From Verrucomicrobiales bacterium (GTDB lineage Bacteria > Verrucomicrobiota > Verrucomicrobiia > Limisphaerales > UBA9464): DNA of 64,000 nucleotides. The stretch spans positions 1-64,000 of the forward strand of contig JAIYBC010000030.1 of assembly GCA_027488845.1 (NCBI GenBank). Reading direction: 5' to 3'. Of this stretch, positions 1 through 64,000 are shown piece by piece; positions within the stretch are counted from its first letter, which is position 1; every line of letters starts with the position of its first letter. Below the pieces are notes generated by a model. The model was given only the letters and a program-made list of their open reading frames with translations. It did not search any database and was not told the origin of the DNA. The translations under genes were made by a program, and so were the position numbers.

Positions 1-1
1 C

Positions 2-82
2 GAGTACTACACGCTGAAGGACATCCGACGAACGCCGATGGAGATGGAGTTGGCAAGGGCACCCCAGCCGACGCCGGCCTGA
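2..82 (+). CDS. C-terminal tail of an unidentified protein (5' truncated)
   Basis: An open frame runs in from the left edge and stops with TGA at 80-82, giving about 26 residues that begin EYYTLKDIRRT. Its codon use (C or G in most third positions) resembles the real genes nearby, which is why I prefer it to the other two frames. The fragment is too short to assign to a family. It could also be a chance frame. Confidence 0.3.
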   Translation, partial: EYYTLKDIRRTPMEMELARAPQPTPA

Positions 83-756
83 ACTGACAGAAGATCCCTG
101 ACGCAGACAGGGAAACCTCACAAAAGCGCACCGAAACCGGGCTGCAACGGCCCGGAAACGCCGGAGGTGCGCCTGCGGTGGCCGCTTTACCGGCCGATAA
201 CGCCGATATCGAAGCGAGCGGGCTCCAAAACTGCCGCCAAGCGCCGCTGATGTGCGATCCGAACATCCCTAGATCGGACCACAATCGATAACGAAGTCGG
301 GAAGCTTCCTGAGCCTTCCGCGCCCGCCTGCCTACCTCGCCAGACCCTCCCCAATCGGTAGCCAACGGACGTGCTGCTCACCCACTCGCCGAGAGCGGCG
401 GGTCCGATGGAACGTGTCCCTAAGGCGAAGACTTGGAACGTGGTGTGTTTATGGCTGGGCTTCGGGGTTCACGGCAAGGATTGGAGTGCGGCGAGGTGTT
501 GACCGAACAACTCTGGGTTTCGACCCGTGAATCGGTAGCCAACGGACGTGTCCTTTAGGAGCCCGTTCGTGAGAGGGCGTGTTCCTTGTCGAGCCTTCGC
601 GCCTTTTCCGCCCGGGCAGGCCTCTCCAGTTTCCATGCCAGTCGGGACCGCCGCGGAACCACCCGGCGGGTCATATCTTCATCCGATACACGGCCAGCCC
701 GCCTGGATGGCAAAATCTCAGTGCCTGCTTTGTGATTCAAGACCCGAAGAACTCCT
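83..756. other. Intergenic region with short repeats and no convincing gene
   Basis: This 674-base stretch holds no frame that looks coding. The possible 64-residue minus-strand frame at 187-381 has no recognisable domain. It contains a 21-bp exact direct repeat (353-373 and 530-550). It also has half-sites of the GTGTCCCT type (around 411-422 and 545-555) that recall the palindromic elements at 38.1 and 39.1 kb. I see no RNA gene or clear promoter. Confidence 0.5.
353..550 (+). repeat. 21-bp direct repeat pair, 177 bp apart
   Basis: The same 21 bases, starting AATCGGTAGCC and ending GGACGTG, occur at 353-373 and 530-550. The second copy continues into GTCCTTTAGG. That resembles the right arm (GGACGTGTCCCT) of the 51-bp elements at 38063 and 39120. 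The flanks on either side differ, so this is not a simple tandem duplication. Confidence 0.7.
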
Positions 757-1536
757 ATGAACGACTCCATCAATCCTGCCTTCTCCGCCTTCTCCGCCGT
801 GCTCACCGGATTGCTGATCGCTGTCCCGGCATCGGCCGACTACTCCAACGACTTCGCCTCGCCGAGCGATGCGGACTTCACCCGCTATAGCCCGCTCGCA
901 GGTTTTGGTGCCGGTGGGGTGTTCACCTTCCCTTCAGGATCCGGATACCGTATCGGCGCGCTGGCGTCGCCCGCTCCATCGCCTCTCGGCCCCGCTCGGG
1001 CCGCGGCGTTCATCACCGGCCAGACGTTCGGCGACTTCACGGTCAGCTACACCATCCGGGACTACTCGACCGCGAGCCCGCAGTTCTTGGGCGTCTTCAG
1101 CCGGGTGAGCACACCGGGGCTCGGGACGTTGAATGGGTACGCAATGGGTTTGGACACCTCGACCGGGCAGATCTTCATCAGCCGGGTCCAGGGGGAAGCG
1201 TCACAGGGACCCATCTCCCCTTCCGCAGTTTCGTCCACACTGTCTCTGGTACCGTCCCAGACCTATTCGCTGAGCTTTTCCGCGGTGGGTCCGGCCTTCA
1301 ACGGCTCCATCGCCGACTCGGCCGGCACCGTTCTGGCAACCATCTCGGGCGTGGATGGTGCCTACGCCGTCGGACAACTCGGCCTGGGGGTCGCAGCCCA
1401 GTCCCTGGCAGCCGGCGCGACGGCCGGGGCCACCTTCGGCAGCCTTCAAGTCGCGGCGGTTCCAGAGCCCTCCACATTGGCCCTTGGCACCGTCGGATTG
1501 GCCACGCTCGGTTGGATGGCGCGCCGGCGGCGCTGA
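757..1536 (+). CDS. PEP-CTERM sorting-domain secreted protein
   Basis: A 259-residue secreted protein. The N-terminus has a signal peptide (hydrophobic AFSAVLTGLLIAVPA, likely cleaved after ASA near residue 27). The C-terminus has the PEP-CTERM tripartite tag: VPEPST, a short hydrophobic helix, and a final RRRR. In known systems this tag directs export and processing by an exosortase, usually together with exopolysaccharide. The middle, rich in Gly, Ser and Thr (residues 30-230), resembles the beta-sandwich bodies common in these proteins but I cannot name a domain. A hairpin terminator follows at 1587. No exosortase gene lies in this window, so the sorting enzyme must be encoded elsewhere. 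Confidence 0.85.
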   Translation: MNDSINPAFSAFSAVLTGLLIAVPASADYSNDFASPSDADFTRYSPLAGFGAGGVFTFPSGSGYRIGALASPAPSPLGPARAAAFITGQTFGDFTVSYTIRDYSTASPQFLGVFSRVSTPGLGTLNGYAMGLDTSTGQIFISRVQGEASQGPISPSAVSSTLSLVPSQTYSLSFSAVGPAFNGSIADSAGTVLATISGVDGAYAVGQLGLGVAAQSLAAGATAGATFGSLQVAAVPEPSTLALGTVGLATLGWMARRRR

Positions 1537-1992
1537 GTCAACCCCTTCGTAGGGCGGGATGGCCCCAGCCGGTTCGCACACCCGACGCCGACCGATCCTG
1601 CACCCGGTCGGCTTATTGAGGTCCGATGGTTGATGCCTTCGAAACGCGGCCCCGGCGACCCCGGTGGCCGCATTTCCGCGTCGGCCGACCGAGTCTACTG
1701 GGACCCAGGGGCCTCATGACGCCCACCGGTATTTGATTCCGAAGCTGGAGCCGCGCTCCGGGAGCATCGGCAGGTGTGGCAGCAATTCGAAGGCGGGCCG
1801 GGACGGAAAAGGGCGAGGCCGGTCTCCCGGGTGGGCCGCGGAACCGACACGCCGCTCGAGGACGTCGTTCCGTCTGCTGCTCCTGCGCGTTCCTTGCCGG
1901 CCCTGGAGCAGCGTCTCAAGGAAGGATTCGGCGATCTCCTGCCCGGGAACTCCCACGGGCGGCTCGATGAGGCCGTTCCTAGTTCCGCCGGC
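1537..1992. other. Convergent intergenic region
   Basis: These 456 bases lie between two convergent genes. Apart from the hairpin at 1587, I see only a minus-strand frame of 80 codons (1714-1956) ending in FGIKYRWAS. That ending vaguely resembles the tail of an outer-membrane barrel, but there is no start context or domain. It could be the relic of a decayed gene. I do not call it. Confidence 0.4.
1587..1612 (+). terminator. Predicted intrinsic terminator after the first PEP-CTERM gene
   Basis: A perfect 8-bp stem GCCGACCG / CGGTCGGC with a 10-base loop is followed by TTATTG. It lies 51 bases past the stop at 1536. The T-run is short, so efficiency is uncertain. Confidence 0.5.
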
Positions 1993-2889
1993 TCAATGCC
2001 CTCCGCGGTAGCGGAGTTCGCCGGCTTCGACGCGGACGTCGAGGCGGTTCTGGCGCGGGGGCAACGGGCAGGTCGCGAAGGACGTGAAGGCGCACGGCGG
2101 ATTGTAGGCGCGGTTGAAGTCCAGCACCACCCGGCCGTCGCGTCCGGGTTTCTGCGCATGCAGGAAGCGTCCAGCGGGATAGGTCTCCCTGCCGCTCGTC
2201 GTGTCCTTGAAGAGCAGGAACAGGTCGTCCTCCTCGGTGTCCAGGGCCACGTCCAAGCGGTATTCCAGGCCGTCCTTCGTGAACACCACGGTCCCGGCCG
2301 CGGGCATCTCCTCGATGTCGCCAAGGACGTTCACCACCGGCAGCAGCGTCCCCGGCTTCGCCGGGATCAGCTTTCCCTCCAGCACCCAGTCGGGGCGTTC
2401 CGGGAAGAATTCAAGACCTTGGAAATGGACCCGGGTCGGCGCTTGGGGATCGCGGACGCGCAGGCCGACACGTTCGCCGCGGACGAGCACGGTGACGGAG
2501 AGATCCCCGATGCGCAGGATCTCCGGCTTCGCGCCCTTGGCGTCGGTGCGGAGCGGTCGGGTTGGGACGGCCTTCCCGTTCAACGTGGCGGCGACGCCGT
2601 CGGCTGGCATGAAGCGGACCTTCCGGCCTTCGCGGATCCAGGTCCCGACGAAGCCCGGGGCACGGCCCGCGGGGAACACATGGGTCTGGGAAGGGTCGGA
2701 ACCGCAGGTCGAACGTCCCTCGGGAAGCCAGTGCAGTCCGACGAGCGAAGCCCAACCGTTGGTGCCGGCGATGGAACGCGTCCGGCGGGCCTGCCATTCC
2801 GTCAGCGTCTTGGCCGGCGCCTGGGCCGGGCCGGTGTGGCATCCCGACAGGAACAGGCCGGCCAAGGCGACACCCACGGCCCACAGCAT
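1993..2889 (-). CDS. DUF1684 family lipoprotein
   Basis: A 298-residue predicted lipoprotein. From the ATG at 2889 it begins with a hydrophobic segment and a lipobox (LFLSGC, lipidated Cys17), which decided the start. An in-frame ATG at 2952 would put 21 residues in front of the signal peptide and is less likely. The body matches DUF1684: a central EFFPERPDW stretch, a beta-rich core, and the near-terminal signature RAYNPPCAFTSFATCPLPP, which is highly conserved in that family. The biochemical role of DUF1684 is not established. It is divergently oriented to the histidine kinase, and the short gap between them may carry both promoters. Confidence 0.8.
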   Translation of the reverse strand: MLWAVGVALAGLFLSGCHTGPAQAPAKTLTEWQARRTRSIAGTNGWASLVGLHWLPEGRSTCGSDPSQTHVFPAGRAPGFVGTWIREGRKVRFMPADGVAATLNGKAVPTRPLRTDAKGAKPEILRIGDLSVTVLVRGERVGLRVRDPQAPTRVHFQGLEFFPERPDWVLEGKLIPAKPGTLLPVVNVLGDIEEMPAAGTVVFTKDGLEYRLDVALDTEEDDLFLLFKDTTSGRETYPAGRFLHAQKPGRDGRVVLDFNRAYNPPCAFTSFATCPLPPRQNRLDVRVEAGELRYRGGH

Positions 2890-2920
2890 GGCGTGGATGT
2901 TCCTGTGGCAGGCTTGAGGG

Positions 2921-4420
2921 TTGGTGGGGGATGCCAGTTGCGATGCGCTCATGGTCGGAATCTCAGGTCGGACCCCTTTCCCGCCGATGTGTCCGGGGGA
3001 TGCGGTCGTGCCGATTCGGGCTACCGATAGCCCAGGTCCCTTGAAGCCGGAATTCCAATCCAGCAACGTCCCGCCGCTCCGGTTGCGCCTCGTGGAGGCG
3101 ATCCGCGCGTTCCTGCTTTGGTCCGACGGCTTCCTTCCGGTCGACCTGCTCACCGATCCCGAGGCGACCCGTCATTCGCGGCTCATCGTCCGGTTCGGTT
3201 TCCTCGGGGCCGCCTCGGGCTTCGCGTTCACCCTGTTCTACGCGCTCATCGGGCACCTGTGGGGCGCGGGTGTCGTCGCGGGGTCCAGCCTCGGGTTCCT
3301 CGTCGCTCCCTTCGTCCTTCGCACGGGCGTGCCCTATCTCCGGGTCGGCAACCTCCTGACCGGCACCATGTGGTTCGGGTTCACGGTGCTCTGTTTCCTC
3401 GAAGGCGGGCACGACGGACATGCGATTGCCTGGCTGGTGACCGTCCCGCTGTGCGCGTTGCTCCTGGTGTGTTCCCGGGCCGCCTGGGGCTGGGCCTTGG
3501 CGAGCCTCGCCTCGGCCGCGGTGGTGATCGCCCTCGATTTCGCCGGCATCCACCTTCCGCCGACCTATGCGGAGCGTTGGGAACCGGTCGTTTCCGCCGC
3601 CGGCTACCTGACCCTGATCGTCTTCCTGTTCCTGCTCGGGGTCATCTTCGAGAACAGCCGCCTCCAGGCGCAGCGCAAGATGCAGGAGGCGCTCCTGCGG
3701 CTGGAGTCCTCCAACGCCCAGCTGCAGCAGCTCAACGAGGAGAAGACCGAGTTCCTCGGTATCGCCGCCCACGACCTCAAGAACCCGCTCACCGCCATCA
3801 TCGGCAATGCCGAGCTGCTGGCCATGACCCAGGACGCCGCGGACATCCCCCAGACCTGCGAGGGGATCATCAAGGCGAGTTCCCGGATGCGGAGCCTCAT
3901 CACCGACCTGCTCGACGCCAACGCCATCGAGGAGGGCCGCCACACTTCCCGGATCGGGCGATGCGACCTGAACGCGCTGGTCGGGGAAAGCCTCGGCCAC
4001 AACCGCGACACGGCCCTGCGCAAGGAGATCCGACTGAACCTGGAGCCCGCCGCGCCGGTGTTCGTCGAGGCCGATCCCGGGGCGTTGACGCAGATCCTCG
4101 ACAACCTCGTCTCGAACGCCGTGAAGTACTCGCCTCCATCGTCCGAGGTATGGATCCGGATCACGTCTGCGGAGGGGCGGGGCGCGGTGTCCGTGGTCGA
4201 CCGCGGACCCGGCCTGACGCCGGAGGACCAGAAGAAGCTCTTCCGGAAGTACATGCGCCTGAGCGCCAAGCCGACCGCCGGGGAGAGTTCCACGGGCTTG
4301 GGACTCTCGATCGTGAAGCGTCTCGCCGAGGCGATGAGTGGAACGGTCGAGTGCCGGAGCACTCCTGGCGAAGGCGCGACCTTCACGGTCCGTCTCCCGC
4401 TCTCTCACGGCCCCGGGTAG
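2921..4420 (+). CDS. Membrane-bound sensor histidine kinase
   Basis: A 499-residue sensor kinase counted from the TTG at 2921. The real start is uncertain: ATG 2951 and TTG 3083 are alternatives, and the conserved part begins near residue 55. About six membrane helices lie between residues 90 and 245, followed by a coiled coil (250-275). A HisKA domain follows, with phospho-acceptor His284 in the context AAHDLKNPL. The HATPase_c domain shows an N box (about 392-402, DNLVSNAVKYS), a G1 box (DRGPGL, 427-432) and a G2 box (GLGLS, 459-463). There is no PAS or HAMP domain, so the signal is probably sensed in the membrane part. No response regulator is adjacent; it is an orphan kinase here. Confidence 0.85.
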   Translation: MVGDASCDALMVGISGRTPFPPMCPGDAVVPIRATDSPGPLKPEFQSSNVPPLRLRLVEAIRAFLLWSDGFLPVDLLTDPEATRHSRLIVRFGFLGAASGFAFTLFYALIGHLWGAGVVAGSSLGFLVAPFVLRTGVPYLRVGNLLTGTMWFGFTVLCFLEGGHDGHAIAWLVTVPLCALLLVCSRAAWGWALASLASAAVVIALDFAGIHLPPTYAERWEPVVSAAGYLTLIVFLFLLGVIFENSRLQAQRKMQEALLRLESSNAQLQQLNEEKTEFLGIAAHDLKNPLTAIIGNAELLAMTQDAADIPQTCEGIIKASSRMRSLITDLLDANAIEEGRHTSRIGRCDLNALVGESLGHNRDTALRKEIRLNLEPAAPVFVEADPGALTQILDNLVSNAVKYSPPSSEVWIRITSAEGRGAVSVVDRGPGLTPEDQKKLFRKYMRLSAKPTAGESSTGLGLSIVKRLAEAMSGTVECRSTPGEGATFTVRLPLSHGPG

Positions 4421-4502
4421 GGTTTGCCACGGAGGTCCGGGCAACCGCCGTTCCCAACTCCGGCGTCGAATTCCGCTCCCGCGGTCCCTAGCCTGAACCC
4501 CG

Positions 4503-5246
4503 ATGAAGCTCATCGGCGTGATACCCGCCCGCTACGCCTCCACCCGTTTCCCCGGCAAGCCGCTCCACCCCATCGCCGGGGTCCCGCTCGTCCAACGGGT
4601 CGTCGAACGCTGCCGCCTCTCGAAGTCCCTCGCCGACGTCATCGTGGCCACGGACGACCCGCGCATCGCCGAGTTCGCCAGCCGTTTCTGCCGGGTGGAG
4701 ATGACGCGGGACGACCATCCCAGCGGCACCGACCGCATCGCCGAGGTCGCCGGAAGGGTCGCCGCGGACGGCTACGTCAACATCCAGGGCGACGAACCCC
4801 TCATGGATCCCGCGGTCATCGACGCCGTGGCGTCGGCCCTCGGCCGATCCGAGATGAGCACCGCCTCCACGCCGGTCCGGAGCCTCGCCGAGTACGACAA
4901 CCCGAACGTGGTGAAGGTGGTCGTGGCGGTCGACGGCCGGGCGCTCTACTTCTCACGTCGGACCGTGCCCTACCTGCGCGACCACGCCGACCGTCCCGCC
5001 GCCGAGCAGTTGGCGTCCTTCCCCTTCCGCAAGCACCTCGGCATCTACGGATACCGGCGTGAGACGTTGCTCCGGCTGGTGACCTACCCGGTCTCGTCCC
5101 TCGAGGCGGCCGAGAAGCTCGAACAGCTGCGCGCGCTCGAGAACGGCATCGCGATCACGGTCGCGCCCGTGGACCACGACAGCGTCGGCGTCGACGTCCC
5201 CGCGGACGTGGCGCGGGTCGAGGCCCTGTTGGCCTCCCGGTCCTGA
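4503..5246 (+). CDS. kdsB: 3-deoxy-manno-octulosonate cytidylyltransferase
   Basis: This enzyme makes CMP-Kdo from Kdo and CTP, the activated sugar needed for the LPS inner core. The protein has 247 residues, the usual length. It starts with the nucleotide-binding signature IPARYASTRFPGKPL (residues 7-21) and has VNIQGDEPL (about 92-100), the HPSGTDRIAE loop and the C-terminal DHDSVGVDVP motif. All are typical of KdsB. Its presence implies an LPS-bearing outer membrane. It sits 23 bases upstream of a lipid-exporter-like ABC protein, which suggests a small envelope operon. Confidence 0.95.
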   Translation: MKLIGVIPARYASTRFPGKPLHPIAGVPLVQRVVERCRLSKSLADVIVATDDPRIAEFASRFCRVEMTRDDHPSGTDRIAEVAGRVAADGYVNIQGDEPLMDPAVIDAVASALGRSEMSTASTPVRSLAEYDNPNVVKVVVAVDGRALYFSRRTVPYLRDHADRPAAEQLASFPFRKHLGIYGYRRETLLRLVTYPVSSLEAAEKLEQLRALENGIAITVAPVDHDSVGVDVPADVARVEALLASRS

Positions 5247-5269
5247 CGCGCACGTCCGCCCGACTTCCC

Positions 5270-7033
5270 ATGCCCCGGCATTGGCTCCTCCAGATCCTCC
5301 GCTTCTACCGCGAGGACTGGTGGCGCGTCCTCGTCGCCGTGGCCCTGCTCGGCGTCACCACCACGGCGGCGGTCCTGAAGCCGTGGCCCACGGCGTGGAT
5401 CGTGGACCTGCTCTTCCAGCGCTCGACCGACCCGGCGACGACGGAGGAACGCTTCAGGACGGTGCTTGGCTTCGCGGGCCTGGCGTTCGGGCTGCACGTG
5501 CTGCATGCGCTGGCGAACTCGGCGCTCCAGGCGGTGGTCATCTCGACCGGACTGCGGGGACTCACCCGAGTGCGGCAGGCGGTCTTCGACCGGCTCCTCG
5601 GTCTTTCGCTCCGCCGCCTGCATGGCTCGCAGGCGGGCGACCTGATCTACCGGGCGACCTGGGACACCTATTCCGTGCAGACCCTGTTCAACCAGGGAGT
5701 CTTCACCGTGCTCACCGCCACGGCCGGCATCGTGACCATGACGGTGGTGATGTGGCAGGTGAACGGGCGGTTGACCCTCGTCTCCCTGGCCACGGTTCCG
5801 GTTTTGGTGGGGGTGATCCGGCTGCTGGGCCCCCGCCTGGCCCGGGCGGCCGGCAAGGCCCAGGACGCCGATGCGGGGATCGCGTCCTCGGTGCAGCAGT
5901 TGGTGGCCAACCTGCAGTTGGTGCAGGTGTTCACCCGGGAACGCCGCGAGTCGGAGGCCTTCGCCGGCCGCGCCGGAGAGGCGTTCCTTGCGCGCTGGCG
6001 CCAGCATCGGATCGAAGTGCTCTACCTCGCGCTGGTGGCGGTGGTGTTGGGGCTCGGGACCGCGGCCATCCTCGCGGCCGGGGCGAGGGAGGTGCTGGCG
6101 GAACGCCTCAGCCCGGGTCGACTCCTGGTCTTCCTGGCCTACCTCACCCAGCTCTATGAACCCCTGAGCCAGCTTTCCCACGTGGGCGGCACCGTCTCCA
6201 ACGCCCGTGCCGGCGCGGGGCGCGTGCTCGAACTGCTCCGGCCCGACCCGGAACCCGCCGGTGCGGGACGCGCGATGCCTCCGGAGGCGGAAGGTGGCGC
6301 GGGATTGGAGTTCCGCGGCGTCGGATTCGGCTACGAGTCCGGACGCCGGGTGCTGGACGGACTGGACCTCCGCATCCCGGCGGGAGAGACGGTGGCGTTG
6401 ATCGGTCCGAGCGGCGCGGGGAAGACGACGCTGCTCCAGATGATCCCGCGCTTCCTCGACCCGGACCTCGGGGAGGTTCTCTGGGATGGGGTGCCGCTGC
6501 GGGACCTGGACCGCGCACAACTGAGGCGTCGGATCGCGTTGGTGCTCCAGGAGCCGTTGCTGCTCCCGGCGACGATCGCGGAGAACATCGGCTTCGCCCG
6601 GGAAGGGGCGACGCGTCCCGAGATCGAGGCGGCCGCGAGGTCGGCGAGTGCGCACGAGTTCATCCTGCGGCTTCCCCAGGGCTACGACACCGTGGTCGGC
6701 GACGGAGCGGCGCGCCTGAGCACCGGCGAGAAGCAGCGGATCAACCTGGCCCGGGCCTTCCTCAAGGACGCCCCGGTGCTGCTGCTCGACGAACCCACCA
6801 GCGCGCTGGACCGGGAGAGCGAGGCGGCGGTGGTGGCCGCGCTCCGCCGCCTGGCCGTGGGCCGGACCACGCTGATCGTCGCCCATCGGCTGGAGACCAT
6901 CCGGCATGCGGACCGTGTGGTGGTCTTGCGCGAGGGAAGGGTGGTCGAGCAGGGGAGCCCGGAGGCGTTGTCGGCCGGGGAGGGCTACTTCTCCCGCCTC
7001 CAACGCGTCGGCGATGGCGCCGAGGCGGGTTAA
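5270..7033 (+). CDS. ABC transporter, fused permease and ATPase (MsbA-like)
   Basis: A 587-residue half-transporter: six membrane helices (about residues 15-300) followed by an ATPase domain. Visible motifs are Walker A GPSGAGKTT (379-387), a Q-loop (LVLQEPLL near 427), the signature LSTGEKQR (483-490), Walker B VLLLDE (503-508), the D-loop SALD and the H-loop AHR. The signature carries T and E in place of the usual LSGGQ, which many members of this subfamily tolerate. The architecture fits MsbA-type lipid flippases and related exporters. Its place directly after kdsB favours an LPS or lipid substrate, but that is inference from context. Confidence 0.85.
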   Translation: MPRHWLLQILRFYREDWWRVLVAVALLGVTTTAAVLKPWPTAWIVDLLFQRSTDPATTEERFRTVLGFAGLAFGLHVLHALANSALQAVVISTGLRGLTRVRQAVFDRLLGLSLRRLHGSQAGDLIYRATWDTYSVQTLFNQGVFTVLTATAGIVTMTVVMWQVNGRLTLVSLATVPVLVGVIRLLGPRLARAAGKAQDADAGIASSVQQLVANLQLVQVFTRERRESEAFAGRAGEAFLARWRQHRIEVLYLALVAVVLGLGTAAILAAGAREVLAERLSPGRLLVFLAYLTQLYEPLSQLSHVGGTVSNARAGAGRVLELLRPDPEPAGAGRAMPPEAEGGAGLEFRGVGFGYESGRRVLDGLDLRIPAGETVALIGPSGAGKTTLLQMIPRFLDPDLGEVLWDGVPLRDLDRAQLRRRIALVLQEPLLLPATIAENIGFAREGATRPEIEAAARSASAHEFILRLPQGYDTVVGDGAARLSTGEKQRINLARAFLKDAPVLLLDEPTSALDRESEAAVVAALRRLAVGRTTLIVAHRLETIRHADRVVVLREGRVVEQGSPEALSAGEGYFSRLQRVGDGAEAG

Positions 7034-7124
7034 GGGGACCGGTGGGGCGGCCGATGCACGGGACGTCGGCCTGGAGCCGGGAGGCCGATCACTTTGGATG
7101 TGGCCGCGTCCCGATCCGGCCGTT

Positions 7125-8669
7125 ATGAACAAGGACGCGACGGACCCGGGTTCGGGTCCGCCCAAACCCATGGATCCCGCATCCGCATCCAACAACCCCA
7201 GGGCCCGGTGCCATACCCGGTCGCGCACCGCCCTGGCCGCGGCGGTTTCCGCCGCCTGCCTTTTCCGGGTTTCCGCGCAGGACGCATCCCAGGCCACCTC
7301 GTTCCTCAACGACGACCCGGCCTCGGCTTTGAACCTCCAGGGAAACGGTGGAATCCCCTACCGTCCGTTCTCCAACACGCAGCTCCGTCGTGGTCCGTAC
7401 AACATCCGGCTGGGACCCGTCTCCGCGCTCTTCTCCGCCGGCACCACCGTCAGCTACACCGACAACGCCCTGTTCACCGAACAGGCCCTGGGACGGTCCG
7501 ACGACATCGTGGTCACCCCGATGTTCAACACCACCCTGGAATGGCCGGTGACCGACATGAATTCGCTGCGGATCGACGTCGGCATCGGCTACCAGAAACA
7601 CCTGATCCAGGAGCAGCTGGACACCCTGACCGTTTCGCCCAATTCCACCATCGACTGGATGGTGATCGCCGGGAACGTCCGGATCAGCCTGTTCAACCAG
7701 ACCTCGACCCCCGCAACCCTGGCGCAGCGTCCGGAGTTGGTGACGACCGGTTCCGCGGAAACCGCGGCGTTCCGTCGCATCCAGAACCAGGTCGGCATGT
7801 CGGCCGCCTGGATCATGTCGAGGGACCTTTCCCTCCAAGGCGGCTACAGTTACACGCTGGAACGGGGCATTGCCGGCTCGAAGTCGTTCGACGTCCTGGA
7901 CCGCGACTCCCACATCGCGAGCGCGGCGCTCTACCGTCGGCTGGGACCGGTCTGGACGGTGGGAACCTCCGCCAGCGCATCGACCCAGGCCTTCCTGACG
8001 GACTTCCAGAACGGATCGACCTCCTACTCCGGTGGCCTTTTGGCGGCATGGCAACCGGGACGGTACTTCAACGTCAGCACCCATGTCCGATACACGGTGA
8101 CGCAGTTCGACCAGAGCGGCCGGGTGACGGACACGTCCAACTTCAGCGGCATCACCTACGACCTTTCCCTCAGCCACCGGTTCCGACGCTACTGGGAATA
8201 CGCCGTCACCGCCGGACGTGGGGCCAACACCGGCTTCGGCAACAACTTCACCGAGCAGCTCTTCGCGAACGTGGTCCTGTCGTGGAATGCCACCGAGAGG
8301 GCGACCCTCCAGCTCACTGGCGGCTATGTGAACTCCAAGGATTCGGGATCGGCGCTCAGCCTTCCGCGGGAAGCCTTCCGCATCGGTCCGGAATCCTTCA
8401 GGCCTGGGGTCCCAGGAATGGTGGATGACGGCCTGGGCGAGCTCTATTACTTTCCCCCCGGTGCGGCGGACCTCGGGAACGGCATCGTCTCGCTGCCGTT
8501 GCCGGGGCAGATCAGCGACTCCTACACGGTGGGACTGGCTTTGAACCATCGGTTCTCCAACAAGCTTTCGGGCAATCTCAGCTACACCTACAGCCTGCGG
8601 TCCAGTGACCTGCAGCTCCGCAATTTCAACCAGAACACCGTGATGCTGGGCTTGAACTACCAGTTCTGA
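7125..8669 (+). CDS. Outer-membrane beta-barrel protein of an exopolysaccharide locus
   Basis: A 514-residue protein from the ATG at 7125, chosen because the upstream part of the frame overlaps the ABC gene. A second ATG 15 codons on is also possible. A polar N-terminus is followed by a hydrophobic signal segment ending near VSAQ (about residue 44). The rest alternates polar and aromatic residues in long beta-hairpins and ends with the barrel-type LGLNYQF (final Phe). I recognise no close named family. Two bases separate its stop from a Wza-type export gene, and Wzc follows. It is therefore most likely an outer-membrane component or porin partner of polysaccharide secretion. Confidence 0.7.
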   Translation: MNKDATDPGSGPPKPMDPASASNNPRARCHTRSRTALAAAVSAACLFRVSAQDASQATSFLNDDPASALNLQGNGGIPYRPFSNTQLRRGPYNIRLGPVSALFSAGTTVSYTDNALFTEQALGRSDDIVVTPMFNTTLEWPVTDMNSLRIDVGIGYQKHLIQEQLDTLTVSPNSTIDWMVIAGNVRISLFNQTSTPATLAQRPELVTTGSAETAAFRRIQNQVGMSAAWIMSRDLSLQGGYSYTLERGIAGSKSFDVLDRDSHIASAALYRRLGPVWTVGTSASASTQAFLTDFQNGSTSYSGGLLAAWQPGRYFNVSTHVRYTVTQFDQSGRVTDTSNFSGITYDLSLSHRFRRYWEYAVTAGRGANTGFGNNFTEQLFANVVLSWNATERATLQLTGGYVNSKDSGSALSLPREAFRIGPESFRPGVPGMVDDGLGELYYFPPGAADLGNGIVSLPLPGQISDSYTVGLALNHRFSNKLSGNLSYTYSLRSSDLQLRNFNQNTVMLGLNYQF

Positions 8670-8671
8670 AG

Positions 8672-9412
8672 ATGAAGAGGATCCTCGCCGCGACCGCACT
8701 CACCGCCCTCCTGGCCGTCGCCCAGTCCCCGACCCCGGCGGCTCCGCCGGCGGCTTCGCCCAAGGCCGACAACCCCGCCGCCGCGTCCGGCGCCAAGGGG
8801 ACCAACTCCCCCGCCGAGAAGGACAAGGGCGCCTCCAAGCTCATCAACGCCTCCGAACGCGACTTCAAGCCGCGCGACGTGTTCCGCTACAGCGTCCTCG
8901 AGGATCCCGCCCCGTCCCAGGCCTCCCAGGAGGCGGTGGTCACCGACGCCGGCGAAGTCCACTTCCCGGTTTCGGGCCAGTTCACGGAATACGTCACCGT
9001 GGACGTCCGCGGCAAGAAGCTGGCCGACATCCGCACCGAGGTGAAGCGGCTGCTCGACGAACGCTTCTACCAGAACGCCACGGTGCAGCTCGACCTCGCC
9101 TCCGTGAACAACATCGCCTCCGCCTCCGTCGCCGGCATCGCCAAGGCCCGGGTCTTCGGCGAGATCAACGGAACCATCCCGATCCCCGAGAACGAGGAGG
9201 TCTTCCTCAGCGACGCCATCATCGGCCTCGGCCGCAACGAGATGGCCAACCTCAAGAAGGTGAAGCTCCACCGGAAGGATCCCGTCACCGGCGTCACCAA
9301 GTCCTTCACCGTCAACGTCGACAAGATCCTCAAGGAGAACGCCCGCAGCATGGACATCCGGCTGCAGGACGGGGACCGCATCGAGGTCCCCGCCGTCGGC
9401 ATCCGCTTCTGA
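8672..9412 (+). CDS. Wza-type polysaccharide export protein
   Basis: A 246-residue periplasmic/outer-membrane export protein. It has a signal peptide (residues 1-18), a low-complexity Ala/Pro/Lys linker to about 60, and a Poly_export domain (about 64-135). The domain shows FRYSVLEDP, the turn VTDAGEVHFP and DVRGKKLADI. A single SLBB-like domain follows (about 155-246), with RVFGEINGTIPIP and ending DGDRIEVPAVGIRF. It is shorter than E. coli Wza (about 380 residues), as is common for single-SLBB versions. There is no lipobox Cys, so it is probably not a lipoprotein. It works with the downstream Wzc-type protein. Confidence 0.85.
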   Translation: MKRILAATALTALLAVAQSPTPAAPPAASPKADNPAAASGAKGTNSPAEKDKGASKLINASERDFKPRDVFRYSVLEDPAPSQASQEAVVTDAGEVHFPVSGQFTEYVTVDVRGKKLADIRTEVKRLLDERFYQNATVQLDLASVNNIASASVAGIAKARVFGEINGTIPIPENEEVFLSDAIIGLGRNEMANLKKVKLHRKDPVTGVTKSFTVNVDKILKENARSMDIRLQDGDRIEVPAVGIRF

Positions 9413-9430
9413 TCCCGTTTCCGAGTCACC

Positions 9431-11719
9431 ATGAAATACGGCTACTCCAACTACTCGGCGCCCCTCCCGGGCTACGGCACGTCGCTGGTCGACCGGATCA
9501 ACCTGTACCTGCACTTCCGGCGGTACTACCGGATGATCGCCGACCGCTGGCTGCTGCTGGTGATTTCGGTCTCGCTGGGCACCGCCATCGGCGGCTGGGT
9601 GGCCATCAACAAGCCCGACCAGTTCCGTGCCACCGCGAAGCTGATGTCGGCGCCCAAGATGAACCAGGGCTCCGCCATGGCGATGTTCGAGGAGTCGATC
9701 TCCGTGGACGCCATCGTCGAGGTGCTGCGGGGCGGCACCTTGCTCAACCGGGTCCAGCAGAAGCTCCAGGAGGGTCTCAGCTCCTCCAACAAGTTCGTCT
9801 TCCCCTCGGTTTCCGTGGGGTATGACAAGGGCGGTGTCTACACGCTCACCGTGGTCAGCACCAACGCCGACTACGCGGCGCGGTTCGCCACGGCCTGGGC
9901 CGACGAGTTCATCGAGTTCAAGCGCCAGCAGCGCGCCAGCACCATCAGCTCCAGCGAGGCGCTCATCACCCGTGAGATCATCGCCAAGGAACAGAAGCTG
10001 AACCAGGCCACCGAGGCGTTCGCCGACTTCAAGCGCCGCAACAACATCGTGGACATCCGCGACGCCGGTCTCCGTGCCGCCGCCAAGCTCAACGACGTCA
10101 AGAACGAGCTGCAGTCCCTGGAGACCGAGATCCAGATCTACCGCTCCGCCAACGCCGAGCAGCTCGCCACGGGCGGCGTCAACGTGAAGGGCAACCCGGC
10201 CGAGGTCGCCACCGCCCGTCCGACCACCGCCGCCGACGACGACACCAGCAACCGCTTCACCCCCGGTTCCAGCTACACGATGCTGCGCCTCGAACAGCGG
10301 CGCCTGCAGACCGACTACACCAACCGGTTGCAGGTCCTCAAGGCGTCCCACCCCTACATGGAGCAGCTCCGTCGGCGCATCACCGACACCGAGACCTCCA
10401 TCGCGGCGACGCTGGAGATCATCGACGAGGGCCGGAAGGCCCAGATCCGGGCGCTGGAGATCAAGGCGGGCAAGCTCCCGGCGGTCATCGAGGAGATGAC
10501 GGAGAACGTCCAGAACTCCACCGCCCTGCTCGGCGACTACTCCCGCCTCGAGACCGAGCAGCAGATCCTCAACGACGGCCTCACCGACCTCCGGGCCCGC
10601 CTTTCCAAGATCGCCACCGTCTCCTCCGACACCGACACGTTCGACGTCTACCAGCGCGGCATCGCCGACGACCTGCCCTTCGGTCCGAACCGTCCGGGCA
10701 TCGTCGGGACGGCCTTCGGCGCGGGATTGGTCATCGGCATCGCCGTGCTGTGGCTGCTGGCCAAGCTGGACGACCGCCTGGAGAGCCCCGAGCAGATCGA
10801 GGAGGCGCTGGAGGAGCCGATCATGGGCCAGCTGCCCGAGGTGGACAAACGCCACTACAAGGACGGCTACCTCGTGCTCAACCGGATGAAGTCCCACACG
10901 ATGTTCGCGGAATCGCTCCGCGGCGTCCGGTCGACCCTGCTGCTCAGCCCCGAGGGTTCCAGCAAGCGGTTCATCGCGGTGACGTCGGCGGTCCCGGGCG
11001 ACGGCAAGACCACCTTCACCACCAACTTCGCGATCACGCTGGCGAACTCGGGCAACCGCACGCTCCTGATCGACGCGGACCTCCGGCGCGGCAACATCAA
11101 CGGCTACTTCGAGCAACCGCTCGAGGGCGGCCTGGCCGAGGTGCTCAACGGCAAGCTGACCCCCCGTGAGGCCATCCGGGAGACCAACATCCCCAACCTG
11201 TCCTTCATGCGCGCCGGCGAGCGCCCGACCAACCCGTCGGAGCTGCTCATCGGCCCGAACACCAAGGAGCTCATCCGCGAGCTGCGCGCCGAGTTCGACT
11301 ACGTGATCTTCGACTGCCCGCCGCTCACCGCGATCGACGACACGTTCTCCATCGCCGCCTACCTCGACGGCATCTTCTTCGTGGTGCGTGCCGGAAAGAC
11401 CTCCATCCGCTTCGCCAAGATGGCCGTGCAGACCATCCGCCAACGCGGGGCGCCCATCCTCGGCCTCATCGTCAACGGCGTGCCGATCGACAACCCGTAC
11501 TACTACTACACCACGTACTACTACGCGTCGTACTACCACCGCCCGATCAAGCAGGACGAGACGGCGACGCTCCGGAAGGCCGGCGGTCCGAAGAAGGTGC
11601 CCGCGCTCCCCCCTGGAATGCAGATGCCCGACCGCGCGCAGCAACCGGGTCCGATGCAGTCCCTGCCCACCACGCCGCCCGAGGACGCCCCGGGCTCAGG
11701 ACCCGAGTCCGGCCGCTGA
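9431..11719 (+). CDS. Wzc-type polysaccharide co-polymerase and tyrosine autokinase
   Basis: A 762-residue inner-membrane chain-length regulator fused to a BY-kinase. A Wzz-like domain with TM1 (about 40-60) is followed by a long periplasmic coiled-coil region and TM2 (about 421-444). The cytosolic kinase carries Walker A VPGDGKTT (521-528), Walker A' LLIDAD (545-550) and Walker B YVIFDCPP (624-631). The autophosphorylation site is a striking Tyr cluster at about 690-702 (nine Tyr in 13 residues) followed by a Pro-rich tail. In this family phosphorylation of such a tail cycles the export machine. It is co-directional with, and 18 bases after, the Wza-like gene. No polymerase, flippase or glycosyltransferase follows. 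Confidence 0.9.
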   Translation: MKYGYSNYSAPLPGYGTSLVDRINLYLHFRRYYRMIADRWLLLVISVSLGTAIGGWVAINKPDQFRATAKLMSAPKMNQGSAMAMFEESISVDAIVEVLRGGTLLNRVQQKLQEGLSSSNKFVFPSVSVGYDKGGVYTLTVVSTNADYAARFATAWADEFIEFKRQQRASTISSSEALITREIIAKEQKLNQATEAFADFKRRNNIVDIRDAGLRAAAKLNDVKNELQSLETEIQIYRSANAEQLATGGVNVKGNPAEVATARPTTAADDDTSNRFTPGSSYTMLRLEQRRLQTDYTNRLQVLKASHPYMEQLRRRITDTETSIAATLEIIDEGRKAQIRALEIKAGKLPAVIEEMTENVQNSTALLGDYSRLETEQQILNDGLTDLRARLSKIATVSSDTDTFDVYQRGIADDLPFGPNRPGIVGTAFGAGLVIGIAVLWLLAKLDDRLESPEQIEEALEEPIMGQLPEVDKRHYKDGYLVLNRMKSHTMFAESLRGVRSTLLLSPEGSSKRFIAVTSAVPGDGKTTFTTNFAITLANSGNRTLLIDADLRRGNINGYFEQPLEGGLAEVLNGKLTPREAIRETNIPNLSFMRAGERPTNPSELLIGPNTKELIRELRAEFDYVIFDCPPLTAIDDTFSIAAYLDGIFFVVRAGKTSIRFAKMAVQTIRQRGAPILGLIVNGVPIDNPYYYYTTYYYASYYHRPIKQDETATLRKAGGPKKVPALPPGMQMPDRAQQPGPMQSLPTTPPEDAPGSGPESGR

Positions 11720-11902
11720 TCCCACGGCCGGGATCGATCCAAGGGGACCGGAGGCGGAACGCGCGCAGGGCCGCGAACCGGCAGTTGGAGGCGGGACGGC
11801 GACCATCCGCACGGGTTCGGCTTCGCCACTGGAAACGCCGTGGTTCGGCTCCCATGCGTGTGCCTCTTGGCGCCCCTGCGTGCGGCCCCTCTCCGTTTGG
11901 CC

Positions 11903-12598
11903 TCAGAACCGCCAGGTGACCTGGCTCGCGATGAAGTGGGTGTCCTGCCAGCCGGTCCTCAACCGCATCGGCCGCCAGGTGTGGTACACCTTCAGCGAGG
12001 CGTGTTCCCCCAAGCGGAACCCGAGCCCCAGCGGGACCAGCCGGTTCTCGGCGAGATGGAGGCCGTCGTATTCCAGGATCGCCTCCTCCTGGAAGAACAC
12101 CGACGTCCAGGGCCCCAGTCCCTGCAGGGCGTACTCCACGTGCAGACGGTGCCGCGTCCTCGGGTCGACGCCGGTCTGCCCTTCCAGCCACCGCACCTCC
12201 ACGCGGTTCCGGAGGACCACCGTGAGGCGGGGGGTCGGCTTCCAGCCGGGATTCAGCTCGAACTCCGCCCGATGCTGGTCGAGGTGACCGCCGGACGCGC
12301 TCCGTATCGACACCCACGAATAGTGGGCCTCCGCGTTGAGGCCGTCGCCCAGGGAGCAGCGGATCCGCGGGCTCAGGACATGGCCCGTCATGCGCCCGGA
12401 CTCGAGGCCGGTGCGGGTGTCGGCGTAGAGCCAGGGCGTCCAGCGGCCCAGTCGCGGGCCCTCGACGATCTGTTGGTTCCAATAGTCCCACTCGTCGGCC
12501 CATGCCGGACTCCACGCCGCCCATAGGGCCAGGAGCAGGAGACGGGGAATCCGCCACCGCAAAGGGATCGGAACTGTCACCGCACCATACGATGGCAC
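11903..12598 (-). CDS. DUF2490 family outer-membrane-like protein
   Basis: A 231-residue protein with a signal peptide (LLLLALWAAWSPAWA, cleavage near residue 34). A beta-rich body follows, with the DUF2490 pattern: W-x-x-Q near the mature start, an HRAEFEL strand, a conserved LRNRVEVRWLEG, RTRHRLHVEYAL, and a final aromatic QVTWRF typical of beta-barrels. The role of DUF2490 proteins is unknown; they are thought to sit in the outer membrane. It converges on the Wzc gene, with 183 bases between the two stops. Confidence 0.7.
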   Translation of the reverse strand: MPSYGAVTVPIPLRWRIPRLLLLALWAAWSPAWADEWDYWNQQIVEGPRLGRWTPWLYADTRTGLESGRMTGHVLSPRIRCSLGDGLNAEAHYSWVSIRSASGGHLDQHRAEFELNPGWKPTPRLTVVLRNRVEVRWLEGQTGVDPRTRHRLHVEYALQGLGPWTSVFFQEEAILEYDGLHLAENRLVPLGLGFRLGEHASLKVYHTWRPMRLRTGWQDTHFIASQVTWRF

Positions 12599-12796
12599 CC
12601 GCAGGGTCCCGTCGAGGTCCAGGATTGTCGGGAACCGCTCCTGCGTTGGCCGGCCATGGGAAGGCTCCCGGTCGTCGGGCTCGGCCTTACCCCTGCAGAC
12701 GGGCTCGGCACCCCAGGCTGCAAGGCCGCGACGGACCGGGAGTGGAGCCGCCTCTTGGCAGCCGCCGTCCAGTTGCGGGAAATCGGAAATCGGGAA

Positions 12797-12817
12797 TCAG
12801 GAACCACGGATTCCTGA
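12797..12817 (-). terminator. Predicted terminator of purF (minus strand)
   Basis: A 7-bp stem TCAGGAA / TTCCTGA lies 6 bases beyond the purF stop codon. Read on the minus strand, the hairpin is followed by TTCCCGATTTCCC. The T-tract is broken, so this is a moderate prediction. Confidence 0.45.
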
Positions 12818-12822
12818 ACGGC

Positions 12823-14286
12823 TCAAAGCAGGCGGGGCTGACGGGCCACCACGGCCAGCTCGCTGCCGAGGGAACCGCCGCGGCTCCGACGTCGTTCGAT
12901 GATGTGCTTGTCGGTGGCCGGATCGTAGGGGACCGGATAGTTGCCGTCGTAGCAGGCGAGGCAGAACGAATCCTTCGGCTGACCCGTGGCGGCCACCATG
13001 CCGTCGAGGCTGAGATAGCCCAGCGAGTCGGCGTTCAGGAACCGCCGGATCTCGTCGAGGGTGTTCGTCGCCGCCATCAGCTTGCTGCGCTCCGGGAAGT
13101 CGATCCCGTACACGCAGGGGTTCATGTGGGGCGGGCAGCTGACGAGCACGTGCACCTCCTTGGCGCCGGCTTCCTTGAGCGAGATCACCCGGGCCTTGCT
13201 GGTCGTGCCGCGGACGATGGAGTCGTCGACGATGACCACCCGCTTCCCGCGGACCAGTTCCGCGATCAGGTTCAGCTTCACCCGCACGTTGAAGTCGCGG
13301 ATGAACTGGGACGGCTGGAGGAAGCTGCGTCCGACGTAGTGGTTCCGGACGAAGGCCATCTCGAACGGGATGCCGCTCTCGAGGGAATAGCCGAGCGCCG
13401 CGCAGTTGCCCGAGTCGGGCACCGGCACGACGACGTCCGCCTCGATCCGGTGTTCACGGGCGAGCTGGCGTCCCATGTCGACGCGCACCTTGTAGACGTT
13501 GCGCTGCGCGATGTTGGAGTCCGGCCGGGCGAAGTAGACGTACTCGAAGATGCAGAACGCCCGGCGCTGCTGCTCCGGGAAGGCCTTCACGCTGCGCACG
13601 CCGGTGCCGTCGATGATGACGATCTCGCCCGGTTCGATGTCGCGGACGTACTTCGCCTGGATCAGGTCGAAGGCGCAGGTCTCCGAGGAGAGGACGAACG
13701 CGCCGTTGTCCATGCGACCCAGGGCCAGCGGACGGAAGCCGTGGGGATCACGCGCACCGATGAGCGCCTCCTCGGTGAGGATCACCAGCGAGTACGCGCC
13801 CTGGATCCGGCGCATCGCCTCGACGAGCGAGCTCTCGTGGCCCTGCCGCGAAGGCTGGGCCAGCAGGTGCAGGATGATCTCGCTGTCGACGGTGGTCTGG
13901 AAGATCGACCCCTGCGCCTCCAGTTCCTCGCGCAGCTGGGCGGCGTTGGTGAGGTTGCCGTTGTGGCCGATGGCGATGCGTCCCTTCGCGCAGTCCACCG
14001 TCAGCGGCTGCGCGTTGACGATGTTCGACGAGCCCGTGGTCGAATAGCGCGTGTGGCCGATCGAGATGTGGCCCACGAGGTCGTGCAGCACGTTCCCGCT
14101 GAAGACCTGCGAGACCAGCCCCATTCCCCGGTGGATGTGGAAGGACTTGCCGTCGGTGGTGACGATCCCGGCGCTCTCCTGTCCCCGATGTTGCAGGGCG
14201 TAAAGGCCGTAGTAGGTGAGCTCCGCGGCATTGGGATGCCCGTAGATGCCGAAAACGCCGCAGTAATGCTTCGGGTGATGTTGCAC
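12823..14286 (-). CDS. purF: Amidophosphoribosyltransferase
   Basis: First committed enzyme of purine synthesis: PRPP plus glutamine gives phosphoribosylamine. I chose the GTG at 14286 because it gives 487 residues, normal for PurF, and an eight-residue propeptide before the N-terminal nucleophile Cys9 (CGVFGIYGH). The glutaminase domain includes LQHRGQESAG and GHNGNLTN. The phosphoribosyltransferase domain has VVIVDDSIVRGTTS. Four Cys match the [4Fe-4S] ligands of the Bacillus-type enzyme (FCIFEYVYFARPDS, CPPHMNPC, and both Cys of FCLACYDGNYP), so this is the Fe-S, propeptide-processed class. The 181-base divergent gap upstream may hold promoters for it and for the next gene; I see no purine riboswitch. 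Confidence 0.95.
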   Translation of the reverse strand: MQHHPKHYCGVFGIYGHPNAAELTYYGLYALQHRGQESAGIVTTDGKSFHIHRGMGLVSQVFSGNVLHDLVGHISIGHTRYSTTGSSNIVNAQPLTVDCAKGRIAIGHNGNLTNAAQLREELEAQGSIFQTTVDSEIILHLLAQPSRQGHESSLVEAMRRIQGAYSLVILTEEALIGARDPHGFRPLALGRMDNGAFVLSSETCAFDLIQAKYVRDIEPGEIVIIDGTGVRSVKAFPEQQRRAFCIFEYVYFARPDSNIAQRNVYKVRVDMGRQLAREHRIEADVVVPVPDSGNCAALGYSLESGIPFEMAFVRNHYVGRSFLQPSQFIRDFNVRVKLNLIAELVRGKRVVIVDDSIVRGTTSKARVISLKEAGAKEVHVLVSCPPHMNPCVYGIDFPERSKLMAATNTLDEIRRFLNADSLGYLSLDGMVAATGQPKDSFCLACYDGNYPVPYDPATDKHIIERRRSRGGSLGSELAVVARQPRLL

Positions 14287-14467
14287 GAGACGGGCGGAGA
14301 GTCGGGAAGCCGGCCCGGAAGGCCAAGGGGTTTTTGACCTCCGGCAGCACGTCACAACGGCTCTCCCCTCACGACGGATTCTCAGGGATGAGGGGGGTGG
14401 GCGCTGGCAGCCCACCTGCTGAAAAAGTTCCAGGTTGGGTGGCTGAAGACATCAAACGACAGTGCCC

Positions 14468-15484
14468 ATGAAGAACGAAACCACGTCCCTTCGGATCCTC
14501 ACCTCCACCGTGCTGGCCGCCCTTGCGCTGCCGGCGAGTCTCTCCGCCCAGTTCCTGATCCTGCAGCCCGGAAGCTCGGGCGACATCGACTTCGGCACGC
14601 GCGCCATCGGTGCCGGCGGCGGCGCCGCGCAGTTCAGCGATGCGGGAGTCCAGAACGCCACCTTCGGCCGCCTGCTCCAGCCGGGGAACAACTTCGGATC
14701 GCTCGACGCCTGGGTGGGCGGCATGCCGCTGGTGAACGTGAACGGCGGGCTCAATCCCGGACTCCAGCGCAACGTCCCCCGCGGTCCCGACGCCGCGGGC
14801 AATCCCAACAACTTCGGTCCCGGACGCGTGTCCATCGCCGCCAACAACAACGGCATCGGATTCAACTTCGGTCTCAGCGATCCCAAGCCGGCCGGCCATG
14901 TCAACGGCCTCGACGGCTCGGTGATCGAGATCCTCGCCGAGGGCTCCTGGCTCTCCACAGCGAACCTCAACGGCTTTAACGTCGGCATGGGACTCGGCCT
15001 CAACGTGAACCTCCGTCAGGCCGGCAACTACGTCGCCGCCAGCCTCACCGGGCAATACCGGGTCAATGGCGGCGCGTGGTTCACCTTCAATCCCGTCGTC
15101 TTCGCCGCCGACGGCCTCAACGGCAACGCCGACTTCATCTCCGGCGACCTGACCTCTCCGAATTCCCTCTGGCTCGGGGACGGCAATCCGGCGAACGACG
15201 TCACCATCGCCTACTCGACCTGGGGCGCGAGCCGCGCCGTTGTGGGGCAGGGTGGGGCGCCGAACATCGGCCCCGGGAACAACGTGGACTTCCGCATGTA
15301 CTTCACCGCGATGGCGGATCCCGAGGCGGACATGGATCTCTTCGAGGTTCCGGTCACGGAGCTGCCGGGAACCGATTTCGGCGGCGGATACTCGCCCGTC
15401 CCCGAACCGGAAACCTACGCCGCCATGGGCGCCGCCGGCCTCCTCGGATTCGGCTTCTGGCGCCGTCGCCACGCCCGGAGCTGA
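14468..15484 (+). CDS. PEP-CTERM sorting-domain secreted protein (second copy)
   Basis: A 338-residue secreted protein. ATG 14468 is preferred over the in-frame GTG six bases upstream. The signal peptide ends near ASLSAQ (about residue 28). The body is Gly/Asn-rich with many NNFG and NGN turns. The C-terminal tag is VPEPETY, a hydrophobic helix, and WRRRHARS. It is not evidently related to the PEP-CTERM protein at 757 outside the tag. A strong hairpin terminator at 15503 ends the unit, so it is probably monocistronic. Confidence 0.85.
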   Translation: MKNETTSLRILTSTVLAALALPASLSAQFLILQPGSSGDIDFGTRAIGAGGGAAQFSDAGVQNATFGRLLQPGNNFGSLDAWVGGMPLVNVNGGLNPGLQRNVPRGPDAAGNPNNFGPGRVSIAANNNGIGFNFGLSDPKPAGHVNGLDGSVIEILAEGSWLSTANLNGFNVGMGLGLNVNLRQAGNYVAASLTGQYRVNGGAWFTFNPVVFAADGLNGNADFISGDLTSPNSLWLGDGNPANDVTIAYSTWGASRAVVGQGGAPNIGPGNNVDFRMYFTAMADPEADMDLFEVPVTELPGTDFGGGYSPVPEPETYAAMGAAGLLGFGFWRRRHARS

Positions 15485-15502
15485 GCCTCTGAATCCATCA
15501 TG

Positions 15503-15535
15503 CCGCGCCGGAGGCCAACGGGGCTTCCGGCGCGG
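15503..15535 (+). terminator. Predicted intrinsic terminator after the second PEP-CTERM gene
   Basis: A 10-bp perfect outer stem CCGCGCCGGA / TCCGGCGCGG, extended by further imperfect pairs around an AACG loop, is followed by TTGTTCATT. It starts 18 bases past the stop at 15484. Confidence 0.7.
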
Positions 15536-15646
15536 TTGTTCATTCCCGGCAAGCCACTTCCTTCAATCCAGGTTGACACGCTGTTCCGGTGTTTGGTAAC
15601 ACCCATACACTCCTGCGATTCCTTCGGTCCCGAAAGGAAATTCCCC

Positions 15647-18600
15647 ATGACCATCCCGCTCCGTCGTCTGATGGCGTGCCTGTGCCTTGCCGGCCTGGGC
15701 TTCGCCGATTCGCCGTTCGTGCCGTCGGAACCCATTCCTGGGTTGCCACTCCTTCTGGACCACGACGGCGATGGCCGCCTCGACCTCATGAACCGGGAGC
15801 CGGACGCGTTCGTCTTCCGTCGGAACCAGGGTGGCCGCGTCTTCCAGCAATCGGACCGGATCCCGGTCTCCGGTTCCTCCGTCGTCCTCTGGAAGTCGGA
15901 CGCGGGCGATTTCGACAACGACAACCTCCCCGACGCCGTCTGGACGCAATCCGATGGGAACTCCGGCGGCTCGGTCAGGCTTGCGACCGGAGTGGGGGTC
16001 GAGGTCGGATCACCGCTTCTCTGGCGGCTCCCAGGTGCCTGGACCGCAGCCGATTCGCTGGTGACGGGCATTCCGACGGCCCCAAGGCGTTCCGCAGGGA
16101 TCTGGCGTGTGGATCCGGACGGCGTCGCCGGACTCCATTCGCTGGAACCCCGTCTGCGGCCCTTCTGGCGCGGCGACCTCGACGGCGACGGTCGGCCCGA
16201 GATCCTTGGGGACAGGGATGGAACCCTGTTGGCCCTCGCCGGAAATCCGGACGATGGCGCGCCGTTCTTGCTCTCCATGACCAACCGGAACGAAGCGCCG
16301 GCCCGCTTCTCCACGGTGGCCGACCTCGATGGCGACGGAAGGCCGGAGATCCTGCGGGTCGGGGCGGCCGAATGGATCCTCCTCACCCCTGAACCCGGAA
16401 CGGGCTTCGTCTACCGGCGGATCGGGGTGCCGCGGCCGACGACGCCTGGATCCAGCTTCAACTCGCCGTCGGCGGGCATTCCACCGGTGGTGTCCGACCT
16501 CGACGGCGACGGAAGCCCGGATGTCGTCGTTCGCGATCGGCTGTGGGTGGCTCCTGGACTGAGCCCCTCCGGTTCCATCCGGTGGCTCGATCCGGATTCC
16601 GAGACGCCCGCCGGCATCGTGTCCGCCGCGGATCTAGATGGCGACGGCCGGCCCGAGCTCGTGGGCGTGTTCCAGACCCAGGGACTCTGGTACACCCGGG
16701 TCTATTGGAACCGGTTCCCAACCGCGGGCATCCGGCCCGAGGTTCCTTCGGAGCCGTCGGCGATGGTGTCCGGCTCCGAGGTCCGGTTGGGCTGGAATCC
16801 CGGCGATGGACGTTGCGCCTCGTTCCGCACCTTCAACCTCCGTGTTGGGACTGCACCCGGGAAGTCCGACGTCGTGTCCGCATTGTCCGGGCCTTCGGGA
16901 GATCGGCGTGTGTCGGGAGCCGGAAACGCCGGCTCCGTCGGAAGGGCCGTCCTGCGACTTCCCCCCGGCACCTACCACTGGGCTGTGCAAGCGATCGGTC
17001 CGGGCGGTGTCGGAGGAGCGTTCTGCGATGGGCCCGCGTTCCGTGTGGTGGATCCGGCGTCGCTCATCCCGGCCTCCACCGCCGACACCCGGCCTCAGTT
17101 TTCGTTGACGCTCCTGACCTCCACCAATGCCGGACCCGGCGACACCTGGATCTACCGGATCACCGCTTCGGACGCCGAGCAGCCTGTCGACACACTCCGC
17201 TTCTCCACAGTGGTCACCGGCGGTACCGGCGAACCCCCTGTGGCGAACGTCATCGCCAGCGGCTCCGACCGCCTGCTCGTGGTGCGCACCTCCTACCGGT
17301 CTTCGGGAAGCTTCCGGATCTCCCTGGCCGCGTCCGACGCCTCCGGCAACACCGAAACCAGGACCGTCTCGATCGGCCTCTCATCGTCGGGCGGCGGCCG
17401 AATCCTGTTCGACAGCCTCTTCCACCGCGTCCCCGGCGGAGTCCTGGCGACGATCCCCTTCGAGGTGGAATCCGGGAATGGAGTCCAGCCGACCCTGAGT
17501 GCATCGATCGATCCTTCGCCCGGCCCCGGGGTCCGGCTTTGGTTGCAACGGCTCGACCTCGGGCAACTGGTCGGACGGGCCCGCTGGCGGATGACCTTCC
17601 TCGCGCCCGACACCGGGCGGACGCCGACGAACGGGCTCTTCCGTGTCACCCTTCGATCCGCGGAGGGGGGCCCGATCGCGCCGGTGGAGCTCACCTTTCG
17701 GGTCGAGCCAGGACCGGTTTCGGTCGTCCCGTTGGAGGGCACAAGTTGGGGTCCGGTCGAGCCGTTCTCGCTTGGCGGCGGCGGACGCTTTTCGGTCCTG
17801 CTCTCCGGCGACAACGCCCGACGCGTCTCGCTGGTTTCTGGCTTGGAACCGGTTTCGAACCGGATCGCCTCCCTTCAAGGCTCCATACGGATCGCTGACT
17901 GGCTCGGCGAAGGCGGCCTCTCGGTGGTGAATGCCGTTGGTACCGAAACGTTGCGACGCCTTGCGGAGGAGGGCCCGGGCGAACCCGTCGCAATGGGTGA
18001 TGCCGCGTTGGAGCTTCCCGGCAGCCCGGGATTCCTGGACCTCGACGCCGACGGCGACACCGACACGGTCGGAGTCCCGACGGGATCGGGCTCGGTGGCC
18101 CTCTCAACCGGTTCCCACCTGCTTGACACTCCCCGGTGGCTGTCCACGCAGGGTGTTTCCGTCGGCGTGGCCGCCGCCGGCCACGACCGTCGATCCGCGG
18201 CACGCTGGGCGACGGTTCATCGTGGTGATCCCAGCCACTTCCAGGTGTGGGAACTTCAAGCCGGCGTCGCCGTCCGCGTTGTAGGCGAGGTTCTGGAAGG
18301 GAATCTCACGAGCGTCCATCAGGCCGGATGGTGCGACCTCGACGGCGATGGGTTGCTCGACCTGTGGATCTCGGGCCAGCGGAGCAGTCCCTCATCCTTG
18401 AACGTGGTGGAGGTTTTCCGCCGCCTCGACGTGAATGCCGGGCGATACCAACGGGTACAGACACTCACCGGGGTTCGCGCCCTCCAGGCGGATTGGGCGG
18501 ACCTCGATGGCGACGACCGTCCGGAGGCCGTCTTGGCCGCGGATCCCGTCGGGCACCTGCCGGGCGAGCTGCAGCGCTGGGAGGCGGATGCCACCGGCCG

Positions 18601-19954
18601 CCTCGTCCTGCAGGGAAGCCTGAACCTTTCCACGGGTTCGACGCGGCTTCTCCTCGCCTCCGCCGACTTCGACGGCGACGGACGCCCCGACCTCCTCCGG
18701 GTGGGAGGGGATGCCGGGCGTGTTGCGTTCCTTCTCAACCGGTTCGGCGAGCCTTCCGCGCCGCCACCCGCTCCGGGGTCGGTGGAGGCCCGCTTCGAGG
18801 CGGGCCGCCTCGTGGTGACCTGGACCGGTTCGGATCGGCCCGGCGTCACCGGCAACCTGCGCATCGGAACCACGCCGGGCGGATCGGAGATCGTCTCCGC
18901 GCTCGCGTCCGCATCCGGAGGACGAAAGGTGTTCCGCCCCGGAAACGCCGGCCTCGTCAAGCGGTTCGTCCTGGATCCGGCCCGCGTCCGTGGCCGGCGC
19001 CTCCACGTTGCGGTCCAGGAGTTGAACGCGGCCTTCGTCGGCGGCCCCTTCGCCACGGAAGTCGAGGTGGAACTGCCCGCCGAGAACGTTCCGCCGACGT
19101 TCGGGACCACCGCCGGGATCGAGATCCGGGCCGGCCAGACCGGAACCGTCCCGCTGGGAATCGGTGACGACCGGAGCGCGCCACAGAACCTGCGGCTGGT
19201 GCCCGTCCTCGAAGAACCGACCACCTCGCCGCTCCGTTTCCCGGAGACGCTCCGGTCCCCGCATCTGGCGGACACCAACGGCCAGGTGTCCCTTCCGGTC
19301 GCGGCCTGGGCGGACCGGGTCGGCCAGGCCTGGCTCCGGTTCACCGTCACGGACGACGCCGGTCTCGTGTCCACCGGCCGGATCTCCGTGCTCGTGCTGC
19401 CGACCAACACGCCGCCCTTCCTCGCCGCGCCCATGGAGGTGGCTTCGGCCTCGGCCGCCTTCGATGTCTGGATTGGCGACCGCGAGGAAGGTCCCGAGAC
19501 CCTCACCCTCCGGGCCGCCTGGGCGGAACCGGCGGACGGGACCCGAGGTGTGGTCACCGTGACTGGAACGGGTGCGGCCCGCAGGGTCGCGATCGAGGGA
19601 TCCGGTGGCGATCGTCCCGAGGGACTCCTGGTGGTCACGGTCAGCGACTCCGGCGGATCGACCCAGTCGATGAACGTCCGTCTCCGCACCGCCCCCGGTC
19701 CGGGCGTGACCGTGTGGCAGATGTCGGAAGGATTCCCTGCGCGCTGGAACGCCCACGCGGGCGGACTGGAGAATCTGCGCCTGAGGTCTCGTGCCGAGCC
19801 TGGAAAACGCTATCGGCTCGAGGCCTCGGAGGATCTCACGAACTGGCTCCCCCTCCGGGAGTCGCTGGCGGAGGGACCGTTCCTTGAGACCGGGATCCCT
19901 GTCGGCCCGGGCACGCCCCCGGCACGGTTCCACCGGCTGGTGCCCGTCGAGTGA
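15647..19954 (+). CDS. Large secreted FG-GAP/VCBS repeat protein
   Basis: A 1435-residue secreted protein starting at ATG 15647, behind a good ribosome site (AAGGAAA, 7 bases away). A signal peptide (ACLCLAGLGFA, cleaved near residue 20) precedes FG-GAP/VCBS repeats with calcium-binding DxDxDG loops (for example DHDGDGRLDL, DLDGDGRPEI twice, DLDGDGSPDV). Around residues 350-480 there is a fibronectin-like module with NLRVGTAPG. The pattern recurs: FG-GAP loops at about 790-1030, then a second module with NLRIGTTPG, then cadherin-like domains. The C-terminus (YRLEASEDLTNW ... ARFHRLVPVE) matches a domain also seen at the end of the 23829-30020 protein. It is probably a cell-surface or matrix protein; the ligand is unknown. 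Confidence 0.8.
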   Translation: MTIPLRRLMACLCLAGLGFADSPFVPSEPIPGLPLLLDHDGDGRLDLMNREPDAFVFRRNQGGRVFQQSDRIPVSGSSVVLWKSDAGDFDNDNLPDAVWTQSDGNSGGSVRLATGVGVEVGSPLLWRLPGAWTAADSLVTGIPTAPRRSAGIWRVDPDGVAGLHSLEPRLRPFWRGDLDGDGRPEILGDRDGTLLALAGNPDDGAPFLLSMTNRNEAPARFSTVADLDGDGRPEILRVGAAEWILLTPEPGTGFVYRRIGVPRPTTPGSSFNSPSAGIPPVVSDLDGDGSPDVVVRDRLWVAPGLSPSGSIRWLDPDSETPAGIVSAADLDGDGRPELVGVFQTQGLWYTRVYWNRFPTAGIRPEVPSEPSAMVSGSEVRLGWNPGDGRCASFRTFNLRVGTAPGKSDVVSALSGPSGDRRVSGAGNAGSVGRAVLRLPPGTYHWAVQAIGPGGVGGAFCDGPAFRVVDPASLIPASTADTRPQFSLTLLTSTNAGPGDTWIYRITASDAEQPVDTLRFSTVVTGGTGEPPVANVIASGSDRLLVVRTSYRSSGSFRISLAASDASGNTETRTVSIGLSSSGGGRILFDSLFHRVPGGVLATIPFEVESGNGVQPTLSASIDPSPGPGVRLWLQRLDLGQLVGRARWRMTFLAPDTGRTPTNGLFRVTLRSAEGGPIAPVELTFRVEPGPVSVVPLEGTSWGPVEPFSLGGGGRFSVLLSGDNARRVSLVSGLEPVSNRIASLQGSIRIADWLGEGGLSVVNAVGTETLRRLAEEGPGEPVAMGDAALELPGSPGFLDLDADGDTDTVGVPTGSGSVALSTGSHLLDTPRWLSTQGVSVGVAAAGHDRRSAARWATVHRGDPSHFQVWELQAGVAVRVVGEVLEGNLTSVHQAGWCDLDGDGLLDLWISGQRSSPSSLNVVEVFRRLDVNAGRYQRVQTLTGVRALQADWADLDGDDRPEAVLAADPVGHLPGELQRWEADATGRLVLQGSLNLSTGSTRLLLASADFDGDGRPDLLRVGGDAGRVAFLLNRFGEPSAPPPAPGSVEARFEAGRLVVTWTGSDRPGVTGNLRIGTTPGGSEIVSALASASGGRKVFRPGNAGLVKRFVLDPARVRGRRLHVAVQELNAAFVGGPFATEVEVELPAENVPPTFGTTAGIEIRAGQTGTVPLGIGDDRSAPQNLRLVPVLEEPTTSPLRFPETLRSPHLADTNGQVSLPVAAWADRVGQAWLRFTVTDDAGLVSTGRISVLVLPTNTPPFLAAPMEVASASAAFDVWIGDREEGPETLTLRAAWAEPADGTRGVVTVTGTGAARRVAIEGSGGDRPEGLLVVTVSDSGGSTQSMNVRLRTAPGPGVTVWQMSEGFPARWNAHAGGLENLRLRSRAEPGKRYRLEASEDLTNWLPLRESLAEGPFLETGIPVGPGTPPARFHRLVPVE

Positions 19955-19969
19955 TCCTTGAGATCCGAC

Positions 19970-20002
19970 GGTCCCGGGTCGCTCATGCGGCGGCCCGGGA
20001 CC
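19970..20002. terminator. Bidirectional terminator between convergent genes
   Basis: A perfect 9-bp inverted repeat GGTCCCGGG / CCCGGGACC with a 15-base loop sits between the stop of the FG-GAP gene (19954) and the stop of the heme-protein gene (20020). There is no clear T-tract on either side. Confidence 0.5.
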
Positions 20003-20019
20003 GAGGCGGGACGCGGTCC

Positions 20020-23000
20020 TCAGCGGGTCGCGACCTCGCCGCTTTCCAGCTTCAGGTCGGACCAGTAGCCGAATTCCCACAGCCAGTCGGTCGCCGCGTT
20101 CTCCAGCCGGATCACGATGCGACGGCCCGCATACGCCGAAAGGTCCACGCGGATGTCCCGCCAACGCGGTCCGTCGTGTCCGACCTTCTCGCGCCGGAGC
20201 ACCTCGCCCTCGACGACCACGCGCAGCTCCCAGTCGCCCTTCTCATGGGCCGCCACGCCGAAGCTGAGCACCGACTTCACGTCCCGCGGCAGGTTGACCG
20301 CACGGACGATGGCCGCCGGCGTCTTCGAATCCACCGGGTGGGTCATCAGCACGTTCCGGCGTCCCTCGAACTCGGGGAACTTCGCGGGCGCCTCCTCGAA
20401 GTCCGGGCAGTCCACCTGCCAGGAAGGCGTCCAGAGTGCGATCGACTCGCCGTCGCGACGGATGCGCGGTGTCTCCACCGCGGCCGATTCGGCGGCCCCG
20501 GTCAGCTCCTTCCGGCGCTCCGGCGTCAGCGGCTTGCCGTCCTGCGGCGGCGCGAGGATGTACCAGATCAGGTTCCGGAAGTCGGCGTCGGGCATCTGCT
20601 CCAGGCCCTCGGGCATCGCCGAATTCTCGGTCACGCGAACGGCCTTCACCCGTGCCTTGTCGAGCACCACCTCGCTCGGGCCGGCCATGAGCAGCTTCAC
20701 GCGGTTGGCGGTGTTCTCCACCAGGCGCCCGCTGAAGGTCTGCTCGTCACCGGTCTCGACCTCCACGTTCTCGTAGCCGGCACCGATGATCTCGTTCGGG
20801 TTGATGACGTTGTGCAGCAGCGCGTCCAGCGAGCTGCGTCCGACACCGGTCAGGTCGGGTCCGATCTCGGCGCCTTCCCCGTGCAGCTTGTGGCAGACGA
20901 GGCAGGTCTTCTTCGCGACCTCGTGCCCGGCCGCCAGGTCCACCGGACCCTCCGCGACGACCTTCCGCTTCGCCGCGATGAGCTGGAGCCGGTCGGCCGT
21001 GGAGGCCCGGTAACGTCCGAAGATCTGGACCGCGCGGTCGCGTTCGTTGGAGCCCTTGGCGGTGACCAGCGCGCGGACCGCCGCCGGCGGGACGTCGCCG
21101 CGTTGCACCTCGCCGCGGGCGATGGCGTTGAACAGCGCCCAGTTCCACTGCCAACGGGTGGTCAGCATCTGGGCCGCGGCCGCGCGGACCGACGGCGTCA
21201 TCCCGGCCCAGTGGGACAGCAGCTGCTTCCCGGACTCGTCGCCGCCGACTTCGGCGAGCGCGCGGACGGCGGCGATGCGGAGCGTGTCCGACTCCTTCGA
21301 TCCGGCGATGGCGACGAGCGTGTTCAACGTGTCCTCGCCCTTGAGCCGGCGGAGTCCGTCGATCGCCTGGAGCCGTTCCGCCTCGGGAGCCGCCTTGTCG
21401 GCCGCCTTGGCCACCGTGGCCTTGAACGAGGCCGCGTCGCCCCAGAGCGCTCCGAGCTGGCGGGCCTTCGCGGCGATCGCCTTGTCCTCGCCGGCCAGCA
21501 GCTTCGCCAACAGCGGCGCGGTCGGCCGGTCCGGCGACAACGCCTTGCCCCGCTGTCCGTCGATCAGGCCGTCCATGATGTAGGGAAGCAGCGGCGAGGC
21601 CGGATCCAGCGCCTCCATCAGCTCGATGGTCCGGTTGATCATCCACTCCTTCCGCGCGTCGCAGAAACGCCGCACGGTCTTGTAGGCCAGCGTGCCGGAG
21701 AGCGGCAGGTGCTTCTCGCCGTGCTCACGGAACCATTCCGCGGTGACGTTCGGGTCGTAGAGCACCGTGGGCTCGATCGCGGTCCACAACAGGAAGGGCA
21801 CGTCCCGGTCCGTGGCCGAACGCGGGTTGGCGAGCAGCTTCTCGGCGATCTGCGCCACCATCGGCGCCAACACCGCGACGTCCTGCGTCGGCGGCGTGTT
21901 GATCGTCAGCGAACCGCCGGAGAACTGCCTCAGCGCGGTGGCCACGGCGGCGAGCACCGTCGCGTCCTCGTCGGCCGCCAGGGTCTCCAACCGTTTCTGG
22001 GTGCGCTCGGTGGCCTGGTTGCGTTCGCCGGTGAAGCGCGCCGCCCACATCCGCACCGAGGCCAGCCCGGAGTCGCCCGCCTCGTCCAGCAGCGCGTCGT
22101 CCAGCAGGCCCGTGCTGAACAAGGTCCACAGCGCGGCCAGCTTCGCGTCCTCGGTCGGACCGGACTTCATCATCGTCGCGAGCGCCGCCTTCTGTGCGGC
22201 CACGTCGGCCCGCCCGCCGAGGAGCCGCTGGGCCATGCGCCGCTGCCACACGTTCGGATGCGCCAGCGTCCGCACCAGCTCCGCGGTCGCGGCCTTGCCG
22301 AGGTCGAGTCCGGCGGGACGCGGCGGCACCGGCTTCCCGGCTTGGTCGCCGGTCCACACGATCCGCCAGACGCGTCCGCGTTCGCGGTCGACGCCCGCCG
22401 GATCCGCGTTGGCGTTCTGGTAGCACGGATAGCGGTCGTACCAGTCCATGACCCAGACCGTGCCGTCCGGTCCGGTCTGCGTGCTCACCGGCATGAACCA
22501 GCCGTCGTTGCCCCGCACGAAGTCGCCGTCCGCGGACGCCACGAAGGTGCTGCCCTTCGCGCTCAGCCGGTCCCGGTGGATGGCGTTGTCATGGATGTTC
22601 CCCTGCAGGGCCATCCCACGGAACTCGGCCGGATACTGGTCGCCCTGGTAGATGTCCACGCCCGCATAGGCCGCCATGTGATGGCGGTGGTCCACGATGC
22701 TCGGCAGCAGGTCGTAGGCGTACGGATAGGGCGGCTGTCCCGCCTGCCGCACGTACAACCCGCCGGGGGCGAGGTGGAAGAAGTGGTCGATCACGCACGC
22801 GCTGACGAAGGCGTTGCCCCGTGCGTCGAAGTCCACGCCCCACGGGTTCGACGTGCCTTCGGCGAAGACCTCCAACCTGCGGGTCTTCGGCTGGAACCGC
22901 GCCACGCCCGCGGTCAGCACCACCGGCTCGGACGGCTTCGACGGATCCGTCGCCTTGGTCACGGTGAACACGCCGTGGGTCATGTACATCTGGCCGTCCG

Positions 23001-23592
23001 GTCCCCAGGTGAACCCGTTCAGCAGCTCGTGCCGGTCCTCGAGCCCGAAGCCCGTCTGGACCACCGTCCGCCGGTCCGCAACGTCGTCGCCGTCGGTGTC
23101 CTGGAGGAAGAGGAGATCCGGCGCCGCGCCCACGTAGACGCCGTCGTTGGCGATCAGGAGGCCGGTGGCGAGGGTGAAGCCGTCCGCGAAGACCTTCACC
23201 GAATCCGCCCGTCCGTCACCGTCGGTGTCCTCCAGGATCTTCACGCGGTCCCGGCCCTTCTCGCCGGGTTTCGTCCCCAGCGGATACTCATACAGCTCGA
23301 CCACCCACAGGCGACCGCGGTCGTCCCAGGTCATCGCCACCGGGTTCACCACCTCGGGTTCGGAGGCGAAGAGCCGCGCCTCGAATCCCTTGGGCAGGGT
23401 GAACTTGGCCCGCGCCTGCTCGGGCGTCAGGGCCGGGGTCTCGGCCGGCTTGTGCTGTCCACCCAGCTGCCGTCCCGAGGGTTCGTTGGTGTACACGGGG
23501 AAGCCGAACCTCGGATGCCGCGGGATCTCGGCGGCGAGGGGAAGCAGTCCCAGGGCGGCAAGGCAGGCGAGTCGGAGCGACGTGCGGTTCAT
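20020..23592 (-). CDS. PVC-type membrane-bound dehydrogenase with cytochrome c domain
   Basis: A 1190-residue exported protein from ATG 23592, chosen because a signal peptide (LACLAALGLLPLAAE) starts there. Order of domains: a six-bladed beta-propeller of the 'putative membrane-bound dehydrogenase' type (about 50-420, with DTDGDGRADSVKVFADGF and NPWGVDFDARG); HEAT-like helical repeats (about 430-870); a single cytochrome c domain of the Pirellula/Verrucomicrobium heme-binding type with CLVCH at 897-901 and a downstream DADFRNLIWYIL helix. A C-terminal beta-sandwich of about 170 residues (DFEEAPAKFPEFEG ... WLWEFGYWSDLKLE) follows. Such proteins are abundant in PVC bacteria and are presumed periplasmic oxidoreductases for sugars or their derivatives; the substrate is unknown. 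Transcribed alone, convergent with its neighbour. Confidence 0.85.
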   Translation of the reverse strand: MNRTSLRLACLAALGLLPLAAEIPRHPRFGFPVYTNEPSGRQLGGQHKPAETPALTPEQARAKFTLPKGFEARLFASEPEVVNPVAMTWDDRGRLWVVELYEYPLGTKPGEKGRDRVKILEDTDGDGRADSVKVFADGFTLATGLLIANDGVYVGAAPDLLFLQDTDGDDVADRRTVVQTGFGLEDRHELLNGFTWGPDGQMYMTHGVFTVTKATDPSKPSEPVVLTAGVARFQPKTRRLEVFAEGTSNPWGVDFDARGNAFVSACVIDHFFHLAPGGLYVRQAGQPPYPYAYDLLPSIVDHRHHMAAYAGVDIYQGDQYPAEFRGMALQGNIHDNAIHRDRLSAKGSTFVASADGDFVRGNDGWFMPVSTQTGPDGTVWVMDWYDRYPCYQNANADPAGVDRERGRVWRIVWTGDQAGKPVPPRPAGLDLGKAATAELVRTLAHPNVWQRRMAQRLLGGRADVAAQKAALATMMKSGPTEDAKLAALWTLFSTGLLDDALLDEAGDSGLASVRMWAARFTGERNQATERTQKRLETLAADEDATVLAAVATALRQFSGGSLTINTPPTQDVAVLAPMVAQIAEKLLANPRSATDRDVPFLLWTAIEPTVLYDPNVTAEWFREHGEKHLPLSGTLAYKTVRRFCDARKEWMINRTIELMEALDPASPLLPYIMDGLIDGQRGKALSPDRPTAPLLAKLLAGEDKAIAAKARQLGALWGDAASFKATVAKAADKAAPEAERLQAIDGLRRLKGEDTLNTLVAIAGSKESDTLRIAAVRALAEVGGDESGKQLLSHWAGMTPSVRAAAAQMLTTRWQWNWALFNAIARGEVQRGDVPPAAVRALVTAKGSNERDRAVQIFGRYRASTADRLQLIAAKRKVVAEGPVDLAAGHEVAKKTCLVCHKLHGEGAEIGPDLTGVGRSSLDALLHNVINPNEIIGAGYENVEVETGDEQTFSGRLVENTANRVKLLMAGPSEVVLDKARVKAVRVTENSAMPEGLEQMPDADFRNLIWYILAPPQDGKPLTPERRKELTGAAESAAVETPRIRRDGESIALWTPSWQVDCPDFEEAPAKFPEFEGRRNVLMTHPVDSKTPAAIVRAVNLPRDVKSVLSFGVAAHEKGDWELRVVVEGEVLRREKVGHDGPRWRDIRVDLSAYAGRRIVIRLENAATDWLWEFGYWSDLKLESGEVATR

Positions 23593-23828
23593 GGGGAAGG
23601 AGTGGACCGCTTCATGGACGTCCATGGCGGCGCGGTCAATTCAGCAGGTGTTCCCTCACGACCTCAATGGCACCGGAGACCCGACCCCGTTTGAAACCTG
23701 CGGCCCGTCCGCCGGGTTGGAATCCCGTCCGTTCCTTCGAAGCCGCGTCCATTCCTGCGATACGCCCTTTTCCTGATTTACGTCCGTCACCAATCCGTAA
23801 CAGTCCGATCCCAATCCCCCCTGCTGTC

Positions 23829-26800
23829 ATGAGACTCGGCCGATTCCCCTTTCCGGCGCTGGTGGCGCTTGCCTGCCTTGCGTTTCTTCCGCTCCAGGCC
23901 GCAGCCCAGGTTCCCAACGACCAGTTCGCCGACGCGGAGGTGCTCTCGTCCAGCGCCACCGGGACCGTGCGCGGTTCTTCCGTGGGTTCCTCGGCGGAGG
24001 CCGGCGAGCGGCCCCATTGGACCGGCAACCCCGCCACCCGCTCGGTCTGGTACCGCTGGGTCGCGCCCTCGGGTGGCCGCGTCACCATGAACACCCGCGG
24101 CAGCGACTTCGACACGCTGCTCGCGGTCTACACCGGAAGCGCCGTCAACGCGCTGGTCTCCGTCGCCTCGAACGACGACGGCGGCAACGACCTCGGGGTG
24201 CAGAGCCTGGTGACCTTCACCGCGACGGCGGGGACGGCCTACCGGATCGCCGTGGACGGCTACGGCGGCAACTCCGGGTCGATCCAGCTGAACTGGTCCC
24301 TGAGCGGGCCGCCGACGATCTCGCGCCAACCGGTCGACGCCGAGGCGGTCGAGGGCGGGACGGCCGGATTCTCGGCGGCCGCCGAATCGGCGGTGGCGAT
24401 GACCTTCCAGTGGTATCGGGGCACCAACGCCATCGTCGGCGCCCGTTCCAACGTGCTCGCCTTCGGACCGGTGACCCTAGCCGACGAAGGGGTCCGCTTC
24501 GTGGTCACCGCCGGCAACGTGTTCGGGTCGGTCACGTCGGCGCCGGCCCTGCTCCGGGTGACCCGGGATCGCGTGCCACCCGCGGTCGTCCAGGCCTCCA
24601 ACCGCGGCCGGACCAACCTCGTCGTCGTCTTCGATGAGGGTCTCGGCGCGGACTCGGTCTCGGCGGCCGGGGCGTTCCGGATCGGTTCCGGGGTGGAGGT
24701 CCTCGCCGCACGGCTGGAGCCCGACGGTCGTACCGTGGTGCTGCACACCTCACCGATGGAAATCGACCGGGAGTACGAACTGCAGGTGCAGGGCGTGACC
24801 GATGTCGCAGGCCAACCCAACCCGGTGCCGGCCGGGACCCGCTTCCGCTTCCTCACAGCCGAGCTGTCCATCGCGGCGGTCGGAATCGGCGGTGTGGACG
24901 GACAGCTCGTCCATCCTTCACCCGGAACCTGGAGCCTCTCCGGCGCCGGGAGCGGCATCTCCGGCGGCCTGGACCAGTTCCAATACGCCAGCGCCGAACG
25001 CACCGGCGACTTCGACGTACAGGTCCGGGTGGCCTCGCTCGGCGTGGTCTCGGCCGGCATGCAGGCCGGCCTGATGGCCCGCGTCGACGGCACTCCCGGC
25101 GCCCAGTTCGCCGGCGTCTTCACCGCCACCCCGCAACTCGGGTCCTTCTTCGAATCGCGCACCGTCCCCGGCATCAGCACGACCTCGGCCTCCGCGGGAA
25201 CCGGCTTCCCCTCGGTGGTGCCGGACGGCTGGCTGCGCCTGCGTCGCGAGACCAACACCTTCATCGGCTATGCCAGCCTCGACGGCCGGGCCTGGGTCCG
25301 CCTCGGCTCCGCCACCTTCGAGGCGCCATCCACACTCCTGCTCGGCCTCGCCCTTTCCGCGGAGACCGGTGGCCGTGTCGCGACGGCGCGGTTCTCCGGC
25401 TTCGGCGACACGCGATCCAGGGAGGTCGCCGCCGGGATCGGGACCGGCTTCCGCGAGCCGCTGGGCATCGCCAGCCGGCGCACCGGCGTGGTGGTGAGCG
25501 AACTCCGCTACTCCGGGCGGCGCGGCGAAGGCACCAACGCCGTCGAGTTCATCGAGCTCTACAACGCCGGTGCCGTCTTCGAGGAACTCGGCGGATGGCG
25601 GCTCGAGGGTGAGGTCCGCCACACCTTCGCCCCCGGGACCGTGCTCGAACCGGGCGCGTTCCTCGTGCTCTCCGGCGACGCCGCCGCCTTTGCCCAACGC
25701 TACGGATTCCCCCCGGCCGGAACCTTCGAGGGACGGCTGGATTCCGACGGCGGCGTGGTCCGGCTCCGGGACGAGAACCGCGCGGTGCGGCTCGAGTTCG
25801 AGTACGACGACCGCGCCCCGTGGCCCGAGGCCGGCGTCGACACCGGCCATTCCATCGTGCTCTCCCGCCCCAGCTTCGGCGTGGCCGACCCGCTCGCCTG
25901 GTCCGCCAGCGCCCGCGAAGGCGGTTCCCCGGGCTTCGACGACCCCTGGCTCCGTCCCGGACCCTCCGCCGTCCGCATCGACGAACTGCTCCCGCGTCCC
26001 GGCCCCGGCACCGCGCCGTTCGTCGAGCTTTCCAACCTCTCCGGCGCCGAGGCCGACCTCTCCGGCGCCGTGCTCACCGACGATCCGTCGGTGCGCCGCC
26101 ATGTCTTCCCCGACGGTTCCGTCATCCCGGCCGGCGGACGCCTGGTGCTCGACGGCTCCACGCTCGGCTTCGGCCTTTCCCCCGCAGGCGGACGGCTGTT
26201 CCTCCTCGATGCCGCCTCCAATGCCGTGCATGTGGTCCGCTACGGCGCCGTTCCCGTGGGCGTGTCGTTCGGGCGCGCCGCCGACGGCGCCGACCCGCTC
26301 CGTCCCCTCGCCGCACCCACCCCGGGACAGCCGAATTCCGGGCCCCGCGTCGGACGGATCGTCATCAACGAGGTGCAGTACCAGCCGATCTCCGGCGACG
26401 ACGACGACCAGTTCGTCGAGATCCACAACCGCGGAGGCCAACGCGTCGACCTCGCCGGCTGGGCCTTCACCGACGGCGTCGGATTCACCTTCCCCACGGT
26501 CGTCTCGATCAACCCCGGCGGGTACCTCGTCGTGGCCCGCAACGCGGACCGCCTGATGCGGAGCCATCCGACGCTGGACCCGCGCCTCGTCCTCGGGAAC
26601 TGGCAGGGCTCGCTCCGCGGCTCCGGGGAACGCCTCGCGCTGTCCTATCCGGAAGTGGTCACGGTGGTCTTGCCCGGCGGCGGAACCACCAACGAGACGG
26701 TCTGGATCGAGGAGGACGCCATGGTCTGGGGTGACGGCGGACGCTGGCCGGAGCTGGCCGACGGCGGCGGCTCCACCCTCGAGCGTGTGGATCCGGCGGC

Positions 26801-29800
26801 GGACCCGTTCCGCCCATCCACCTGGGCTGCCTCCGATGAGCGGGACAAGGCCCCTTGGACCACCTTCGAGGTCACCGGCACGCTCGACCACGGCACGTCG
26901 CAGTACGGCTTCAACCAGGTCCAGCTCTCCCTCCAGGGGGCCGGCGAGTGCCTCGTCGACGGCGTCGAGGTCCTCCAGGGCTCGACCGCCTACCAGACCA
27001 ACGGCGGCTTCGAGACCGGAACCCTCAACAGCGCCTCGGGCTGGGTGTTCCAGGGCAACCACCTGACGAGCTTCGTCGAGGAGGGCGGCGCCTGGGCGGG
27101 TCGCCGGTCGTTGCACCTCGTCGCTCCCGGTCGCGGCGACACCGGCATCAACCGCGTCCGCGGACTCCTCCGCGCGGGTCTCTCCGAAGGTTCGAGGGTC
27201 ACGCTCCGGGCCCGCGCCCGCTGGCTCGCCGGCTGGCCCGAGGTGCTCCTCCGACTCCGGGGCAACTGGCTGGAGCTGCCCATGCGACTCGAGGTCCCGA
27301 GGAACCTCGGCACCCCGGGCCGCGCCAACAGCCGCCGCGTTCCCAATGCCGGCCCCGCGGTCTTCGAGGTCGCCCACTTCCCCGTGCTACCCGCGGTCGG
27401 CGAGGCCGCGTTCGTCTCCGCCCGGGCCTCCGATCCCCAGGGCATCGGGTCCCTCGCCGTGGTGTTCCGCGCCGATCCGCTGACCAACCTCACGCGCGTT
27501 CCGATGAACGACCTCGGCCTCGAGGGCGATGTGACCGCGGGCGACGGCCTCTGGACCGCGCGGATCCCGGAGCGCCTGACCCCGGGGCTGGTGGCGTTCC
27601 GCGTCGAGGCCGCCGATGCGCTGGGCGGGACGTCCGTCTTCCCGGCCAACGCCCCGGTCGGCGAGGCGCTCATCCGCTGGGGTGAGCCGCGCCCGTTCGG
27701 CACCCTCGGCCACTTCCACCTCTGGAACACCTCGGCCAACGCCGCGGCCCGCGGTTCGCAGATGAACAACACCTACCGCGACTGCACGGTCGTCCACAAT
27801 GACGTCCGCGTCGTCTACAACGCCGGGTTCAAGGACAAGGGCAGTCCGTTCCATTCCGGCGGCGGGGACTTCGTGGTGGCCTTCCCGCGCGACCAGCGGC
27901 TGTTCGGATCCGATTCCATGGTCGCCGCCTCCACCGGCAACGGCGGCAGCGAGGACACCCACCAGCGGGAGCAGATGAGCTACTGGATCGGACGCCGGCT
28001 CGGCACGCCCTGGCTGAACCGCCGATACATGCGGTTCTACCGGAACGGTTCCGCGCCGAGGCCGGTCATGGAGGATTCCGAGGAGCCGGACGGCGACTTC
28101 ACCGAGTACTGGTACGGCGAGTCCGGCGACGGCGAGCTGTTCAAGATCGAGGACTGGTTCGAGTTCGACGACGCCGGCACCGGCTTCGTCAACAACGACG
28201 CACGGCTCGAGGCCTATTACACCGACGACGGACGGCACAAGACCGCCCGCTACCGCTGGAGCTGGCGCAAGCGTGCCGTGGACCGCACCGCGAACGACTA
28301 CGCCAGCCTCTTCCAGCTCGCCGCGATGCAGGAGCTCCCGGACTTCGCCAACCGGATCTCCGCGTTGATCGACGCCGACAACTGGGCCCGCGCCCTCGTG
28401 CAGGAACGCATCTGCGGCAACTGGGACTCCTTCGGCATGAGCCGCGGCAAGAACATGTACGCCTACAAGCCCGCCGCCGGGAAATGGCGCCTCATCCCCT
28501 GGGACATCGACTTCACCCTCGGCACCGGGAATCCGCCGGAGGACGGCCTGATGTTCGGCATCGATCCCACCGTGAACCAGCTCTTCGGCACCCCGTTCTT
28601 CCAGCGGCTGGTCTATCGCGCCTACCGCGAGGCGGTCGATGGTCCCCTCAATCCTGTGCAGTTCGAGGCGCAGCTCGCCGCCCGCACCAACGTCCTCCGG
28701 GCGAACGGGATCGTCCCCGCCAGCAACCGTTCCATCGCCGACTACATGAACCGCCGGCGCAACACCATCCTCGCGCAGCTCGGCGCCGTCGACGCACCGG
28801 CCCTCTCCCTCAACACCCCGAACGTCTCCACGAACCTCTCTGAATCGATGGTGCTCCAAGGCGCCGCGCCCCTCGGGGCGGTCGAGATCCGGGTCAATGG
28901 CACCCCGGTCGAGCCGACCTGGACCACCTCCCGTGACTTCGTCCTTCCCGTCTCCCTTTCCGTCCGCACCAACGAGTTCGAGATCACCGCGTTCGACCGG
29001 TCCGGGAATCCCGTGGCGGGCTCGCCACGTCTCGTGACGGTCCTTCGCCCTTCCGCGCCCGTCTCGGTGCCCGGCACCGTCCGCATCAACGAGGTCGTCG
29101 CCTCCAACGCCGCCGGGGTCGTCGATCCTGCGGACGGCTCCGTGGACGAGGACTGGATCGAGCTCCACAACCCGGGATCGGAAACCGTCACGCTCGCCGG
29201 ATGGCGGATCAGCGACCGCGAGACCTTCTCCGGCGCCTACGTCATCCCCACCGGCTTCCGCATCCCCGCGGGCGGCTATCTCCTGGTCTGGGCCGACAAC
29301 GAGGTTTCCCAGAACCGTCCCGGCGGTGATCTCCACGTCCCGTTCCGCCTTTCCAACGAAGGCGAACGGGTCCTCGTCTTCGATCCGTCCGGCGCGGTCG
29401 TGGACCGTCTCGACTTCGGCGCGCTGCGCGCCAACCAGGCGTTCGGACGTTATCCCGACGCCTCCACCAACGTCGCCCTTCTGCGCCTGGCCAGCCCGCG
29501 TGCCGCGAACGCCGCCGTCGGCGGCCCGAACCGTCCGCCCTCGTTGCCCGCGCTTCCCGCGCGGACCCTGGTCGCCGGCCAGCGGCTCGATCTCGCCGTC
29601 CCCGGTTCCGATCCCGACAACGACCGCGTCACGCTCCGCCTCGGGCTCGATGCCCCGGCCGGCACGCGGATCGAGGAAGGTTCCCGCCTGCGCTGGGTCC
29701 CGTCGGCCGCCAACGCCGGCATCCACACCTTCCACCTCGAGTTGACCGACGCCGGCATCCCGGCGCTGACCACCTCCCGGGAAATCACCGTGACCGTGCT

Positions 29801-30020
29801 CGCCCCGGAGATCCCGGCGTTGCAGACGGTCAACGCCAACGGCCAGCTCCGCCTCCGCTGGGCCAGCCAGGCCGGCGTCCGTTTCCGCGTCGAGCAGACC
29901 GATGACCTCGTCACCGGCCGCTGGATCCTCGTGGACGAGGCGGTCGGCACCGGGGCTCCCCTCGAGGTCGCGCTGCCCGCCGAATCCTCCGCCCGCTGGT
30001 TCCGCGTGCGTATCCTGTAG
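23829..30020 (+). CDS. Giant secreted lamin-tail/CotH-domain protein
   Basis: A 2063-residue secreted protein. It has a signal peptide (residues 1-27, ending LPLQAAAQ) and a pre-peptidase-like beta domain (about 28-155). Ig-like modules follow (about 160-250), then a laminin-G/DUF1349-like stretch. Lamin-tail domains start at about 555 (VVVSELRYSG), 715, 843 (RIVINEVQYQP) and 1751 (VRINEVVASN). A CotH-kinase-like domain spans about 1310-1650, with KNMYAYKP, WRLIPWDIDFTLG and a final RRRNTILAQL. Near the end are a cadherin-like domain and a C-terminal module (RFRVEQTDDLVTGRW ... WFRVRIL). CotH domains phosphorylate Ser on proteins in Bacillus spores. In PVC bacteria CotH/lamin-tail proteins are common but uncharacterised. 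Confidence 0.85.
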   Translation: MRLGRFPFPALVALACLAFLPLQAAAQVPNDQFADAEVLSSSATGTVRGSSVGSSAEAGERPHWTGNPATRSVWYRWVAPSGGRVTMNTRGSDFDTLLAVYTGSAVNALVSVASNDDGGNDLGVQSLVTFTATAGTAYRIAVDGYGGNSGSIQLNWSLSGPPTISRQPVDAEAVEGGTAGFSAAAESAVAMTFQWYRGTNAIVGARSNVLAFGPVTLADEGVRFVVTAGNVFGSVTSAPALLRVTRDRVPPAVVQASNRGRTNLVVVFDEGLGADSVSAAGAFRIGSGVEVLAARLEPDGRTVVLHTSPMEIDREYELQVQGVTDVAGQPNPVPAGTRFRFLTAELSIAAVGIGGVDGQLVHPSPGTWSLSGAGSGISGGLDQFQYASAERTGDFDVQVRVASLGVVSAGMQAGLMARVDGTPGAQFAGVFTATPQLGSFFESRTVPGISTTSASAGTGFPSVVPDGWLRLRRETNTFIGYASLDGRAWVRLGSATFEAPSTLLLGLALSAETGGRVATARFSGFGDTRSREVAAGIGTGFREPLGIASRRTGVVVSELRYSGRRGEGTNAVEFIELYNAGAVFEELGGWRLEGEVRHTFAPGTVLEPGAFLVLSGDAAAFAQRYGFPPAGTFEGRLDSDGGVVRLRDENRAVRLEFEYDDRAPWPEAGVDTGHSIVLSRPSFGVADPLAWSASAREGGSPGFDDPWLRPGPSAVRIDELLPRPGPGTAPFVELSNLSGAEADLSGAVLTDDPSVRRHVFPDGSVIPAGGRLVLDGSTLGFGLSPAGGRLFLLDAASNAVHVVRYGAVPVGVSFGRAADGADPLRPLAAPTPGQPNSGPRVGRIVINEVQYQPISGDDDDQFVEIHNRGGQRVDLAGWAFTDGVGFTFPTVVSINPGGYLVVARNADRLMRSHPTLDPRLVLGNWQGSLRGSGERLALSYPEVVTVVLPGGGTTNETVWIEEDAMVWGDGGRWPELADGGGSTLERVDPAADPFRPSTWAASDERDKAPWTTFEVTGTLDHGTSQYGFNQVQLSLQGAGECLVDGVEVLQGSTAYQTNGGFETGTLNSASGWVFQGNHLTSFVEEGGAWAGRRSLHLVAPGRGDTGINRVRGLLRAGLSEGSRVTLRARARWLAGWPEVLLRLRGNWLELPMRLEVPRNLGTPGRANSRRVPNAGPAVFEVAHFPVLPAVGEAAFVSARASDPQGIGSLAVVFRADPLTNLTRVPMNDLGLEGDVTAGDGLWTARIPERLTPGLVAFRVEAADALGGTSVFPANAPVGEALIRWGEPRPFGTLGHFHLWNTSANAAARGSQMNNTYRDCTVVHNDVRVVYNAGFKDKGSPFHSGGGDFVVAFPRDQRLFGSDSMVAASTGNGGSEDTHQREQMSYWIGRRLGTPWLNRRYMRFYRNGSAPRPVMEDSEEPDGDFTEYWYGESGDGELFKIEDWFEFDDAGTGFVNNDARLEAYYTDDGRHKTARYRWSWRKRAVDRTANDYASLFQLAAMQELPDFANRISALIDADNWARALVQERICGNWDSFGMSRGKNMYAYKPAAGKWRLIPWDIDFTLGTGNPPEDGLMFGIDPTVNQLFGTPFFQRLVYRAYREAVDGPLNPVQFEAQLAARTNVLRANGIVPASNRSIADYMNRRRNTILAQLGAVDAPALSLNTPNVSTNLSESMVLQGAAPLGAVEIRVNGTPVEPTWTTSRDFVLPVSLSVRTNEFEITAFDRSGNPVAGSPRLVTVLRPSAPVSVPGTVRINEVVASNAAGVVDPADGSVDEDWIELHNPGSETVTLAGWRISDRETFSGAYVIPTGFRIPAGGYLLVWADNEVSQNRPGGDLHVPFRLSNEGERVLVFDPSGAVVDRLDFGALRANQAFGRYPDASTNVALLRLASPRAANAAVGGPNRPPSLPALPARTLVAGQRLDLAVPGSDPDNDRVTLRLGLDAPAGTRIEEGSRLRWVPSAANAGIHTFHLELTDAGIPALTTSREITVTVLAPEIPALQTVNANGQLRLRWASQAGVRFRVEQTDDLVTGRWILVDEAVGTGAPLEVALPAESSARWFRVRIL

Positions 30021-30027
30021 GAGGTTG

Positions 30028-30196
30028 GCCACGGAGACACCGAGGACACGGAGGACGATCGTGGTTGGTTGTCCGTGGCCCGTGGCCTGTAGCCGTGGCT
30101 GCCCAGCCACGGCCGGTCGCCGCCCATGTTGGTTCCCCGCCGAGACCTGGAATCCCGCCCGACGTGGCCACAGAGAAACGGAGGACTCGAAGGGAG
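30028..30196. repeat. Intergenic 'CCACGGAGACACGGAG' repeats
   Basis: Two copies of a degenerate Cys-less AG-rich intergenic repeat lie at 30028-30056 (GGCCACGGAGACACCGAGG) and 30165-30196 (TGGCCACAGAGAAACGGAGG), between the CotH protein and the FadL-like gene. The same family recurs at 34616, 34786 and 37966. Repeats of this kind are widespread in PVC genomes; no function is known to me. Confidence 0.6.
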
Positions 30197-30276
30197 AGGT
30201 CTCCTCAGCCCGCTTCCTGTCCATTGCGGGCCGCTCAATCCGAGGAACGCTTCGTCCGATGTCCTTCGGTCGAGAC

Positions 30277-31596
30277 ATGAATCGCATCGTTCCCAATTCG
30301 GGCTCCGCCGTCCTCGCCGTCGCGGCCGCCCTCGTCCCGTTCGCCGCCAACGCCAACGGGATCCTTCGCAACGGCACCGGGGCGGCCTCCATGGGACTCG
30401 CCGGTGCCGATGTCGCCTCCGCGGCCGATCCGCTCAGTGCGATGTCCCTCAATCCCGCCGCGCTTTCCCCCTCCCGCGGTTCCGAGCTGAGCCTCGGCGC
30501 GGTGGCCGGCTCCGCGGACGGCACGTTCACCAAGGCCGGTTCCGGCGGCGACCTCGACAGCCGCATCCTCGCCGCGCCCGAATTCGCCGTCGCGATCCCG
30601 CTCTCCGACCGACGCTTCGTCGTCGGGATTTCCTCCTCCGCCGACTCCGGGATGTCCGCCGACTGGGCCTACGACGATCCTGCCGGCGGGCTCGGTGGCA
30701 CGACCTCGTACGGCTACCGACGCAACCGAGCCCGGATCGCCCTCGTCCGGACTGCGCTCGGCGGCGCGTTCCACCTCGACGAGACCCTCTCGTTCGGCGC
30801 CAACGTCGGGCTCCTCTACAACGACAACGCCCTCGAATCCCCCTACGTCTTCCAGTCGCATCCTGGCCTCGCCGGCGCGAAGACCCTGCTCGACCTCAAG
30901 GCCGACGGCTTCGGCTGGAACATCCAGGCCGGCGCCCTCTACAGCCCCCGCAAGGATCTCCGGTTCGGCCTCTCCTACCGCAACCAGTCCGAGGTCGTGG
31001 CCACCGGGACCGCCACCGGCGACGTCGGCGTCCAGCTCGGCGCCGCGACCATCCCCTTCCGCTACGATGCCGAGGTCACCACGACCTTCCCGCATCAGGT
31101 CGCCTGGGGCGTCTCCTGGTCTCCGTCCGCGAACTGGCGCGTCGCGGCGCAGGCCGAGTGGATCGGTTGGGCCGACGCCTTCGACACGCTCCCCGTCCGC
31201 CTCTCCAACGGCAGCAACCCCGCCGTCAACGCCGTGGTCGGCGGCACCTCCCTGGCGGATGACATCCCGCTGGGCTGGGAAGACTCCTGGGTGTTCCGCG
31301 TCGGCGCCGAATACCGTCTCGCGGAGGACTGGACCCTGCGTGCCGGATACGCCCACGGCCAAAGCCCGGCGCCGACCTCGCTGCTCACGCCGATGACCGC
31401 CGTGCTGATGGAACACACGCTCGCCGCCGGACTCGGCTACACGCGGGGACGTTGGACGCTGGATGCCGCGTATCAGTACGATCTGCCCGCGAGCCGTTCC
31501 ATCGGGACCAGCGCCCTCCGCTCCGGCGAATACTCGAACAGCCGCATCGAGGTCGACCTGCACACGGTTGCCCTCACCGCGCGCTACCGGTTCTGA
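30277..31596 (+). CDS. FadL/OmpP1-family outer-membrane transporter
   Basis: A 439-residue outer-membrane protein of the long-chain fatty-acid transporter family. After a signal peptide (AVLAVAAALVPFAANAN) comes the FadL hatch signature: NGTGAASMGLAGADVASAADPLSAMSLNPAALS in register, given here in pieces as GTGAASMGLAGA, ADPLSAMSLNPAAL. A 14-stranded barrel-like region follows with WGVSWSP, WVFRVGAEYRL and the closing strand VALTARYRF ending in Phe. ATG 30277 is preferred; ATG 30259 is in frame. In family members this channel passes hydrophobic compounds such as fatty acids or aromatics. No lipid-degradation genes are adjacent. Confidence 0.85.
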   Translation: MNRIVPNSGSAVLAVAAALVPFAANANGILRNGTGAASMGLAGADVASAADPLSAMSLNPAALSPSRGSELSLGAVAGSADGTFTKAGSGGDLDSRILAAPEFAVAIPLSDRRFVVGISSSADSGMSADWAYDDPAGGLGGTTSYGYRRNRARIALVRTALGGAFHLDETLSFGANVGLLYNDNALESPYVFQSHPGLAGAKTLLDLKADGFGWNIQAGALYSPRKDLRFGLSYRNQSEVVATGTATGDVGVQLGAATIPFRYDAEVTTTFPHQVAWGVSWSPSANWRVAAQAEWIGWADAFDTLPVRLSNGSNPAVNAVVGGTSLADDIPLGWEDSWVFRVGAEYRLAEDWTLRAGYAHGQSPAPTSLLTPMTAVLMEHTLAAGLGYTRGRWTLDAAYQYDLPASRSIGTSALRSGEYSNSRIEVDLHTVALTARYRF

Positions 31597-31645
31597 TCCG
31601 TCGCCGCCGATTCCGGAGGGGAGGGAAGGCAAACCCCACGCCAGA

Positions 31646-31743
31646 ACGCCAAGGCGCCGGAGCGAACCGACTCCGGGTCGCGGAGGACAGCGTGGGTCGA
31701 CCGGAGTCGCGGACCCCCATCCCGTTCGTTCGCGCCTTGGCGT
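31646..31743. repeat. Nested palindromic element between convergent genes
   Basis: The outer arms ACGCCAAGGCGC (31646-31657) and GCGCCTTGGCGT (31732-31743) are perfect 12-bp inverted repeats. Nested inside are CGACTCCGG (31668-31676) and CCGGAGTCG (31701-31709). The element lies between the stop of the FadL gene (31596) and the stop of the esterase (31793). It could act as a two-way terminator, or be a MITE or REP-type element. Confidence 0.65.
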
Positions 31744-31792
31744 CTTCGGATGAAACTCCCTTTCCGTTCCCCAGGTCGGAGTGGACCGCCGG

Positions 31793-32932
31793 TCAGCGGA
31801 ACAGCTTCGGGGTGAAGTCGACCAGGTAGCGCCTCCACACCGGCCAGCTGTGGTCGCCTTCCGTCTCCACGTAGTCGTGGCGGATCCCCTTCGTCTCGAG
31901 CAGGGCGTGGAACTCGCGGTTGCGTTGGAAGAGGAAGTCCTTGTCGCCGCACGCCACCCAGAAGAGCCGCAGGTCCCTGTTCACCGCCTTCGCGTCGCCG
32001 AGCCCGCCGGCGACGGTCTTCTCCGGCGGCGGGGCCGAGCTGAACGCCCCGATCCAGTGGAACCGGTCGTGGAGGTTCAACGCCATGGTCAACGCATGGT
32101 GGCCGCCCATCGAAAGTCCCGCGAAGGCGCGGGCGTCGGCCTTGCCGCTCACCGGATACGAGGCCTCGACCAACGGGATGATGTCCTGGACCAGCTCGCG
32201 TCCCAGGGCCTCGGAGTTCGCCGGACCGTAGTCCTCGAAGCCCGCGGCCCCCGGCGGGATGGCATGGCCGTCGGGCATCACGACGACCATCGGCTTCGCC
32301 TTCCCCGAGGCGATCAGCGCGTCGAAGATCCAGTGCGCCTTTCCGTGCACCGTCCACGAGGCCTCGTTGTCGCTGTAGCCGTGGGACAGGTAGAGCACCG
32401 GCAGCTTGGCGGACCGCTTCACGCCCGGGGGCGTGTAGACGACGATGCGTCGCCACGCGCCGAGGGCCTTCGACTTGTAGGTGTGCTCGTGCAGCACGCC
32501 GTGCGGGATGTCCTGCAGGTCCCACGGGGCCGCCGGAGTCGACGGCACGTGGAGGATGCTGGTGTTGGGCCACCGCTGCGGCTTCACCTGCGAATTCTGG
32601 GGATCGATCACCGCGATGCCGTCCACGACGAACCGGTACTCATGCACGCCTGGCTTCACGTTGGCCACGGTGCCCGACCACAGACCCTGCTCGTCCTTCG
32701 TCAGCGTCACCTCGGGACCGAACTGACCGGACACCTTCACCGAAGTCGCCTTGGGTGCGCGGAACCGGAAGGTCACTCCCCCGTCGGGAAGCAGCTCCGG
32801 CGAGACCAGCGGAGCGGGACGCGCGGCCGGACGCGGGGCGGGTGTGGCGGTGTTCTGTGCGGCGAGCGCCGGCGCCAGGACGAGGCCCAAGGCGACGACG
32901 GCGGCCCGAAGGGAGAAGTTCGCGGAATCCAT
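31793..32932 (-). CDS. Secreted esterase of the feruloyl/acetyl-xylan esterase type (CE1-like)
   Basis: A 379-residue exported alpha/beta hydrolase. It has a signal peptide (AAVVALGLVLAPALA), an N-terminal CBM48-like E-set domain (about 50-130, GVTFRFRAPKATSVKVSG ... HEYRFVVDG), then an esterase-D-like domain (about 140-379). Nucleophile Ser274 lies in GLSMGG and catalytic His361 in GDHSW. The acid is probably the Asp in ACGDKDFLF (about 325). YLSHGYSDNEASW is the oxyanion-side motif. This E-set plus esterase layout is typical of enzymes removing feruloyl or acetyl groups from xylan, and suggests plant polysaccharide use. The substrate is not provable from sequence. The ATG at 32932 is fixed by the signal peptide. 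Confidence 0.85.
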   Translation of the reverse strand: MDSANFSLRAAVVALGLVLAPALAAQNTATPAPRPAARPAPLVSPELLPDGGVTFRFRAPKATSVKVSGQFGPEVTLTKDEQGLWSGTVANVKPGVHEYRFVVDGIAVIDPQNSQVKPQRWPNTSILHVPSTPAAPWDLQDIPHGVLHEHTYKSKALGAWRRIVVYTPPGVKRSAKLPVLYLSHGYSDNEASWTVHGKAHWIFDALIASGKAKPMVVVMPDGHAIPPGAAGFEDYGPANSEALGRELVQDIIPLVEASYPVSGKADARAFAGLSMGGHHALTMALNLHDRFHWIGAFSSAPPPEKTVAGGLGDAKAVNRDLRLFWVACGDKDFLFQRNREFHALLETKGIRHDYVETEGDHSWPVWRRYLVDFTPKLFR

Positions 32933-33035
32933 GGGAATCGGGGGGTCGTTGGAGAATGTCCCAATCGTCGGGCCGGAGGAAGACCCAACACCGGGACGGG
33001 ATCCGTTCCCCCCAGGGAGACTCGATGCCGGGAAA

Positions 33036-33057
33036 CGCGGCGGACCTGTCCGCCGCG
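33036..33057 (-). terminator. Predicted terminator of selO (minus strand)
   Basis: A perfect 10-bp inverted repeat CGCGGCGGAC / GTCCGCCGCG around two bases starts 6 bases beyond the selO stop. On the minus strand it is followed by TTTCCCGG. Confidence 0.55.
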
Positions 33058-33063
33058 GAACGG

Positions 33064-34554
33064 TCAGGTGCCGCAGTAGGTCCGGTAGCGGGGTGTTTCG
33101 GGCGGAGGCGGCTCGCTGTAGCGGGGCAGGTCGCGATCGTGGGCGAAGGGGTTCCGCACCACGTCCAACAGAATCCCAAACGGCTCCAGGTCGCCGTCCT
33201 TCGCCGCCGCCTCCAGCGCCTCCTCCACCCGTGCGTTGCGCGGGATGTAAGCCGGGTTGCTCCGCCGCATCCGTTCCTGCGACACCTCCGACGCGCCCCG
33301 TTCCCGAAGCCGACGTTCCATCCAGCGCCGGCGCCACGCCCGGAATTCCTCCGTGTCGCCGTCCCATTCCGCCGCCGGATCCTTCATCGTGAGATCCCGG
33401 AAGGTGTTGGTGAAGTCGGCCTGCCGCGACTGCATGTCCTCCAGCAGCGCGTCCACCAGGGCTGCGTCCCCGGGTTCCTCCTCCTCCAGGCCCAGCTTTG
33501 CGCGCATGCCCGCAAGCCACTGCTCCCGGAACCGCGTCGGGAACATCTCCAACACCCCGTTGGCCTTCTCCACCGCCCGCGTTTCGTCCGCGTCCAGCAG
33601 CGGCAACACCGCCTCGGCGAGCCGGGCGAGGTTCCATTGGGCGATGCGCGGCTGGTTCGCGAACGCATACCGGCCCTGGTGGTCGATCGAGCTGAACACC
33701 ATCCCCGGCGAATAGGCGTCGAGGAAGGCGCAGGGGCCGTAGTCGATGGTCTCGCCCGAGATGGCCATGTTGTCGGTGTTCATCACGCCGTGGACGAATC
33801 CGACGCCAAGCCAGCGGGCCAGCAACGACGCCTGCCGCTCCGCCACCGCCCGGAGCCACTCGAGCGGACGTTCCGGTCCTGGCTCCAGTCCGGGATCGTG
33901 TCGCGCTGCCGCATACTCGAACAGGGCCTCCAGCACCGCGCGGTCCCCCAATGCCGCGGCGTACTCGAAGGTGCCCACGCGCAGGTGGCTCGCCGCAACG
34001 CGGGTCAGCACGGCCCCGGGCAGGGTCTGCTCCCGGAAGACCGGCTCCCCGGTCGCCACCACCGCCAGGCTGCGCGTGGTCGGGATTCCGAGGGCGTGCA
34101 TCGCCTCGCTGATCAGGTACTCGCGGAGCATGGGCCCCACGGCCGCACGTCCATCGCCTCCCCGGGAGTACGGTGTGCGGCCGGGGCCCTTAAGCTGGAT
34201 GTCCCACAGCCGTCCGTCAGGGGTCCGCTGTTCGCCGAGCAGGATCGCCCTTCCGTCGCCCAACACCGTGAACCGACCGAACTGATGGCCGGCATAGGCC
34301 TGGGCCAACGGCTCCGCCCCCTCGGGCAGGCGGTTGCCGGCGAACAGCGCCGCGACCTCCGCGGGATCCGCCTTCGTGAAGCCCTCCGCATCGAGGCCGA
34401 GCCCGCGGGCCAGCGGCTCGTTGAAGACCACCAGGCGGGGCTCGCGGACCGCGGTCGGCATCACCCGGGCATGGAGCCTGGCCGGAAGCGCCGCATAGCC
34501 GGACTCGAGGTTCCAGCCTGCGGTCCTCGGAAACGGTGACGACGCGGATGCCAT
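33064..34554 (-). CDS. selO: Protein adenylyltransferase SelO
   Basis: A 496-residue pseudokinase-fold enzyme. Characterised SelO proteins transfer AMP from ATP to Ser, Thr or Tyr of redox proteins. Visible signatures are GRFTVLGDGRAILLGEQ, the GPGRTPYSRGGDGRA loop, LTRVAASHLRVGTFEY, VHGVMNTDNMAISGETIDYGPC (given here as VHGVMNTDNM and TIDYGPCAFLD) and the C-terminal PFAHDRDLPRYSEPP followed by YCGT. The length is normal for the family. Start at ATG 34554; the frame upstream is repeat-derived. A hairpin lies just past the stop. The C-terminal Cys (CGT) corresponds to the position that carries selenocysteine in some eukaryotic forms. Confidence 0.93.
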   Translation of the reverse strand: MASASSPFPRTAGWNLESGYAALPARLHARVMPTAVREPRLVVFNEPLARGLGLDAEGFTKADPAEVAALFAGNRLPEGAEPLAQAYAGHQFGRFTVLGDGRAILLGEQRTPDGRLWDIQLKGPGRTPYSRGGDGRAAVGPMLREYLISEAMHALGIPTTRSLAVVATGEPVFREQTLPGAVLTRVAASHLRVGTFEYAAALGDRAVLEALFEYAAARHDPGLEPGPERPLEWLRAVAERQASLLARWLGVGFVHGVMNTDNMAISGETIDYGPCAFLDAYSPGMVFSSIDHQGRYAFANQPRIAQWNLARLAEAVLPLLDADETRAVEKANGVLEMFPTRFREQWLAGMRAKLGLEEEEPGDAALVDALLEDMQSRQADFTNTFRDLTMKDPAAEWDGDTEEFRAWRRRWMERRLRERGASEVSQERMRRSNPAYIPRNARVEEALEAAAKDGDLEPFGILLDVVRNPFAHDRDLPRYSEPPPPETPRYRTYCGT

Positions 34555-34615
34555 GCGCCCCACCGTTTCCCGCCCTCCGCGAAAGGCAAGCCCGGCGAAG
34601 TCCGGGCGGAAGGAG

Positions 34616-34818
34616 AGGTGGCCACGGAGACACGGAAGACACGGAGAGGGAGGTTCCTGTTTCCGTTGTTGGTCGTCCGTTGTCCGTTGTCCGTTGTCCG
34701 TCGTTGGACGCCGTGCCATGGCCGGCTCAAACGTTCATTGCAGTGCGTTCATCGGTTCCGAACAGAAACTGAAACGCGAGCTGATTGGCCACGGAGACAC
34801 GGAGGCCACGAAGGGGGC
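34616..34818. repeat. Cluster of intergenic repeats between SelO and VOC genes
   Basis: Two copies of the GGCCACGGAGACACGGA repeat (34616-34651 and 34786-34818) flank a 7-base tandem array of GTCCGTT (34675-34701, nearly four units). The second copy is preceded by ACAGAAACTGAAACG (from 34762). That stretch plus the repeat recurs at 37940-37995, showing a longer shared unit of roughly 55 bases. Confidence 0.65.
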
Positions 34819-34827
34819 CGTTGGTCG

Positions 34828-35340
34828 TCATTCGTTTGGTGATTCAGACGTGGACAGCAGTCCGTCGAGGTCCAGCGCCCGGGTGTACATGGCCAGTTCC
34901 CCTTGGGCGGTCCGTGGCCAGGCGGACTGGGGACGATCCCAATACAGTTCCACGCCATTGCCATCCGGATCGCGCAGGTACAGGGCCTCGCTGACCCCGT
35001 GGTCCGCGGCGCCGTCCAGCTCAACGCCCGCCCGCAGCACCCGCGCCAAGGCGTCGGACAACTCCCGCCGCGTCGGATAGAGGAACGCCACATGGTACAA
35101 TCCCGTGGTCCCGGGCGCCGGAGGCCGCCCGCCCGCGCTCTCCCAGGTGTTGAGCCCGATGTGATGGTGGTAGCCCCCGGCGGAGAGGAAGGCCGCCTGG
35201 CGCCCGAACCGCTGGGTCACCTCGAAGCCCAGCACCCCGTGGTAGAACGCGATCGCCCGTTCCAGATCCGCAACCTTCAGGTGCACATGGCCGACTCGGA
35301 CCCCGGGATCGATGGGCTTCACCGCAACGCTCTGCGTCAT
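34828..35340 (-). CDS. VOC-family (glyoxalase/dioxygenase fold) metalloprotein
   Basis: A 170-residue vicinal-oxygen-chelate protein. The two beta-alpha-beta-beta-beta units show HVHLKVADLERAIAFYHGVLGF (in pieces: VHLKVADLERAIAFY, GVLGFEV) and HVAFLYPTRRELSDALARV. Likely metal ligands are His in HVHLKV, His in LYHVAFL, and Glu in GNGVELYWD, the last within the conserved DPDGNGVELY. GGYHHHIGLNTW is typical of the catechol-2,3-dioxygenase-like branch (CatE/YfiE type). The substrate is unknown. It is encoded alone, with its start facing the DNA glycosylase gene. Confidence 0.85.
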   Translation of the reverse strand: MTQSVAVKPIDPGVRVGHVHLKVADLERAIAFYHGVLGFEVTQRFGRQAAFLSAGGYHHHIGLNTWESAGGRPPAPGTTGLYHVAFLYPTRRELSDALARVLRAGVELDGAADHGVSEALYLRDPDGNGVELYWDRPQSAWPRTAQGELAMYTRALDLDGLLSTSESPNE

Positions 35341-35434
35341 GGGGCGACACTGGCCTGCGAAGGCCGCGGCGTCAGGCCGAAGACGCGCCCGGTTCGCGCT
35401 GGGCTTCGCGAACGAAACCGGGATCCCATCGGAG

Positions 35435-35986
35435 ATGGAGCGGTTGCCTCGCGCCTTCTACGACAGGGAAACGGCCCTCGTCGCCCAGGACCTCCTGGGC
35501 AAGCACCTCGTCCATGTCGTGGATGGCTTGGAGCGGGTCGGCCGGATCGTGGAGGTCGAAGCCTATCTCGGTCCGCACGATCGGGCTTCCCATTCCTCGA
35601 AGGGCCTGACCCCGCGGACCCGGACGATGTTCGGGCCCCCGGGGCATGCCTACGTGTACCTCATCTACGGGATGCACTGGTGCCTGAACGTCGTCACCGA
35701 GCGGGAAGGCCACGGAGCGGCGGTGTTGTTGCGGGCGGTGGAACCCATCCGAGGCCTTTCGGGGCGCACCCAAGGACCGGGACTGTTGTCGAAGGCCTTC
35801 GGCATCAGCCGGAGCCAGGATGGCGAGGACCTGCTGGGCGAAGCGCTCTACCTGACCGAACCGCCGGAGACCGTGTCGATGGAAATCGTGCGCCGTCCCC
35901 GGATCGGCGTGGACTACGCCGGCGCCTGGGCCCGTCGACTCTTGCGCTTCTACATTCGGGACAATCCGTATGTCTCCAGGCGATGA
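35435..35986 (+). CDS. AAG-family 3-methyladenine DNA glycosylase
   Basis: A 183-residue base-excision repair glycosylase of the AAG/MPG fold, which removes alkylated and deaminated purines. Diagnostic motifs are VEVEAYLGPHDRASHS (the Glu before AYLG is the catalytic residue), TPRTRTMFGPPGHAYVYLIYG, MHWCLNVVT, VLLRAVEP and TQGPGLLSKAFGI. The length fits bacterial members (180-205). I chose ATG 35435. Longer in-frame starts would run into the divergent VOC gene and add residues not seen in the family. Confidence 0.93.
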   Translation: MERLPRAFYDRETALVAQDLLGKHLVHVVDGLERVGRIVEVEAYLGPHDRASHSSKGLTPRTRTMFGPPGHAYVYLIYGMHWCLNVVTEREGHGAAVLLRAVEPIRGLSGRTQGPGLLSKAFGISRSQDGEDLLGEALYLTEPPETVSMEIVRRPRIGVDYAGAWARRLLRFYIRDNPYVSRR

Positions 35987-36033
35987 TTCGCGATTCGTGA
36001 TTCCGGATCTCGGTCAGACACCCACTGGCACCA

Positions 36034-36059
36034 GTAGGAGACGACGTAAGGAGTCTCAC
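36034..36059 (-). repeat. Island repeat core, copy A (minus strand)
   Basis: Reverse complement of the 26-base core GTGAGACTCC...CGTCTCCTAC, with one mismatch to copies C, D and E. Only the core is present, not the flanking modules. Confidence 0.75.
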
Positions 36060-36136
36060 CCCGTCGGAATTCGAGACTCTCGATTCAAGACTTGTGATTC
36101 TGGATACCGGATACTGCCAAGGATTCTCACGCACCT

Positions 36137-36162
36137 GTAGGGGACGACGTGAGGAGTCTCAC
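36137..36162 (-). repeat. Island repeat core, copy B (minus strand)
   Basis: Reverse complement of the same 26-base core, one mismatch to copies C, D and E, 103 bases from copy A and in the same orientation. The core includes a small hairpin GTGAG-gagt-CTCAC. Confidence 0.75.
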
Positions 36163-36325
36163 TCCATCGGAAGTCCGGCGTGTACGAGTCACCTTGCACT
36201 CATGTGGGAGGACACGGATTGCACGGAAACGAGTGCCATCCAGTGGTCGGCCAAAGTGATGACGGTTCCTGACCTGTCCTCAGAAGACATCCGCGACGTG
36301 GGGAAGCGCGCGAGCGTCATGGAGT

Positions 36326-36347
36326 GCGCGAGTCCGCTCGCGCTTTT
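36326..36347 (+). terminator. Terminator-like hairpin in the island edge
   Basis: A perfect 7-bp stem GCGCGAG / CTCGCGC with TCCG loop is followed directly by TTTT. No gene ends nearby, so it may be part of a repeat and not a functional terminator. Confidence 0.4.
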
Positions 36348-36540
36348 CCCCACCTATCTCGCCCCCGCTGGAATCGTTCCCGCTGAGACGCAGAGTGGGC
36401 TGAAGAGCTGGACACGGATTTCACGGATTGGATTCGGACGCCGGCTCCCCGGCTCCCTCAGACCTCCCCGCGCCACTGCGGGAAGTCAGATCGCTCGCAG
36501 AGGTTCTCCCACTGTGTCCAACTCTTTGGGGTCCCCTGTC

Positions 36541-36578
36541 GCCTGACGCCTGACGCCTGACGCCTGACGCCTGACGCC
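36541..36578 (+). repeat. 7-base tandem array (GCCTGAC)5.4
   Basis: Five perfect units of GCCTGAC plus GCC. A similar 7-base array of another sequence lies at 34675. Likely slippage-prone. Confidence 0.9.
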
Positions 36579-36659
36579 AGTATTCCCGACTCGTTTCTTG
36601 ACCGAAAGTTCCAACTGCCCACAGTGGATTCAGATCGGCAAAACCAAACTCTTCGAGCC

Positions 36660-37874
36660 ATGGCCACAAGTAAAACACCTAAAGGAAGTGTTAAAATCTT
36701 GGAAGACTACGCCCTGTCGCTTTGCGGCACCATGCGTGGTGTTGATGATGAAATTCAGCTTATCGCGGGTAAGTGGCCCGAAATCTTTGACATCAGCCAC
36801 AATCCGACGTGCATTGCTCGAATTCCAGTCAGAAAAAAGCGTCTTCTGGAACTCTCCTCAAAGCATCCAGAAGTCGTCAACTCCAATTGGGTGCCGCGAA
36901 ACGGACATGTTTACATGAATGTTTCGCTCGAAGGCTCTGTATCGGTTGAGGAAATCAAGTCGTGGATTGATGAGGGGTATCGCTTGGTTTTGGATAAACT
37001 GAAGCCCGCAGAAAGGTTTTTGGTCATGATGGGAGGGCGCCCCTACAATGAGGAAGACGCCATCCAGGAGTTGATCAGATATTACGACCTGGATGAGCTG
37101 AAGAGTGAAATTCTTCAGGTCTCAAGGACCGCCATTCTACTTCGTACTTCCAAATGCGCGGAGAAGAATATTCCATTGGGTGCCAGTAAGATTGGCGGCA
37201 ATCCAGATCTGCCGGCGAGCGCGGTTTGGCCTACGCATACCTCCGGCCGCCCGCTCGCATTTCTAGCCCAGATCAATTTGCAGGATTTGAGAATGCTAGG
37301 GAGACCCTTCGATAGGTTCCCGACCGCTGGCCTTCTCTCACTTTACTCAGTTTGGGGTTGGATGCTACCCGATGATGCGGACCCTCAAATCCCAGATGGG
37401 CCGGAATCATCGGATTGGACACAGTGCATCCATACTGGAACCGAGGGACCGCTTGAGCGTCGAAAGCAACCGAAGGGAACTCACCGATCCAAGCCAGCAC
37501 CGGTGACACCGATCTTGATTCGGTCCTTTCCGAGCGATCTATCTGAGCCTTCCATCAAGATGCAGACGTGGACTGCAAAGCAAAAGAAGCGATATTTGGA
37601 ATTCTACTGCGCATTTACCGACCTCCAGATTCGCGCCTTGGCTCCAAACCAACTGGGAAGCTGGCACCAGTTGGGGGGCTATGGGCGCTTCCAGCAAACC
37701 CCGCCTGAATTGATTCGCTCTGGAGAATATGAACTTTTTCTACAACTCGGATCCGATGATTGGGCATCAGATATGATGTGGGGAGATGCCGGAGAACTGT
37801 CATTTCTGCTGAAATCGGATAGTTTCCAGAAGGGACAATTTAATGAATTCAGCGCCGAGCTCCAATGTGGCTAG
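36660..37874 (+). CDS. YjbR/MmcQ-like and YwqG/DUF1963 fusion protein
   Basis: A 404-residue cytoplasmic protein starting at ATG 36660 (an in-frame GTG lies 12 codons upstream). Residues about 25-120 resemble the MmcQ/YjbR fold (NSNWVPRNGHVYMNVSLEG, then IDEGYRLVLDKLKP). Residues about 150-404 match YwqG/DUF1963 (SKIGGNPDLPASAVWP, LAFLAQINLQDL, LLSLYS, LFLQLGSDDWASDMMWGDAG, SFLLKSD). Neither domain has a firmly known function. GC content is far below that of the neighbouring genes to the left, and codons include many A/T-ending ones, suggesting transfer. It is the first gene of the accessory island. Confidence 0.75.
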   Translation: MATSKTPKGSVKILEDYALSLCGTMRGVDDEIQLIAGKWPEIFDISHNPTCIARIPVRKKRLLELSSKHPEVVNSNWVPRNGHVYMNVSLEGSVSVEEIKSWIDEGYRLVLDKLKPAERFLVMMGGRPYNEEDAIQELIRYYDLDELKSEILQVSRTAILLRTSKCAEKNIPLGASKIGGNPDLPASAVWPTHTSGRPLAFLAQINLQDLRMLGRPFDRFPTAGLLSLYSVWGWMLPDDADPQIPDGPESSDWTQCIHTGTEGPLERRKQPKGTHRSKPAPVTPILIRSFPSDLSEPSIKMQTWTAKQKKRYLEFYCAFTDLQIRALAPNQLGSWHQLGGYGRFQQTPPELIRSGEYELFLQLGSDDWASDMMWGDAGELSFLLKSDSFQKGQFNEFSAELQCG

Positions 37875-37891
37875 TTTGGTCTCATCGGGGA

Positions 37892-37917
37892 ACCGCTTTG
37901 GGAACACGTCTCAGGGC
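37892..37917 (+). repeat. Island repeat module 1, copy F
   Basis: 26 bases beginning ACCGCTTTGGGAACACGT, differing at about three positions from the module-1 sequences at 40028, 40698 and 41491. The rest of the modular repeat is missing here. Confidence 0.65.
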
Positions 37918-38062
37918 ATGACGGTTTTGGCCCTGCCCCACAGTAAACTGAAAACTCGATCAGATTGGCCACAAAGAGACGGAGTGCACGGAGGAACACG
38001 TTCCTTGTCCGCTGCTTACTGCCTGTTGTACTGACCTTTGCCGTTCACTCTCCAATGCAACA

Positions 38063-38113
38063 AGGGACACGTCCCTATGCGACATAAAATCAGTATCCTA
38101 CGGACGTGTCCCT
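38063..38113 (+). repeat. 51-bp palindrome-ended element, copy 1
   Basis: Arms AGGGACACGTCC and GGACGTGTCCCT are perfect 12-bp inverted repeats; the left arm is itself nearly palindromic. The 51 bases match those at 39120-39170 at all but about four positions. The two copies bracket the genes at 38188 and 38715. Confidence 0.8.
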
Positions 38114-38187
38114 AATGAGTCCTGCCACGGTTGCAATGGGTATCTCACTGGGGCCGGGTTGCTGAGTCTTGATCGTGCGCAAAAGTT

Positions 38188-38625
38188 ATGAAGAAGACGT
38201 TTGTTATCGCAATTTCATTGGTCGTCGCCGTCTTGGCCGCCGCCGTTGGAAAGGGGGTGGTGCGCAGCTATTTCGATGGACGCAAGGAAGCGAAGGTTGA
38301 AGAAGCCCTCGTCACCGCGGAGCGTCAGTTGAATGCGATGGTTCCCAAGATGGTTGACGATTCGACTCGTCTGGATGGAGCGAAGGCGGGTCCTGGGAAG
38401 AAATTTACCTATACCTACACTTTGGTCTCTCGCAAGGCATCGGAAATCAATTCCGGTGAATGGAAGCAGAAAGTGGTTCCAGTGATTCGGAAGAACATGC
38501 GGGAAACGCCGGGTTTGCGAACCCTATTTCAAGTCGGTACTACTGTTAATTACAGATATCTCGGTAGCGATGGCGCTTTGATTGACGAGATTGTGATGAC
38601 TCCTGCAGAGGCGAACACACGATGA
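38188..38625 (+). CDS. Hypothetical membrane-anchored protein
   Basis: A 145-residue protein of unknown function. Residues 5-22 form one hydrophobic helix (FVIAISLVVAVLAAAVG) preceded by KK, which makes an N-terminal membrane anchor with the rest outside. The remainder is soluble: a helical stretch rich in Lys and Glu (30-60), then beta-like KKFTYTYTLVSR and TTVNYRYLGSDG. I recognise no family. GC is lower than the chromosome. It is the first of two genes between the paired 51-bp elements. Its length and small soluble domain would suit many things, including an immunity-like factor, but nothing shows this. Confidence 0.65.
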   Translation: MKKTFVIAISLVVAVLAAAVGKGVVRSYFDGRKEAKVEEALVTAERQLNAMVPKMVDDSTRLDGAKAGPGKKFTYTYTLVSRKASEINSGEWKQKVVPVIRKNMRETPGLRTLFQVGTTVNYRYLGSDGALIDEIVMTPAEANTR

Positions 38626-38714
38626 AGAATTCACCGTAAGCCTTGGACCTGCATGAACCGGTTATTGGACTCGGCTTATGGCGTTACCCGTTTGGGCCGA
38701 ATACCCGTAGGCAC

Positions 38715-39035
38715 ATGAAAAACATCCAAGTCATTGATAGTGCCGAGAACTGTGTCTTCGATGTCTTCGCAGCGACAGAGGCTGAGTTCGGGCTAATCTT
38801 TCCTCTTGGAGAGGATGTTGCATTTATAGACGAGGTGTTTGTCAGGAATCAAGAGAGCGTAGAAGCTCTTCAGGGCGCTTTGAAGAGCATAGGAAGTCGC
38901 AGGGTCCCGAAATCCTCGGTTGCTGGCATCCATGGGGTTCTGTTCTGCGGTCTTCCCGAGAGGAAGAAGTATTATCCAACCCGACGCGATGAGGAGGCCC
39001 GCAACCCTGATGGTACCCGCCTTCGGGCTTTATGA
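38715..39035 (+). CDS. Hypothetical cytoplasmic protein
   Basis: A 106-residue acidic protein of unknown function from ATG 38715 (the frame stays open upstream to 38643). The first half is beta-like (IQVIDSAENCVFDVFAATEAEFGLIF). The second ends with a basic, charged tail (SSVAGIHGVLF, KKYYPTRRDEE). The GIHG-x-LF ... YYPTRR arrangement looks like a conserved signature, but I cannot name it. It follows the gene at 38188 by 89 bases and is the second gene of the bracketed pair. Confidence 0.6.
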   Translation: MKNIQVIDSAENCVFDVFAATEAEFGLIFPLGEDVAFIDEVFVRNQESVEALQGALKSIGSRRVPKSSVAGIHGVLFCGLPERKKYYPTRRDEEARNPDGTRLRAL

Positions 39036-39119
39036 TCGTATTTCTGATGCCCAAAAAGGCATTCCGTCTGGCGGCTTCGCCTTGACGTGCCGTATCCAGT
39101 TGAGATTGGGCCTGCCACA

Positions 39120-39170
39120 AGGGACAGGTACCTATGCGACATGATATCAGTATCCTACGGACGTGTCCCT
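39120..39170 (+). repeat. 51-bp palindrome-ended element, copy 2
   Basis: Same element as 38063-38113, in the same orientation, about 1.06 kb away. The left arm has diverged (AGGGACAGGTAC), so the inverted repeat is less perfect, while the right arm GGACGTGTCCCT is intact. Confidence 0.8.
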
Positions 39171-39279
39171 TATGGGTTTCCATTGACAGCTGAAACCGTT
39201 AAAACCATCGCATCCATCGGCGGCTCAAAGGAAGTGATAGAGAGCACAAGAAGGTTGCAGAGATCAAATTTTTCCTTGG

Positions 39280-39966
39280 ATGAACGCTCGAAAATCAATC
39301 CTTTTCATGTTTTTTCTTGTAGTAATTGTGCTTCTTTTGAGCTGGTGGGGTAGTCTCTCTTTGACTACTTCAAGCAGCGGCCCAAGTCGGCTCTCGAAAG
39401 CCGTTAAAGCAGGAGACCATGGACATGTTGAAAAGCTTTTGAGGTCAGGAGTGAATCCTGATGATACAGGAAAAGATAAGATCAGCCCATTAGGGCGTGC
39501 AATCCTGAAGGGTGATCTGCGAAGCACGGAGATGCTCTTGACGGCTGGAGCCAGTTTGAATAAGGAAGTATCTTGGCTAACACCACTAGGTCTTGCCGCC
39601 GGTTCCTCTTCTGTTGCAATGACAAAACTCCTCCTCAATTCTGGGGCGGATCCCAACGGTACAAATCAGAATGGGAGTACGGCAATTATGTTTGCAGCTA
39701 GGTCATCTACAACAAGTAGCATGGCGATTCTGGTTGAAGCGGGAGCTAATGTAAATATCACAAACAAGTTTGGCTATTCTCCGATACTCGAAGCAATGGC
39801 GAGTGGTTCGTATGAGAACGCGTTGTGGCTTATTGATCATGGGGCAAATCCGTCTGTAACAAATATTAATGGGATGCATCCGCTTCAATTTCTAGATGGT
39901 CCCGCGCTCGTTCGTAAAGATGCCGATGCCTTGCGAGAGCTCCGGAAGAGATTTGTAGGGCCATGA
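39280..39966 (+). CDS. Ankyrin-repeat protein with N-terminal membrane anchor
   Basis: A 228-residue protein. A membrane helix (SILFMFFLVVIVLLLSWWG, about 6-24) is followed by five ankyrin repeats from about residue 36 to 205. Examples are AVKAGDHGHVEKLLRSGVNP, LLTAGASLNK, KLLLNSGADPNGTNQNGSTAIMFAA (shown in part), LVEAGANVNITNKFGYSPI and LIDHGANPSVTNINGMHPL. Ankyrin stacks bind proteins; the partner is unknown. GC is clearly low, near the minimum for the window. It stands alone between the 51-bp element and repeat copy C. Confidence 0.85.
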   Translation: MNARKSILFMFFLVVIVLLLSWWGSLSLTTSSSGPSRLSKAVKAGDHGHVEKLLRSGVNPDDTGKDKISPLGRAILKGDLRSTEMLLTAGASLNKEVSWLTPLGLAAGSSSVAMTKLLLNSGADPNGTNQNGSTAIMFAARSSTTSSMAILVEAGANVNITNKFGYSPILEAMASGSYENALWLIDHGANPSVTNINGMHPLQFLDGPALVRKDADALRELRKRFVGP

Positions 39967-40027
39967 TTGGTAGATATGCTGCATTGGCGCATCTTCAATC
40001 TCATCAGAAGACCTAGGGAACGCATGG

Positions 40028-40155
40028 ACCGCCTTGGGGACACGTCTCATGGCACTACACTTAGCGGATTGGTGTGAGACTCCTCACGTCGTCTCCTACG
40101 TCGGGGCGGTCCGTGTCGGTGTTCCGTTGGCGGCTTGGCGAATTTGCGTGAGGTC
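40028..40155 (+). repeat. Modular island repeat, copy C (complete)
   Basis: Module 1 (40028-40053, ACCGCCTTGGGGACACGTC...) and module 2 (40065-40110, 46 bases identical in copies C, D and E, starting CGGATTGGTGTGAGACTCC) are followed by module 3 (40126-40155, GTTGGCGGCTTGGCGAATTT...). Module 3 recurs nearly exactly at 41584 and, inverted, at 45484. Confidence 0.85.
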
Positions 40156-40198
40156 CCCCCGCTCCCATCGGCTGGGGAGTCCTATACCTCGACAAGCG

Positions 40199-40224
40199 AC
40201 GGTATTGGGGACACGTCCCAAGGA
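40199..40224 (+). repeat. Extra module-1-like palindrome
   Basis: Contains TTGGGGACACGTCCCAAGG, a near-perfect palindrome. It joins the module-1 sequence family to the arms of the 51-bp elements, since both share GGGACACGTC. Confidence 0.65.
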
Positions 40225-40283
40225 ACTCGTGAGTTGAGTCACCAAGAATCCACACGTACAAAAGAGATCCGCAGCAGCCTCCT

Positions 40284-40670
40284 GTGAACGAGGACGAATA
40301 TATCTCTGCACTTCGAGCGCGATGGCCGCGTGGTTCGACTTCGAGCGAGCCCAATTTCGAGGCGACGCCAGAGACCATCGCGATTGCGGATGAGGCTGTT
40401 CTCGCATTCCCGAACTCTCCCAAGCTCTGGTGTATGCGAGGCAACCTGATTGAGCTCGCGTCGGAGTCCTGCCCGCACTCGCTGGACGATGCCGGATTAA
40501 GTTTTCTCAGGGCCATCGCCGTCGACCCACTTTTTGTGGAGGCCTACGAGGAGGCTGCACACTTCTATGACGCGGTGATGCCCGACGAGCAGCGAGCCGC
40601 CTTCTACTTTGCCGAGTTTCGGCGTCTTCAACAGCTGGCGACACCATCCACCAGCTCGAACACCCAATGA
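40284..40670 (+). CDS. Small helical-repeat (TPR-like) protein
   Basis: A 128-residue soluble protein from GTG 40284. It begins MNEDEYISALRARWPRG and has helices with TPR-like spacing (IAIADEAVLAFPNSPKLWCMRGNL, given in part; LSFLRAIAVDPLFVEAYEEAAHFYD). The pattern A-x-P-x-S-x-x-L-W and A-x-x-x-D-P fits a pair of tetratricopeptide-type repeats. The function is unknown. It is bounded by repeat copies C and D. Confidence 0.65.
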   Translation: MNEDEYISALRARWPRGSTSSEPNFEATPETIAIADEAVLAFPNSPKLWCMRGNLIELASESCPHSLDDAGLSFLRAIAVDPLFVEAYEEAAHFYDAVMPDEQRAAFYFAEFRRLQQLATPSTSSNTQ

Positions 40671-40697
40671 CAGCGTCAGCGATGTGGTCCAAAGGGA

Positions 40698-40780
40698 GCC
40701 GCCTTGGGGAGACGTCTCGGGGCTCTACACTGCTCGGATTGGTGTGAGACTCCTCACGTCGTCTCCTACGTCGGGGCGGT
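40698..40780 (+). repeat. Modular island repeat, copy D (modules 1 and 2)
   Basis: Module 1 at 40698-40723 (with GGAGACGTCTC in place of GGACACGTCTC) and module 2 at 40735-40780, identical over 46 bases to copies C and E. The following GTTCCGTTGG matches the lead-in to module 3, but then the sequence diverges into GGGTTCGAATCCCG. Confidence 0.85.
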
Positions 40781-40852
40781 TCCTGTCAGGGTTCCGTTGG
40801 CTGGGTTCGAATCCCGATTGATGCGGGTCCCGGTTTCCTCCAATTTCTTGCC

Positions 40853-41077
40853 ATGTCCGCCCTGCTCGATCGCATTTCCGTCAATCCGAAGCAGTGCGGA
40901 GGCCGCCCGTGTGTCCGCGGGATGCGCATCCGCGTCAGCGACGTCCTGGACCTTTTCGCCTCCGGTCTCGACGCCTCCCAGATTCTTCAAGAGATGCCCG
41001 ACCTCGAGGCGGACGACCTCAAGGCGTGCCTCATTTTTGCGCGCCGCCGCATCGACCATCCGCTGCTCGCTGCATGA
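40853..41077 (+). CDS. DUF433 family antitoxin-like protein
   Basis: A 74-residue protein with the complete DUF433 signature: RISVNPKQCGGRPCVRGMRIRV (in part NPKQCGGRPCVRG), then a winged-helix-like VLDLFASGLDASQILQEMP and DLEADDLKACLIFARRR. DUF433 proteins are usually encoded just upstream of PIN-like proteins and are taken as their antitoxin and DNA-binding autorepressor. Here the stop overlaps the start of the PIN-like gene by four bases (ATGA), so the two are translationally coupled. Confidence 0.85.
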   Translation: MSALLDRISVNPKQCGGRPCVRGMRIRVSDVLDLFASGLDASQILQEMPDLEADDLKACLIFARRRIDHPLLAA

Positions 41078-41415
41078 CAATCTGGGTGGACGCGCAGTTG
41101 TCGCCTCGGCTCGCCCGCTGGATCACAGACAACTTTCAGGTCGAGGCCATTCCGCTTCGCGACTTGGGCCTTCGGGACGCTGAAGACGAGGAGATCTTCG
41201 CTGCCGCACGAATCGCCGGGGCAATTGTTCTGACCAAAGACAGCGATTTCGTGCATCTGCTGGAGAGGAAAGGCAGCCCGCCCAAGGTCCTCTGGCTCAC
41301 CTGCGGCAACACCTCTGAGGCGGCATTGCAGCAGATCCTCTCTCGGAATCTCTCCACGGCTCTCAGCTTCCTGGCCGATGGCGAGAATCTTGTCGAAATC
41401 GGCGCTACGCAGTGA
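41074..41415 (+). CDS. DUF5615 PIN-like toxin
   Basis: A 113-residue PIN-fold protein of the DUF5615 type. Acidic residues for metal binding are visible: Asp6 in WVDAQLSP, the DAEDEEIF cluster, and Asp in LTKDSDFVHLL (the VLTKDSDF strand is the strongest family mark). The end of the protein is the usual helical region. Family members are presumed RNases. Its start lies inside the DUF433 stop. It is the last island gene, followed by repeat copy E. Confidence 0.88.
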   Translation: MTIWVDAQLSPRLARWITDNFQVEAIPLRDLGLRDAEDEEIFAAARIAGAIVLTKDSDFVHLLERKGSPPKVLWLTCGNTSEAALQQILSRNLSTALSFLADGENLVEIGATQ

Positions 41416-41490
41416 GGTAAGCTAGCGGACCCAGGTTTGGAAACGGACTGCCTTCGCCATTGTTCCTTGGTCCCCCGATCTTGCCCGGAA

Positions 41491-41613
41491 ACCGGCTTGG
41501 GGACACGTCTCAGGGCGCCACCCGGATTGGTGTGAGACTCCTCACGTCGTCTCCTACGTCGGGGCGGTCCTTGTCGGGGTTCCGTTGGCGGCTTGGCGAA
41601 TTTGCGTGAGGTC
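41491..41613 (+). repeat. Modular island repeat, copy E (complete)
   Basis: Module 1 at 41491-41516, module 2 at 41523-41568 (identical to C and D), module 3 at 41584-41613 (identical to C over 30 bases). It ends 28 bases before the stop of the minus-strand ATPase gene, marking the right edge of the island. Confidence 0.85.
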
Positions 41614-41640
41614 TCGCCCGCCCCGGTCGGCCAGCGAATC

Positions 41641-42336
41641 CTACACCCCGACGGTGTCGATCTGCTCGTAGGCGTGGTTCAACCACATCTTCACCCGCTG
41701 GCGCTCCAGGATCCCGAGGCCGTTGGGGTCGTTCTCAGAGCGGTTGCGCGCCGCCCAGAAGTTGGTGTTCCCGGCGTCGATCTTGTTGATGACGGTCTCG
41801 TGCAGGCGCTTGAGCGGGATGATTTTCGCTCCCAAGGCCAGGGCCGGTTCCTTGAGTCCGGACTGTTCCAACAGGTCGAAGTTCTCCCCGCGCAGCTGGT
41901 TCAGGACCAGCACGTGGCGCACGCGCGGACCGAAGGTCTCCAGACGTCGGCGCAGGAGGTCCACCGAGTCCTTGCCCGAATCCATCACATGCCAGTAGGT
42001 CACGGTGTAGCCGCCTTCCGCGGCCGTCTCCAGCACCCCGGACTCATCCATCCAACGCACCAGGGCGTCGTGGGTCTGGGCGGCGAGGTCCACGAGGATC
42101 CGCTTCTCCGGGTTCGCGATCGCGGACTCGATGATCAGGTCGAGGCTTTCGTAGCGGTCCACCACCACCGGCGAGGCGAACGGGGTGTAGAAGCGGAGCA
42201 GGGAACCGTGGGAACGGTCGGTGTCGAAGCCGACGAAGGGGAGGTTCCGGTCGATGAAGTACTGTGCGACCACCCGTGCGACCACGGATTTGCCGACCCC
42301 GCCCTTTTCGCCGCCGATGAAATGGATGTTGGCCAT
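41641..42336 (-). CDS. ParA/MinD-like P-loop ATPase
   Basis: A 231-residue ATPase from ATG 42336. It starts MANIHFIGGEKGGVGKSVVA with the deviant Walker A KGGVGKS (both Lys), then VGFDTDRSHGSLLRFY (switch region) and RILVDLAAQTHD (Walker B). Further on are YWHVMDSGKDSVDLL and VLNQLRGENFD. It resembles short ParA-type proteins sometimes annotated as mobilization or plasmid-partition ATPases. There is no ParB or relaxase nearby. It could place something in the cell or be a remnant of a mobile element beside the island. The product ends with a helical tail lacking known motifs. Confidence 0.75.
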   Translation of the reverse strand: MANIHFIGGEKGGVGKSVVARVVAQYFIDRNLPFVGFDTDRSHGSLLRFYTPFASPVVVDRYESLDLIIESAIANPEKRILVDLAAQTHDALVRWMDESGVLETAAEGGYTVTYWHVMDSGKDSVDLLRRRLETFGPRVRHVLVLNQLRGENFDLLEQSGLKEPALALGAKIIPLKRLHETVINKIDAGNTNFWAARNRSENDPNGLGILERQRVKMWLNHAYEQIDTVGV

Positions 42337-42616
42337 GATGTGAAGTGGGAGGATGGGGCGAACGCGGCGCGAGGCTTCCCCGACCGGGGAGGCGTGTTGC
42401 TTGGGTCCGACACACTCCGACAGGTCGGGAAGGTGCCCATGGGGACCGGGTCCTGACCATGGAATTGTGGTCCCGACCCCGCCGGGCGCGGCCGGGATTG
42501 TCGTGGAACGGGCCGGGTGTTTCGTGACACCGGGCGTTTTCAGGGTGCAGGGTGCGGGTCCTTGCGGGGAAACCCCGATCCCGCAGACGCAGCCAAACTC
42601 CGAATCCAACCATCCC

Positions 42617-42745
42617 ATGGGCGACCGCTCCCCGAAAGACAACCAGAAGAAGACCGGCCAAAAGCAGGCCAAGGCCTCCACCGCCGACCAGAAGAAGAAG
42701 GCCCAGGCCGCCGCCAAGCAGGCGGCTTCCGGCAAGAAGAAGTAG
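42617..42745 (+). CDS. Short Lys/Gln/Ala-rich protein (MGDKSPK-like)
   Basis: A 42-residue, very basic protein starting MGDRSPKDNQKKTGQKQ and ending AAKQAASGKKK. It resembles a short protein found in many bacterial phyla that starts MGDKSPK and is rich in K, Q and A. Its role is unknown; it is probably disordered or a single helix. It is divergent from the ParA-like gene and stands alone. The 280-base gap between the two presumably holds both promoters; no clear -10/-35 boxes are visible. Confidence 0.7.
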   Translation: MGDRSPKDNQKKTGQKQAKASTADQKKKAQAAAKQAASGKKK

Positions 42746-42862
42746 TTGCCCGGACACGCGGCAGGATCCGGACGCACGTCGTCGGATCCTGCCCGGATCT
42801 TCGGATGGGCTTCCGGTCGGGTCCGGGTTGCCTGTTCCCGCCGGAGTGCGCAGCCTGTGCAC

Positions 42863-44197
42863 ATGCGATTCCCCGATGTGCGTCCCCTGATCCTGGGATG
42901 GGCCCTGATCGCCGGAGGGTTCGGCCAGGCGGAGTCGGTGAAGGACCGGGAAGGCGCGGTCCGCGGCGACCGGGCCGCCATGGAGAACGACGCCCGCTGG
43001 ATCTACAACGACTGGCGGAAGGGCTTCGAGGAGGCCGCCCGCACCGGCAAGCCGCTGCTCGTGGTGTTGCGCTGCGTGCCCTGTCTCGCCTGCGCCGGCA
43101 TCGATGCCCGCGTGCTGGACCGCGAGGGGGATCTGACCCCGCTGCTGGACCGCTTCGTGTGCGTGCGGCTGATCAACGCCAACGACCTCGACCTCGCCCG
43201 GTTCCAGTTCGACTACGACCTGTCCTTCTCGACGCTGTTCTTCAACGCCGACGGCACCGTGTACGGCCGTTACGGCTCGTGGCGGCATCAGAAGGATCCC
43301 TTGGACCGCTCCACCGCCGGCTACCGCAGGACGATGGAACGGGTGCTGGAACTGCATCGCGGCTATCCCGCCAACAAGGAGTCCCTCGCCGGGAAGCAGG
43401 GTGGTCCGACGCCGTACCGTTCCCCGGTGCAGATTCCCGGTCTCCAGGGGCGCTACACCCCGGCCTTGGACTGGACCAACAAGGTCGTGGCCAGCTGCGT
43501 CCACTGCCATCAGATCGGCGACGCCTTCCGCGAGCTGCATCGGAAGCGTCAGGAGACGTTGACCGCGGAACTCATCTATCCCTGGCCCGCGCCGGAGACG
43601 CTCGGCCTCGCGTTCGCCCCGGATGAACCCGGCCTCGTCGAGAAGGTCGAGCCGGGTTCCGCGGCGGACCGGTCGGGCTTCGTCGCCGGCGACCGCGTTG
43701 AGACCTTCGCCGGACAGGCCGTGGTCTCCGTGGCCGACGTCAGCTGGGTCCTGCATCGGGCGCCCGCCGCCGGGGAGATTCCCGTCACGGTGCGGCGGGA
43801 CACGGCGTCGAGGTCCCTTCGGCTGGCGTTGCCGTCCGGCTGGCGCGAGGGCACGGACATCTCCCGCCGCGTCGGCACGTGGGGATTGCGTGCGATGGCG
43901 TTGGGCGGGCTTCAGCTGGAGGAGATCACGGCGGCCGAGCGTTCGACCCGCGGGATCGCCGCCGAAAGTCTCGCGCTGCGGGTGAAGCACGCCGGGGAGT
44001 ACGGCGAACATGCCGCGGCGAAGAAGGCCGGCTTCCGCAAGGGGGACATCCTCTTGGCCGTGGACGGCCGGAGCGGTCGACTCACCGAGAGCGCGCTGAT
44101 CGGTGCGTTGCTGCAGACCCGGCATCCCGGCGAATCGGTCCCGGCCACTGTGTTCCGCGAAGGCACCCGGATCGACCTGAAGCTGCCGATCCAATGA
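42863..44197 (+). CDS. Exported thioredoxin-fold protein with two PDZ domains and a CxxCH motif
   Basis: A 444-residue exported protein from ATG 42863. It has a signal peptide (LILGWALIAGGFGQA) and a thioredoxin-like domain (about 45-165) with the Cys cluster CVPCLAC at 71-77 in place of a simple CxxC. The FNADGTVYGRYGSW strand follows. A c-type heme-binding motif CVHCH occurs at 212-216. PDZ domain 1 (about 247-330) shows GLVEKVEPGSAADRSGFVAGD; PDZ domain 2 (about 355-440) shows AAKKAGFRKGDILLAVDG. The order suggests a periplasmic redox or quality-control factor. It resembles uncharacterised PVC proteins; I know no named homologue. Confidence 0.75.
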   Translation: MRFPDVRPLILGWALIAGGFGQAESVKDREGAVRGDRAAMENDARWIYNDWRKGFEEAARTGKPLLVVLRCVPCLACAGIDARVLDREGDLTPLLDRFVCVRLINANDLDLARFQFDYDLSFSTLFFNADGTVYGRYGSWRHQKDPLDRSTAGYRRTMERVLELHRGYPANKESLAGKQGGPTPYRSPVQIPGLQGRYTPALDWTNKVVASCVHCHQIGDAFRELHRKRQETLTAELIYPWPAPETLGLAFAPDEPGLVEKVEPGSAADRSGFVAGDRVETFAGQAVVSVADVSWVLHRAPAAGEIPVTVRRDTASRSLRLALPSGWREGTDISRRVGTWGLRAMALGGLQLEEITAAERSTRGIAAESLALRVKHAGEYGEHAAAKKAGFRKGDILLAVDGRSGRLTESALIGALLQTRHPGESVPATVFREGTRIDLKLPIQ

Positions 44198-44237
44198 CGG
44201 TTCGTCCCGGGCGTCTTCCGCACGCTCGCGGCCGGGA

Positions 44238-45071
44238 TTGGAAGCGGTCATCGTCGCGGCGGTGCCGAAGCCACTTCCCGACCATTATGCCACGCTGGGC
44301 CTGCATCGACGCTGCTCGGCGGATCAGATCCGCAACGCCTATCGCATCCTCGCGAAGGAACATCATCCGGACCGCAACGCCGACGATGCCGGGTCGGTGG
44401 TCCGCACCCAGGAACTGAACGCGGCCTACGCGGTCCTCGGCGATCCCGAGGCGAGGAAGGCCTACGACCGGGAACTGGCCGCGGAGGAGCGGGCGGCCCG
44501 AAGCCCCCGGGGAAGTCGGCCGACGGAAGGCGAGGGCGATCCCGACGAGGGCGGGGGACTCCGCCGGAAGTCGGCCGGCCTTCGTGGGAACCTTCGGCAG
44601 GACGTGATGCTGCGACCCGAGGAGTTCCTGCGTGGGACCCGCCTCGAGGTGCGGGTCGACGATCCGGGCAATGCGGCCGGCGCCGAGGTCTATGCGCTCG
44701 ACATCCCCGCCGGCACCGCGCCGGGAGCCCGGTTCGCGGTGCGCCGCGAGGGCGCCTCCGCCGGCGGCGTGCTCACGGTCCGGGCGACGGTCCGTCCTGA
44801 TCCGCGGTTCCGGGCGCGGGGTTCGGACCTGCGTTGCGACCTGCGGATCCCTTCGGCGCTGGCCCGACGCGGCGGCCCGACGACGGTGCGCGGGCTCGAC
44901 GGGATGATCCGGGTCCAGATCCCGCCCGGCATCGCCCGTGGAGAGGAGCTGTTGGTGGCCGGCGAGGGGCTTCCCACGGCCCGCGGCGGCCGCGGTGACC
45001 TGTGTGTGCGGGTGATGTACCAGCCGGACGTCCGCATCACCCGTCGGCCGGCGGGAGACGACCCACGGTAG
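44238..45071 (+). CDS. DnaJ/CbpA-type co-chaperone
   Basis: A 277-residue J-domain protein. The J domain (about 14-80) has YATLGLHRRCSADQIRNAYR, HHPDRNADD with the essential HPD, and YAVLGDPEARKAYDREL. There is no Cys-rich zinc finger. After a linker (85-115) comes a CTD substrate-binding region with LRPEEFLRGTRLEVRV, TVRATVRPDPRFRARGSDL, and VQIPPGIARGEELLVAGEGLPT (in part). This is the CbpA/DnaJ-type-B layout; it would present substrates to a DnaK. The start is uncertain: TTG 44238 or GTG 44262. It lies 40 bases after the PDZ protein and may be cotranscribed with it. Confidence 0.85.
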   Translation: MEAVIVAAVPKPLPDHYATLGLHRRCSADQIRNAYRILAKEHHPDRNADDAGSVVRTQELNAAYAVLGDPEARKAYDRELAAEERAARSPRGSRPTEGEGDPDEGGGLRRKSAGLRGNLRQDVMLRPEEFLRGTRLEVRVDDPGNAAGAEVYALDIPAGTAPGARFAVRREGASAGGVLTVRATVRPDPRFRARGSDLRCDLRIPSALARRGGPTTVRGLDGMIRVQIPPGIARGEELLVAGEGLPTARGGRGDLCVRVMYQPDVRITRRPAGDDPR

Positions 45072-45135
45072 GGTGGAGGCCCCTCGCCTTCCGCGGTTGT
45101 CGCGTCGGCGCGACGCCGGTTAGGCTTTGCGTCTC

Positions 45136-45468
45136 ATGAGCCAACCCGCCTGTCCGATGTGTGAGATGACCGAGGTCCTGGAGAGGTCCGGGAACTGGGA
45201 GTGCGTGACCTGCGGGCACGAATGGGCGAAGGAGGCCGAGCCGGAGGCGCCGGTCGGGCCGCGCGTGGTGAAGGACGCCAACGGCAACGTCCTCGCCGAC
45301 GGCGACGTGGTGATCCTGATCAAGGACCTGAAGCTCGGCGGTTCCCAGGTCCTCAAGGGCGGCTCGAAGTCCAAGCCAATCCGGCTGGTGGACGGCGACC
45401 ACGAGATCGACTGCAAGGTGGACGGCATCGCCGTCGGCCTGAAGGCGTGCTTCGTCCGCAAGGCGTGA
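45136..45468 (+). CDS. phnA: Zinc-ribbon protein PhnA (YjdM)
   Basis: A 110-residue protein with an N-terminal zinc ribbon (CPMCEMTEV and CVTCGHEW, four Cys) and the conserved PhnA core: VVKDANGNVLADGDVVILIKDLKLGG (in pieces: KDANGNVLADGD, VILIKDLKLGG), KGGSKSKPIRLVDGDHEIDCK and GLKACFVRKA. Despite its name, the family is not proven to act in phosphonate uptake. ATG 45136 is the usual family start; an upstream ATG three codons earlier is less likely. Confidence 0.93.
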   Translation: MSQPACPMCEMTEVLERSGNWECVTCGHEWAKEAEPEAPVGPRVVKDANGNVLADGDVVILIKDLKLGGSQVLKGGSKSKPIRLVDGDHEIDCKVDGIAVGLKACFVRKA

Positions 45469-45483
45469 GCGGGAGCCGCGACC

Positions 45484-45513
45484 GACCTCACGCAGATTCG
45501 CCAAGACGCCAAC
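45484..45513 (-). repeat. Island repeat module 3, isolated inverted copy
   Basis: Reverse complement matches module 3 of copies C and E at 28 of 30 bases (GTTGGCGTCTTGGCGAATCT...). A shorter relative, CGTCTTGGCGTTTTTGCGTG, lies at 45599-45618. So module 3 also exists without modules 1 and 2. The rest of the 290-base gap 45469-45758 shows nothing else. Confidence 0.7.
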
Positions 45514-45758
45514 CGGGCGACGGAGCCGGACTGAAACAGCGTTCCCCATGCGGTCCATGGTTCTACCGCGAGAAGACCGCGGCTTCTTCCCTCCCCAGCG
45601 TCTTGGCGTTTTTGCGTGCCGATCTCTTTCCAGCCGGCGCCTGCCGCCGTTCTGGGATTCACCGGGAAGATTGCGATTCAGTTTACGATTCAGAGTAAGA
45701 CGGCGAGCCCTACTCTCCCTGCGCCTTGCTGGCCTCTTCGAGCCCGACCATGTCGGAG

Positions 45759-47855
45759 TCAGATTGGGCGCAGTGCGTCGTCGCCGACTTCGAGCACCGC
45801 GAGGCAGGCCATGGCGGTGGCGGGATCGTTGAGCGGGACGATGCCCCGGGTCAGGCGCGGGACGGGGCGGCCTTCGCGCCGCGGCGGTGACAGCTTCTCC
45901 CACGCGGCCATCAGCGAGACGAAGTCGGGATGTCCCAGCGCACGCAGTTGGGACGGGTTCAGCAACCGCAGACGGGACGTGTGTCCCGGGGCCACGAAGC
46001 GCGTCAGCTCCAGCAGCACCCGGCCCATGGTGAGACGCGGGTTCAACTCCACCAACGGCCGGAGGCACGGCCCGTCCGGACCCTCATGGACGAAGGCGTC
46101 CACGCCGGCCGGACCGTGGTGGCCGGCGGCGTCGAAGGCGGTCTGCAAGGCCGATTGGATCCGTTCGAAGATCCGGTGGATCCACCGGGGATCCCTGCCT
46201 CGGAACGCGGCGAGGACGGCGGCCGGGGGACGTCGCCCGGCGGCGGGTTCGGCGGTGTTGGCGAGGAACTGTCCGCGCCGGTCGGTGGTCAGGCCGGTGT
46301 AGCCCCGCAGACGGAGCGAGCCGTCGACACGGTCGAACTGCACCGAGAAGTCGCAGAGCCGTTCCATCCAGGGTTCCACGACCACCGATCCGCCGTGGCG
46401 GAACGATTCCTCCACCCAGACGCGTTGGGCGGGCAACGGTGCCGGTTCCCAGAGGCGGATCGCGTTGCCGCCGGCGAGTCCGAGCGACCGCTTGACCACG
46501 ATGCGATGGTGGCCGGTGGCGCGGATGCGGTCCACGGCCTCCCACACCGCGGCCGGCTCCCGGGCCACGGTGCCGATCGTCCACGCCGGCGAAAGGCGTC
46601 CCGGCGGGGCGATCGCCTCCAATTCGGACTGGAGTTCCCGCAGCAGTGCGGAGCTCCAGTCCTTGCCGAACAGCGCGGCCCGCGCGGCCGTGGTGCCGGG
46701 GTCGGGCAATCCCGAGCCGCCGGTGACCTGCAACGCCAGCGGCGCGAGCCGCGCGACGCTGTCCGGCGACCAGGCCCAGGGTCGCAACGACCCGAGTTTG
46801 CGTCCGGCGAGGGAACCGATCTCCGCGAGCGGGACACACTCCGCCACCGGCAGACCCTGGCGTCGAAGCCCGGCGAGGAATTCCGCGGAAGGCGTCGTGG
46901 GCACCAGCACCACGTCGTCGTCGCTGCCCAGGTATTGGGGCAGCAGGGCGAGGTCCTCGGCGAGGCGCAGCGCATGTCGGCCCGGGTTGAAGGCGGGGCC
47001 CAGCCCGATGTGGCCTTCGGCGAGCGGATTGAAGAGGAACACGTCCGGCGTTCGGCCCTTGGAGCGGGAGAAGGCCTCGAGCCGCCGGATGAAGTCGTCC
47101 TCCAGGCCGGCCGACCGACGGCCTTCGACGTTGAAGTCGTCGCCGCGGGCGCGTCGTGGTGAGAGCGGAGTGCGGAGCACCCGCTGGAAGGCGTTCCAGT
47201 CGGTTTCGTCGGGTTCCTTCCAACGGCGGAACCACTTCAGTCCATGGGCGACATGGGCGATCTCGTCGCGGTGGATCCGGTCGAGCAGCGCGGCGGTGTC
47301 CGCGTCGCCGGCCTCGGCAAAGGCCCGGCCGAAGGTCCTCGAGAAGTCGAGGTTTGCCTGCTCGAAGGTGAGGCTGAGCCCGGACACGAAGTCCATCGGG
47401 CTCCGCATCGGCGCGACGCTGCGCCAGAAGTAGCCGCTGACCGGCAGTTCGCCGAAGACCACGCCGCAGGCCTTCATGCGCTCGAGGTAGAGCCGCACGT
47501 GGTCCTGTTCGTCCTGGAGGGTCCTCAGGACACCGCGTCGGAAGGCCGGCGGGGCGTCGGGGAATCGGAGGAGCACCAGGGCCATCAACTCGGTGGCGAG
47601 CAGCTCGTGGTTGGCGAAGAAGTGGAGGACCTTGCCGCGTTCGGAACCGTGGTCGAGTCGGTGGAGTCCGGGGAAGGAATCCGTCGTCGTCGCGGTGCCC
47701 GGGGCCTTGAAGCGCAGGACGTCGGGACGACCGGGAGCCTCGGGACTCTCCCAGGCCGAGCCGGGCCGGGTGTCCGTGAACGTCTCCGGCCGGAACAGCT
47801 TGTCCTCCAGCGTCGTCCCGAAGACCACGCGCTCGGCGAATTCCCTGAGTTCCAT
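45759..47855 (-). CDS. DUF455 ferritin-like domain fused to pre-ATP-grasp and ATP-grasp ligase
   Basis: A 698-residue fusion from ATG 47855. Residues about 1-280 match DUF455, a ferritin-like four-helix bundle, with Glu/His positions typical of diiron sites (ANHELLATELMALVLL, DEQDHVRLYLERM, EQANLDFS, RDEIAHVAHGLKWF). Residues about 310-430 look like a pre-ATP-grasp domain (DVFLFNPLAEGHIGLG, DDDVVLVPTTPSAEF). About 440-640 is an ATP-grasp domain (IVVKRSLGLAGGNAIRL, VVVEPWMER, and the Mg-binding-type VELNPRLTMGR near 600). The fusion suggests metal-dependent oxidation or hydroxylation coupled to ATP-driven amide or carboxylate ligation. Its substrate is unknown. It is transcribed divergently from the DUF6797-like gene. 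Confidence 0.75.
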   Translation of the reverse strand: MELREFAERVVFGTTLEDKLFRPETFTDTRPGSAWESPEAPGRPDVLRFKAPGTATTTDSFPGLHRLDHGSERGKVLHFFANHELLATELMALVLLRFPDAPPAFRRGVLRTLQDEQDHVRLYLERMKACGVVFGELPVSGYFWRSVAPMRSPMDFVSGLSLTFEQANLDFSRTFGRAFAEAGDADTAALLDRIHRDEIAHVAHGLKWFRRWKEPDETDWNAFQRVLRTPLSPRRARGDDFNVEGRRSAGLEDDFIRRLEAFSRSKGRTPDVFLFNPLAEGHIGLGPAFNPGRHALRLAEDLALLPQYLGSDDDVVLVPTTPSAEFLAGLRRQGLPVAECVPLAEIGSLAGRKLGSLRPWAWSPDSVARLAPLALQVTGGSGLPDPGTTAARAALFGKDWSSALLRELQSELEAIAPPGRLSPAWTIGTVAREPAAVWEAVDRIRATGHHRIVVKRSLGLAGGNAIRLWEPAPLPAQRVWVEESFRHGGSVVVEPWMERLCDFSVQFDRVDGSLRLRGYTGLTTDRRGQFLANTAEPAAGRRPPAAVLAAFRGRDPRWIHRIFERIQSALQTAFDAAGHHGPAGVDAFVHEGPDGPCLRPLVELNPRLTMGRVLLELTRFVAPGHTSRLRLLNPSQLRALGHPDFVSLMAAWEKLSPPRREGRPVPRLTRGIVPLNDPATAMACLAVLEVGDDALRPI

Positions 47856-48010
47856 GCCCGCGGTGAAGCTACCGGATCGGACCGCGCCCGGGAGCGCGAA
47901 ATCATCCGCGACACCCGACGCCTGAAGCCCGCGTGCCATTCCGGCGTCCGCGGCCTTGCCAGTCGGTCGTGGGTGGCGAAGCATCCGCGCGTCACCTTCC
48001 CGTCTTTTCC

Positions 48011-50389
48011 ATGAAGTTCCACACACTCCACGGCCTGGCCGCCGCGGCGCTCCTGCCGCTGCTGACTCCGACCCTGGCCCAGAACGCGCCCGCCGGCCCC
48101 GTCCGCGGTCCGTTTTGGTCGGGCACGATCATGCGGTCCAAGGACAACCCGGCGGCCATGAAGGGCCTTGCCGTCACGCTCGGTCCCGAGCGGCGCAGCT
48201 ACGTCGTCTACGACCTCGACACCCTCCGCCTCGCGGTGGCGTGGAGCGGCGAGTTCCTCGAGTTCGGCAACACGCTGACCAAGATCGAATGGCCGCCGCC
48301 GCCCACGGTGAAGGGCACCCAGATCGCCTTCGAGACGGGCATCGGGCCCGGCTGGGGCGACAAGGGCGGCAGCCTCGACGACCCGCGTCTGCGCAAGCAG
48401 GGGCCGCTCCCGAAGGACTGGGCCCACTACGAGGGACTCTACCTGCACGGCGACAACGTGGTCCTGCGCTACACGGTGGGCGGAGCCACGGTGCTCGAGT
48501 CCCCGGGCGTCGAGGACGTCGGCGGCCAGCGGTTCTTCACCCGCACCTTCCAGGTGAACAAGTCGGGCGGCGCGGCCACGTTGCTGCTCGCGGAAGGCGC
48601 CACGGGCACCGCGATGGAATCGGACTTCGACGGCTCGAAGGGTCCGGTGACCGTCGCGCTCAAGGACGGCAAGTCCCTCTCGATCGGCGGCCAGGACGTG
48701 CCGGCGAAGACGCGTCTCGTGGTCGGTGCGGACGGCCGGGTGCTGCTCAAGCTCGCCACGACGAAGGCCGGCCGGGCATTCCGGATCGCGCTCACGCCCG
48801 ACGCCGCGCCGGAGGGATTCGTCGCGCTGCGCGGACGCAAGGTCGCGAACCTGACCGACTTCACCAACGGCGGCCCCTCGCTGTGGCCGGAGACGGTCAC
48901 CACCCAGGGCAAGCTCGACACCGGCGGCGGCGACGGCAGCTACGTGGTCGACACCCTGACCGAGCCGTTCCCGAATCCGTACCGGGTCAGCACGTTCATC
49001 GGCGGATTCGACTTCCTGCCCGACGGCCGGGCCGCGGTGTGCACGTTCCATGGCGACGTCTGGATCGTCTCGGGCATCGACGACACGCTGGAGAAGCTGA
49101 CCTGGAAGCGTTTCGCGACCGGTCTCTTCCAGCCCCTCGGGCTCAAGGTCGTGAAGGGCGACATCTACGTCGCCGGCCGCGACCAGATCACGCGGTTGAA
49201 GGACCTCAACGAGGACGGCGAGGCCGACCTGTACGCGAACTTCAACAACGACACCGTCGTCACGCCGAACTACCACGAGTTCGTCCTCGACCTGCACACG
49301 GACTCGAAGGGGAACTTCTACTACGCCAAGGGCGCCCCCTGGGAGCCGTCGGTCACCTCGCCGCACCAGGGCACCATCCTCAAGGTGTCTCCCGACGGGA
49401 AGAAGATGGAGGTCTTCGCCTCGGGCCTGCGCGCGCCGAACGGCATGACGGTCGGTCCCGACGACACGGTGCTCGTGGGCGACAACCAGGGCCACTGGAT
49501 GCCGTCCTCGAAGCTCAACCTGGTGAAGCCGGGTTCCTTCATGGGAATGGTGCCCGCGGCGCAGAAGGAATTGGCGCTGAAGTACCCGGACGGCCGTGAG
49601 ATCCGCGTCAACCCGAGCGATCCCGACGTCCGAAAGGCCAACAACCTGAAGGGCTGGGACGGCGCGATGCCGATCCCGACGTCCTACGACGAGCCGGTCG
49701 CGTGGCTGCCGATGCGTTGGGACAACTCCAGCGGCGGACAGGTGTACGTGACCAGCGACAAGTGGGGTCCGTGGAAGGGCTCGCCGCTGTTCATGAGCTA
49801 CGGCAAGTGCCTGCTGTACGGCGTCTCGATGGACACCGTGGACGGCACCACCCAGGCCTCGCTGGTCCCGTTCGGGCTCAAGTTCCAGAGCGGCATCATG
49901 CGCGGGCGTTTCAGCCAGAAGGACGGCCAGCTCTACGTGGCGGGCCTGAAGGGCTGGCAGAACGCGGCGACGCGTGACGGCGGATTCTACCGCGTGCGCT
50001 ACACCGGGAAGCCGGTCCGCCAGGTGCTCAAGACCCACGCGGCGAAGAACGGCCTCCAGCTGACCTTCAGCACCGCCCTCGACCCGAAGACCGCCGGCGA
50101 TGCGGCGAGCTACGCGGTCGAGGTGTGGAACTACCGCTACAGCGGCAACTACGGCTCGCCGGAACTCTCGGTCAAGGACCCCACCAAGACCGCCCACGAC
50201 AAGCTGTCGGTCGGCGCCGTCAAGGTGTCCGCCGACGGCAAGACGGTCTTCCTTGAGATCGAAGGCCTGCCGGTGGCGGACCAGTTCAGCGTCAAGTACA
50301 CCGTCAACGCGGCCGACGGCGCCGAGATGCGTTCCGAGGTGATCGGGACCATCCACAAGCTCGGTGCCGCGGTGACCACGCTTCGCTGA
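48011..50389 (+). CDS. DUF6797-like exported beta-propeller protein
   Basis: A 792-residue exported protein from ATG 48011. A signal peptide (LAAAALLPLLTPTLA) is followed by an N-terminal DUF6797-like domain (about 30-300). A six-bladed propeller related to glucose/sorbosone dehydrogenases comes next (about 310-680): FIGGFDFLPDGRAAVCTFHGDVWIV (in part), LGLKVVKGDIYVAGRDQITRL, APNGMTVGPDDTVLVGDNQGHW. A C-terminal Ig-like domain (about 690-780) shows LKTHAAKNGLQLTFSTALDP. Relatives are abundant in Verrucomicrobiota and Planctomycetota, often linked to heme or sugar oxidation, but no activity is proven. No CxxCH is present here. A very strong terminator follows. Confidence 0.75.
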   Translation: MKFHTLHGLAAAALLPLLTPTLAQNAPAGPVRGPFWSGTIMRSKDNPAAMKGLAVTLGPERRSYVVYDLDTLRLAVAWSGEFLEFGNTLTKIEWPPPPTVKGTQIAFETGIGPGWGDKGGSLDDPRLRKQGPLPKDWAHYEGLYLHGDNVVLRYTVGGATVLESPGVEDVGGQRFFTRTFQVNKSGGAATLLLAEGATGTAMESDFDGSKGPVTVALKDGKSLSIGGQDVPAKTRLVVGADGRVLLKLATTKAGRAFRIALTPDAAPEGFVALRGRKVANLTDFTNGGPSLWPETVTTQGKLDTGGGDGSYVVDTLTEPFPNPYRVSTFIGGFDFLPDGRAAVCTFHGDVWIVSGIDDTLEKLTWKRFATGLFQPLGLKVVKGDIYVAGRDQITRLKDLNEDGEADLYANFNNDTVVTPNYHEFVLDLHTDSKGNFYYAKGAPWEPSVTSPHQGTILKVSPDGKKMEVFASGLRAPNGMTVGPDDTVLVGDNQGHWMPSSKLNLVKPGSFMGMVPAAQKELALKYPDGREIRVNPSDPDVRKANNLKGWDGAMPIPTSYDEPVAWLPMRWDNSSGGQVYVTSDKWGPWKGSPLFMSYGKCLLYGVSMDTVDGTTQASLVPFGLKFQSGIMRGRFSQKDGQLYVAGLKGWQNAATRDGGFYRVRYTGKPVRQVLKTHAAKNGLQLTFSTALDPKTAGDAASYAVEVWNYRYSGNYGSPELSVKDPTKTAHDKLSVGAVKVSADGKTVFLEIEGLPVADQFSVKYTVNAADGAEMRSEVIGTIHKLGAAVTTLR

Positions 50390-50413
50390 TCCACCGGATC
50401 CGATTCGACGGAC

Positions 50414-50442
50414 GGGGCGCCGGCCGACAAGGCCGGCGCCCC
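50414..50442 (+). terminator. Strong intrinsic terminator
   Basis: A perfect 12-bp stem GGGGCGCCGGCC / GGCCGGCGCCCC with GACAA loop, 25 bases past the stop at 50389, is followed by GTTCTCTTG. Confidence 0.8.
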
Positions 50443-50498
50443 GTTCTCTTGTCCGCGTTCTCCGCCGATCAGGACCCTTCGGATCGGCCCGAGGGATT

Positions 50499-50578
50499 CA
50501 TCCGCAGAGGACGCAAAGGGACACAGATCCGGATCCTGAGTCGCGAACATCTGCGGAGATCTGCGGCATCTGCGGATG
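50499..50578. repeat. 80-bp 'CATCCGCAGA' element, copy 1
   Basis: Ends are the 10-bp inverted repeat CATCCGCAGA / TCTGCGGATG. The interior has CGGATCCTGAGTCGCGAACA. The same 80-bp unit recurs at 50670. This is a common PVC and environmental intergenic repeat type. Together with copy 2 it fills most of the gap 50390-50756; no gene is seen there. Confidence 0.8.
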
Positions 50579-50669
50579 TCTCGGGCTGTCACCAATCGGA
50601 GTTCATTCCGTTGTGGATGCGAAGTGGCTCCGGCTTCTGGAGGTCCGCCGGCATCGGACTGAGAGGGTT

Positions 50670-50749
50670 CATCCGCAGATGACGCAGAGGGACGCAGACC
50701 CAGATCCTGAGAAGTGAACATCTGCGGAGATCTGCCGCATCTGCGGATG
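50670..50749. repeat. 80-bp 'CATCCGCAGA' element, copy 2
   Basis: Same length and orientation as the element at 50499, with the same 10-bp terminal inverted repeat and about 10 internal differences. It ends 7 bases before the stop codon of the minus-strand lipoprotein gene. Confidence 0.8.
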
Positions 50750-50756
50750 GACGGAA

Positions 50757-51029
50757 TCAGCGGATCTGCGGGACCAGCCGGAGGGCGTCGACAAGGCTGC
50801 CGCGACCCTTGGACTCGATCTCGGAGGCGGGGATCCGGCGGACCGTCTGGGCGGTGGAGGGCAACGTGCCTTCGGCGTCGTCGGCCGGAACCGGGATCAG
50901 GGAACCGGTCACCAGGACCCTTTCCCTGCGGTCCTGCCCGGCGGACGCAGCCGTGCCGGAACGGCAGCCGGCGAAGGCCAAGGCCGACGCCAACACGAAA
51001 CCGAGTGGACGAAGGGCTTGCCGATGCAT
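50757..51029 (-). CDS. Small lipoprotein with a TonB-plug-like motif
   Basis: A 90-residue predicted lipoprotein. The signal peptide ends in a lipobox (ALAFAGC, lipidated Cys22). The remaining 68 residues contain RVLVTGSLIPVPADD, then RRIPASEIESKGRGSLVDALRLVPQIR (in part SEIESKGRGSLVDALRLVP). That order resembles the start of a TonB-dependent receptor plug domain (a TGS-x-I-P strand, an I-x-x-x-E-I-E helix, then S-L-V-D-A-L-R-x-V-P). There is no barrel, so it is either a plug-only protein or a shared fold. It lies 23 bases after the RDD gene on the same strand. Confidence 0.7.
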   Translation of the reverse strand: MHRQALRPLGFVLASALAFAGCRSGTAASAGQDRRERVLVTGSLIPVPADDAEGTLPSTAQTVRRIPASEIESKGRGSLVDALRLVPQIR

Positions 51030-51052
51030 GGCGATCCGGGGCGTGCGGGGGT

Positions 51053-51742
51053 TCAGGAAAGTCGGCGGAAGACCACCTTGGTGCCGGCGAGGATGTCGTG
51101 CAGTGCCTGCTTCGTGGGCGAGAAGGCCACCATCAGGTACCCCATTCCGAGCGGGAGCAGGCTCACGACCTCGGCGCAATATCGGCGGAAGGCGCGTCGA
51201 TAGCCGATCGGCTGGCCTTGGAGGTCGACGATCCGGAGGCCGACGAGGTTCTTGCCCGGGGTGGCTCCGAAACGGCCGTTGAAGCCGACCCAGTAGATGA
51301 GGCTGATGGGGGCGTAGATGAGCATCAGGAGACCTTGGGCCTTGAGCACGGGGACGATGTCGGGCGTGCCCTCGGCGGTGATGTCGTACTGCTTGGCGGC
51401 CAGCTCCAGCAGGTCCTTCAGCTCGGATCCCCAGGGATACAGGACCAGCAGGAAGATCATCTGGAGGAGGACCGTGTCGAAGATGTAGGCGGCGAGGCGC
51501 GGGATGAACCCGGCGGCCGGCGGTTCCATCGGCGTCGGCAGGAACGGAGGCGGTTCGATGGGCTTGGGCAGGTCCCACTGGAACTCATGTCGGTCCGCGG
51601 CCTTCAGCCAACGCGATTCCTCCGAGCTCCAGATGAGCGTTTCCGGCCCGAGCCGGCCGTCCCGCGCCCATTCGCGCAGTTCCTCCAGCGTTCCGGGGTA
51701 TTCGTGTCCGTCGGCTCCGATGAGTTTGTAGTCCGTAGGCAT
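51053..51742 (-). CDS. GYF_2-RDD membrane protein
   Basis: A 229-residue membrane protein from ATG 51742. Residues 3-50 form a GYF_2-type domain (YKLIGADGHEYPGTLEELREW, GPETLIWSSEESRWLKA). After a Pro-rich linker (55-75), an RDD domain begins with AAGFIPRLAAYIFDTVLLQ (Arg and Asp of the RDD motif in RLAAYIFD). Three or four helices follow, with ATPGKNLVGLRIVDLQG and QALHDILAGTKVV, the typical RDD end. Its function (possibly transport) is unproven. It is probably cotranscribed with the small lipoprotein, and divergent from the MoxR operon. Confidence 0.85.
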   Translation of the reverse strand: MPTDYKLIGADGHEYPGTLEELREWARDGRLGPETLIWSSEESRWLKAADRHEFQWDLPKPIEPPPFLPTPMEPPAAGFIPRLAAYIFDTVLLQMIFLLVLYPWGSELKDLLELAAKQYDITAEGTPDIVPVLKAQGLLMLIYAPISLIYWVGFNGRFGATPGKNLVGLRIVDLQGQPIGYRRAFRRYCAEVVSLLPLGMGYLMVAFSPTKQALHDILAGTKVVFRRLS

Positions 51743-52001
51743 CCTGCAGGTGGGTGGATAGAACCCGAATGGCGGTTGCGCAATACGACGTGACGGCGGG
51801 CCGGAGGCAAACCCAATCGGCGACGGTGTCCGTGCGGCGGGTGTCCGTGCGGCGCGGGACGGTGCCGGAAGATTGGGGCGAACCTTCCCGTGGACCGTCC
51901 GTACCACCGGTTCCGGAGCGGAAGCCGCCACTTCCCCAACGCTTTGTTTGAAACCTGCCCCGTTTCCCGGTGTCCTTCCTTCGCTCCCGAACCCCCACCC
52001 C

Positions 52002-53021
<1,020 letters not shown>

Positions 53022-53171
53022 GGAGAGAGTCCGTAGCCGGTGGTCCGTGGTCCGTTGGCTGGCGAAGGAAGGCCCGATGAAACGTTCGACGACCAACAAT
53101 GTGGAGTCCTGGTCCAGGTGGAACGGGGCGCGTGGCCCGCTACTCCCGACAGCCCGCCGGACACCCTCACC

Positions 53172-54059
53172 GTGAATCCTCCCCTCCAGTTCGACGCGCG
53201 CCTCCTGGCGACGGTCGAGGACCTGCCGCTGTTGGCGCGGACCATCGTGGAGGGATTCCTCGACGGCCTGCACCGCAGCCCTTTCCTCGGCTACTCGACG
53301 GAGTTCGCCAGCTACCGCCAGTACGTCCAGGGCGACAACCTCCGCCATCTCGACTGGAAGGTCTGGGCGCGCAGCGACGCGCTGTACGTGAAGCAGTTCG
53401 AGGACGACACGAACTACCGCGCCCAGATCTACCTGGACACCTCGGCGTCGATGGATTTCGGAAAGGAGGCCGCCAACAAGTTCACCTACGGCCGCCTGCT
53501 CGCCGCGGCCTTGGCGCACCTGATGGTCCTGCAGCGCGACGCCCCGGGCCTCGCCCTCTTCGGTCCGGACAGCCGGCAGGCCTTGCCCTGCGCCGCGACG
53601 CGGCACCACGCGATGGATCTCTTCGCCCTGCTCGCCAACGCCAAGGCCGGCGGCGGCACCGTCGTGGGACCGGACCTCCTCGGCATCGTGCAGGCCGTGT
53701 ATCGCCGGGGCATCTCGGTGGTGATCTCGGACTTCTTCACCGCGGAGGACGCCGGCTTCGAGCTGCTCCGCCAGCTCCACGCCCATCGGCAGGAGACGAT
53801 CGTCTTCCAGCTGCTGTCGCCCGAGGAACTCGACCTGCCGTACGAGGGCGAGTGGATCCTCGAGGACAGCGAGTCCGCCGAGGAGCGGATCGTGCACGTC
53901 GACGACATCCGGAAGGGCTACCAGCAGCGGCTCGCCGCCTTCTGCGAACGGGTGAAGTCGGAATGCCTCGGCTACGAGTTCGACCATGTCCTGCTCCGCA
54001 CCGGCGACCCGCTGGACAAGGCCCTGATGGCGTACCTCGAACGGAGGGCGAACGTGTGA
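53172..54059 (+). CDS. DUF58 protein (vWA-like)
   Basis: A 295-residue protein. I chose the GTG at 53172 because upstream sequence in this frame looks repeat-like and lacks family residues. It has the DUF58 signature GDNLRHLDWKVWARSDALYVKQFEDD (in part GDNLRHLDWKVWARSDALYV) at about 50-75. A vWA-like half follows with YLDTSASMDFG, which is the MIDAS-type DxSxS. DUF58 proteins are partners of MoxR ATPases. The gap before it (53022-53171) contains a CCGTGGTCCGT repeat phrase. It is likely cotranscribed with the MoxR gene. Confidence 0.88.
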   Translation: MNPPLQFDARLLATVEDLPLLARTIVEGFLDGLHRSPFLGYSTEFASYRQYVQGDNLRHLDWKVWARSDALYVKQFEDDTNYRAQIYLDTSASMDFGKEAANKFTYGRLLAAALAHLMVLQRDAPGLALFGPDSRQALPCAATRHHAMDLFALLANAKAGGGTVVGPDLLGIVQAVYRRGISVVISDFFTAEDAGFELLRQLHAHRQETIVFQLLSPEELDLPYEGEWILEDSESAEERIVHVDDIRKGYQQRLAAFCERVKSECLGYEFDHVLLRTGDPLDKALMAYLERRANV

Positions 54060-54144
54060 CCTGGAAAACACCCAACTCGGAACGCCCGCCGGGGAAACGG
54101 CGGACGACGGGCCACGGACAACGGACCCACAACCAGTAGCCCGC

Positions 54145-56253
54145 GTGCCTTTCCTCTTCACCAACGCCTTCCTCCTGGCCGCCCTTGCCGGCCTGGGGAT
54201 CCCCGTGCTCATCCACCTGCTGCTCAAGCGGCGGAACCAGAGGCTGAAGTTCAGCACGCTCCGCTTCTTCGAGACGCAGGACACGAAGAGCACCTCCCGC
54301 CGGAAGCTGCGGAACCTCTTCCTGCTGCTGCTGCGGCTGCTGATCTTCGCGTTGATCGTGCTCGCCTTCGCGCGGCCCTACCTGCCGGAGTCGCTGGGCG
54401 GACCCGCACGCCGTCCGCGTCGGCAGGTGGCGCTGGTGCTCGACCGTTCGCTCAGCCTGACCGCGAAGGATGCCGGGGGTGTGCGTTGGGAAGCCACGCT
54501 GAAGGTCGCCCGGGACGCGCTCGGGAACCTGGGCGACGACGACCGGGCGGCGATCGTGGGCGTTGCCGGCCGGGCCGAGGTGCTGGCGGCCTTCGCCCCG
54601 GCGCCGGTCACGCTCCAGAAGCTCGGCACCCTGTCGCCGGAGTCCTCGACGTCGGACCTCTCCGAAGGCATCCGCGAGGCCGCGCGCCTGGTGGCGGCGG
54701 CGGACGACGCCTTCGAGTCGTCCATCGTCGTCGTCAGCGACCTCCAACGTTCCGCGGTCGGATCGTTGGCGGCGGCGCCGCTGCCGAAGGACCTGCCGGT
54801 TTCCTTCCTGCCCGTCGGCGAGGCCGTCCCCGCCAACCTCGCCGTCAGCGCGCTCCAGGTGGCGCCTTCCGAGACCAACAGCCCGTTCGCCACCGTCTCC
54901 AACTTCGGCGACGCCACCGTCTCCACCACGGCGGAGTTCCGCCTGGACGGGAAGCCGGTGTGGAGCCGTGCGGTGACCCTGGTCGCGGGTGGCGCGACGA
55001 ACCTCGACCTGGCGGTTCCCAGGCTGGAGCCCGGATGGCACGAGGCGGAGGTGCGGTTGAAGGCCGGGGACGCGTTGGCCGCGGACGACGTGCGGGTCGC
55101 CGCCTTCCTGCTGCCGTCCCCGTTGCGGGTGCTCGTGGTCGAGAACCGAACCGAGGTCCGGTCGTTCGAGGAGCAGTCCTTCTTCGTGATGGCCGCGCTG
55201 GATCCCTTCCATGGCGGCACCAACGCCGCGACCGGACGCTTCGCGCTGGAACAGGCACGACCCGGGACGCTCGCCCAGAAGCTGGCAGCCGTCCGCACGC
55301 CGGGTGCCGGTGGAGACCGCGCTTGGGACGCCGTGGTCCTGCCCGCGGTGAAGACCCTGCCGCCCGAGGCGGTGACGGCGTTGTCCGCCTTCGTGAAGGC
55401 CGGTGGCGGCCTCGTCCTCTTCGGCGGCGACAGCCTCGCTTCGTCCCGTTTCAACGCCGAGTTCGCGGGACTGCTGCCGCTGCAGGTCGGGGAACCGGTC
55501 AAGGCGGACGAGGACCTGCCGTGGCGGCTCGGCGACTTCGACCGGAAGAGCCCGGTGTTCAACGTCTTCGCCGCGGACGGCTCGGGCTCGCCGGCAGTGG
55601 CCGAGTTCACCCGGAGGCATCCGGTGCAGCCCGGCGCCGGGGTTTCGATCCTGGCCCGGTTCGACGACGGCATCCCGCTCGTCCTCGAGGCCCGTGCCGG
55701 CAATGGACGCGTGCTCTTCGCCAACACCTCGGCCGACACCGCCTGGACCGACTGGCAGAAGCACAAGTCGTTCGTCCCCTGGCTGCTCTCCGCCGTGGCC
55801 CACGTCGCCGGACGCGACGAGGAACGCCTGGTCGAGGCGGGCCGCGAGTTCTCCCAGGGCACGGAAGTGCAGCTGCCTGCCGGAGTCTCCGCGGTCGGGA
55901 AGGAATTCACCGTGCTCGCCGCGGACCAACCTCCGCGCAAGGCGACGGGGAACGCCGAGGGGGTCGTCGCGTTCGAGGCCGGCACCGCGGGCGTCCACCG
56001 TCTGCAGGACGCCTCGGGCCGGGAGCGGCTGCGTTTCGCGGTGAACCCGCCCTCGCAGGAATCCGACCTCGCCACGCTGGACGCCGCCGAGGTCGGCCGC
56101 CGGGTGGTGCGCCTGGACGACGGGCTTTCGCCTCCGGCCGCCGGGCTTTTCGGTGCCGACCGGCGTCAGCGCGAGTTCTGGCGGCTGCTGCTGCTGGCCG
56201 CGATCGTCCTGCTCTTCGCCGAGACCCTGATCTCCAACCGCACCACCGCCTGA
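54145..56253 (+). CDS. BatA-like membrane vWA protein
   Basis: A 702-residue membrane protein from GTG 54145. The N-terminus is the double-transmembrane BatA/aerotolerance-type segment (FTNAFLLAALAGLGIPVLIHLLLKRR in part, with helices about 6-24 and 56-76). A vWA domain (about 92-260) has LVLDRSLSLTA with the MIDAS-like DxSxS. A glutamine-amidotransferase-like fold follows (about 330-560; LRVLVVENRTEVRSF, GGGLVLFGGDSL, HPVQPG). A beta domain and a C-terminal helix (LLLLAAIVLLFAETL) end the protein. Known relatives sit in the inner membrane facing the periplasm. Its stop overlaps the next start (TGATG). Confidence 0.85.
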   Translation: MPFLFTNAFLLAALAGLGIPVLIHLLLKRRNQRLKFSTLRFFETQDTKSTSRRKLRNLFLLLLRLLIFALIVLAFARPYLPESLGGPARRPRRQVALVLDRSLSLTAKDAGGVRWEATLKVARDALGNLGDDDRAAIVGVAGRAEVLAAFAPAPVTLQKLGTLSPESSTSDLSEGIREAARLVAAADDAFESSIVVVSDLQRSAVGSLAAAPLPKDLPVSFLPVGEAVPANLAVSALQVAPSETNSPFATVSNFGDATVSTTAEFRLDGKPVWSRAVTLVAGGATNLDLAVPRLEPGWHEAEVRLKAGDALAADDVRVAAFLLPSPLRVLVVENRTEVRSFEEQSFFVMAALDPFHGGTNAATGRFALEQARPGTLAQKLAAVRTPGAGGDRAWDAVVLPAVKTLPPEAVTALSAFVKAGGGLVLFGGDSLASSRFNAEFAGLLPLQVGEPVKADEDLPWRLGDFDRKSPVFNVFAADGSGSPAVAEFTRRHPVQPGAGVSILARFDDGIPLVLEARAGNGRVLFANTSADTAWTDWQKHKSFVPWLLSAVAHVAGRDEERLVEAGREFSQGTEVQLPAGVSAVGKEFTVLAADQPPRKATGNAEGVVAFEAGTAGVHRLQDASGRERLRFAVNPPSQESDLATLDAAEVGRRVVRLDDGLSPPAAGLFGADRRQREFWRLLLLAAIVLLFAETLISNRTTA

Positions 56254-56654
56254 TGTTCCCGGTCCAGACGTACCCGATCCTGACCCCGACGCCCGCCCTG
56301 GCGTTGGGCCAGGTGGTGGACTACTGCGTCCTGCCGTTGGCCGGTGCGATGGCGGTTTCCCTCGTCTTCTGGCTGCCGGCCCGGCGACTCGGACGCCCCG
56401 GGGCGCTTCGGGCCGTGCTCCGCTTCCTGTCCGTGGTTCCGCCGGTTCTCGCGATGGCCTGGCTCCTGGCGGTGATGGGATTGAACGTCTGGGCCGACGG
56501 TCCGCTCTCCGCCTTGCGAAGCCTGCCCGAGTTCGCGGTGCTCGGGATTTCCGCGGGGGTGGCGTTCGTGGCCGCCCGCCACCTCTGGAAGTCGCTGGAA
56601 GCCGCCGCCGCAACCTCCGTCTCGACCTCGGACCCCAACACAGAACCGTCATGA
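56253..56654 (+). CDS. Small hypothetical membrane protein in the vWA operon
   Basis: A 133-residue protein whose ATG at 56253 uses the last base of the preceding TGA and whose own TGA overlaps the next ATG. It has four predicted helices: about 20-42 (VVDYCVLPLAGAMAVSLVFWL), 55-78 (VLRFLSVVPPVLAMAWLLAVMG), 98-118 (AVLGISAGVAFVAA), and a shorter one. It has a polar Thr/Ser/Pro-rich tail. I recognise no family. The tight overlaps on both sides argue that it is a real operon member. Confidence 0.7.
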   Translation: MFPVQTYPILTPTPALALGQVVDYCVLPLAGAMAVSLVFWLPARRLGRPGALRAVLRFLSVVPPVLAMAWLLAVMGLNVWADGPLSALRSLPEFAVLGISAGVAFVAARHLWKSLEAAAATSVSTSDPNTEPS

Positions 56655-59356
56655 ACCCCGCCGCCGAAAACGCACGTCGCCAGCTCGCCGCCGCAGGTCG
56701 CCGGAAGGACTTCGCACGTCGCCTCGGCACCGGCGTCGCCGTCGGTTCGCTCCTCCTCCTCGCGATCCTCCTGGTGGCGTTGGTCGACTACTGGCTGCTC
56801 CTGCCCGTGGCCGCCCGCTGGACCGCGTTGGTGCTGGTCACCGGGCTCCTCGCCGGCGGCCTGTTCCGCCTGATCACGACCCTGCGTCGCGCCACCGGCC
56901 TGAAGGAGGCGGCGTTGGACGTGGAGTCGCGGACGCCGGAGGCCGGATGCGAGGTTTCCACCGCCGCGGAATACCTTTCCGGATCGAGGGATCCTTCCCG
57001 CGAATACGAGGCCGAGCTGGCCGAGGCGCTCGAGGCCCGTGCGGCGGCCCGGGTGGCCGTCGACGACGCCCCTTACAACCGGCGGTTCCTCCTGCCCACC
57101 TTCGCCGCCGGTGTCGTGGTCTTCGGCGGACTCGTCGCCTTCCTGGTTCTCGCCCCGTCCTCGGGCACCGCCTTCCTCCGCACCGCCGCCCCGTGGTCCA
57201 AGGCCAGCTTCACCCTGCTCGACGTCTCCCCGCGCGGCGGCGAATACCCCGTCGGCGGCCAGGTCGCCTTCACCAACCGCATCGCCGGACGTCCGCCGAA
57301 GTCCGTGGAGTTCCAATGGCGCGAAACGCCGTCGGCCCCGTGGACCCGCGTCCCGCTGGAAGTCGTGTCCAACACCGTCGCCTACCACTCGCTGCTCGTC
57401 GCGACCTCGGGCGTGTACCGCGTGGTCGCCGGCGACGCCGTCTCGCCCGAGTATCCGTTGACCGCCTATGTCCCGCCGCGGGTGGAGACGTTGGCCGTCG
57501 GCCTCACGCCGCCCGCCTACACGAGGATCCCTCCCAGCGAGACGACCGAAGCCGGCTTCAACGTGGTCCGCGGCTCGCGTGCGGTCTTCCGCATCGCCGG
57601 CAACGTCCCGCTGGGCGGTGCCGCGTTGAGGTTCACCAACGGGGTCGCCCAGCAGCTCAAGCCGCTCGGTTCCAACCTCTGGACCGCCGACCTCCTGGTC
57701 ACCAACGACAACGCCTACCGCTTCGACCTCACCGACACCCGCGGGCGTCCGGGCATCGACACCACGACCCATGTCGTCCGCGCGCTTCCCGACAACCCGC
57801 CCAAGGTCGACATCGCCGAGCCGGGCGAGGACATCCGGGCCGACCCCGGGGACATCGTGCCGTTGAAGGTCGTGGCCTCCGACGACTTCGGGATCGCCGG
57901 CATCCGCATCGTGTACCACAAGCTGGGCGAACCGGAGAAGGTGCTGGAGGTGCGCGACCGCCACGTGAAGGACGGCGAGACGCTGGCCGCCGGGGTGATC
58001 CGGCTGGAGGACCTGAAGCTGAAGCCGTACGAGGTGGTCGCCTACCACGCGGAAGCCCGGGACAACAACGACTTCGACGGACCCGGCATCGGGCGTTCCC
58101 CGACGTACTTCATCGAGATCACCGACAAGACCTCCCCGCCGCCGTCGAAGCGCAAGGGGCCGCCGCAGCAGCGTCTCAACCTGCTCGCGATCCAGAAGGG
58201 CATCGTGGCGGACACCACAGCCCTGCCCTCGAACGCCCCGACCAACGCGTACGCGGAGATGGCCCGGCGCCAGCGGGACGCCCGGGAGTTCGCGGAGATG
58301 TACCGTCTGAAGCTGGAGGAGGGCGGGGCTCCGTTCGCCGCGCAGGGGGCGATGGAGTCGGCGGTGGAGGAGATGGGGAAGGCGGCCAAGCGCCTGGACC
58401 AGCGCAGCCGCGGCGAGGCCCTGCCGCCGGAGGAGAAGGCGTTGGCCCACCTCTACGACGCGGTGAAGGCGATGCCGGCGTTGCGCAACCTGCCGACCCA
58501 GCCTTCCGAGCTTTCGCAGCAGACCCCCGCGGAGGCCGCCCCGAAGAGCCCCGTGGACATCGTCCTCGAGGAACTGAAGAAGAAGCCGAAGGAGACCCCG
58601 AAGCTGGCCGAGCTGGAACAGGCGTTGAAGGACGCCCGCGAACTCGCGCGCGCCCAGGGTGAGCTCGCCGGCCGCATGGAACGTCCCCAGTCGGGCCAGC
58701 CCGCCCAGGGTCAGGGCGAAGGAGAAGGCGAGGGCGAAGGCCAGGGCAAGGGACAGGGTGCCGGCAAGGATTCGAAGGAGGCCAAGGAGGCCCAGCGGTT
58801 GAAGGAGATGGCCGAGCGCGCGAAGCAACGGGAGGCGTCCGGCCAAGGACCGGGCCAATCGGATTCGAAGGAGACCGCCCAGGCCAAGGACGGCAAGGGC
58901 CAGGGAGAAGGCAAAGGCAAGGGGAAGGGGAAGGGCCAAGGTCAGGGAGAAGGCGCAGGCCAGGGCCAGGGGCAAGGAAAGGGCGAAGGCGAGGGCGAGG
59001 GCGAAGGCCAGATGGCCGAGGCGCAGGAGAAGCTGCGTCAGAAGGCCGAGCAGTTGGCGGAGAAGATCCGGCAGTTGGTCGACAAGGATTCCAAGCAGGG
59101 CCAGGGCGCCGCGAAGCGCCTGGAGGAGGCGTCCCGCCAGATGGCGGAGGCGGCGAAGGCGTTGCGTCAGGGGAACCGTGCGGGTGGCGGATCCGCCGGC
59201 ACCATCGGGGCGGCCGGCGCCAGTTCCGCCGCCGACCTCCTGGAGAAGGCGATCTCCGGCAAGCCCGAGCTGACGGACGTCTCCGCGGAGGAGGCCCCGA
59301 AGAAGTTCGAGGGCCAGATCAGCGAGTACTTCAAGCGCCTGACCCGCGCCGAATGA
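56651..59356 (+). CDS. DUF4175-like membrane protein with Gly/Gln/Glu/Lys-rich tail
   Basis: A 901-residue protein overlapping its neighbours by ATGA at both ends. Two membrane helices (about 28-48 and 58-75), a third near 155-175, and a large periplasmic Ig-like region (about 190-480) resemble DUF4175. Landmarks are DVSPRGGEYPVGG, LTPPAYTRIPPS and KVVASDDFGIAGIRIVYH. Helical segments (500-680) follow, then a low-complexity tract of GQGEGEGK type (about 683-790). Another helical region (790-901) has SRQMAEAAKALRQGN. DUF4175 proteins are common in MoxR/vWA operons; their role is unknown, possibly in cell-envelope integrity. Confidence 0.8.
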   Translation: MNPAAENARRQLAAAGRRKDFARRLGTGVAVGSLLLLAILLVALVDYWLLLPVAARWTALVLVTGLLAGGLFRLITTLRRATGLKEAALDVESRTPEAGCEVSTAAEYLSGSRDPSREYEAELAEALEARAAARVAVDDAPYNRRFLLPTFAAGVVVFGGLVAFLVLAPSSGTAFLRTAAPWSKASFTLLDVSPRGGEYPVGGQVAFTNRIAGRPPKSVEFQWRETPSAPWTRVPLEVVSNTVAYHSLLVATSGVYRVVAGDAVSPEYPLTAYVPPRVETLAVGLTPPAYTRIPPSETTEAGFNVVRGSRAVFRIAGNVPLGGAALRFTNGVAQQLKPLGSNLWTADLLVTNDNAYRFDLTDTRGRPGIDTTTHVVRALPDNPPKVDIAEPGEDIRADPGDIVPLKVVASDDFGIAGIRIVYHKLGEPEKVLEVRDRHVKDGETLAAGVIRLEDLKLKPYEVVAYHAEARDNNDFDGPGIGRSPTYFIEITDKTSPPPSKRKGPPQQRLNLLAIQKGIVADTTALPSNAPTNAYAEMARRQRDAREFAEMYRLKLEEGGAPFAAQGAMESAVEEMGKAAKRLDQRSRGEALPPEEKALAHLYDAVKAMPALRNLPTQPSELSQQTPAEAAPKSPVDIVLEELKKKPKETPKLAELEQALKDARELARAQGELAGRMERPQSGQPAQGQGEGEGEGEGQGKGQGAGKDSKEAKEAQRLKEMAERAKQREASGQGPGQSDSKETAQAKDGKGQGEGKGKGKGKGQGQGEGAGQGQGQGKGEGEGEGEGQMAEAQEKLRQKAEQLAEKIRQLVDKDSKQGQGAAKRLEEASRQMAEAAKALRQGNRAGGGSAGTIGAAGASSAADLLEKAISGKPELTDVSAEEAPKKFEGQISEYFKRLTRAE

Positions 59357-60168
59357 AACGCATCCGGTTCATCCATTGGAACGCGGAGGAGGCCATGGAA
59401 CGCACGGCCCGCCTGGTCGCGCTCGGCCATGAGGTCCTCGGCGACACCCCGCCCGAGGGCGCCTCGGTGGTGAAGGAGCTTCGTCGCGTCCGCCCGCAGG
59501 CGGTGGTCATCGACCTGTCCCGGCTTCCGGCCCACGGACGCGAGATCGGCCGGGCGATGCGGCTTTCGTCGACGCTCCGGGCGGTGCCGATCGTCTATGT
59601 CGGAGGCGACCCGGCCAAGCGGGAGATCGTCCGCGGGCTCCTGCCCGACGCGACCTACACCACCTGGGAACGGATCGGACCCGACCTCGCCCGCACGCTG
59701 GAGAATCCCCCGTCCCAGCCGCACGTGCCGCCCGACCATCCCGGTGCGAACACCTCCCGGCCGGTCACCGGAAAACTCGGCTTCAAGACCGGCATGACCG
59801 TCGCCCTCGTCGGCGCCCCGGCCCCGGTGGCGGAGTCGCTCCGCACGGAGTCGCCGGCCGGGGTTGCGTTCCGGAACGACCTCAAGGCGCGTGCCGACCT
59901 GGCCCTGTTCTTCGCCGCGGACACGGACGCCTTCGGCCGCGCCCTCCGACAGGTATCCACCCGGGCCGACCTGCCCGCGTTCTGGATCGCCTGGCCGAAG
60001 CTGGCTTCCGGGGTGAAGACCGACCTCACCCAAGGTCGGATCCGCGACGCCGCCCGGGACGCCGGCTTCGTGGATTCGAAGATCTGCGGCATCGACGCGG
60101 TCTGGTCCGGGCTGCGGTTCTCGCGGATGCGTCAGCCGGCGGTCCGGCGTGAGGAGTCGTTCGAATGA
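59353..60168 (+). CDS. Pseudo-receiver and DUF3052 fusion protein
   Basis: A 271-residue cytoplasmic protein coupled by ATGA overlaps at both ends. Residues about 1-115 fold like a response-regulator receiver (RPQAVVIDLSRLPAHGREI, VPIVYVGGDPAKRE). The usual acceptor position is kept (Asp of VIDLSRLP). However, the acidic pair near residue 12 is displaced (HWNAEEA), and the conserved Thr and Lys are missing (VYVGGD, TYTTWER). Residues about 140-260 match DUF3052 (LGFKTGMTVALVGAP, ADLALFFAADTDAF, PAFWIAWPKLAS, TDLTQGRIRDAARDAGFVDS, DAVWSGLRFSR). DUF3052 function is unknown. This fusion in a vWA operon is unusual. Confidence 0.7.
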   Translation: MKRIRFIHWNAEEAMERTARLVALGHEVLGDTPPEGASVVKELRRVRPQAVVIDLSRLPAHGREIGRAMRLSSTLRAVPIVYVGGDPAKREIVRGLLPDATYTTWERIGPDLARTLENPPSQPHVPPDHPGANTSRPVTGKLGFKTGMTVALVGAPAPVAESLRTESPAGVAFRNDLKARADLALFFAADTDAFGRALRQVSTRADLPAFWIAWPKLASGVKTDLTQGRIRDAARDAGFVDSKICGIDAVWSGLRFSRMRQPAVRREESFE

Positions 60169-62480
60169 CACAGTTCACCCATCTTCCCGAGACCCGTTGG
60201 CTCCTGGCGGGCGGCGCCGTGGCGCTGGTGTTCCTGGCGGTCAGCTACGCCACGGCCAAGGGACGTGCGGGCGGGGTCCCGCGGACCGTCGGCACCCTGT
60301 TGCGGGCCCTGGTCCTCGCGGCGTTGACCGTCTGCCTCCTCGATCCCCAGTGGGTCGAGAAGAACACGCGTCACCACAAGGCCCGCCTCGCGGTGCTGCT
60401 CGACACCTCGCAGAGCATGGGAACCCGGGACGTCGGCGAAGGCCGGCTCCACGCGGGAAGGGAATGGGTCCGGAAGAACGTGTCCGCGAAGAAGCCGTCG
60501 GACGTCGAGGTGGAGTTCTTCGGCTTCAGCGACCGCGTGGTCCGCGACACCAACTTCGCCGCGGCGCCCGTCGGGAAGGCGAGCGCCCTCGCCGGGGCGT
60601 TGGAATCGATGCTCGCCACGCCGGGGGACGCGCCGCTGACCGGCGTCCTGCTCGTCTCCGACGGCATCGAGACCACCACGTCCTCGCCCGAGGCCGCCGC
60701 ACGCCGGCTCCAGCGCCGCGGCATCCCGGTGCACACGCTGGTGACCGGGACGACGAACGAGATGCGCGACGTCGTGTTGGAGAACGTGCAGGTGCGCCGG
60801 GCGGTCACCCACGACGCCCCCACCCGCATCGGGCTCCAGCTCCGCTCGCCCGGATTCGCCGGCCGTTCCGTGATGGTCCAGGTGCGCCGCGACACCGAGG
60901 TCCTCGCCGCCAAGCCGCTCACGCTGACCGGGCAGCCCCAGCGCATGGAGCTCGAGTTCACCCCGCGTCAGAAGGGTTTCCAGGTCTACGAGGTCGCCGT
61001 GTCCGCCGCGGAGGGCGAGTGGCTGGCCTCGAACAACCGCAGGATGTTCGGCCTCGAGGTGATCGACACCACGCTCAGGGTGCTCTACATGGAGGGCACC
61101 CCGCAGAACAACTCGAGTCCCAAGCCGGAGTGGAAGTACCTCAAGGACGCCCTGCAGTCGGATCCCGGGATCAAGGTCACCACCCTCTTCCGCCAGTTCG
61201 GCGGCAACGGCCAGTACCTGAACACCATCGACCTCGACCAGGAGACCGGCGAACGGATCTATCCCGTCGAGCATCCCACCAAGGGCTTCCCCAAGACCCT
61301 CGACGCATTGTTGGAGTACGACGTCGTCATCCACAGCGACATCAAGCGCGAGTCGTTCAGCGGCGGACAGCTCACCAACATCGCGCGCCTGGTGGAGGAG
61401 TTCGGCGGCGGCTTCGTCATGATCGGCGGCAACTCCGCCTTCGGACGCGGCGGCTACCACAAGACCATCCTCGACCGCATCATCCCGGTGGCCATGGAGG
61501 GCGCCTACGACTCCGACCGCGTGGAGTTCAAGGTGAAGGTCCCCCGCACGGCGTGGGGGCATCCGATCGTCGCCTTCGGCCCGGACAAGGCGGAGACCCA
61601 GAAGATCTGGACCGAGAAGTTCCCGGTGCTGCACGGGCTCAACCGCATGGAACGGGTGAAGCCGGGTGCGACGGTGTTGGCCACCGTGGACGACGGCTTC
61701 CCCGGCGAGGACCCGACGGTCGTGCTGGCGGTCCAGGAGGTGGGACGCGGCCGGAGCATGGCCTTCACCTCCGACACCACGCGTTCGTGGGGCGAGGATT
61801 TCGAGACGACCTGGGGCGAACCGGTCGACAAGCGTTGGGGGCTGACCGAGGACAACTGCGACTCGCGCTACTACCGGCAGTTCTGGGTGAACGCGGTGCG
61901 CTGGCTTGCCGCGGGCCGAGCCGGACGCACGAACCAGGCCGTCGTGCTCGAGCTTTCGGCCGGCTACACGGTGCCCGGCGAACCGGTCGAGGCCTCGGTC
62001 CGGGTGCGCGACCTCGCCCGACGGGACGTTCCCGGAGCCCAGGTGACGATCTACGCCGGCAACGCCGCCTCCAGCAACGCGGTCGCCGTGGCCCGCTGGG
62101 ATGCCGCGGCCCGCGCCTACACGGCCAGCGTGCGCATTCCCAAGGACGGAGCCTACATCCTCACCGCGGTGGCCCAGTCGGGGAACACCCGGCTTGGCGA
62201 CGACCGGCAGCTGCTGGTCGGTGAGACGATCGACCGCGAGATGGCGGATCTCCGGGCGCGTCCGGACCTGCTCGCCTCGGTCGCATCGGCCGCCTCCGGC
62301 CTCGTCCATCGCCTCGAGACGCCTCCGGCCGCGGGCCTCGCCGACCTTTGGCGGACGGCTCCGCCCCCGACGGTGGACTACGACCGAAAGCCCCTTTGGG
62401 ACAAACCCTGGTGGCTCGCCGCGATCCTCGGGGTGCTGACGCTCGAATGGGCCCTGCGACGTTGGAGAGGCTTGGCGTGA
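60165..62480 (+). CDS. Membrane vWA/glutamine amidotransferase-like protein
   Basis: A 771-residue membrane protein, second vWA gene of the operon. Helices lie at about 12-28 and 43-60, and the vWA domain at about 72-190 contains LAVLLDTSQSMG (complete DxSxS) and VLLVSDGIETT. A beta region (200-310) is followed by a class-I-glutamine-amidotransferase-like fold without a clear Cys (about 320-600; LRVLYMEGTPQN, LLEYDVVIHSDI, GGGFVMIGGNSAFGRGGYH). An Ig-like domain and a C-terminal helix (WWLAAILGVLTLEWAL) end the protein. It probably acts with the MoxR ATPase. GTGA joins it to the next gene. Confidence 0.85.
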   Translation: MTQFTHLPETRWLLAGGAVALVFLAVSYATAKGRAGGVPRTVGTLLRALVLAALTVCLLDPQWVEKNTRHHKARLAVLLDTSQSMGTRDVGEGRLHAGREWVRKNVSAKKPSDVEVEFFGFSDRVVRDTNFAAAPVGKASALAGALESMLATPGDAPLTGVLLVSDGIETTTSSPEAAARRLQRRGIPVHTLVTGTTNEMRDVVLENVQVRRAVTHDAPTRIGLQLRSPGFAGRSVMVQVRRDTEVLAAKPLTLTGQPQRMELEFTPRQKGFQVYEVAVSAAEGEWLASNNRRMFGLEVIDTTLRVLYMEGTPQNNSSPKPEWKYLKDALQSDPGIKVTTLFRQFGGNGQYLNTIDLDQETGERIYPVEHPTKGFPKTLDALLEYDVVIHSDIKRESFSGGQLTNIARLVEEFGGGFVMIGGNSAFGRGGYHKTILDRIIPVAMEGAYDSDRVEFKVKVPRTAWGHPIVAFGPDKAETQKIWTEKFPVLHGLNRMERVKPGATVLATVDDGFPGEDPTVVLAVQEVGRGRSMAFTSDTTRSWGEDFETTWGEPVDKRWGLTEDNCDSRYYRQFWVNAVRWLAAGRAGRTNQAVVLELSAGYTVPGEPVEASVRVRDLARRDVPGAQVTIYAGNAASSNAVAVARWDAAARAYTASVRIPKDGAYILTAVAQSGNTRLGDDRQLLVGETIDREMADLRARPDLLASVASAASGLVHRLETPPAAGLADLWRTAPPPTVDYDRKPLWDKPWWLAAILGVLTLEWALRRWRGLA

Positions 62481-63667
62481 AGGGATTCTCCCCATCGACC
62501 TTCCGCCCCGGCCGGGCCGGATGGAGCGGCAGGATCGCCGCCATCCTCCTTGCCGGGTTCTGCCTTTCCGCGCTGCCGCGTCTCGGGGCCCAGGCTCCTG
62601 TCTGGAAGGGGGCCGGCGACGGACTCTCCTCCGCACAGCATGAACTCGAGGGTCCCTGGTCGGTCTCCATCGTGCGGATCGAGCGGACAAACACCTTGCT
62701 GCGGCTGCGTCCGATGCTCGCCTTCGGCGACCGCATCGGCCTCAACACCCTCAGCGAGCAGGTGGACCTCGTCCCCCGCGAAGCCGGCCGGGTGCTGGCC
62801 GCCATCAACGGGGATTTCTACGCGACGGAGCACGAGGTCCTGCCCGGCGACCCGCGCGGTCTGCTCATCCAGGAGGGCGTCCTGGTCAGCGGACCCGTTG
62901 CGCGGGACTGCTTCTGGATCACCCCGGACGGTGCGCCCCACATCGGGACCGTCCGCAGCCAATTCACGGTCCAGGCAGGCGATTCGGCTCCGGAGTCCTT
63001 CCTGCTGAACACCGATTACGACGGTGGCGAATCGGTGGTGTACACGTCGGCGGCCCGGGATGCGATTGGCGAGGATGCCCGCCGTGGATGGGTCGTGCGT
63101 CCGGCCAACGGAAGCGTCTGGCCGGAGTTCGGACCCGGACGTCGTTTCGAAGGCGTCGTCCAAGGTCGCATGGAGTCCGGCAAGCCGGGGCCCGGTCCTG
63201 CCGAACTGCTGATCGCCCCGTCGCAGGAACTCCGGTCTCTTCTCAGGCCCGGCGTCCGCGTCGTGGTTTCAACCGCCACCGAGCCGCAGTTGGCGGGTGT
63301 CCGGACCGCGATCGGCGGTGGTCCGGCCTTGGTGCGTCGGGGAGAGTTGCTGGACATCCGCGTCAACAAGGCCCGGGAACGGCATCCAAGGTCGGCCCTC
63401 GGCTGGAATGAAACCCACCTGTTCCTGGTGGCGGTCGACGGACGCCAACCCGGACACTCCGTCGGCATGACCCTTCCGGAACTGGCCGCCTACCTGCAGC
63501 GCATCGGCTGCACCGAGGCGGTGAACCTCGATGGCGGTGGTTCGACCGAACTCATCCTCCGCGGTCGGATCCTCAACAGCCCGTGCTACGGACACGAGCG
63601 TCGCACCGCCTCGGGTCTCGCCGCGCTTTTGTCCGAACCCAAGGGATCGGGGGCCAAATCCCCATGA
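62477..63667 (+). CDS. Exported phosphodiester glycosidase-family (NAGPA-like) protein
   Basis: A 396-residue exported protein from GTG 62477, which overlaps the preceding TGA. It has a signal peptide (IAAILLAGFCLSALPRLGAQ), then a NAGPA/phosphodiester glycosidase domain. Marks are VLAAINGDFYA (usual INGGFF position), GGPALVRRGEL, RHPRSALGWNETHLFLVAVDGR (in part), SVGMTLPELAAYLQRIGC and the family hallmark EAVNLDGGGSTELIL. The human homologue uncovers mannose-6-phosphate by removing GlcNAc from a phosphodiester. Bacterial members are secreted, and some act on glycopolymers such as phosphodiester-linked cell-wall sugars. A paralogue follows directly. Confidence 0.87.
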   Translation: MKGFSPSTFRPGRAGWSGRIAAILLAGFCLSALPRLGAQAPVWKGAGDGLSSAQHELEGPWSVSIVRIERTNTLLRLRPMLAFGDRIGLNTLSEQVDLVPREAGRVLAAINGDFYATEHEVLPGDPRGLLIQEGVLVSGPVARDCFWITPDGAPHIGTVRSQFTVQAGDSAPESFLLNTDYDGGESVVYTSAARDAIGEDARRGWVVRPANGSVWPEFGPGRRFEGVVQGRMESGKPGPGPAELLIAPSQELRSLLRPGVRVVVSTATEPQLAGVRTAIGGGPALVRRGELLDIRVNKARERHPRSALGWNETHLFLVAVDGRQPGHSVGMTLPELAAYLQRIGCTEAVNLDGGGSTELILRGRILNSPCYGHERRTASGLAALLSEPKGSGAKSP

Positions 63668-64000
63668 TGTCCGGTTTCCAGACACCTCTGCACGGGCCCG
63701 TGGTCGGCTCCCTCCGAACCGGACCCTTCGGTCTTCGTCTGCCGGGAGTCCTTCTCGCAATCGGCCTGCTCCTATCCTTTGCGACCCGTGGTGGGGCGGA
63801 GACCACGAACAACCCGCCGCGGGTGCGGCTGAGCGACGCCTTTGGCTACAGCCAGGAGAACCGGAGCGAAGGTCCATGGGCCGTCCGACGCGTCCGGATC
63901 CGCCGTTCCAGGACGGACCTGTCGTTCCATGTCCGGCTGGGTGGCGGAGCGCAGCTGGGACTGGCCACGCTTTCGGCCCAGGCGACGGGTGTCCCGAAAT
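63664..64000 (+). CDS. Second phosphodiester glycosidase-like protein (3' truncated by the window)
   Basis: A frame open to the right edge starts at ATG 63664 inside the stop of the previous gene. 112 residues are visible: a signal peptide (PGVLLAIGLLLSFATRGGAE), then SQENRSEGPWAVRRVRIRRSR, parallel to ELEGPWSVSIVRIERTN in the preceding protein. The spacing to the start is the same, and so is the following beta-strand region (LGGGAQLGLATLSAQ versus LAFGDRIGLNTLSEQ). This makes it a tandem paralogue. The catalytic part lies beyond the window. Confidence 0.7.
   Translation, partial: MMSGFQTPLHGPVVGSLRTGPFGLRLPGVLLAIGLLLSFATRGGAETTNNPPRVRLSDAFGYSQENRSEGPWAVRRVRIRRSRTDLSFHVRLGGGAQLGLATLSAQATGVPK

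Follow-up and report, generated by a model that had tools for sequence, protein, structure and literature searches.

Known systems and the present locus

The closest described systems are the TIRtron or TIRYT elements (Di Nocera 2013, PMC3733652; subclass 2.1 of PMC6006769), in which, according to the sections of these papers drawn on here, a RAYT-like Y1 transposase gene is flanked by terminal inverted repeats (TIRs). The same sections give the TIR consensus for such transposases as GGGGWSAS (PMC3733652 section 16; PMC6006769 section 20) and describe the repeats as occurring also in dimers and clusters (PMC3733652 section 16). The family described below has the same arrangement of gene and ends. 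It differs in that its right ends bracket accessory genes in arrays, a layout that goes unmentioned in those sections of PMC3733652 and PMC6006769.

The locus, in a genome assigned to the Verrucomicrobiales (G000), also invites comparison with REPINs, or REP doublets, which are mobilised by a RAYT. The likeness is that inverted short arms can form a hairpin (strong in one copy of the repeat, weak in the other) and that a RAYT family is present in the same genomes. Unlike a REPIN, however, the element has only two full-length copies in this genome, well short of a high copy number, and GTAG does not lie 5′ of the palindrome: on the minus strand of the 51-bp element it comes 3′ of the arm. Given the copy number and the GTAG position, membership of the REPIN family is not claimed.

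Integron arrays share several general properties with the locus: direct repeats spaced by roughly one small gene, a cargo of accessory genes, a variable segment adjoining the end of the enzyme's own element and, for one of the two genes considered here, a family that is a cassette gene elsewhere. Unlike an integron, the locus has no attC-like site that we could find in the window and no adjacent IntI, and the candidate enzyme is a Y1 transposase. One-ended capture by ISCR/IS91 elements is similar in that an HUH-type enzyme carries flanking genes at one end, but it involves another HUH branch and other ends, whereas here each successive gene is followed by a right end.

By the window we mean the whole 64,000-nucleotide stretch of DNA analysed, which lies on a 228-kb contig. 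Its relevant features are:

1-373 (contig start), plus strand: 3′ end of a RAYT transposon copy, 84% identical to one at the opposite contig end
36624-37874, plus strand: DUF1963 gene on the left side of the island, with no counterpart in the G012 locus
38056-38120, plus strand: miniature TIR-pair element, copy 1; left-end arm 38063-38074, right-end arm 38102-38113; agrees at both ends with the RAYT element of stretch L090
38188-38625, plus strand: gene 1, encoding 145 aa with a hydrophobic N-terminus and matching no Pfam family
38715-39035, plus strand: gene 2, in an ORF that opens at a TTG at 38643
39113-39177, plus strand: miniature TIR-pair element, copy 2; degenerate left arm 39120-39132, right-end arm 39159-39170
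39183-40189, no strand: segment swapped for a different one in G013; holds an ankyrin-repeat gene at 39280-39966
40028-40160, minus strand: right-end-like TIR GACGTGTCCCCAAGGCGG with a GTAG-type palindrome module
40190-40224, minus strand: TIR at which identity with G013 resumes
40284-40670, plus strand: cassette gene, 128 aa, common to G013; weak TPR match, below cut-off
40698-40830, minus strand: TIR and GTAG module; breakpoint of identity with G012
40853-41415, plus strand: DUF433 and DUF5615 cassette genes, present in G012, no match in G013:C255
41490-41618, minus strand: TIR and GTAG module; in G012 an extra 1.17-kb segment (encoding a 160-aa hydrophobic protein) lies at its outer edge

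The island has a G+C content of 50-61% in 2-kb windows, compared with 65-72% for the rest of the window, and its Pfam matches are to DUF1963, ankyrin, DUF433, DUF5615 and, weakly, TPR. We take the DUF433/DUF5615 pair to be toxin-antitoxin-like. A second palindromic repeat, GTAG-type GTAGGAGACGACGTGAGGAGTCTCAC, occurs at 36028-36175, 40065-40160, 40735-40830 and 41523-41618 and adjoins several of the terminal repeats; copies of it are found on other contigs too. Elsewhere in the window, the AT skew is strong (+0.27) at 58001-60000, with a sign opposite to that of the preceding 2 kb.

The 51-bp repeats as transposon ends

The first-pass annotation described two 51-bp direct repeats, at 38063-38113 and 39120-39170, with about 47 matching bases and exactly two genes between them. 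This description was borne out: 47 of the 51 bases are identical, the copies are in direct orientation at a spacing of 1057, and they enclose two ORFs, 38188-38625 and 38643-39035, of which the second has an ATG at 38715. Homology between the copies reaches 38056-38120 and 39113-39177, that is, 65 bp at 89%. A search of the window allowing up to three mismatches returned copy 1 alone, copy 2 having four, and returned nothing in 100 shuffles. Palindromic ends had been ascribed to both copies. This is exact for copy 1 only, which has perfect 12-bp arms, because the left arm of copy 2 (AGGGACAGGTACC) is degenerate; folded as single-stranded DNA, copy 1 gave z values of −4.3 (plus strand) and −5.3 (minus strand), and copy 2 gave −1.9 and −1.5. 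The suggested link to the repeat of the surrounding island is real, since GGGGACACGTC recurs at 40037, 40208 and 41500. At these three positions GGGGWSAS fits GGGGACAC, and the 51-bp copies read AGGGACAC, one base off.

A genome-wide check for further pairs, proposed at the time, found the full-length element at these two places only. There is no third full-length copy on the 69 contigs, and other places match over at most 32 nt. A composite transposon ended by the two repeats was considered and rejected, as the unit contains no transposase and G000 has no second full-length pair.

Many of the partial matches are close to contig ends, at a distance of a few hundred bases or less, and many such contig ends in G000 hold the last 57-406 bp of a transposon. 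Its terminus is CGGTAGCCTACGGACGTGTCCC or a variant of it, and a YWANSGGNTCC-type tail comes next. A right-end-like sequence also occurs at 530-561 of the window, after the RAYT 3′ end at 1-373. An intact transposase gene was found upstream of this end on G012:C178 and G005:C401, in both cases encoding 348 aa, with 97% mutual identity. The G012 transposon has the intact gene with both ends, AAGGGACACGTCC...GGACGTGTCCCTTATG; in this stretch (L090) AAGGGACACGTCCCTCTGCGAGG is present in more than one copy left of the gene and CGGTAGCCTACGGACGTGTCCCTTATGAG lies to its right. The G005 stretch (L091) has the gene and right end only, its contig starting 44 bp before the gene. The G005 protein matched Pfam Y1_Tnp (5.6e-9) and NCBIfam REP_Tyr_transpos (E 1.5e-14), the latter with 54 bits, which is under that model's 80-bit cut-off. 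The HUH and Y---NP motifs of class 2 are present in the translation as HFH and YIDLNP, Y---NP being the class 2 signature given in PMC6006769 section 19. The G000 assembly contains fragments only and no intact transposase of this subfamily. G000 C24:5756-6457 (L111) holds a gene of a second RAYT subfamily, 41% identical over 236 residues, and a cassette pair lies a few kb away.

With one base added, the 51-bp element reads AAGGGACACGTCCCTATGCGAC...CCTACGGACGTGTCCCT, a left and a right transposon end fused. By this sequence match, the repeats are miniature, REPIN- or MITE-like versions of a RAYT/TIRYT-type transposon, its two ends joined and its gene apparently deleted.

Distribution and orientation of the core motif

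The exact core motif, GGACGTGTCCC, has 60 copies in this genome, and its reversed control has none. Among the 39 genomes searched, four are core-rich, all of the same genus (60, 45, 27 and 17 copies), and the remaining genomes have 0 to 4. Transposase matches with E of 0.001 or better were found in 32 of the 39. Thus the transposase family is widespread, and the distribution of this terminal repeat is narrow. The family reaches 43-45 matches per genome, fragments counted, in G019, G020 and G035; three G019 copies have ACAAAGGGACAGGT in common upstream of the gene, and inspection by eye of 10 G035 copies gave no common terminal repeat.

Neighbouring cores 400-1500 bp apart are direct in 8 of 10 cases in G000 (P 0.055) and in 3 of 4 in G013 (pooled, 11/14); the count leaves out G012, and G005 has no core pair in this range. 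The bias toward direct over inverted pairs is weak, and on its own the orientation bias is not significant. G020, which has a related transposase in many copies with a different terminal repeat (ATAGGGAGGTTGGCACC), gave 0/5 direct pairs and none direct among 60 matches, a modest control because its five inverted pairs have whole-transposon spacing. Short tandem duplications of transposon ends also occur.

The first-pass annotation had set its reading against that of an element scattered singly with no tendency to bracket genes. The 51-bp element is not scattered, 8/10 neighbouring cores are direct and the seven pairs examined enclose ORFs, yet many of the 60 cores are solitary, or clustered with no gene between them.

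Gene cassettes between right ends

Successive right ends enclose 0.6-1.3 kb of AT-richer accessory genes. Seven of the eight direct pairs were examined for ORFs (C29 was left out), and all seven hold an ORF of at least 145 aa. In six of them the longest ORF is on the strand of the right end, and the G+C content of the segments is 0.45-0.58. Pfam searches with ten cassette products gave WG repeats, SMI1/KNR4 and Gmx_para_CXXCG, and no match at E 0.01 for the other seven. The SMI1/KNR4 and Gmx_para_CXXCG genes lie in neighbouring segments of L081 (G000:C39). We assume both to be immunity-type families, which suggests orphan immunity cargo. Some segments have no clear gene: that of G012:C59 contains a 5′ transposase fragment but no convincing ORF, and that of C4 has small antisense ORFs only.

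Turnover at transposon ends in sister genomes

Both flanks of the window island match a single G012 contig (G012:C19), at 93.6 and 96.2%. This contig also carries the DUF433/DUF5615 pair (94.8%). It has nothing corresponding to 36458-40698, and an additional 1.17 kb adjoins the outer edge of the 41490 repeat. In G013, contig C255 is 95.4% identical over the 3′ portion of gene 1, all of gene 2 and copy 2. A different segment, containing a 227-aa ORF, follows there before identity resumes at 40190. After the module near 40735 it has other sequence than the DUF433/DUF5615 pair. Gene 2 and the right repeat are at the same place in G013, not at a new site, because the locus that follows also shares the flank to the right of the island, which speaks against a composite transposon as well; the left side of the unit is out of view there, since the contig begins inside gene 1.

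The earlier proposal of mobile-type direct repeats around cargo stands in its first part, but excision by recombination between the two copies was not seen. What is missing from G012 is the whole island 36458-40698, more than the two-gene unit, and the change in G013 sits just outside copy 2.

Replaced segments were also found in the pairs C69/C204, C29/C231, C4/C93 and C56/C246. The last is the least secure and may not be orthologous, because its left HSP (303 bp, 85.5%, against 97.6% on the right) is partly repeat. In G000:C69/G013:C204 a transposon end is common to both and the next segment differs. Two more variable loci emerged from mapping transposon-end flanks, which gave no clean empty site: the distance from the aligned transposon end to the common flank is 52 versus 1067 bp in G000:C44/G012:C59, and 188, 1343 and 297 bp in G000:C26/G012:C345/G013:C46. 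The long G012 segments (C59 and C345) have 47-48% G+C, and that of C345 contains ORFs of 75 and 165 aa following successive right ends. Past the left flank, G013:C54 has different sequence, mostly of 63-67% G+C.

Breakpoints were counted in six hand-picked collinear comparisons, in stretches chosen for holding the motif; repeat-to-repeat HSPs, tandem duplications and the C44/C59 and C26/C345/C46 loci were left out. Within the span of core motif and tail lay 22 of 38 breakpoint sides, where 1.75 were expected, and 16 lay elsewhere. Since the two sides of one event are not independent, events were counted as well: 14 of 19 had at least one side at the ends (1.7 expected), and five were not at the motif. 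None of 200,000 simulations reached the observed side or event count. With C56/C246 and two breakpoints that are at transposon ends by construction removed, 11 of 14 events and 16 of 28 sides remained (expected 1.29 and 1.33). At the window locus alone, six of eight events were at ends (0.69 expected). Several breakpoints lie 8-13 nt past the last base of GTGTCCC. The comparison covers four genomes of one genus in fragmented assemblies, and repeats are where assemblies fail.

Genes 1 and 2 and their integron relatives

Neither gene matched a family above its cut-off. In a phylum sample of 387 genomes, 7 had relatives of gene 1, the genome studied here among them, and a plasmid search with gene 1 gave no match. 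For gene 2, the ATG at 38715 is supported as the start because the alignments with seven of the eight proteobacterial relatives begin at residue 20-25. The genome scan gave nine loci for gene 2, one at 91% on a 4388-base G013 contig and eight proteobacterial at 58-64%. Nine plasmid records also matched, all at less than 60% identity (Leptolyngbya, Rhizobium, Ochrobactrum).

Several of the proteobacterial relatives are in integron surroundings. Using an attC-like pattern of YTAAC...GTTAR with matching ends, which a divergent attC could escape, sites were found at or beside the gene in L145 (P. duriflava), L146 (Azotobacter), L148 (Stutzerimonas) and L149 (Aquabacterium), and L147 is an Aquabacterium cassette array with many such sites. 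Matches in L150 and L151 are away from the gene, and L152 has none. The same pattern, which finds these positive controls, gave no attC-like site in the window at 35001-42500. Eleven further stretches of these genomes gave one match (L144), A+T-rich and chance-like, and ten gave none. A stricter pattern found none in the window, yet also missed L145, L146 and L148; a third variant gave single matches in the window, L081 and L163, a level that shuffles reach for the window and L081. Thus a family known from integron cassettes lies between transposon ends at this locus.

G000 does encode an integron integrase, at C11:250593-251543 (L160/L163; TIGR02249, 430 bits against a cut-off of 265), its only match above cut-off, and none is adjacent to the array. 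This gene is 0.55 kb from a contig end whose last bases are identical to those of C50, and the final pattern gave no attC-like site in its stretch, L163. A literature search on integrons in Verrucomicrobia gave no matching paper within its coverage.

Origin of the gene arrangement

The repeats are ends of a multi-copy transposon family, they bracket genes, and breakpoints in orthologous loci lie at them. We therefore favour the reading, to which we assign a probability of roughly 0.6, that miniature transposon ends punctuate an accessory-gene island in which the two genes form one cassette, cassettes being gained, lost and exchanged at the outer TIR edges, most likely by the Y1 transposase acting in trans. 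As judged from sequence comparison, the data suggest that the ends mark borders where small foreign genes swap in and out, in an integron-like manner without recognisable integron sites.

The same island could be an ordinary one into which miniature elements were inserted, with host homologous recombination or replication slippage then swapping or deleting segments and the transposase idle after insertion. Some of the changes do look like recombination over longer repeats, the DUF433/DUF5615 pair of the window lying between two 96-bp modules and G013 differing past the module near 40735, and the short tandem duplications of ends also count in its favour. Most of the common end sequences, however, are just 20-30 bp, which is short for RecA, and a number of breakpoints are sharply placed at the outer edge where they might have been spread. 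We consider this unlikely as the general explanation, though it deserves serious weight, and part of the turnover was probably homologous recombination over the 96-bp modules.

It is distinctly improbable that the island is a decayed integron, whose cassettes were placed by the genome's own IntI and whose attC sites were later invaded or replaced by transposon ends. The attC-like sites beside gene 2 relatives in Aquabacterium, P. duriflava, Azotobacter and Stutzerimonas, and the well-scoring integrase on contig C11, are what such a history would leave, but the integrase is on a different contig, and the final pattern found no attC-like site in its stretch, at 35001-42500 or in 10 of the 11 further stretches. 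Unrelated terminal-repeat insertions, combined with mosaic contigs assembled at multi-copy repeats, might also produce the pattern, and many G000 contigs do start or stop in a transposon end. Against such an artefact, the window contig is 228 kb long, a single G012 contig aligns with both flanks (93.6 and 96.2%), and the junction of gene 2 with copy 2 is common to two assemblies, so that we give it hardly any credence.

For exchange of cassettes at transposon ends, the family of the transposase suggests a mechanism. In IS200/IS605 elements, the Y1 enzyme cuts single-stranded ends beside a hairpin, forming a circle that is inserted elsewhere. Here, the Y1 transposase would act in trans on single-stranded ends, cutting at the outer TIR edge, often 8-13 nt past GTGTCCC, and, as with the IS200/IS605 enzymes, the cut ends would be joined to one another or to circular cassettes. 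Right ends in direct repeat would allow release of the intervening segment together with one of the ends, for which the outer edge of a further end would offer a natural acceptor. This scheme of right-end release and acceptor would account for the one-sided conservation of the ends and for the breakpoint positions. Catalysis by the transposase, a single-stranded or circular intermediate and the function of the cargo are inferred, and the Y1 enzyme is best regarded as the candidate mover of the cassettes.

A broader proposal, which we put forward tentatively and hold to be possible rather than probable, is a RAYT-family gene-capture system, in which accessory genes, at least one of them from an integron cassette family, form cassettes each ending in a right end and are inserted or exchanged at such ends, both beside the transposase and at unlinked arrays. 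A literature search over titles and the starts of abstracts, with all preprints and most subscription papers outside its coverage, gave no description of RAYT-bounded gene cassettes among the matches listed. If true, the proposal would provide a second, transposase-based analogue of the integron. If the ends do delimit exchangeable cassettes, horizontal gene flow would be a new role for an enzyme family that is common but obscure.
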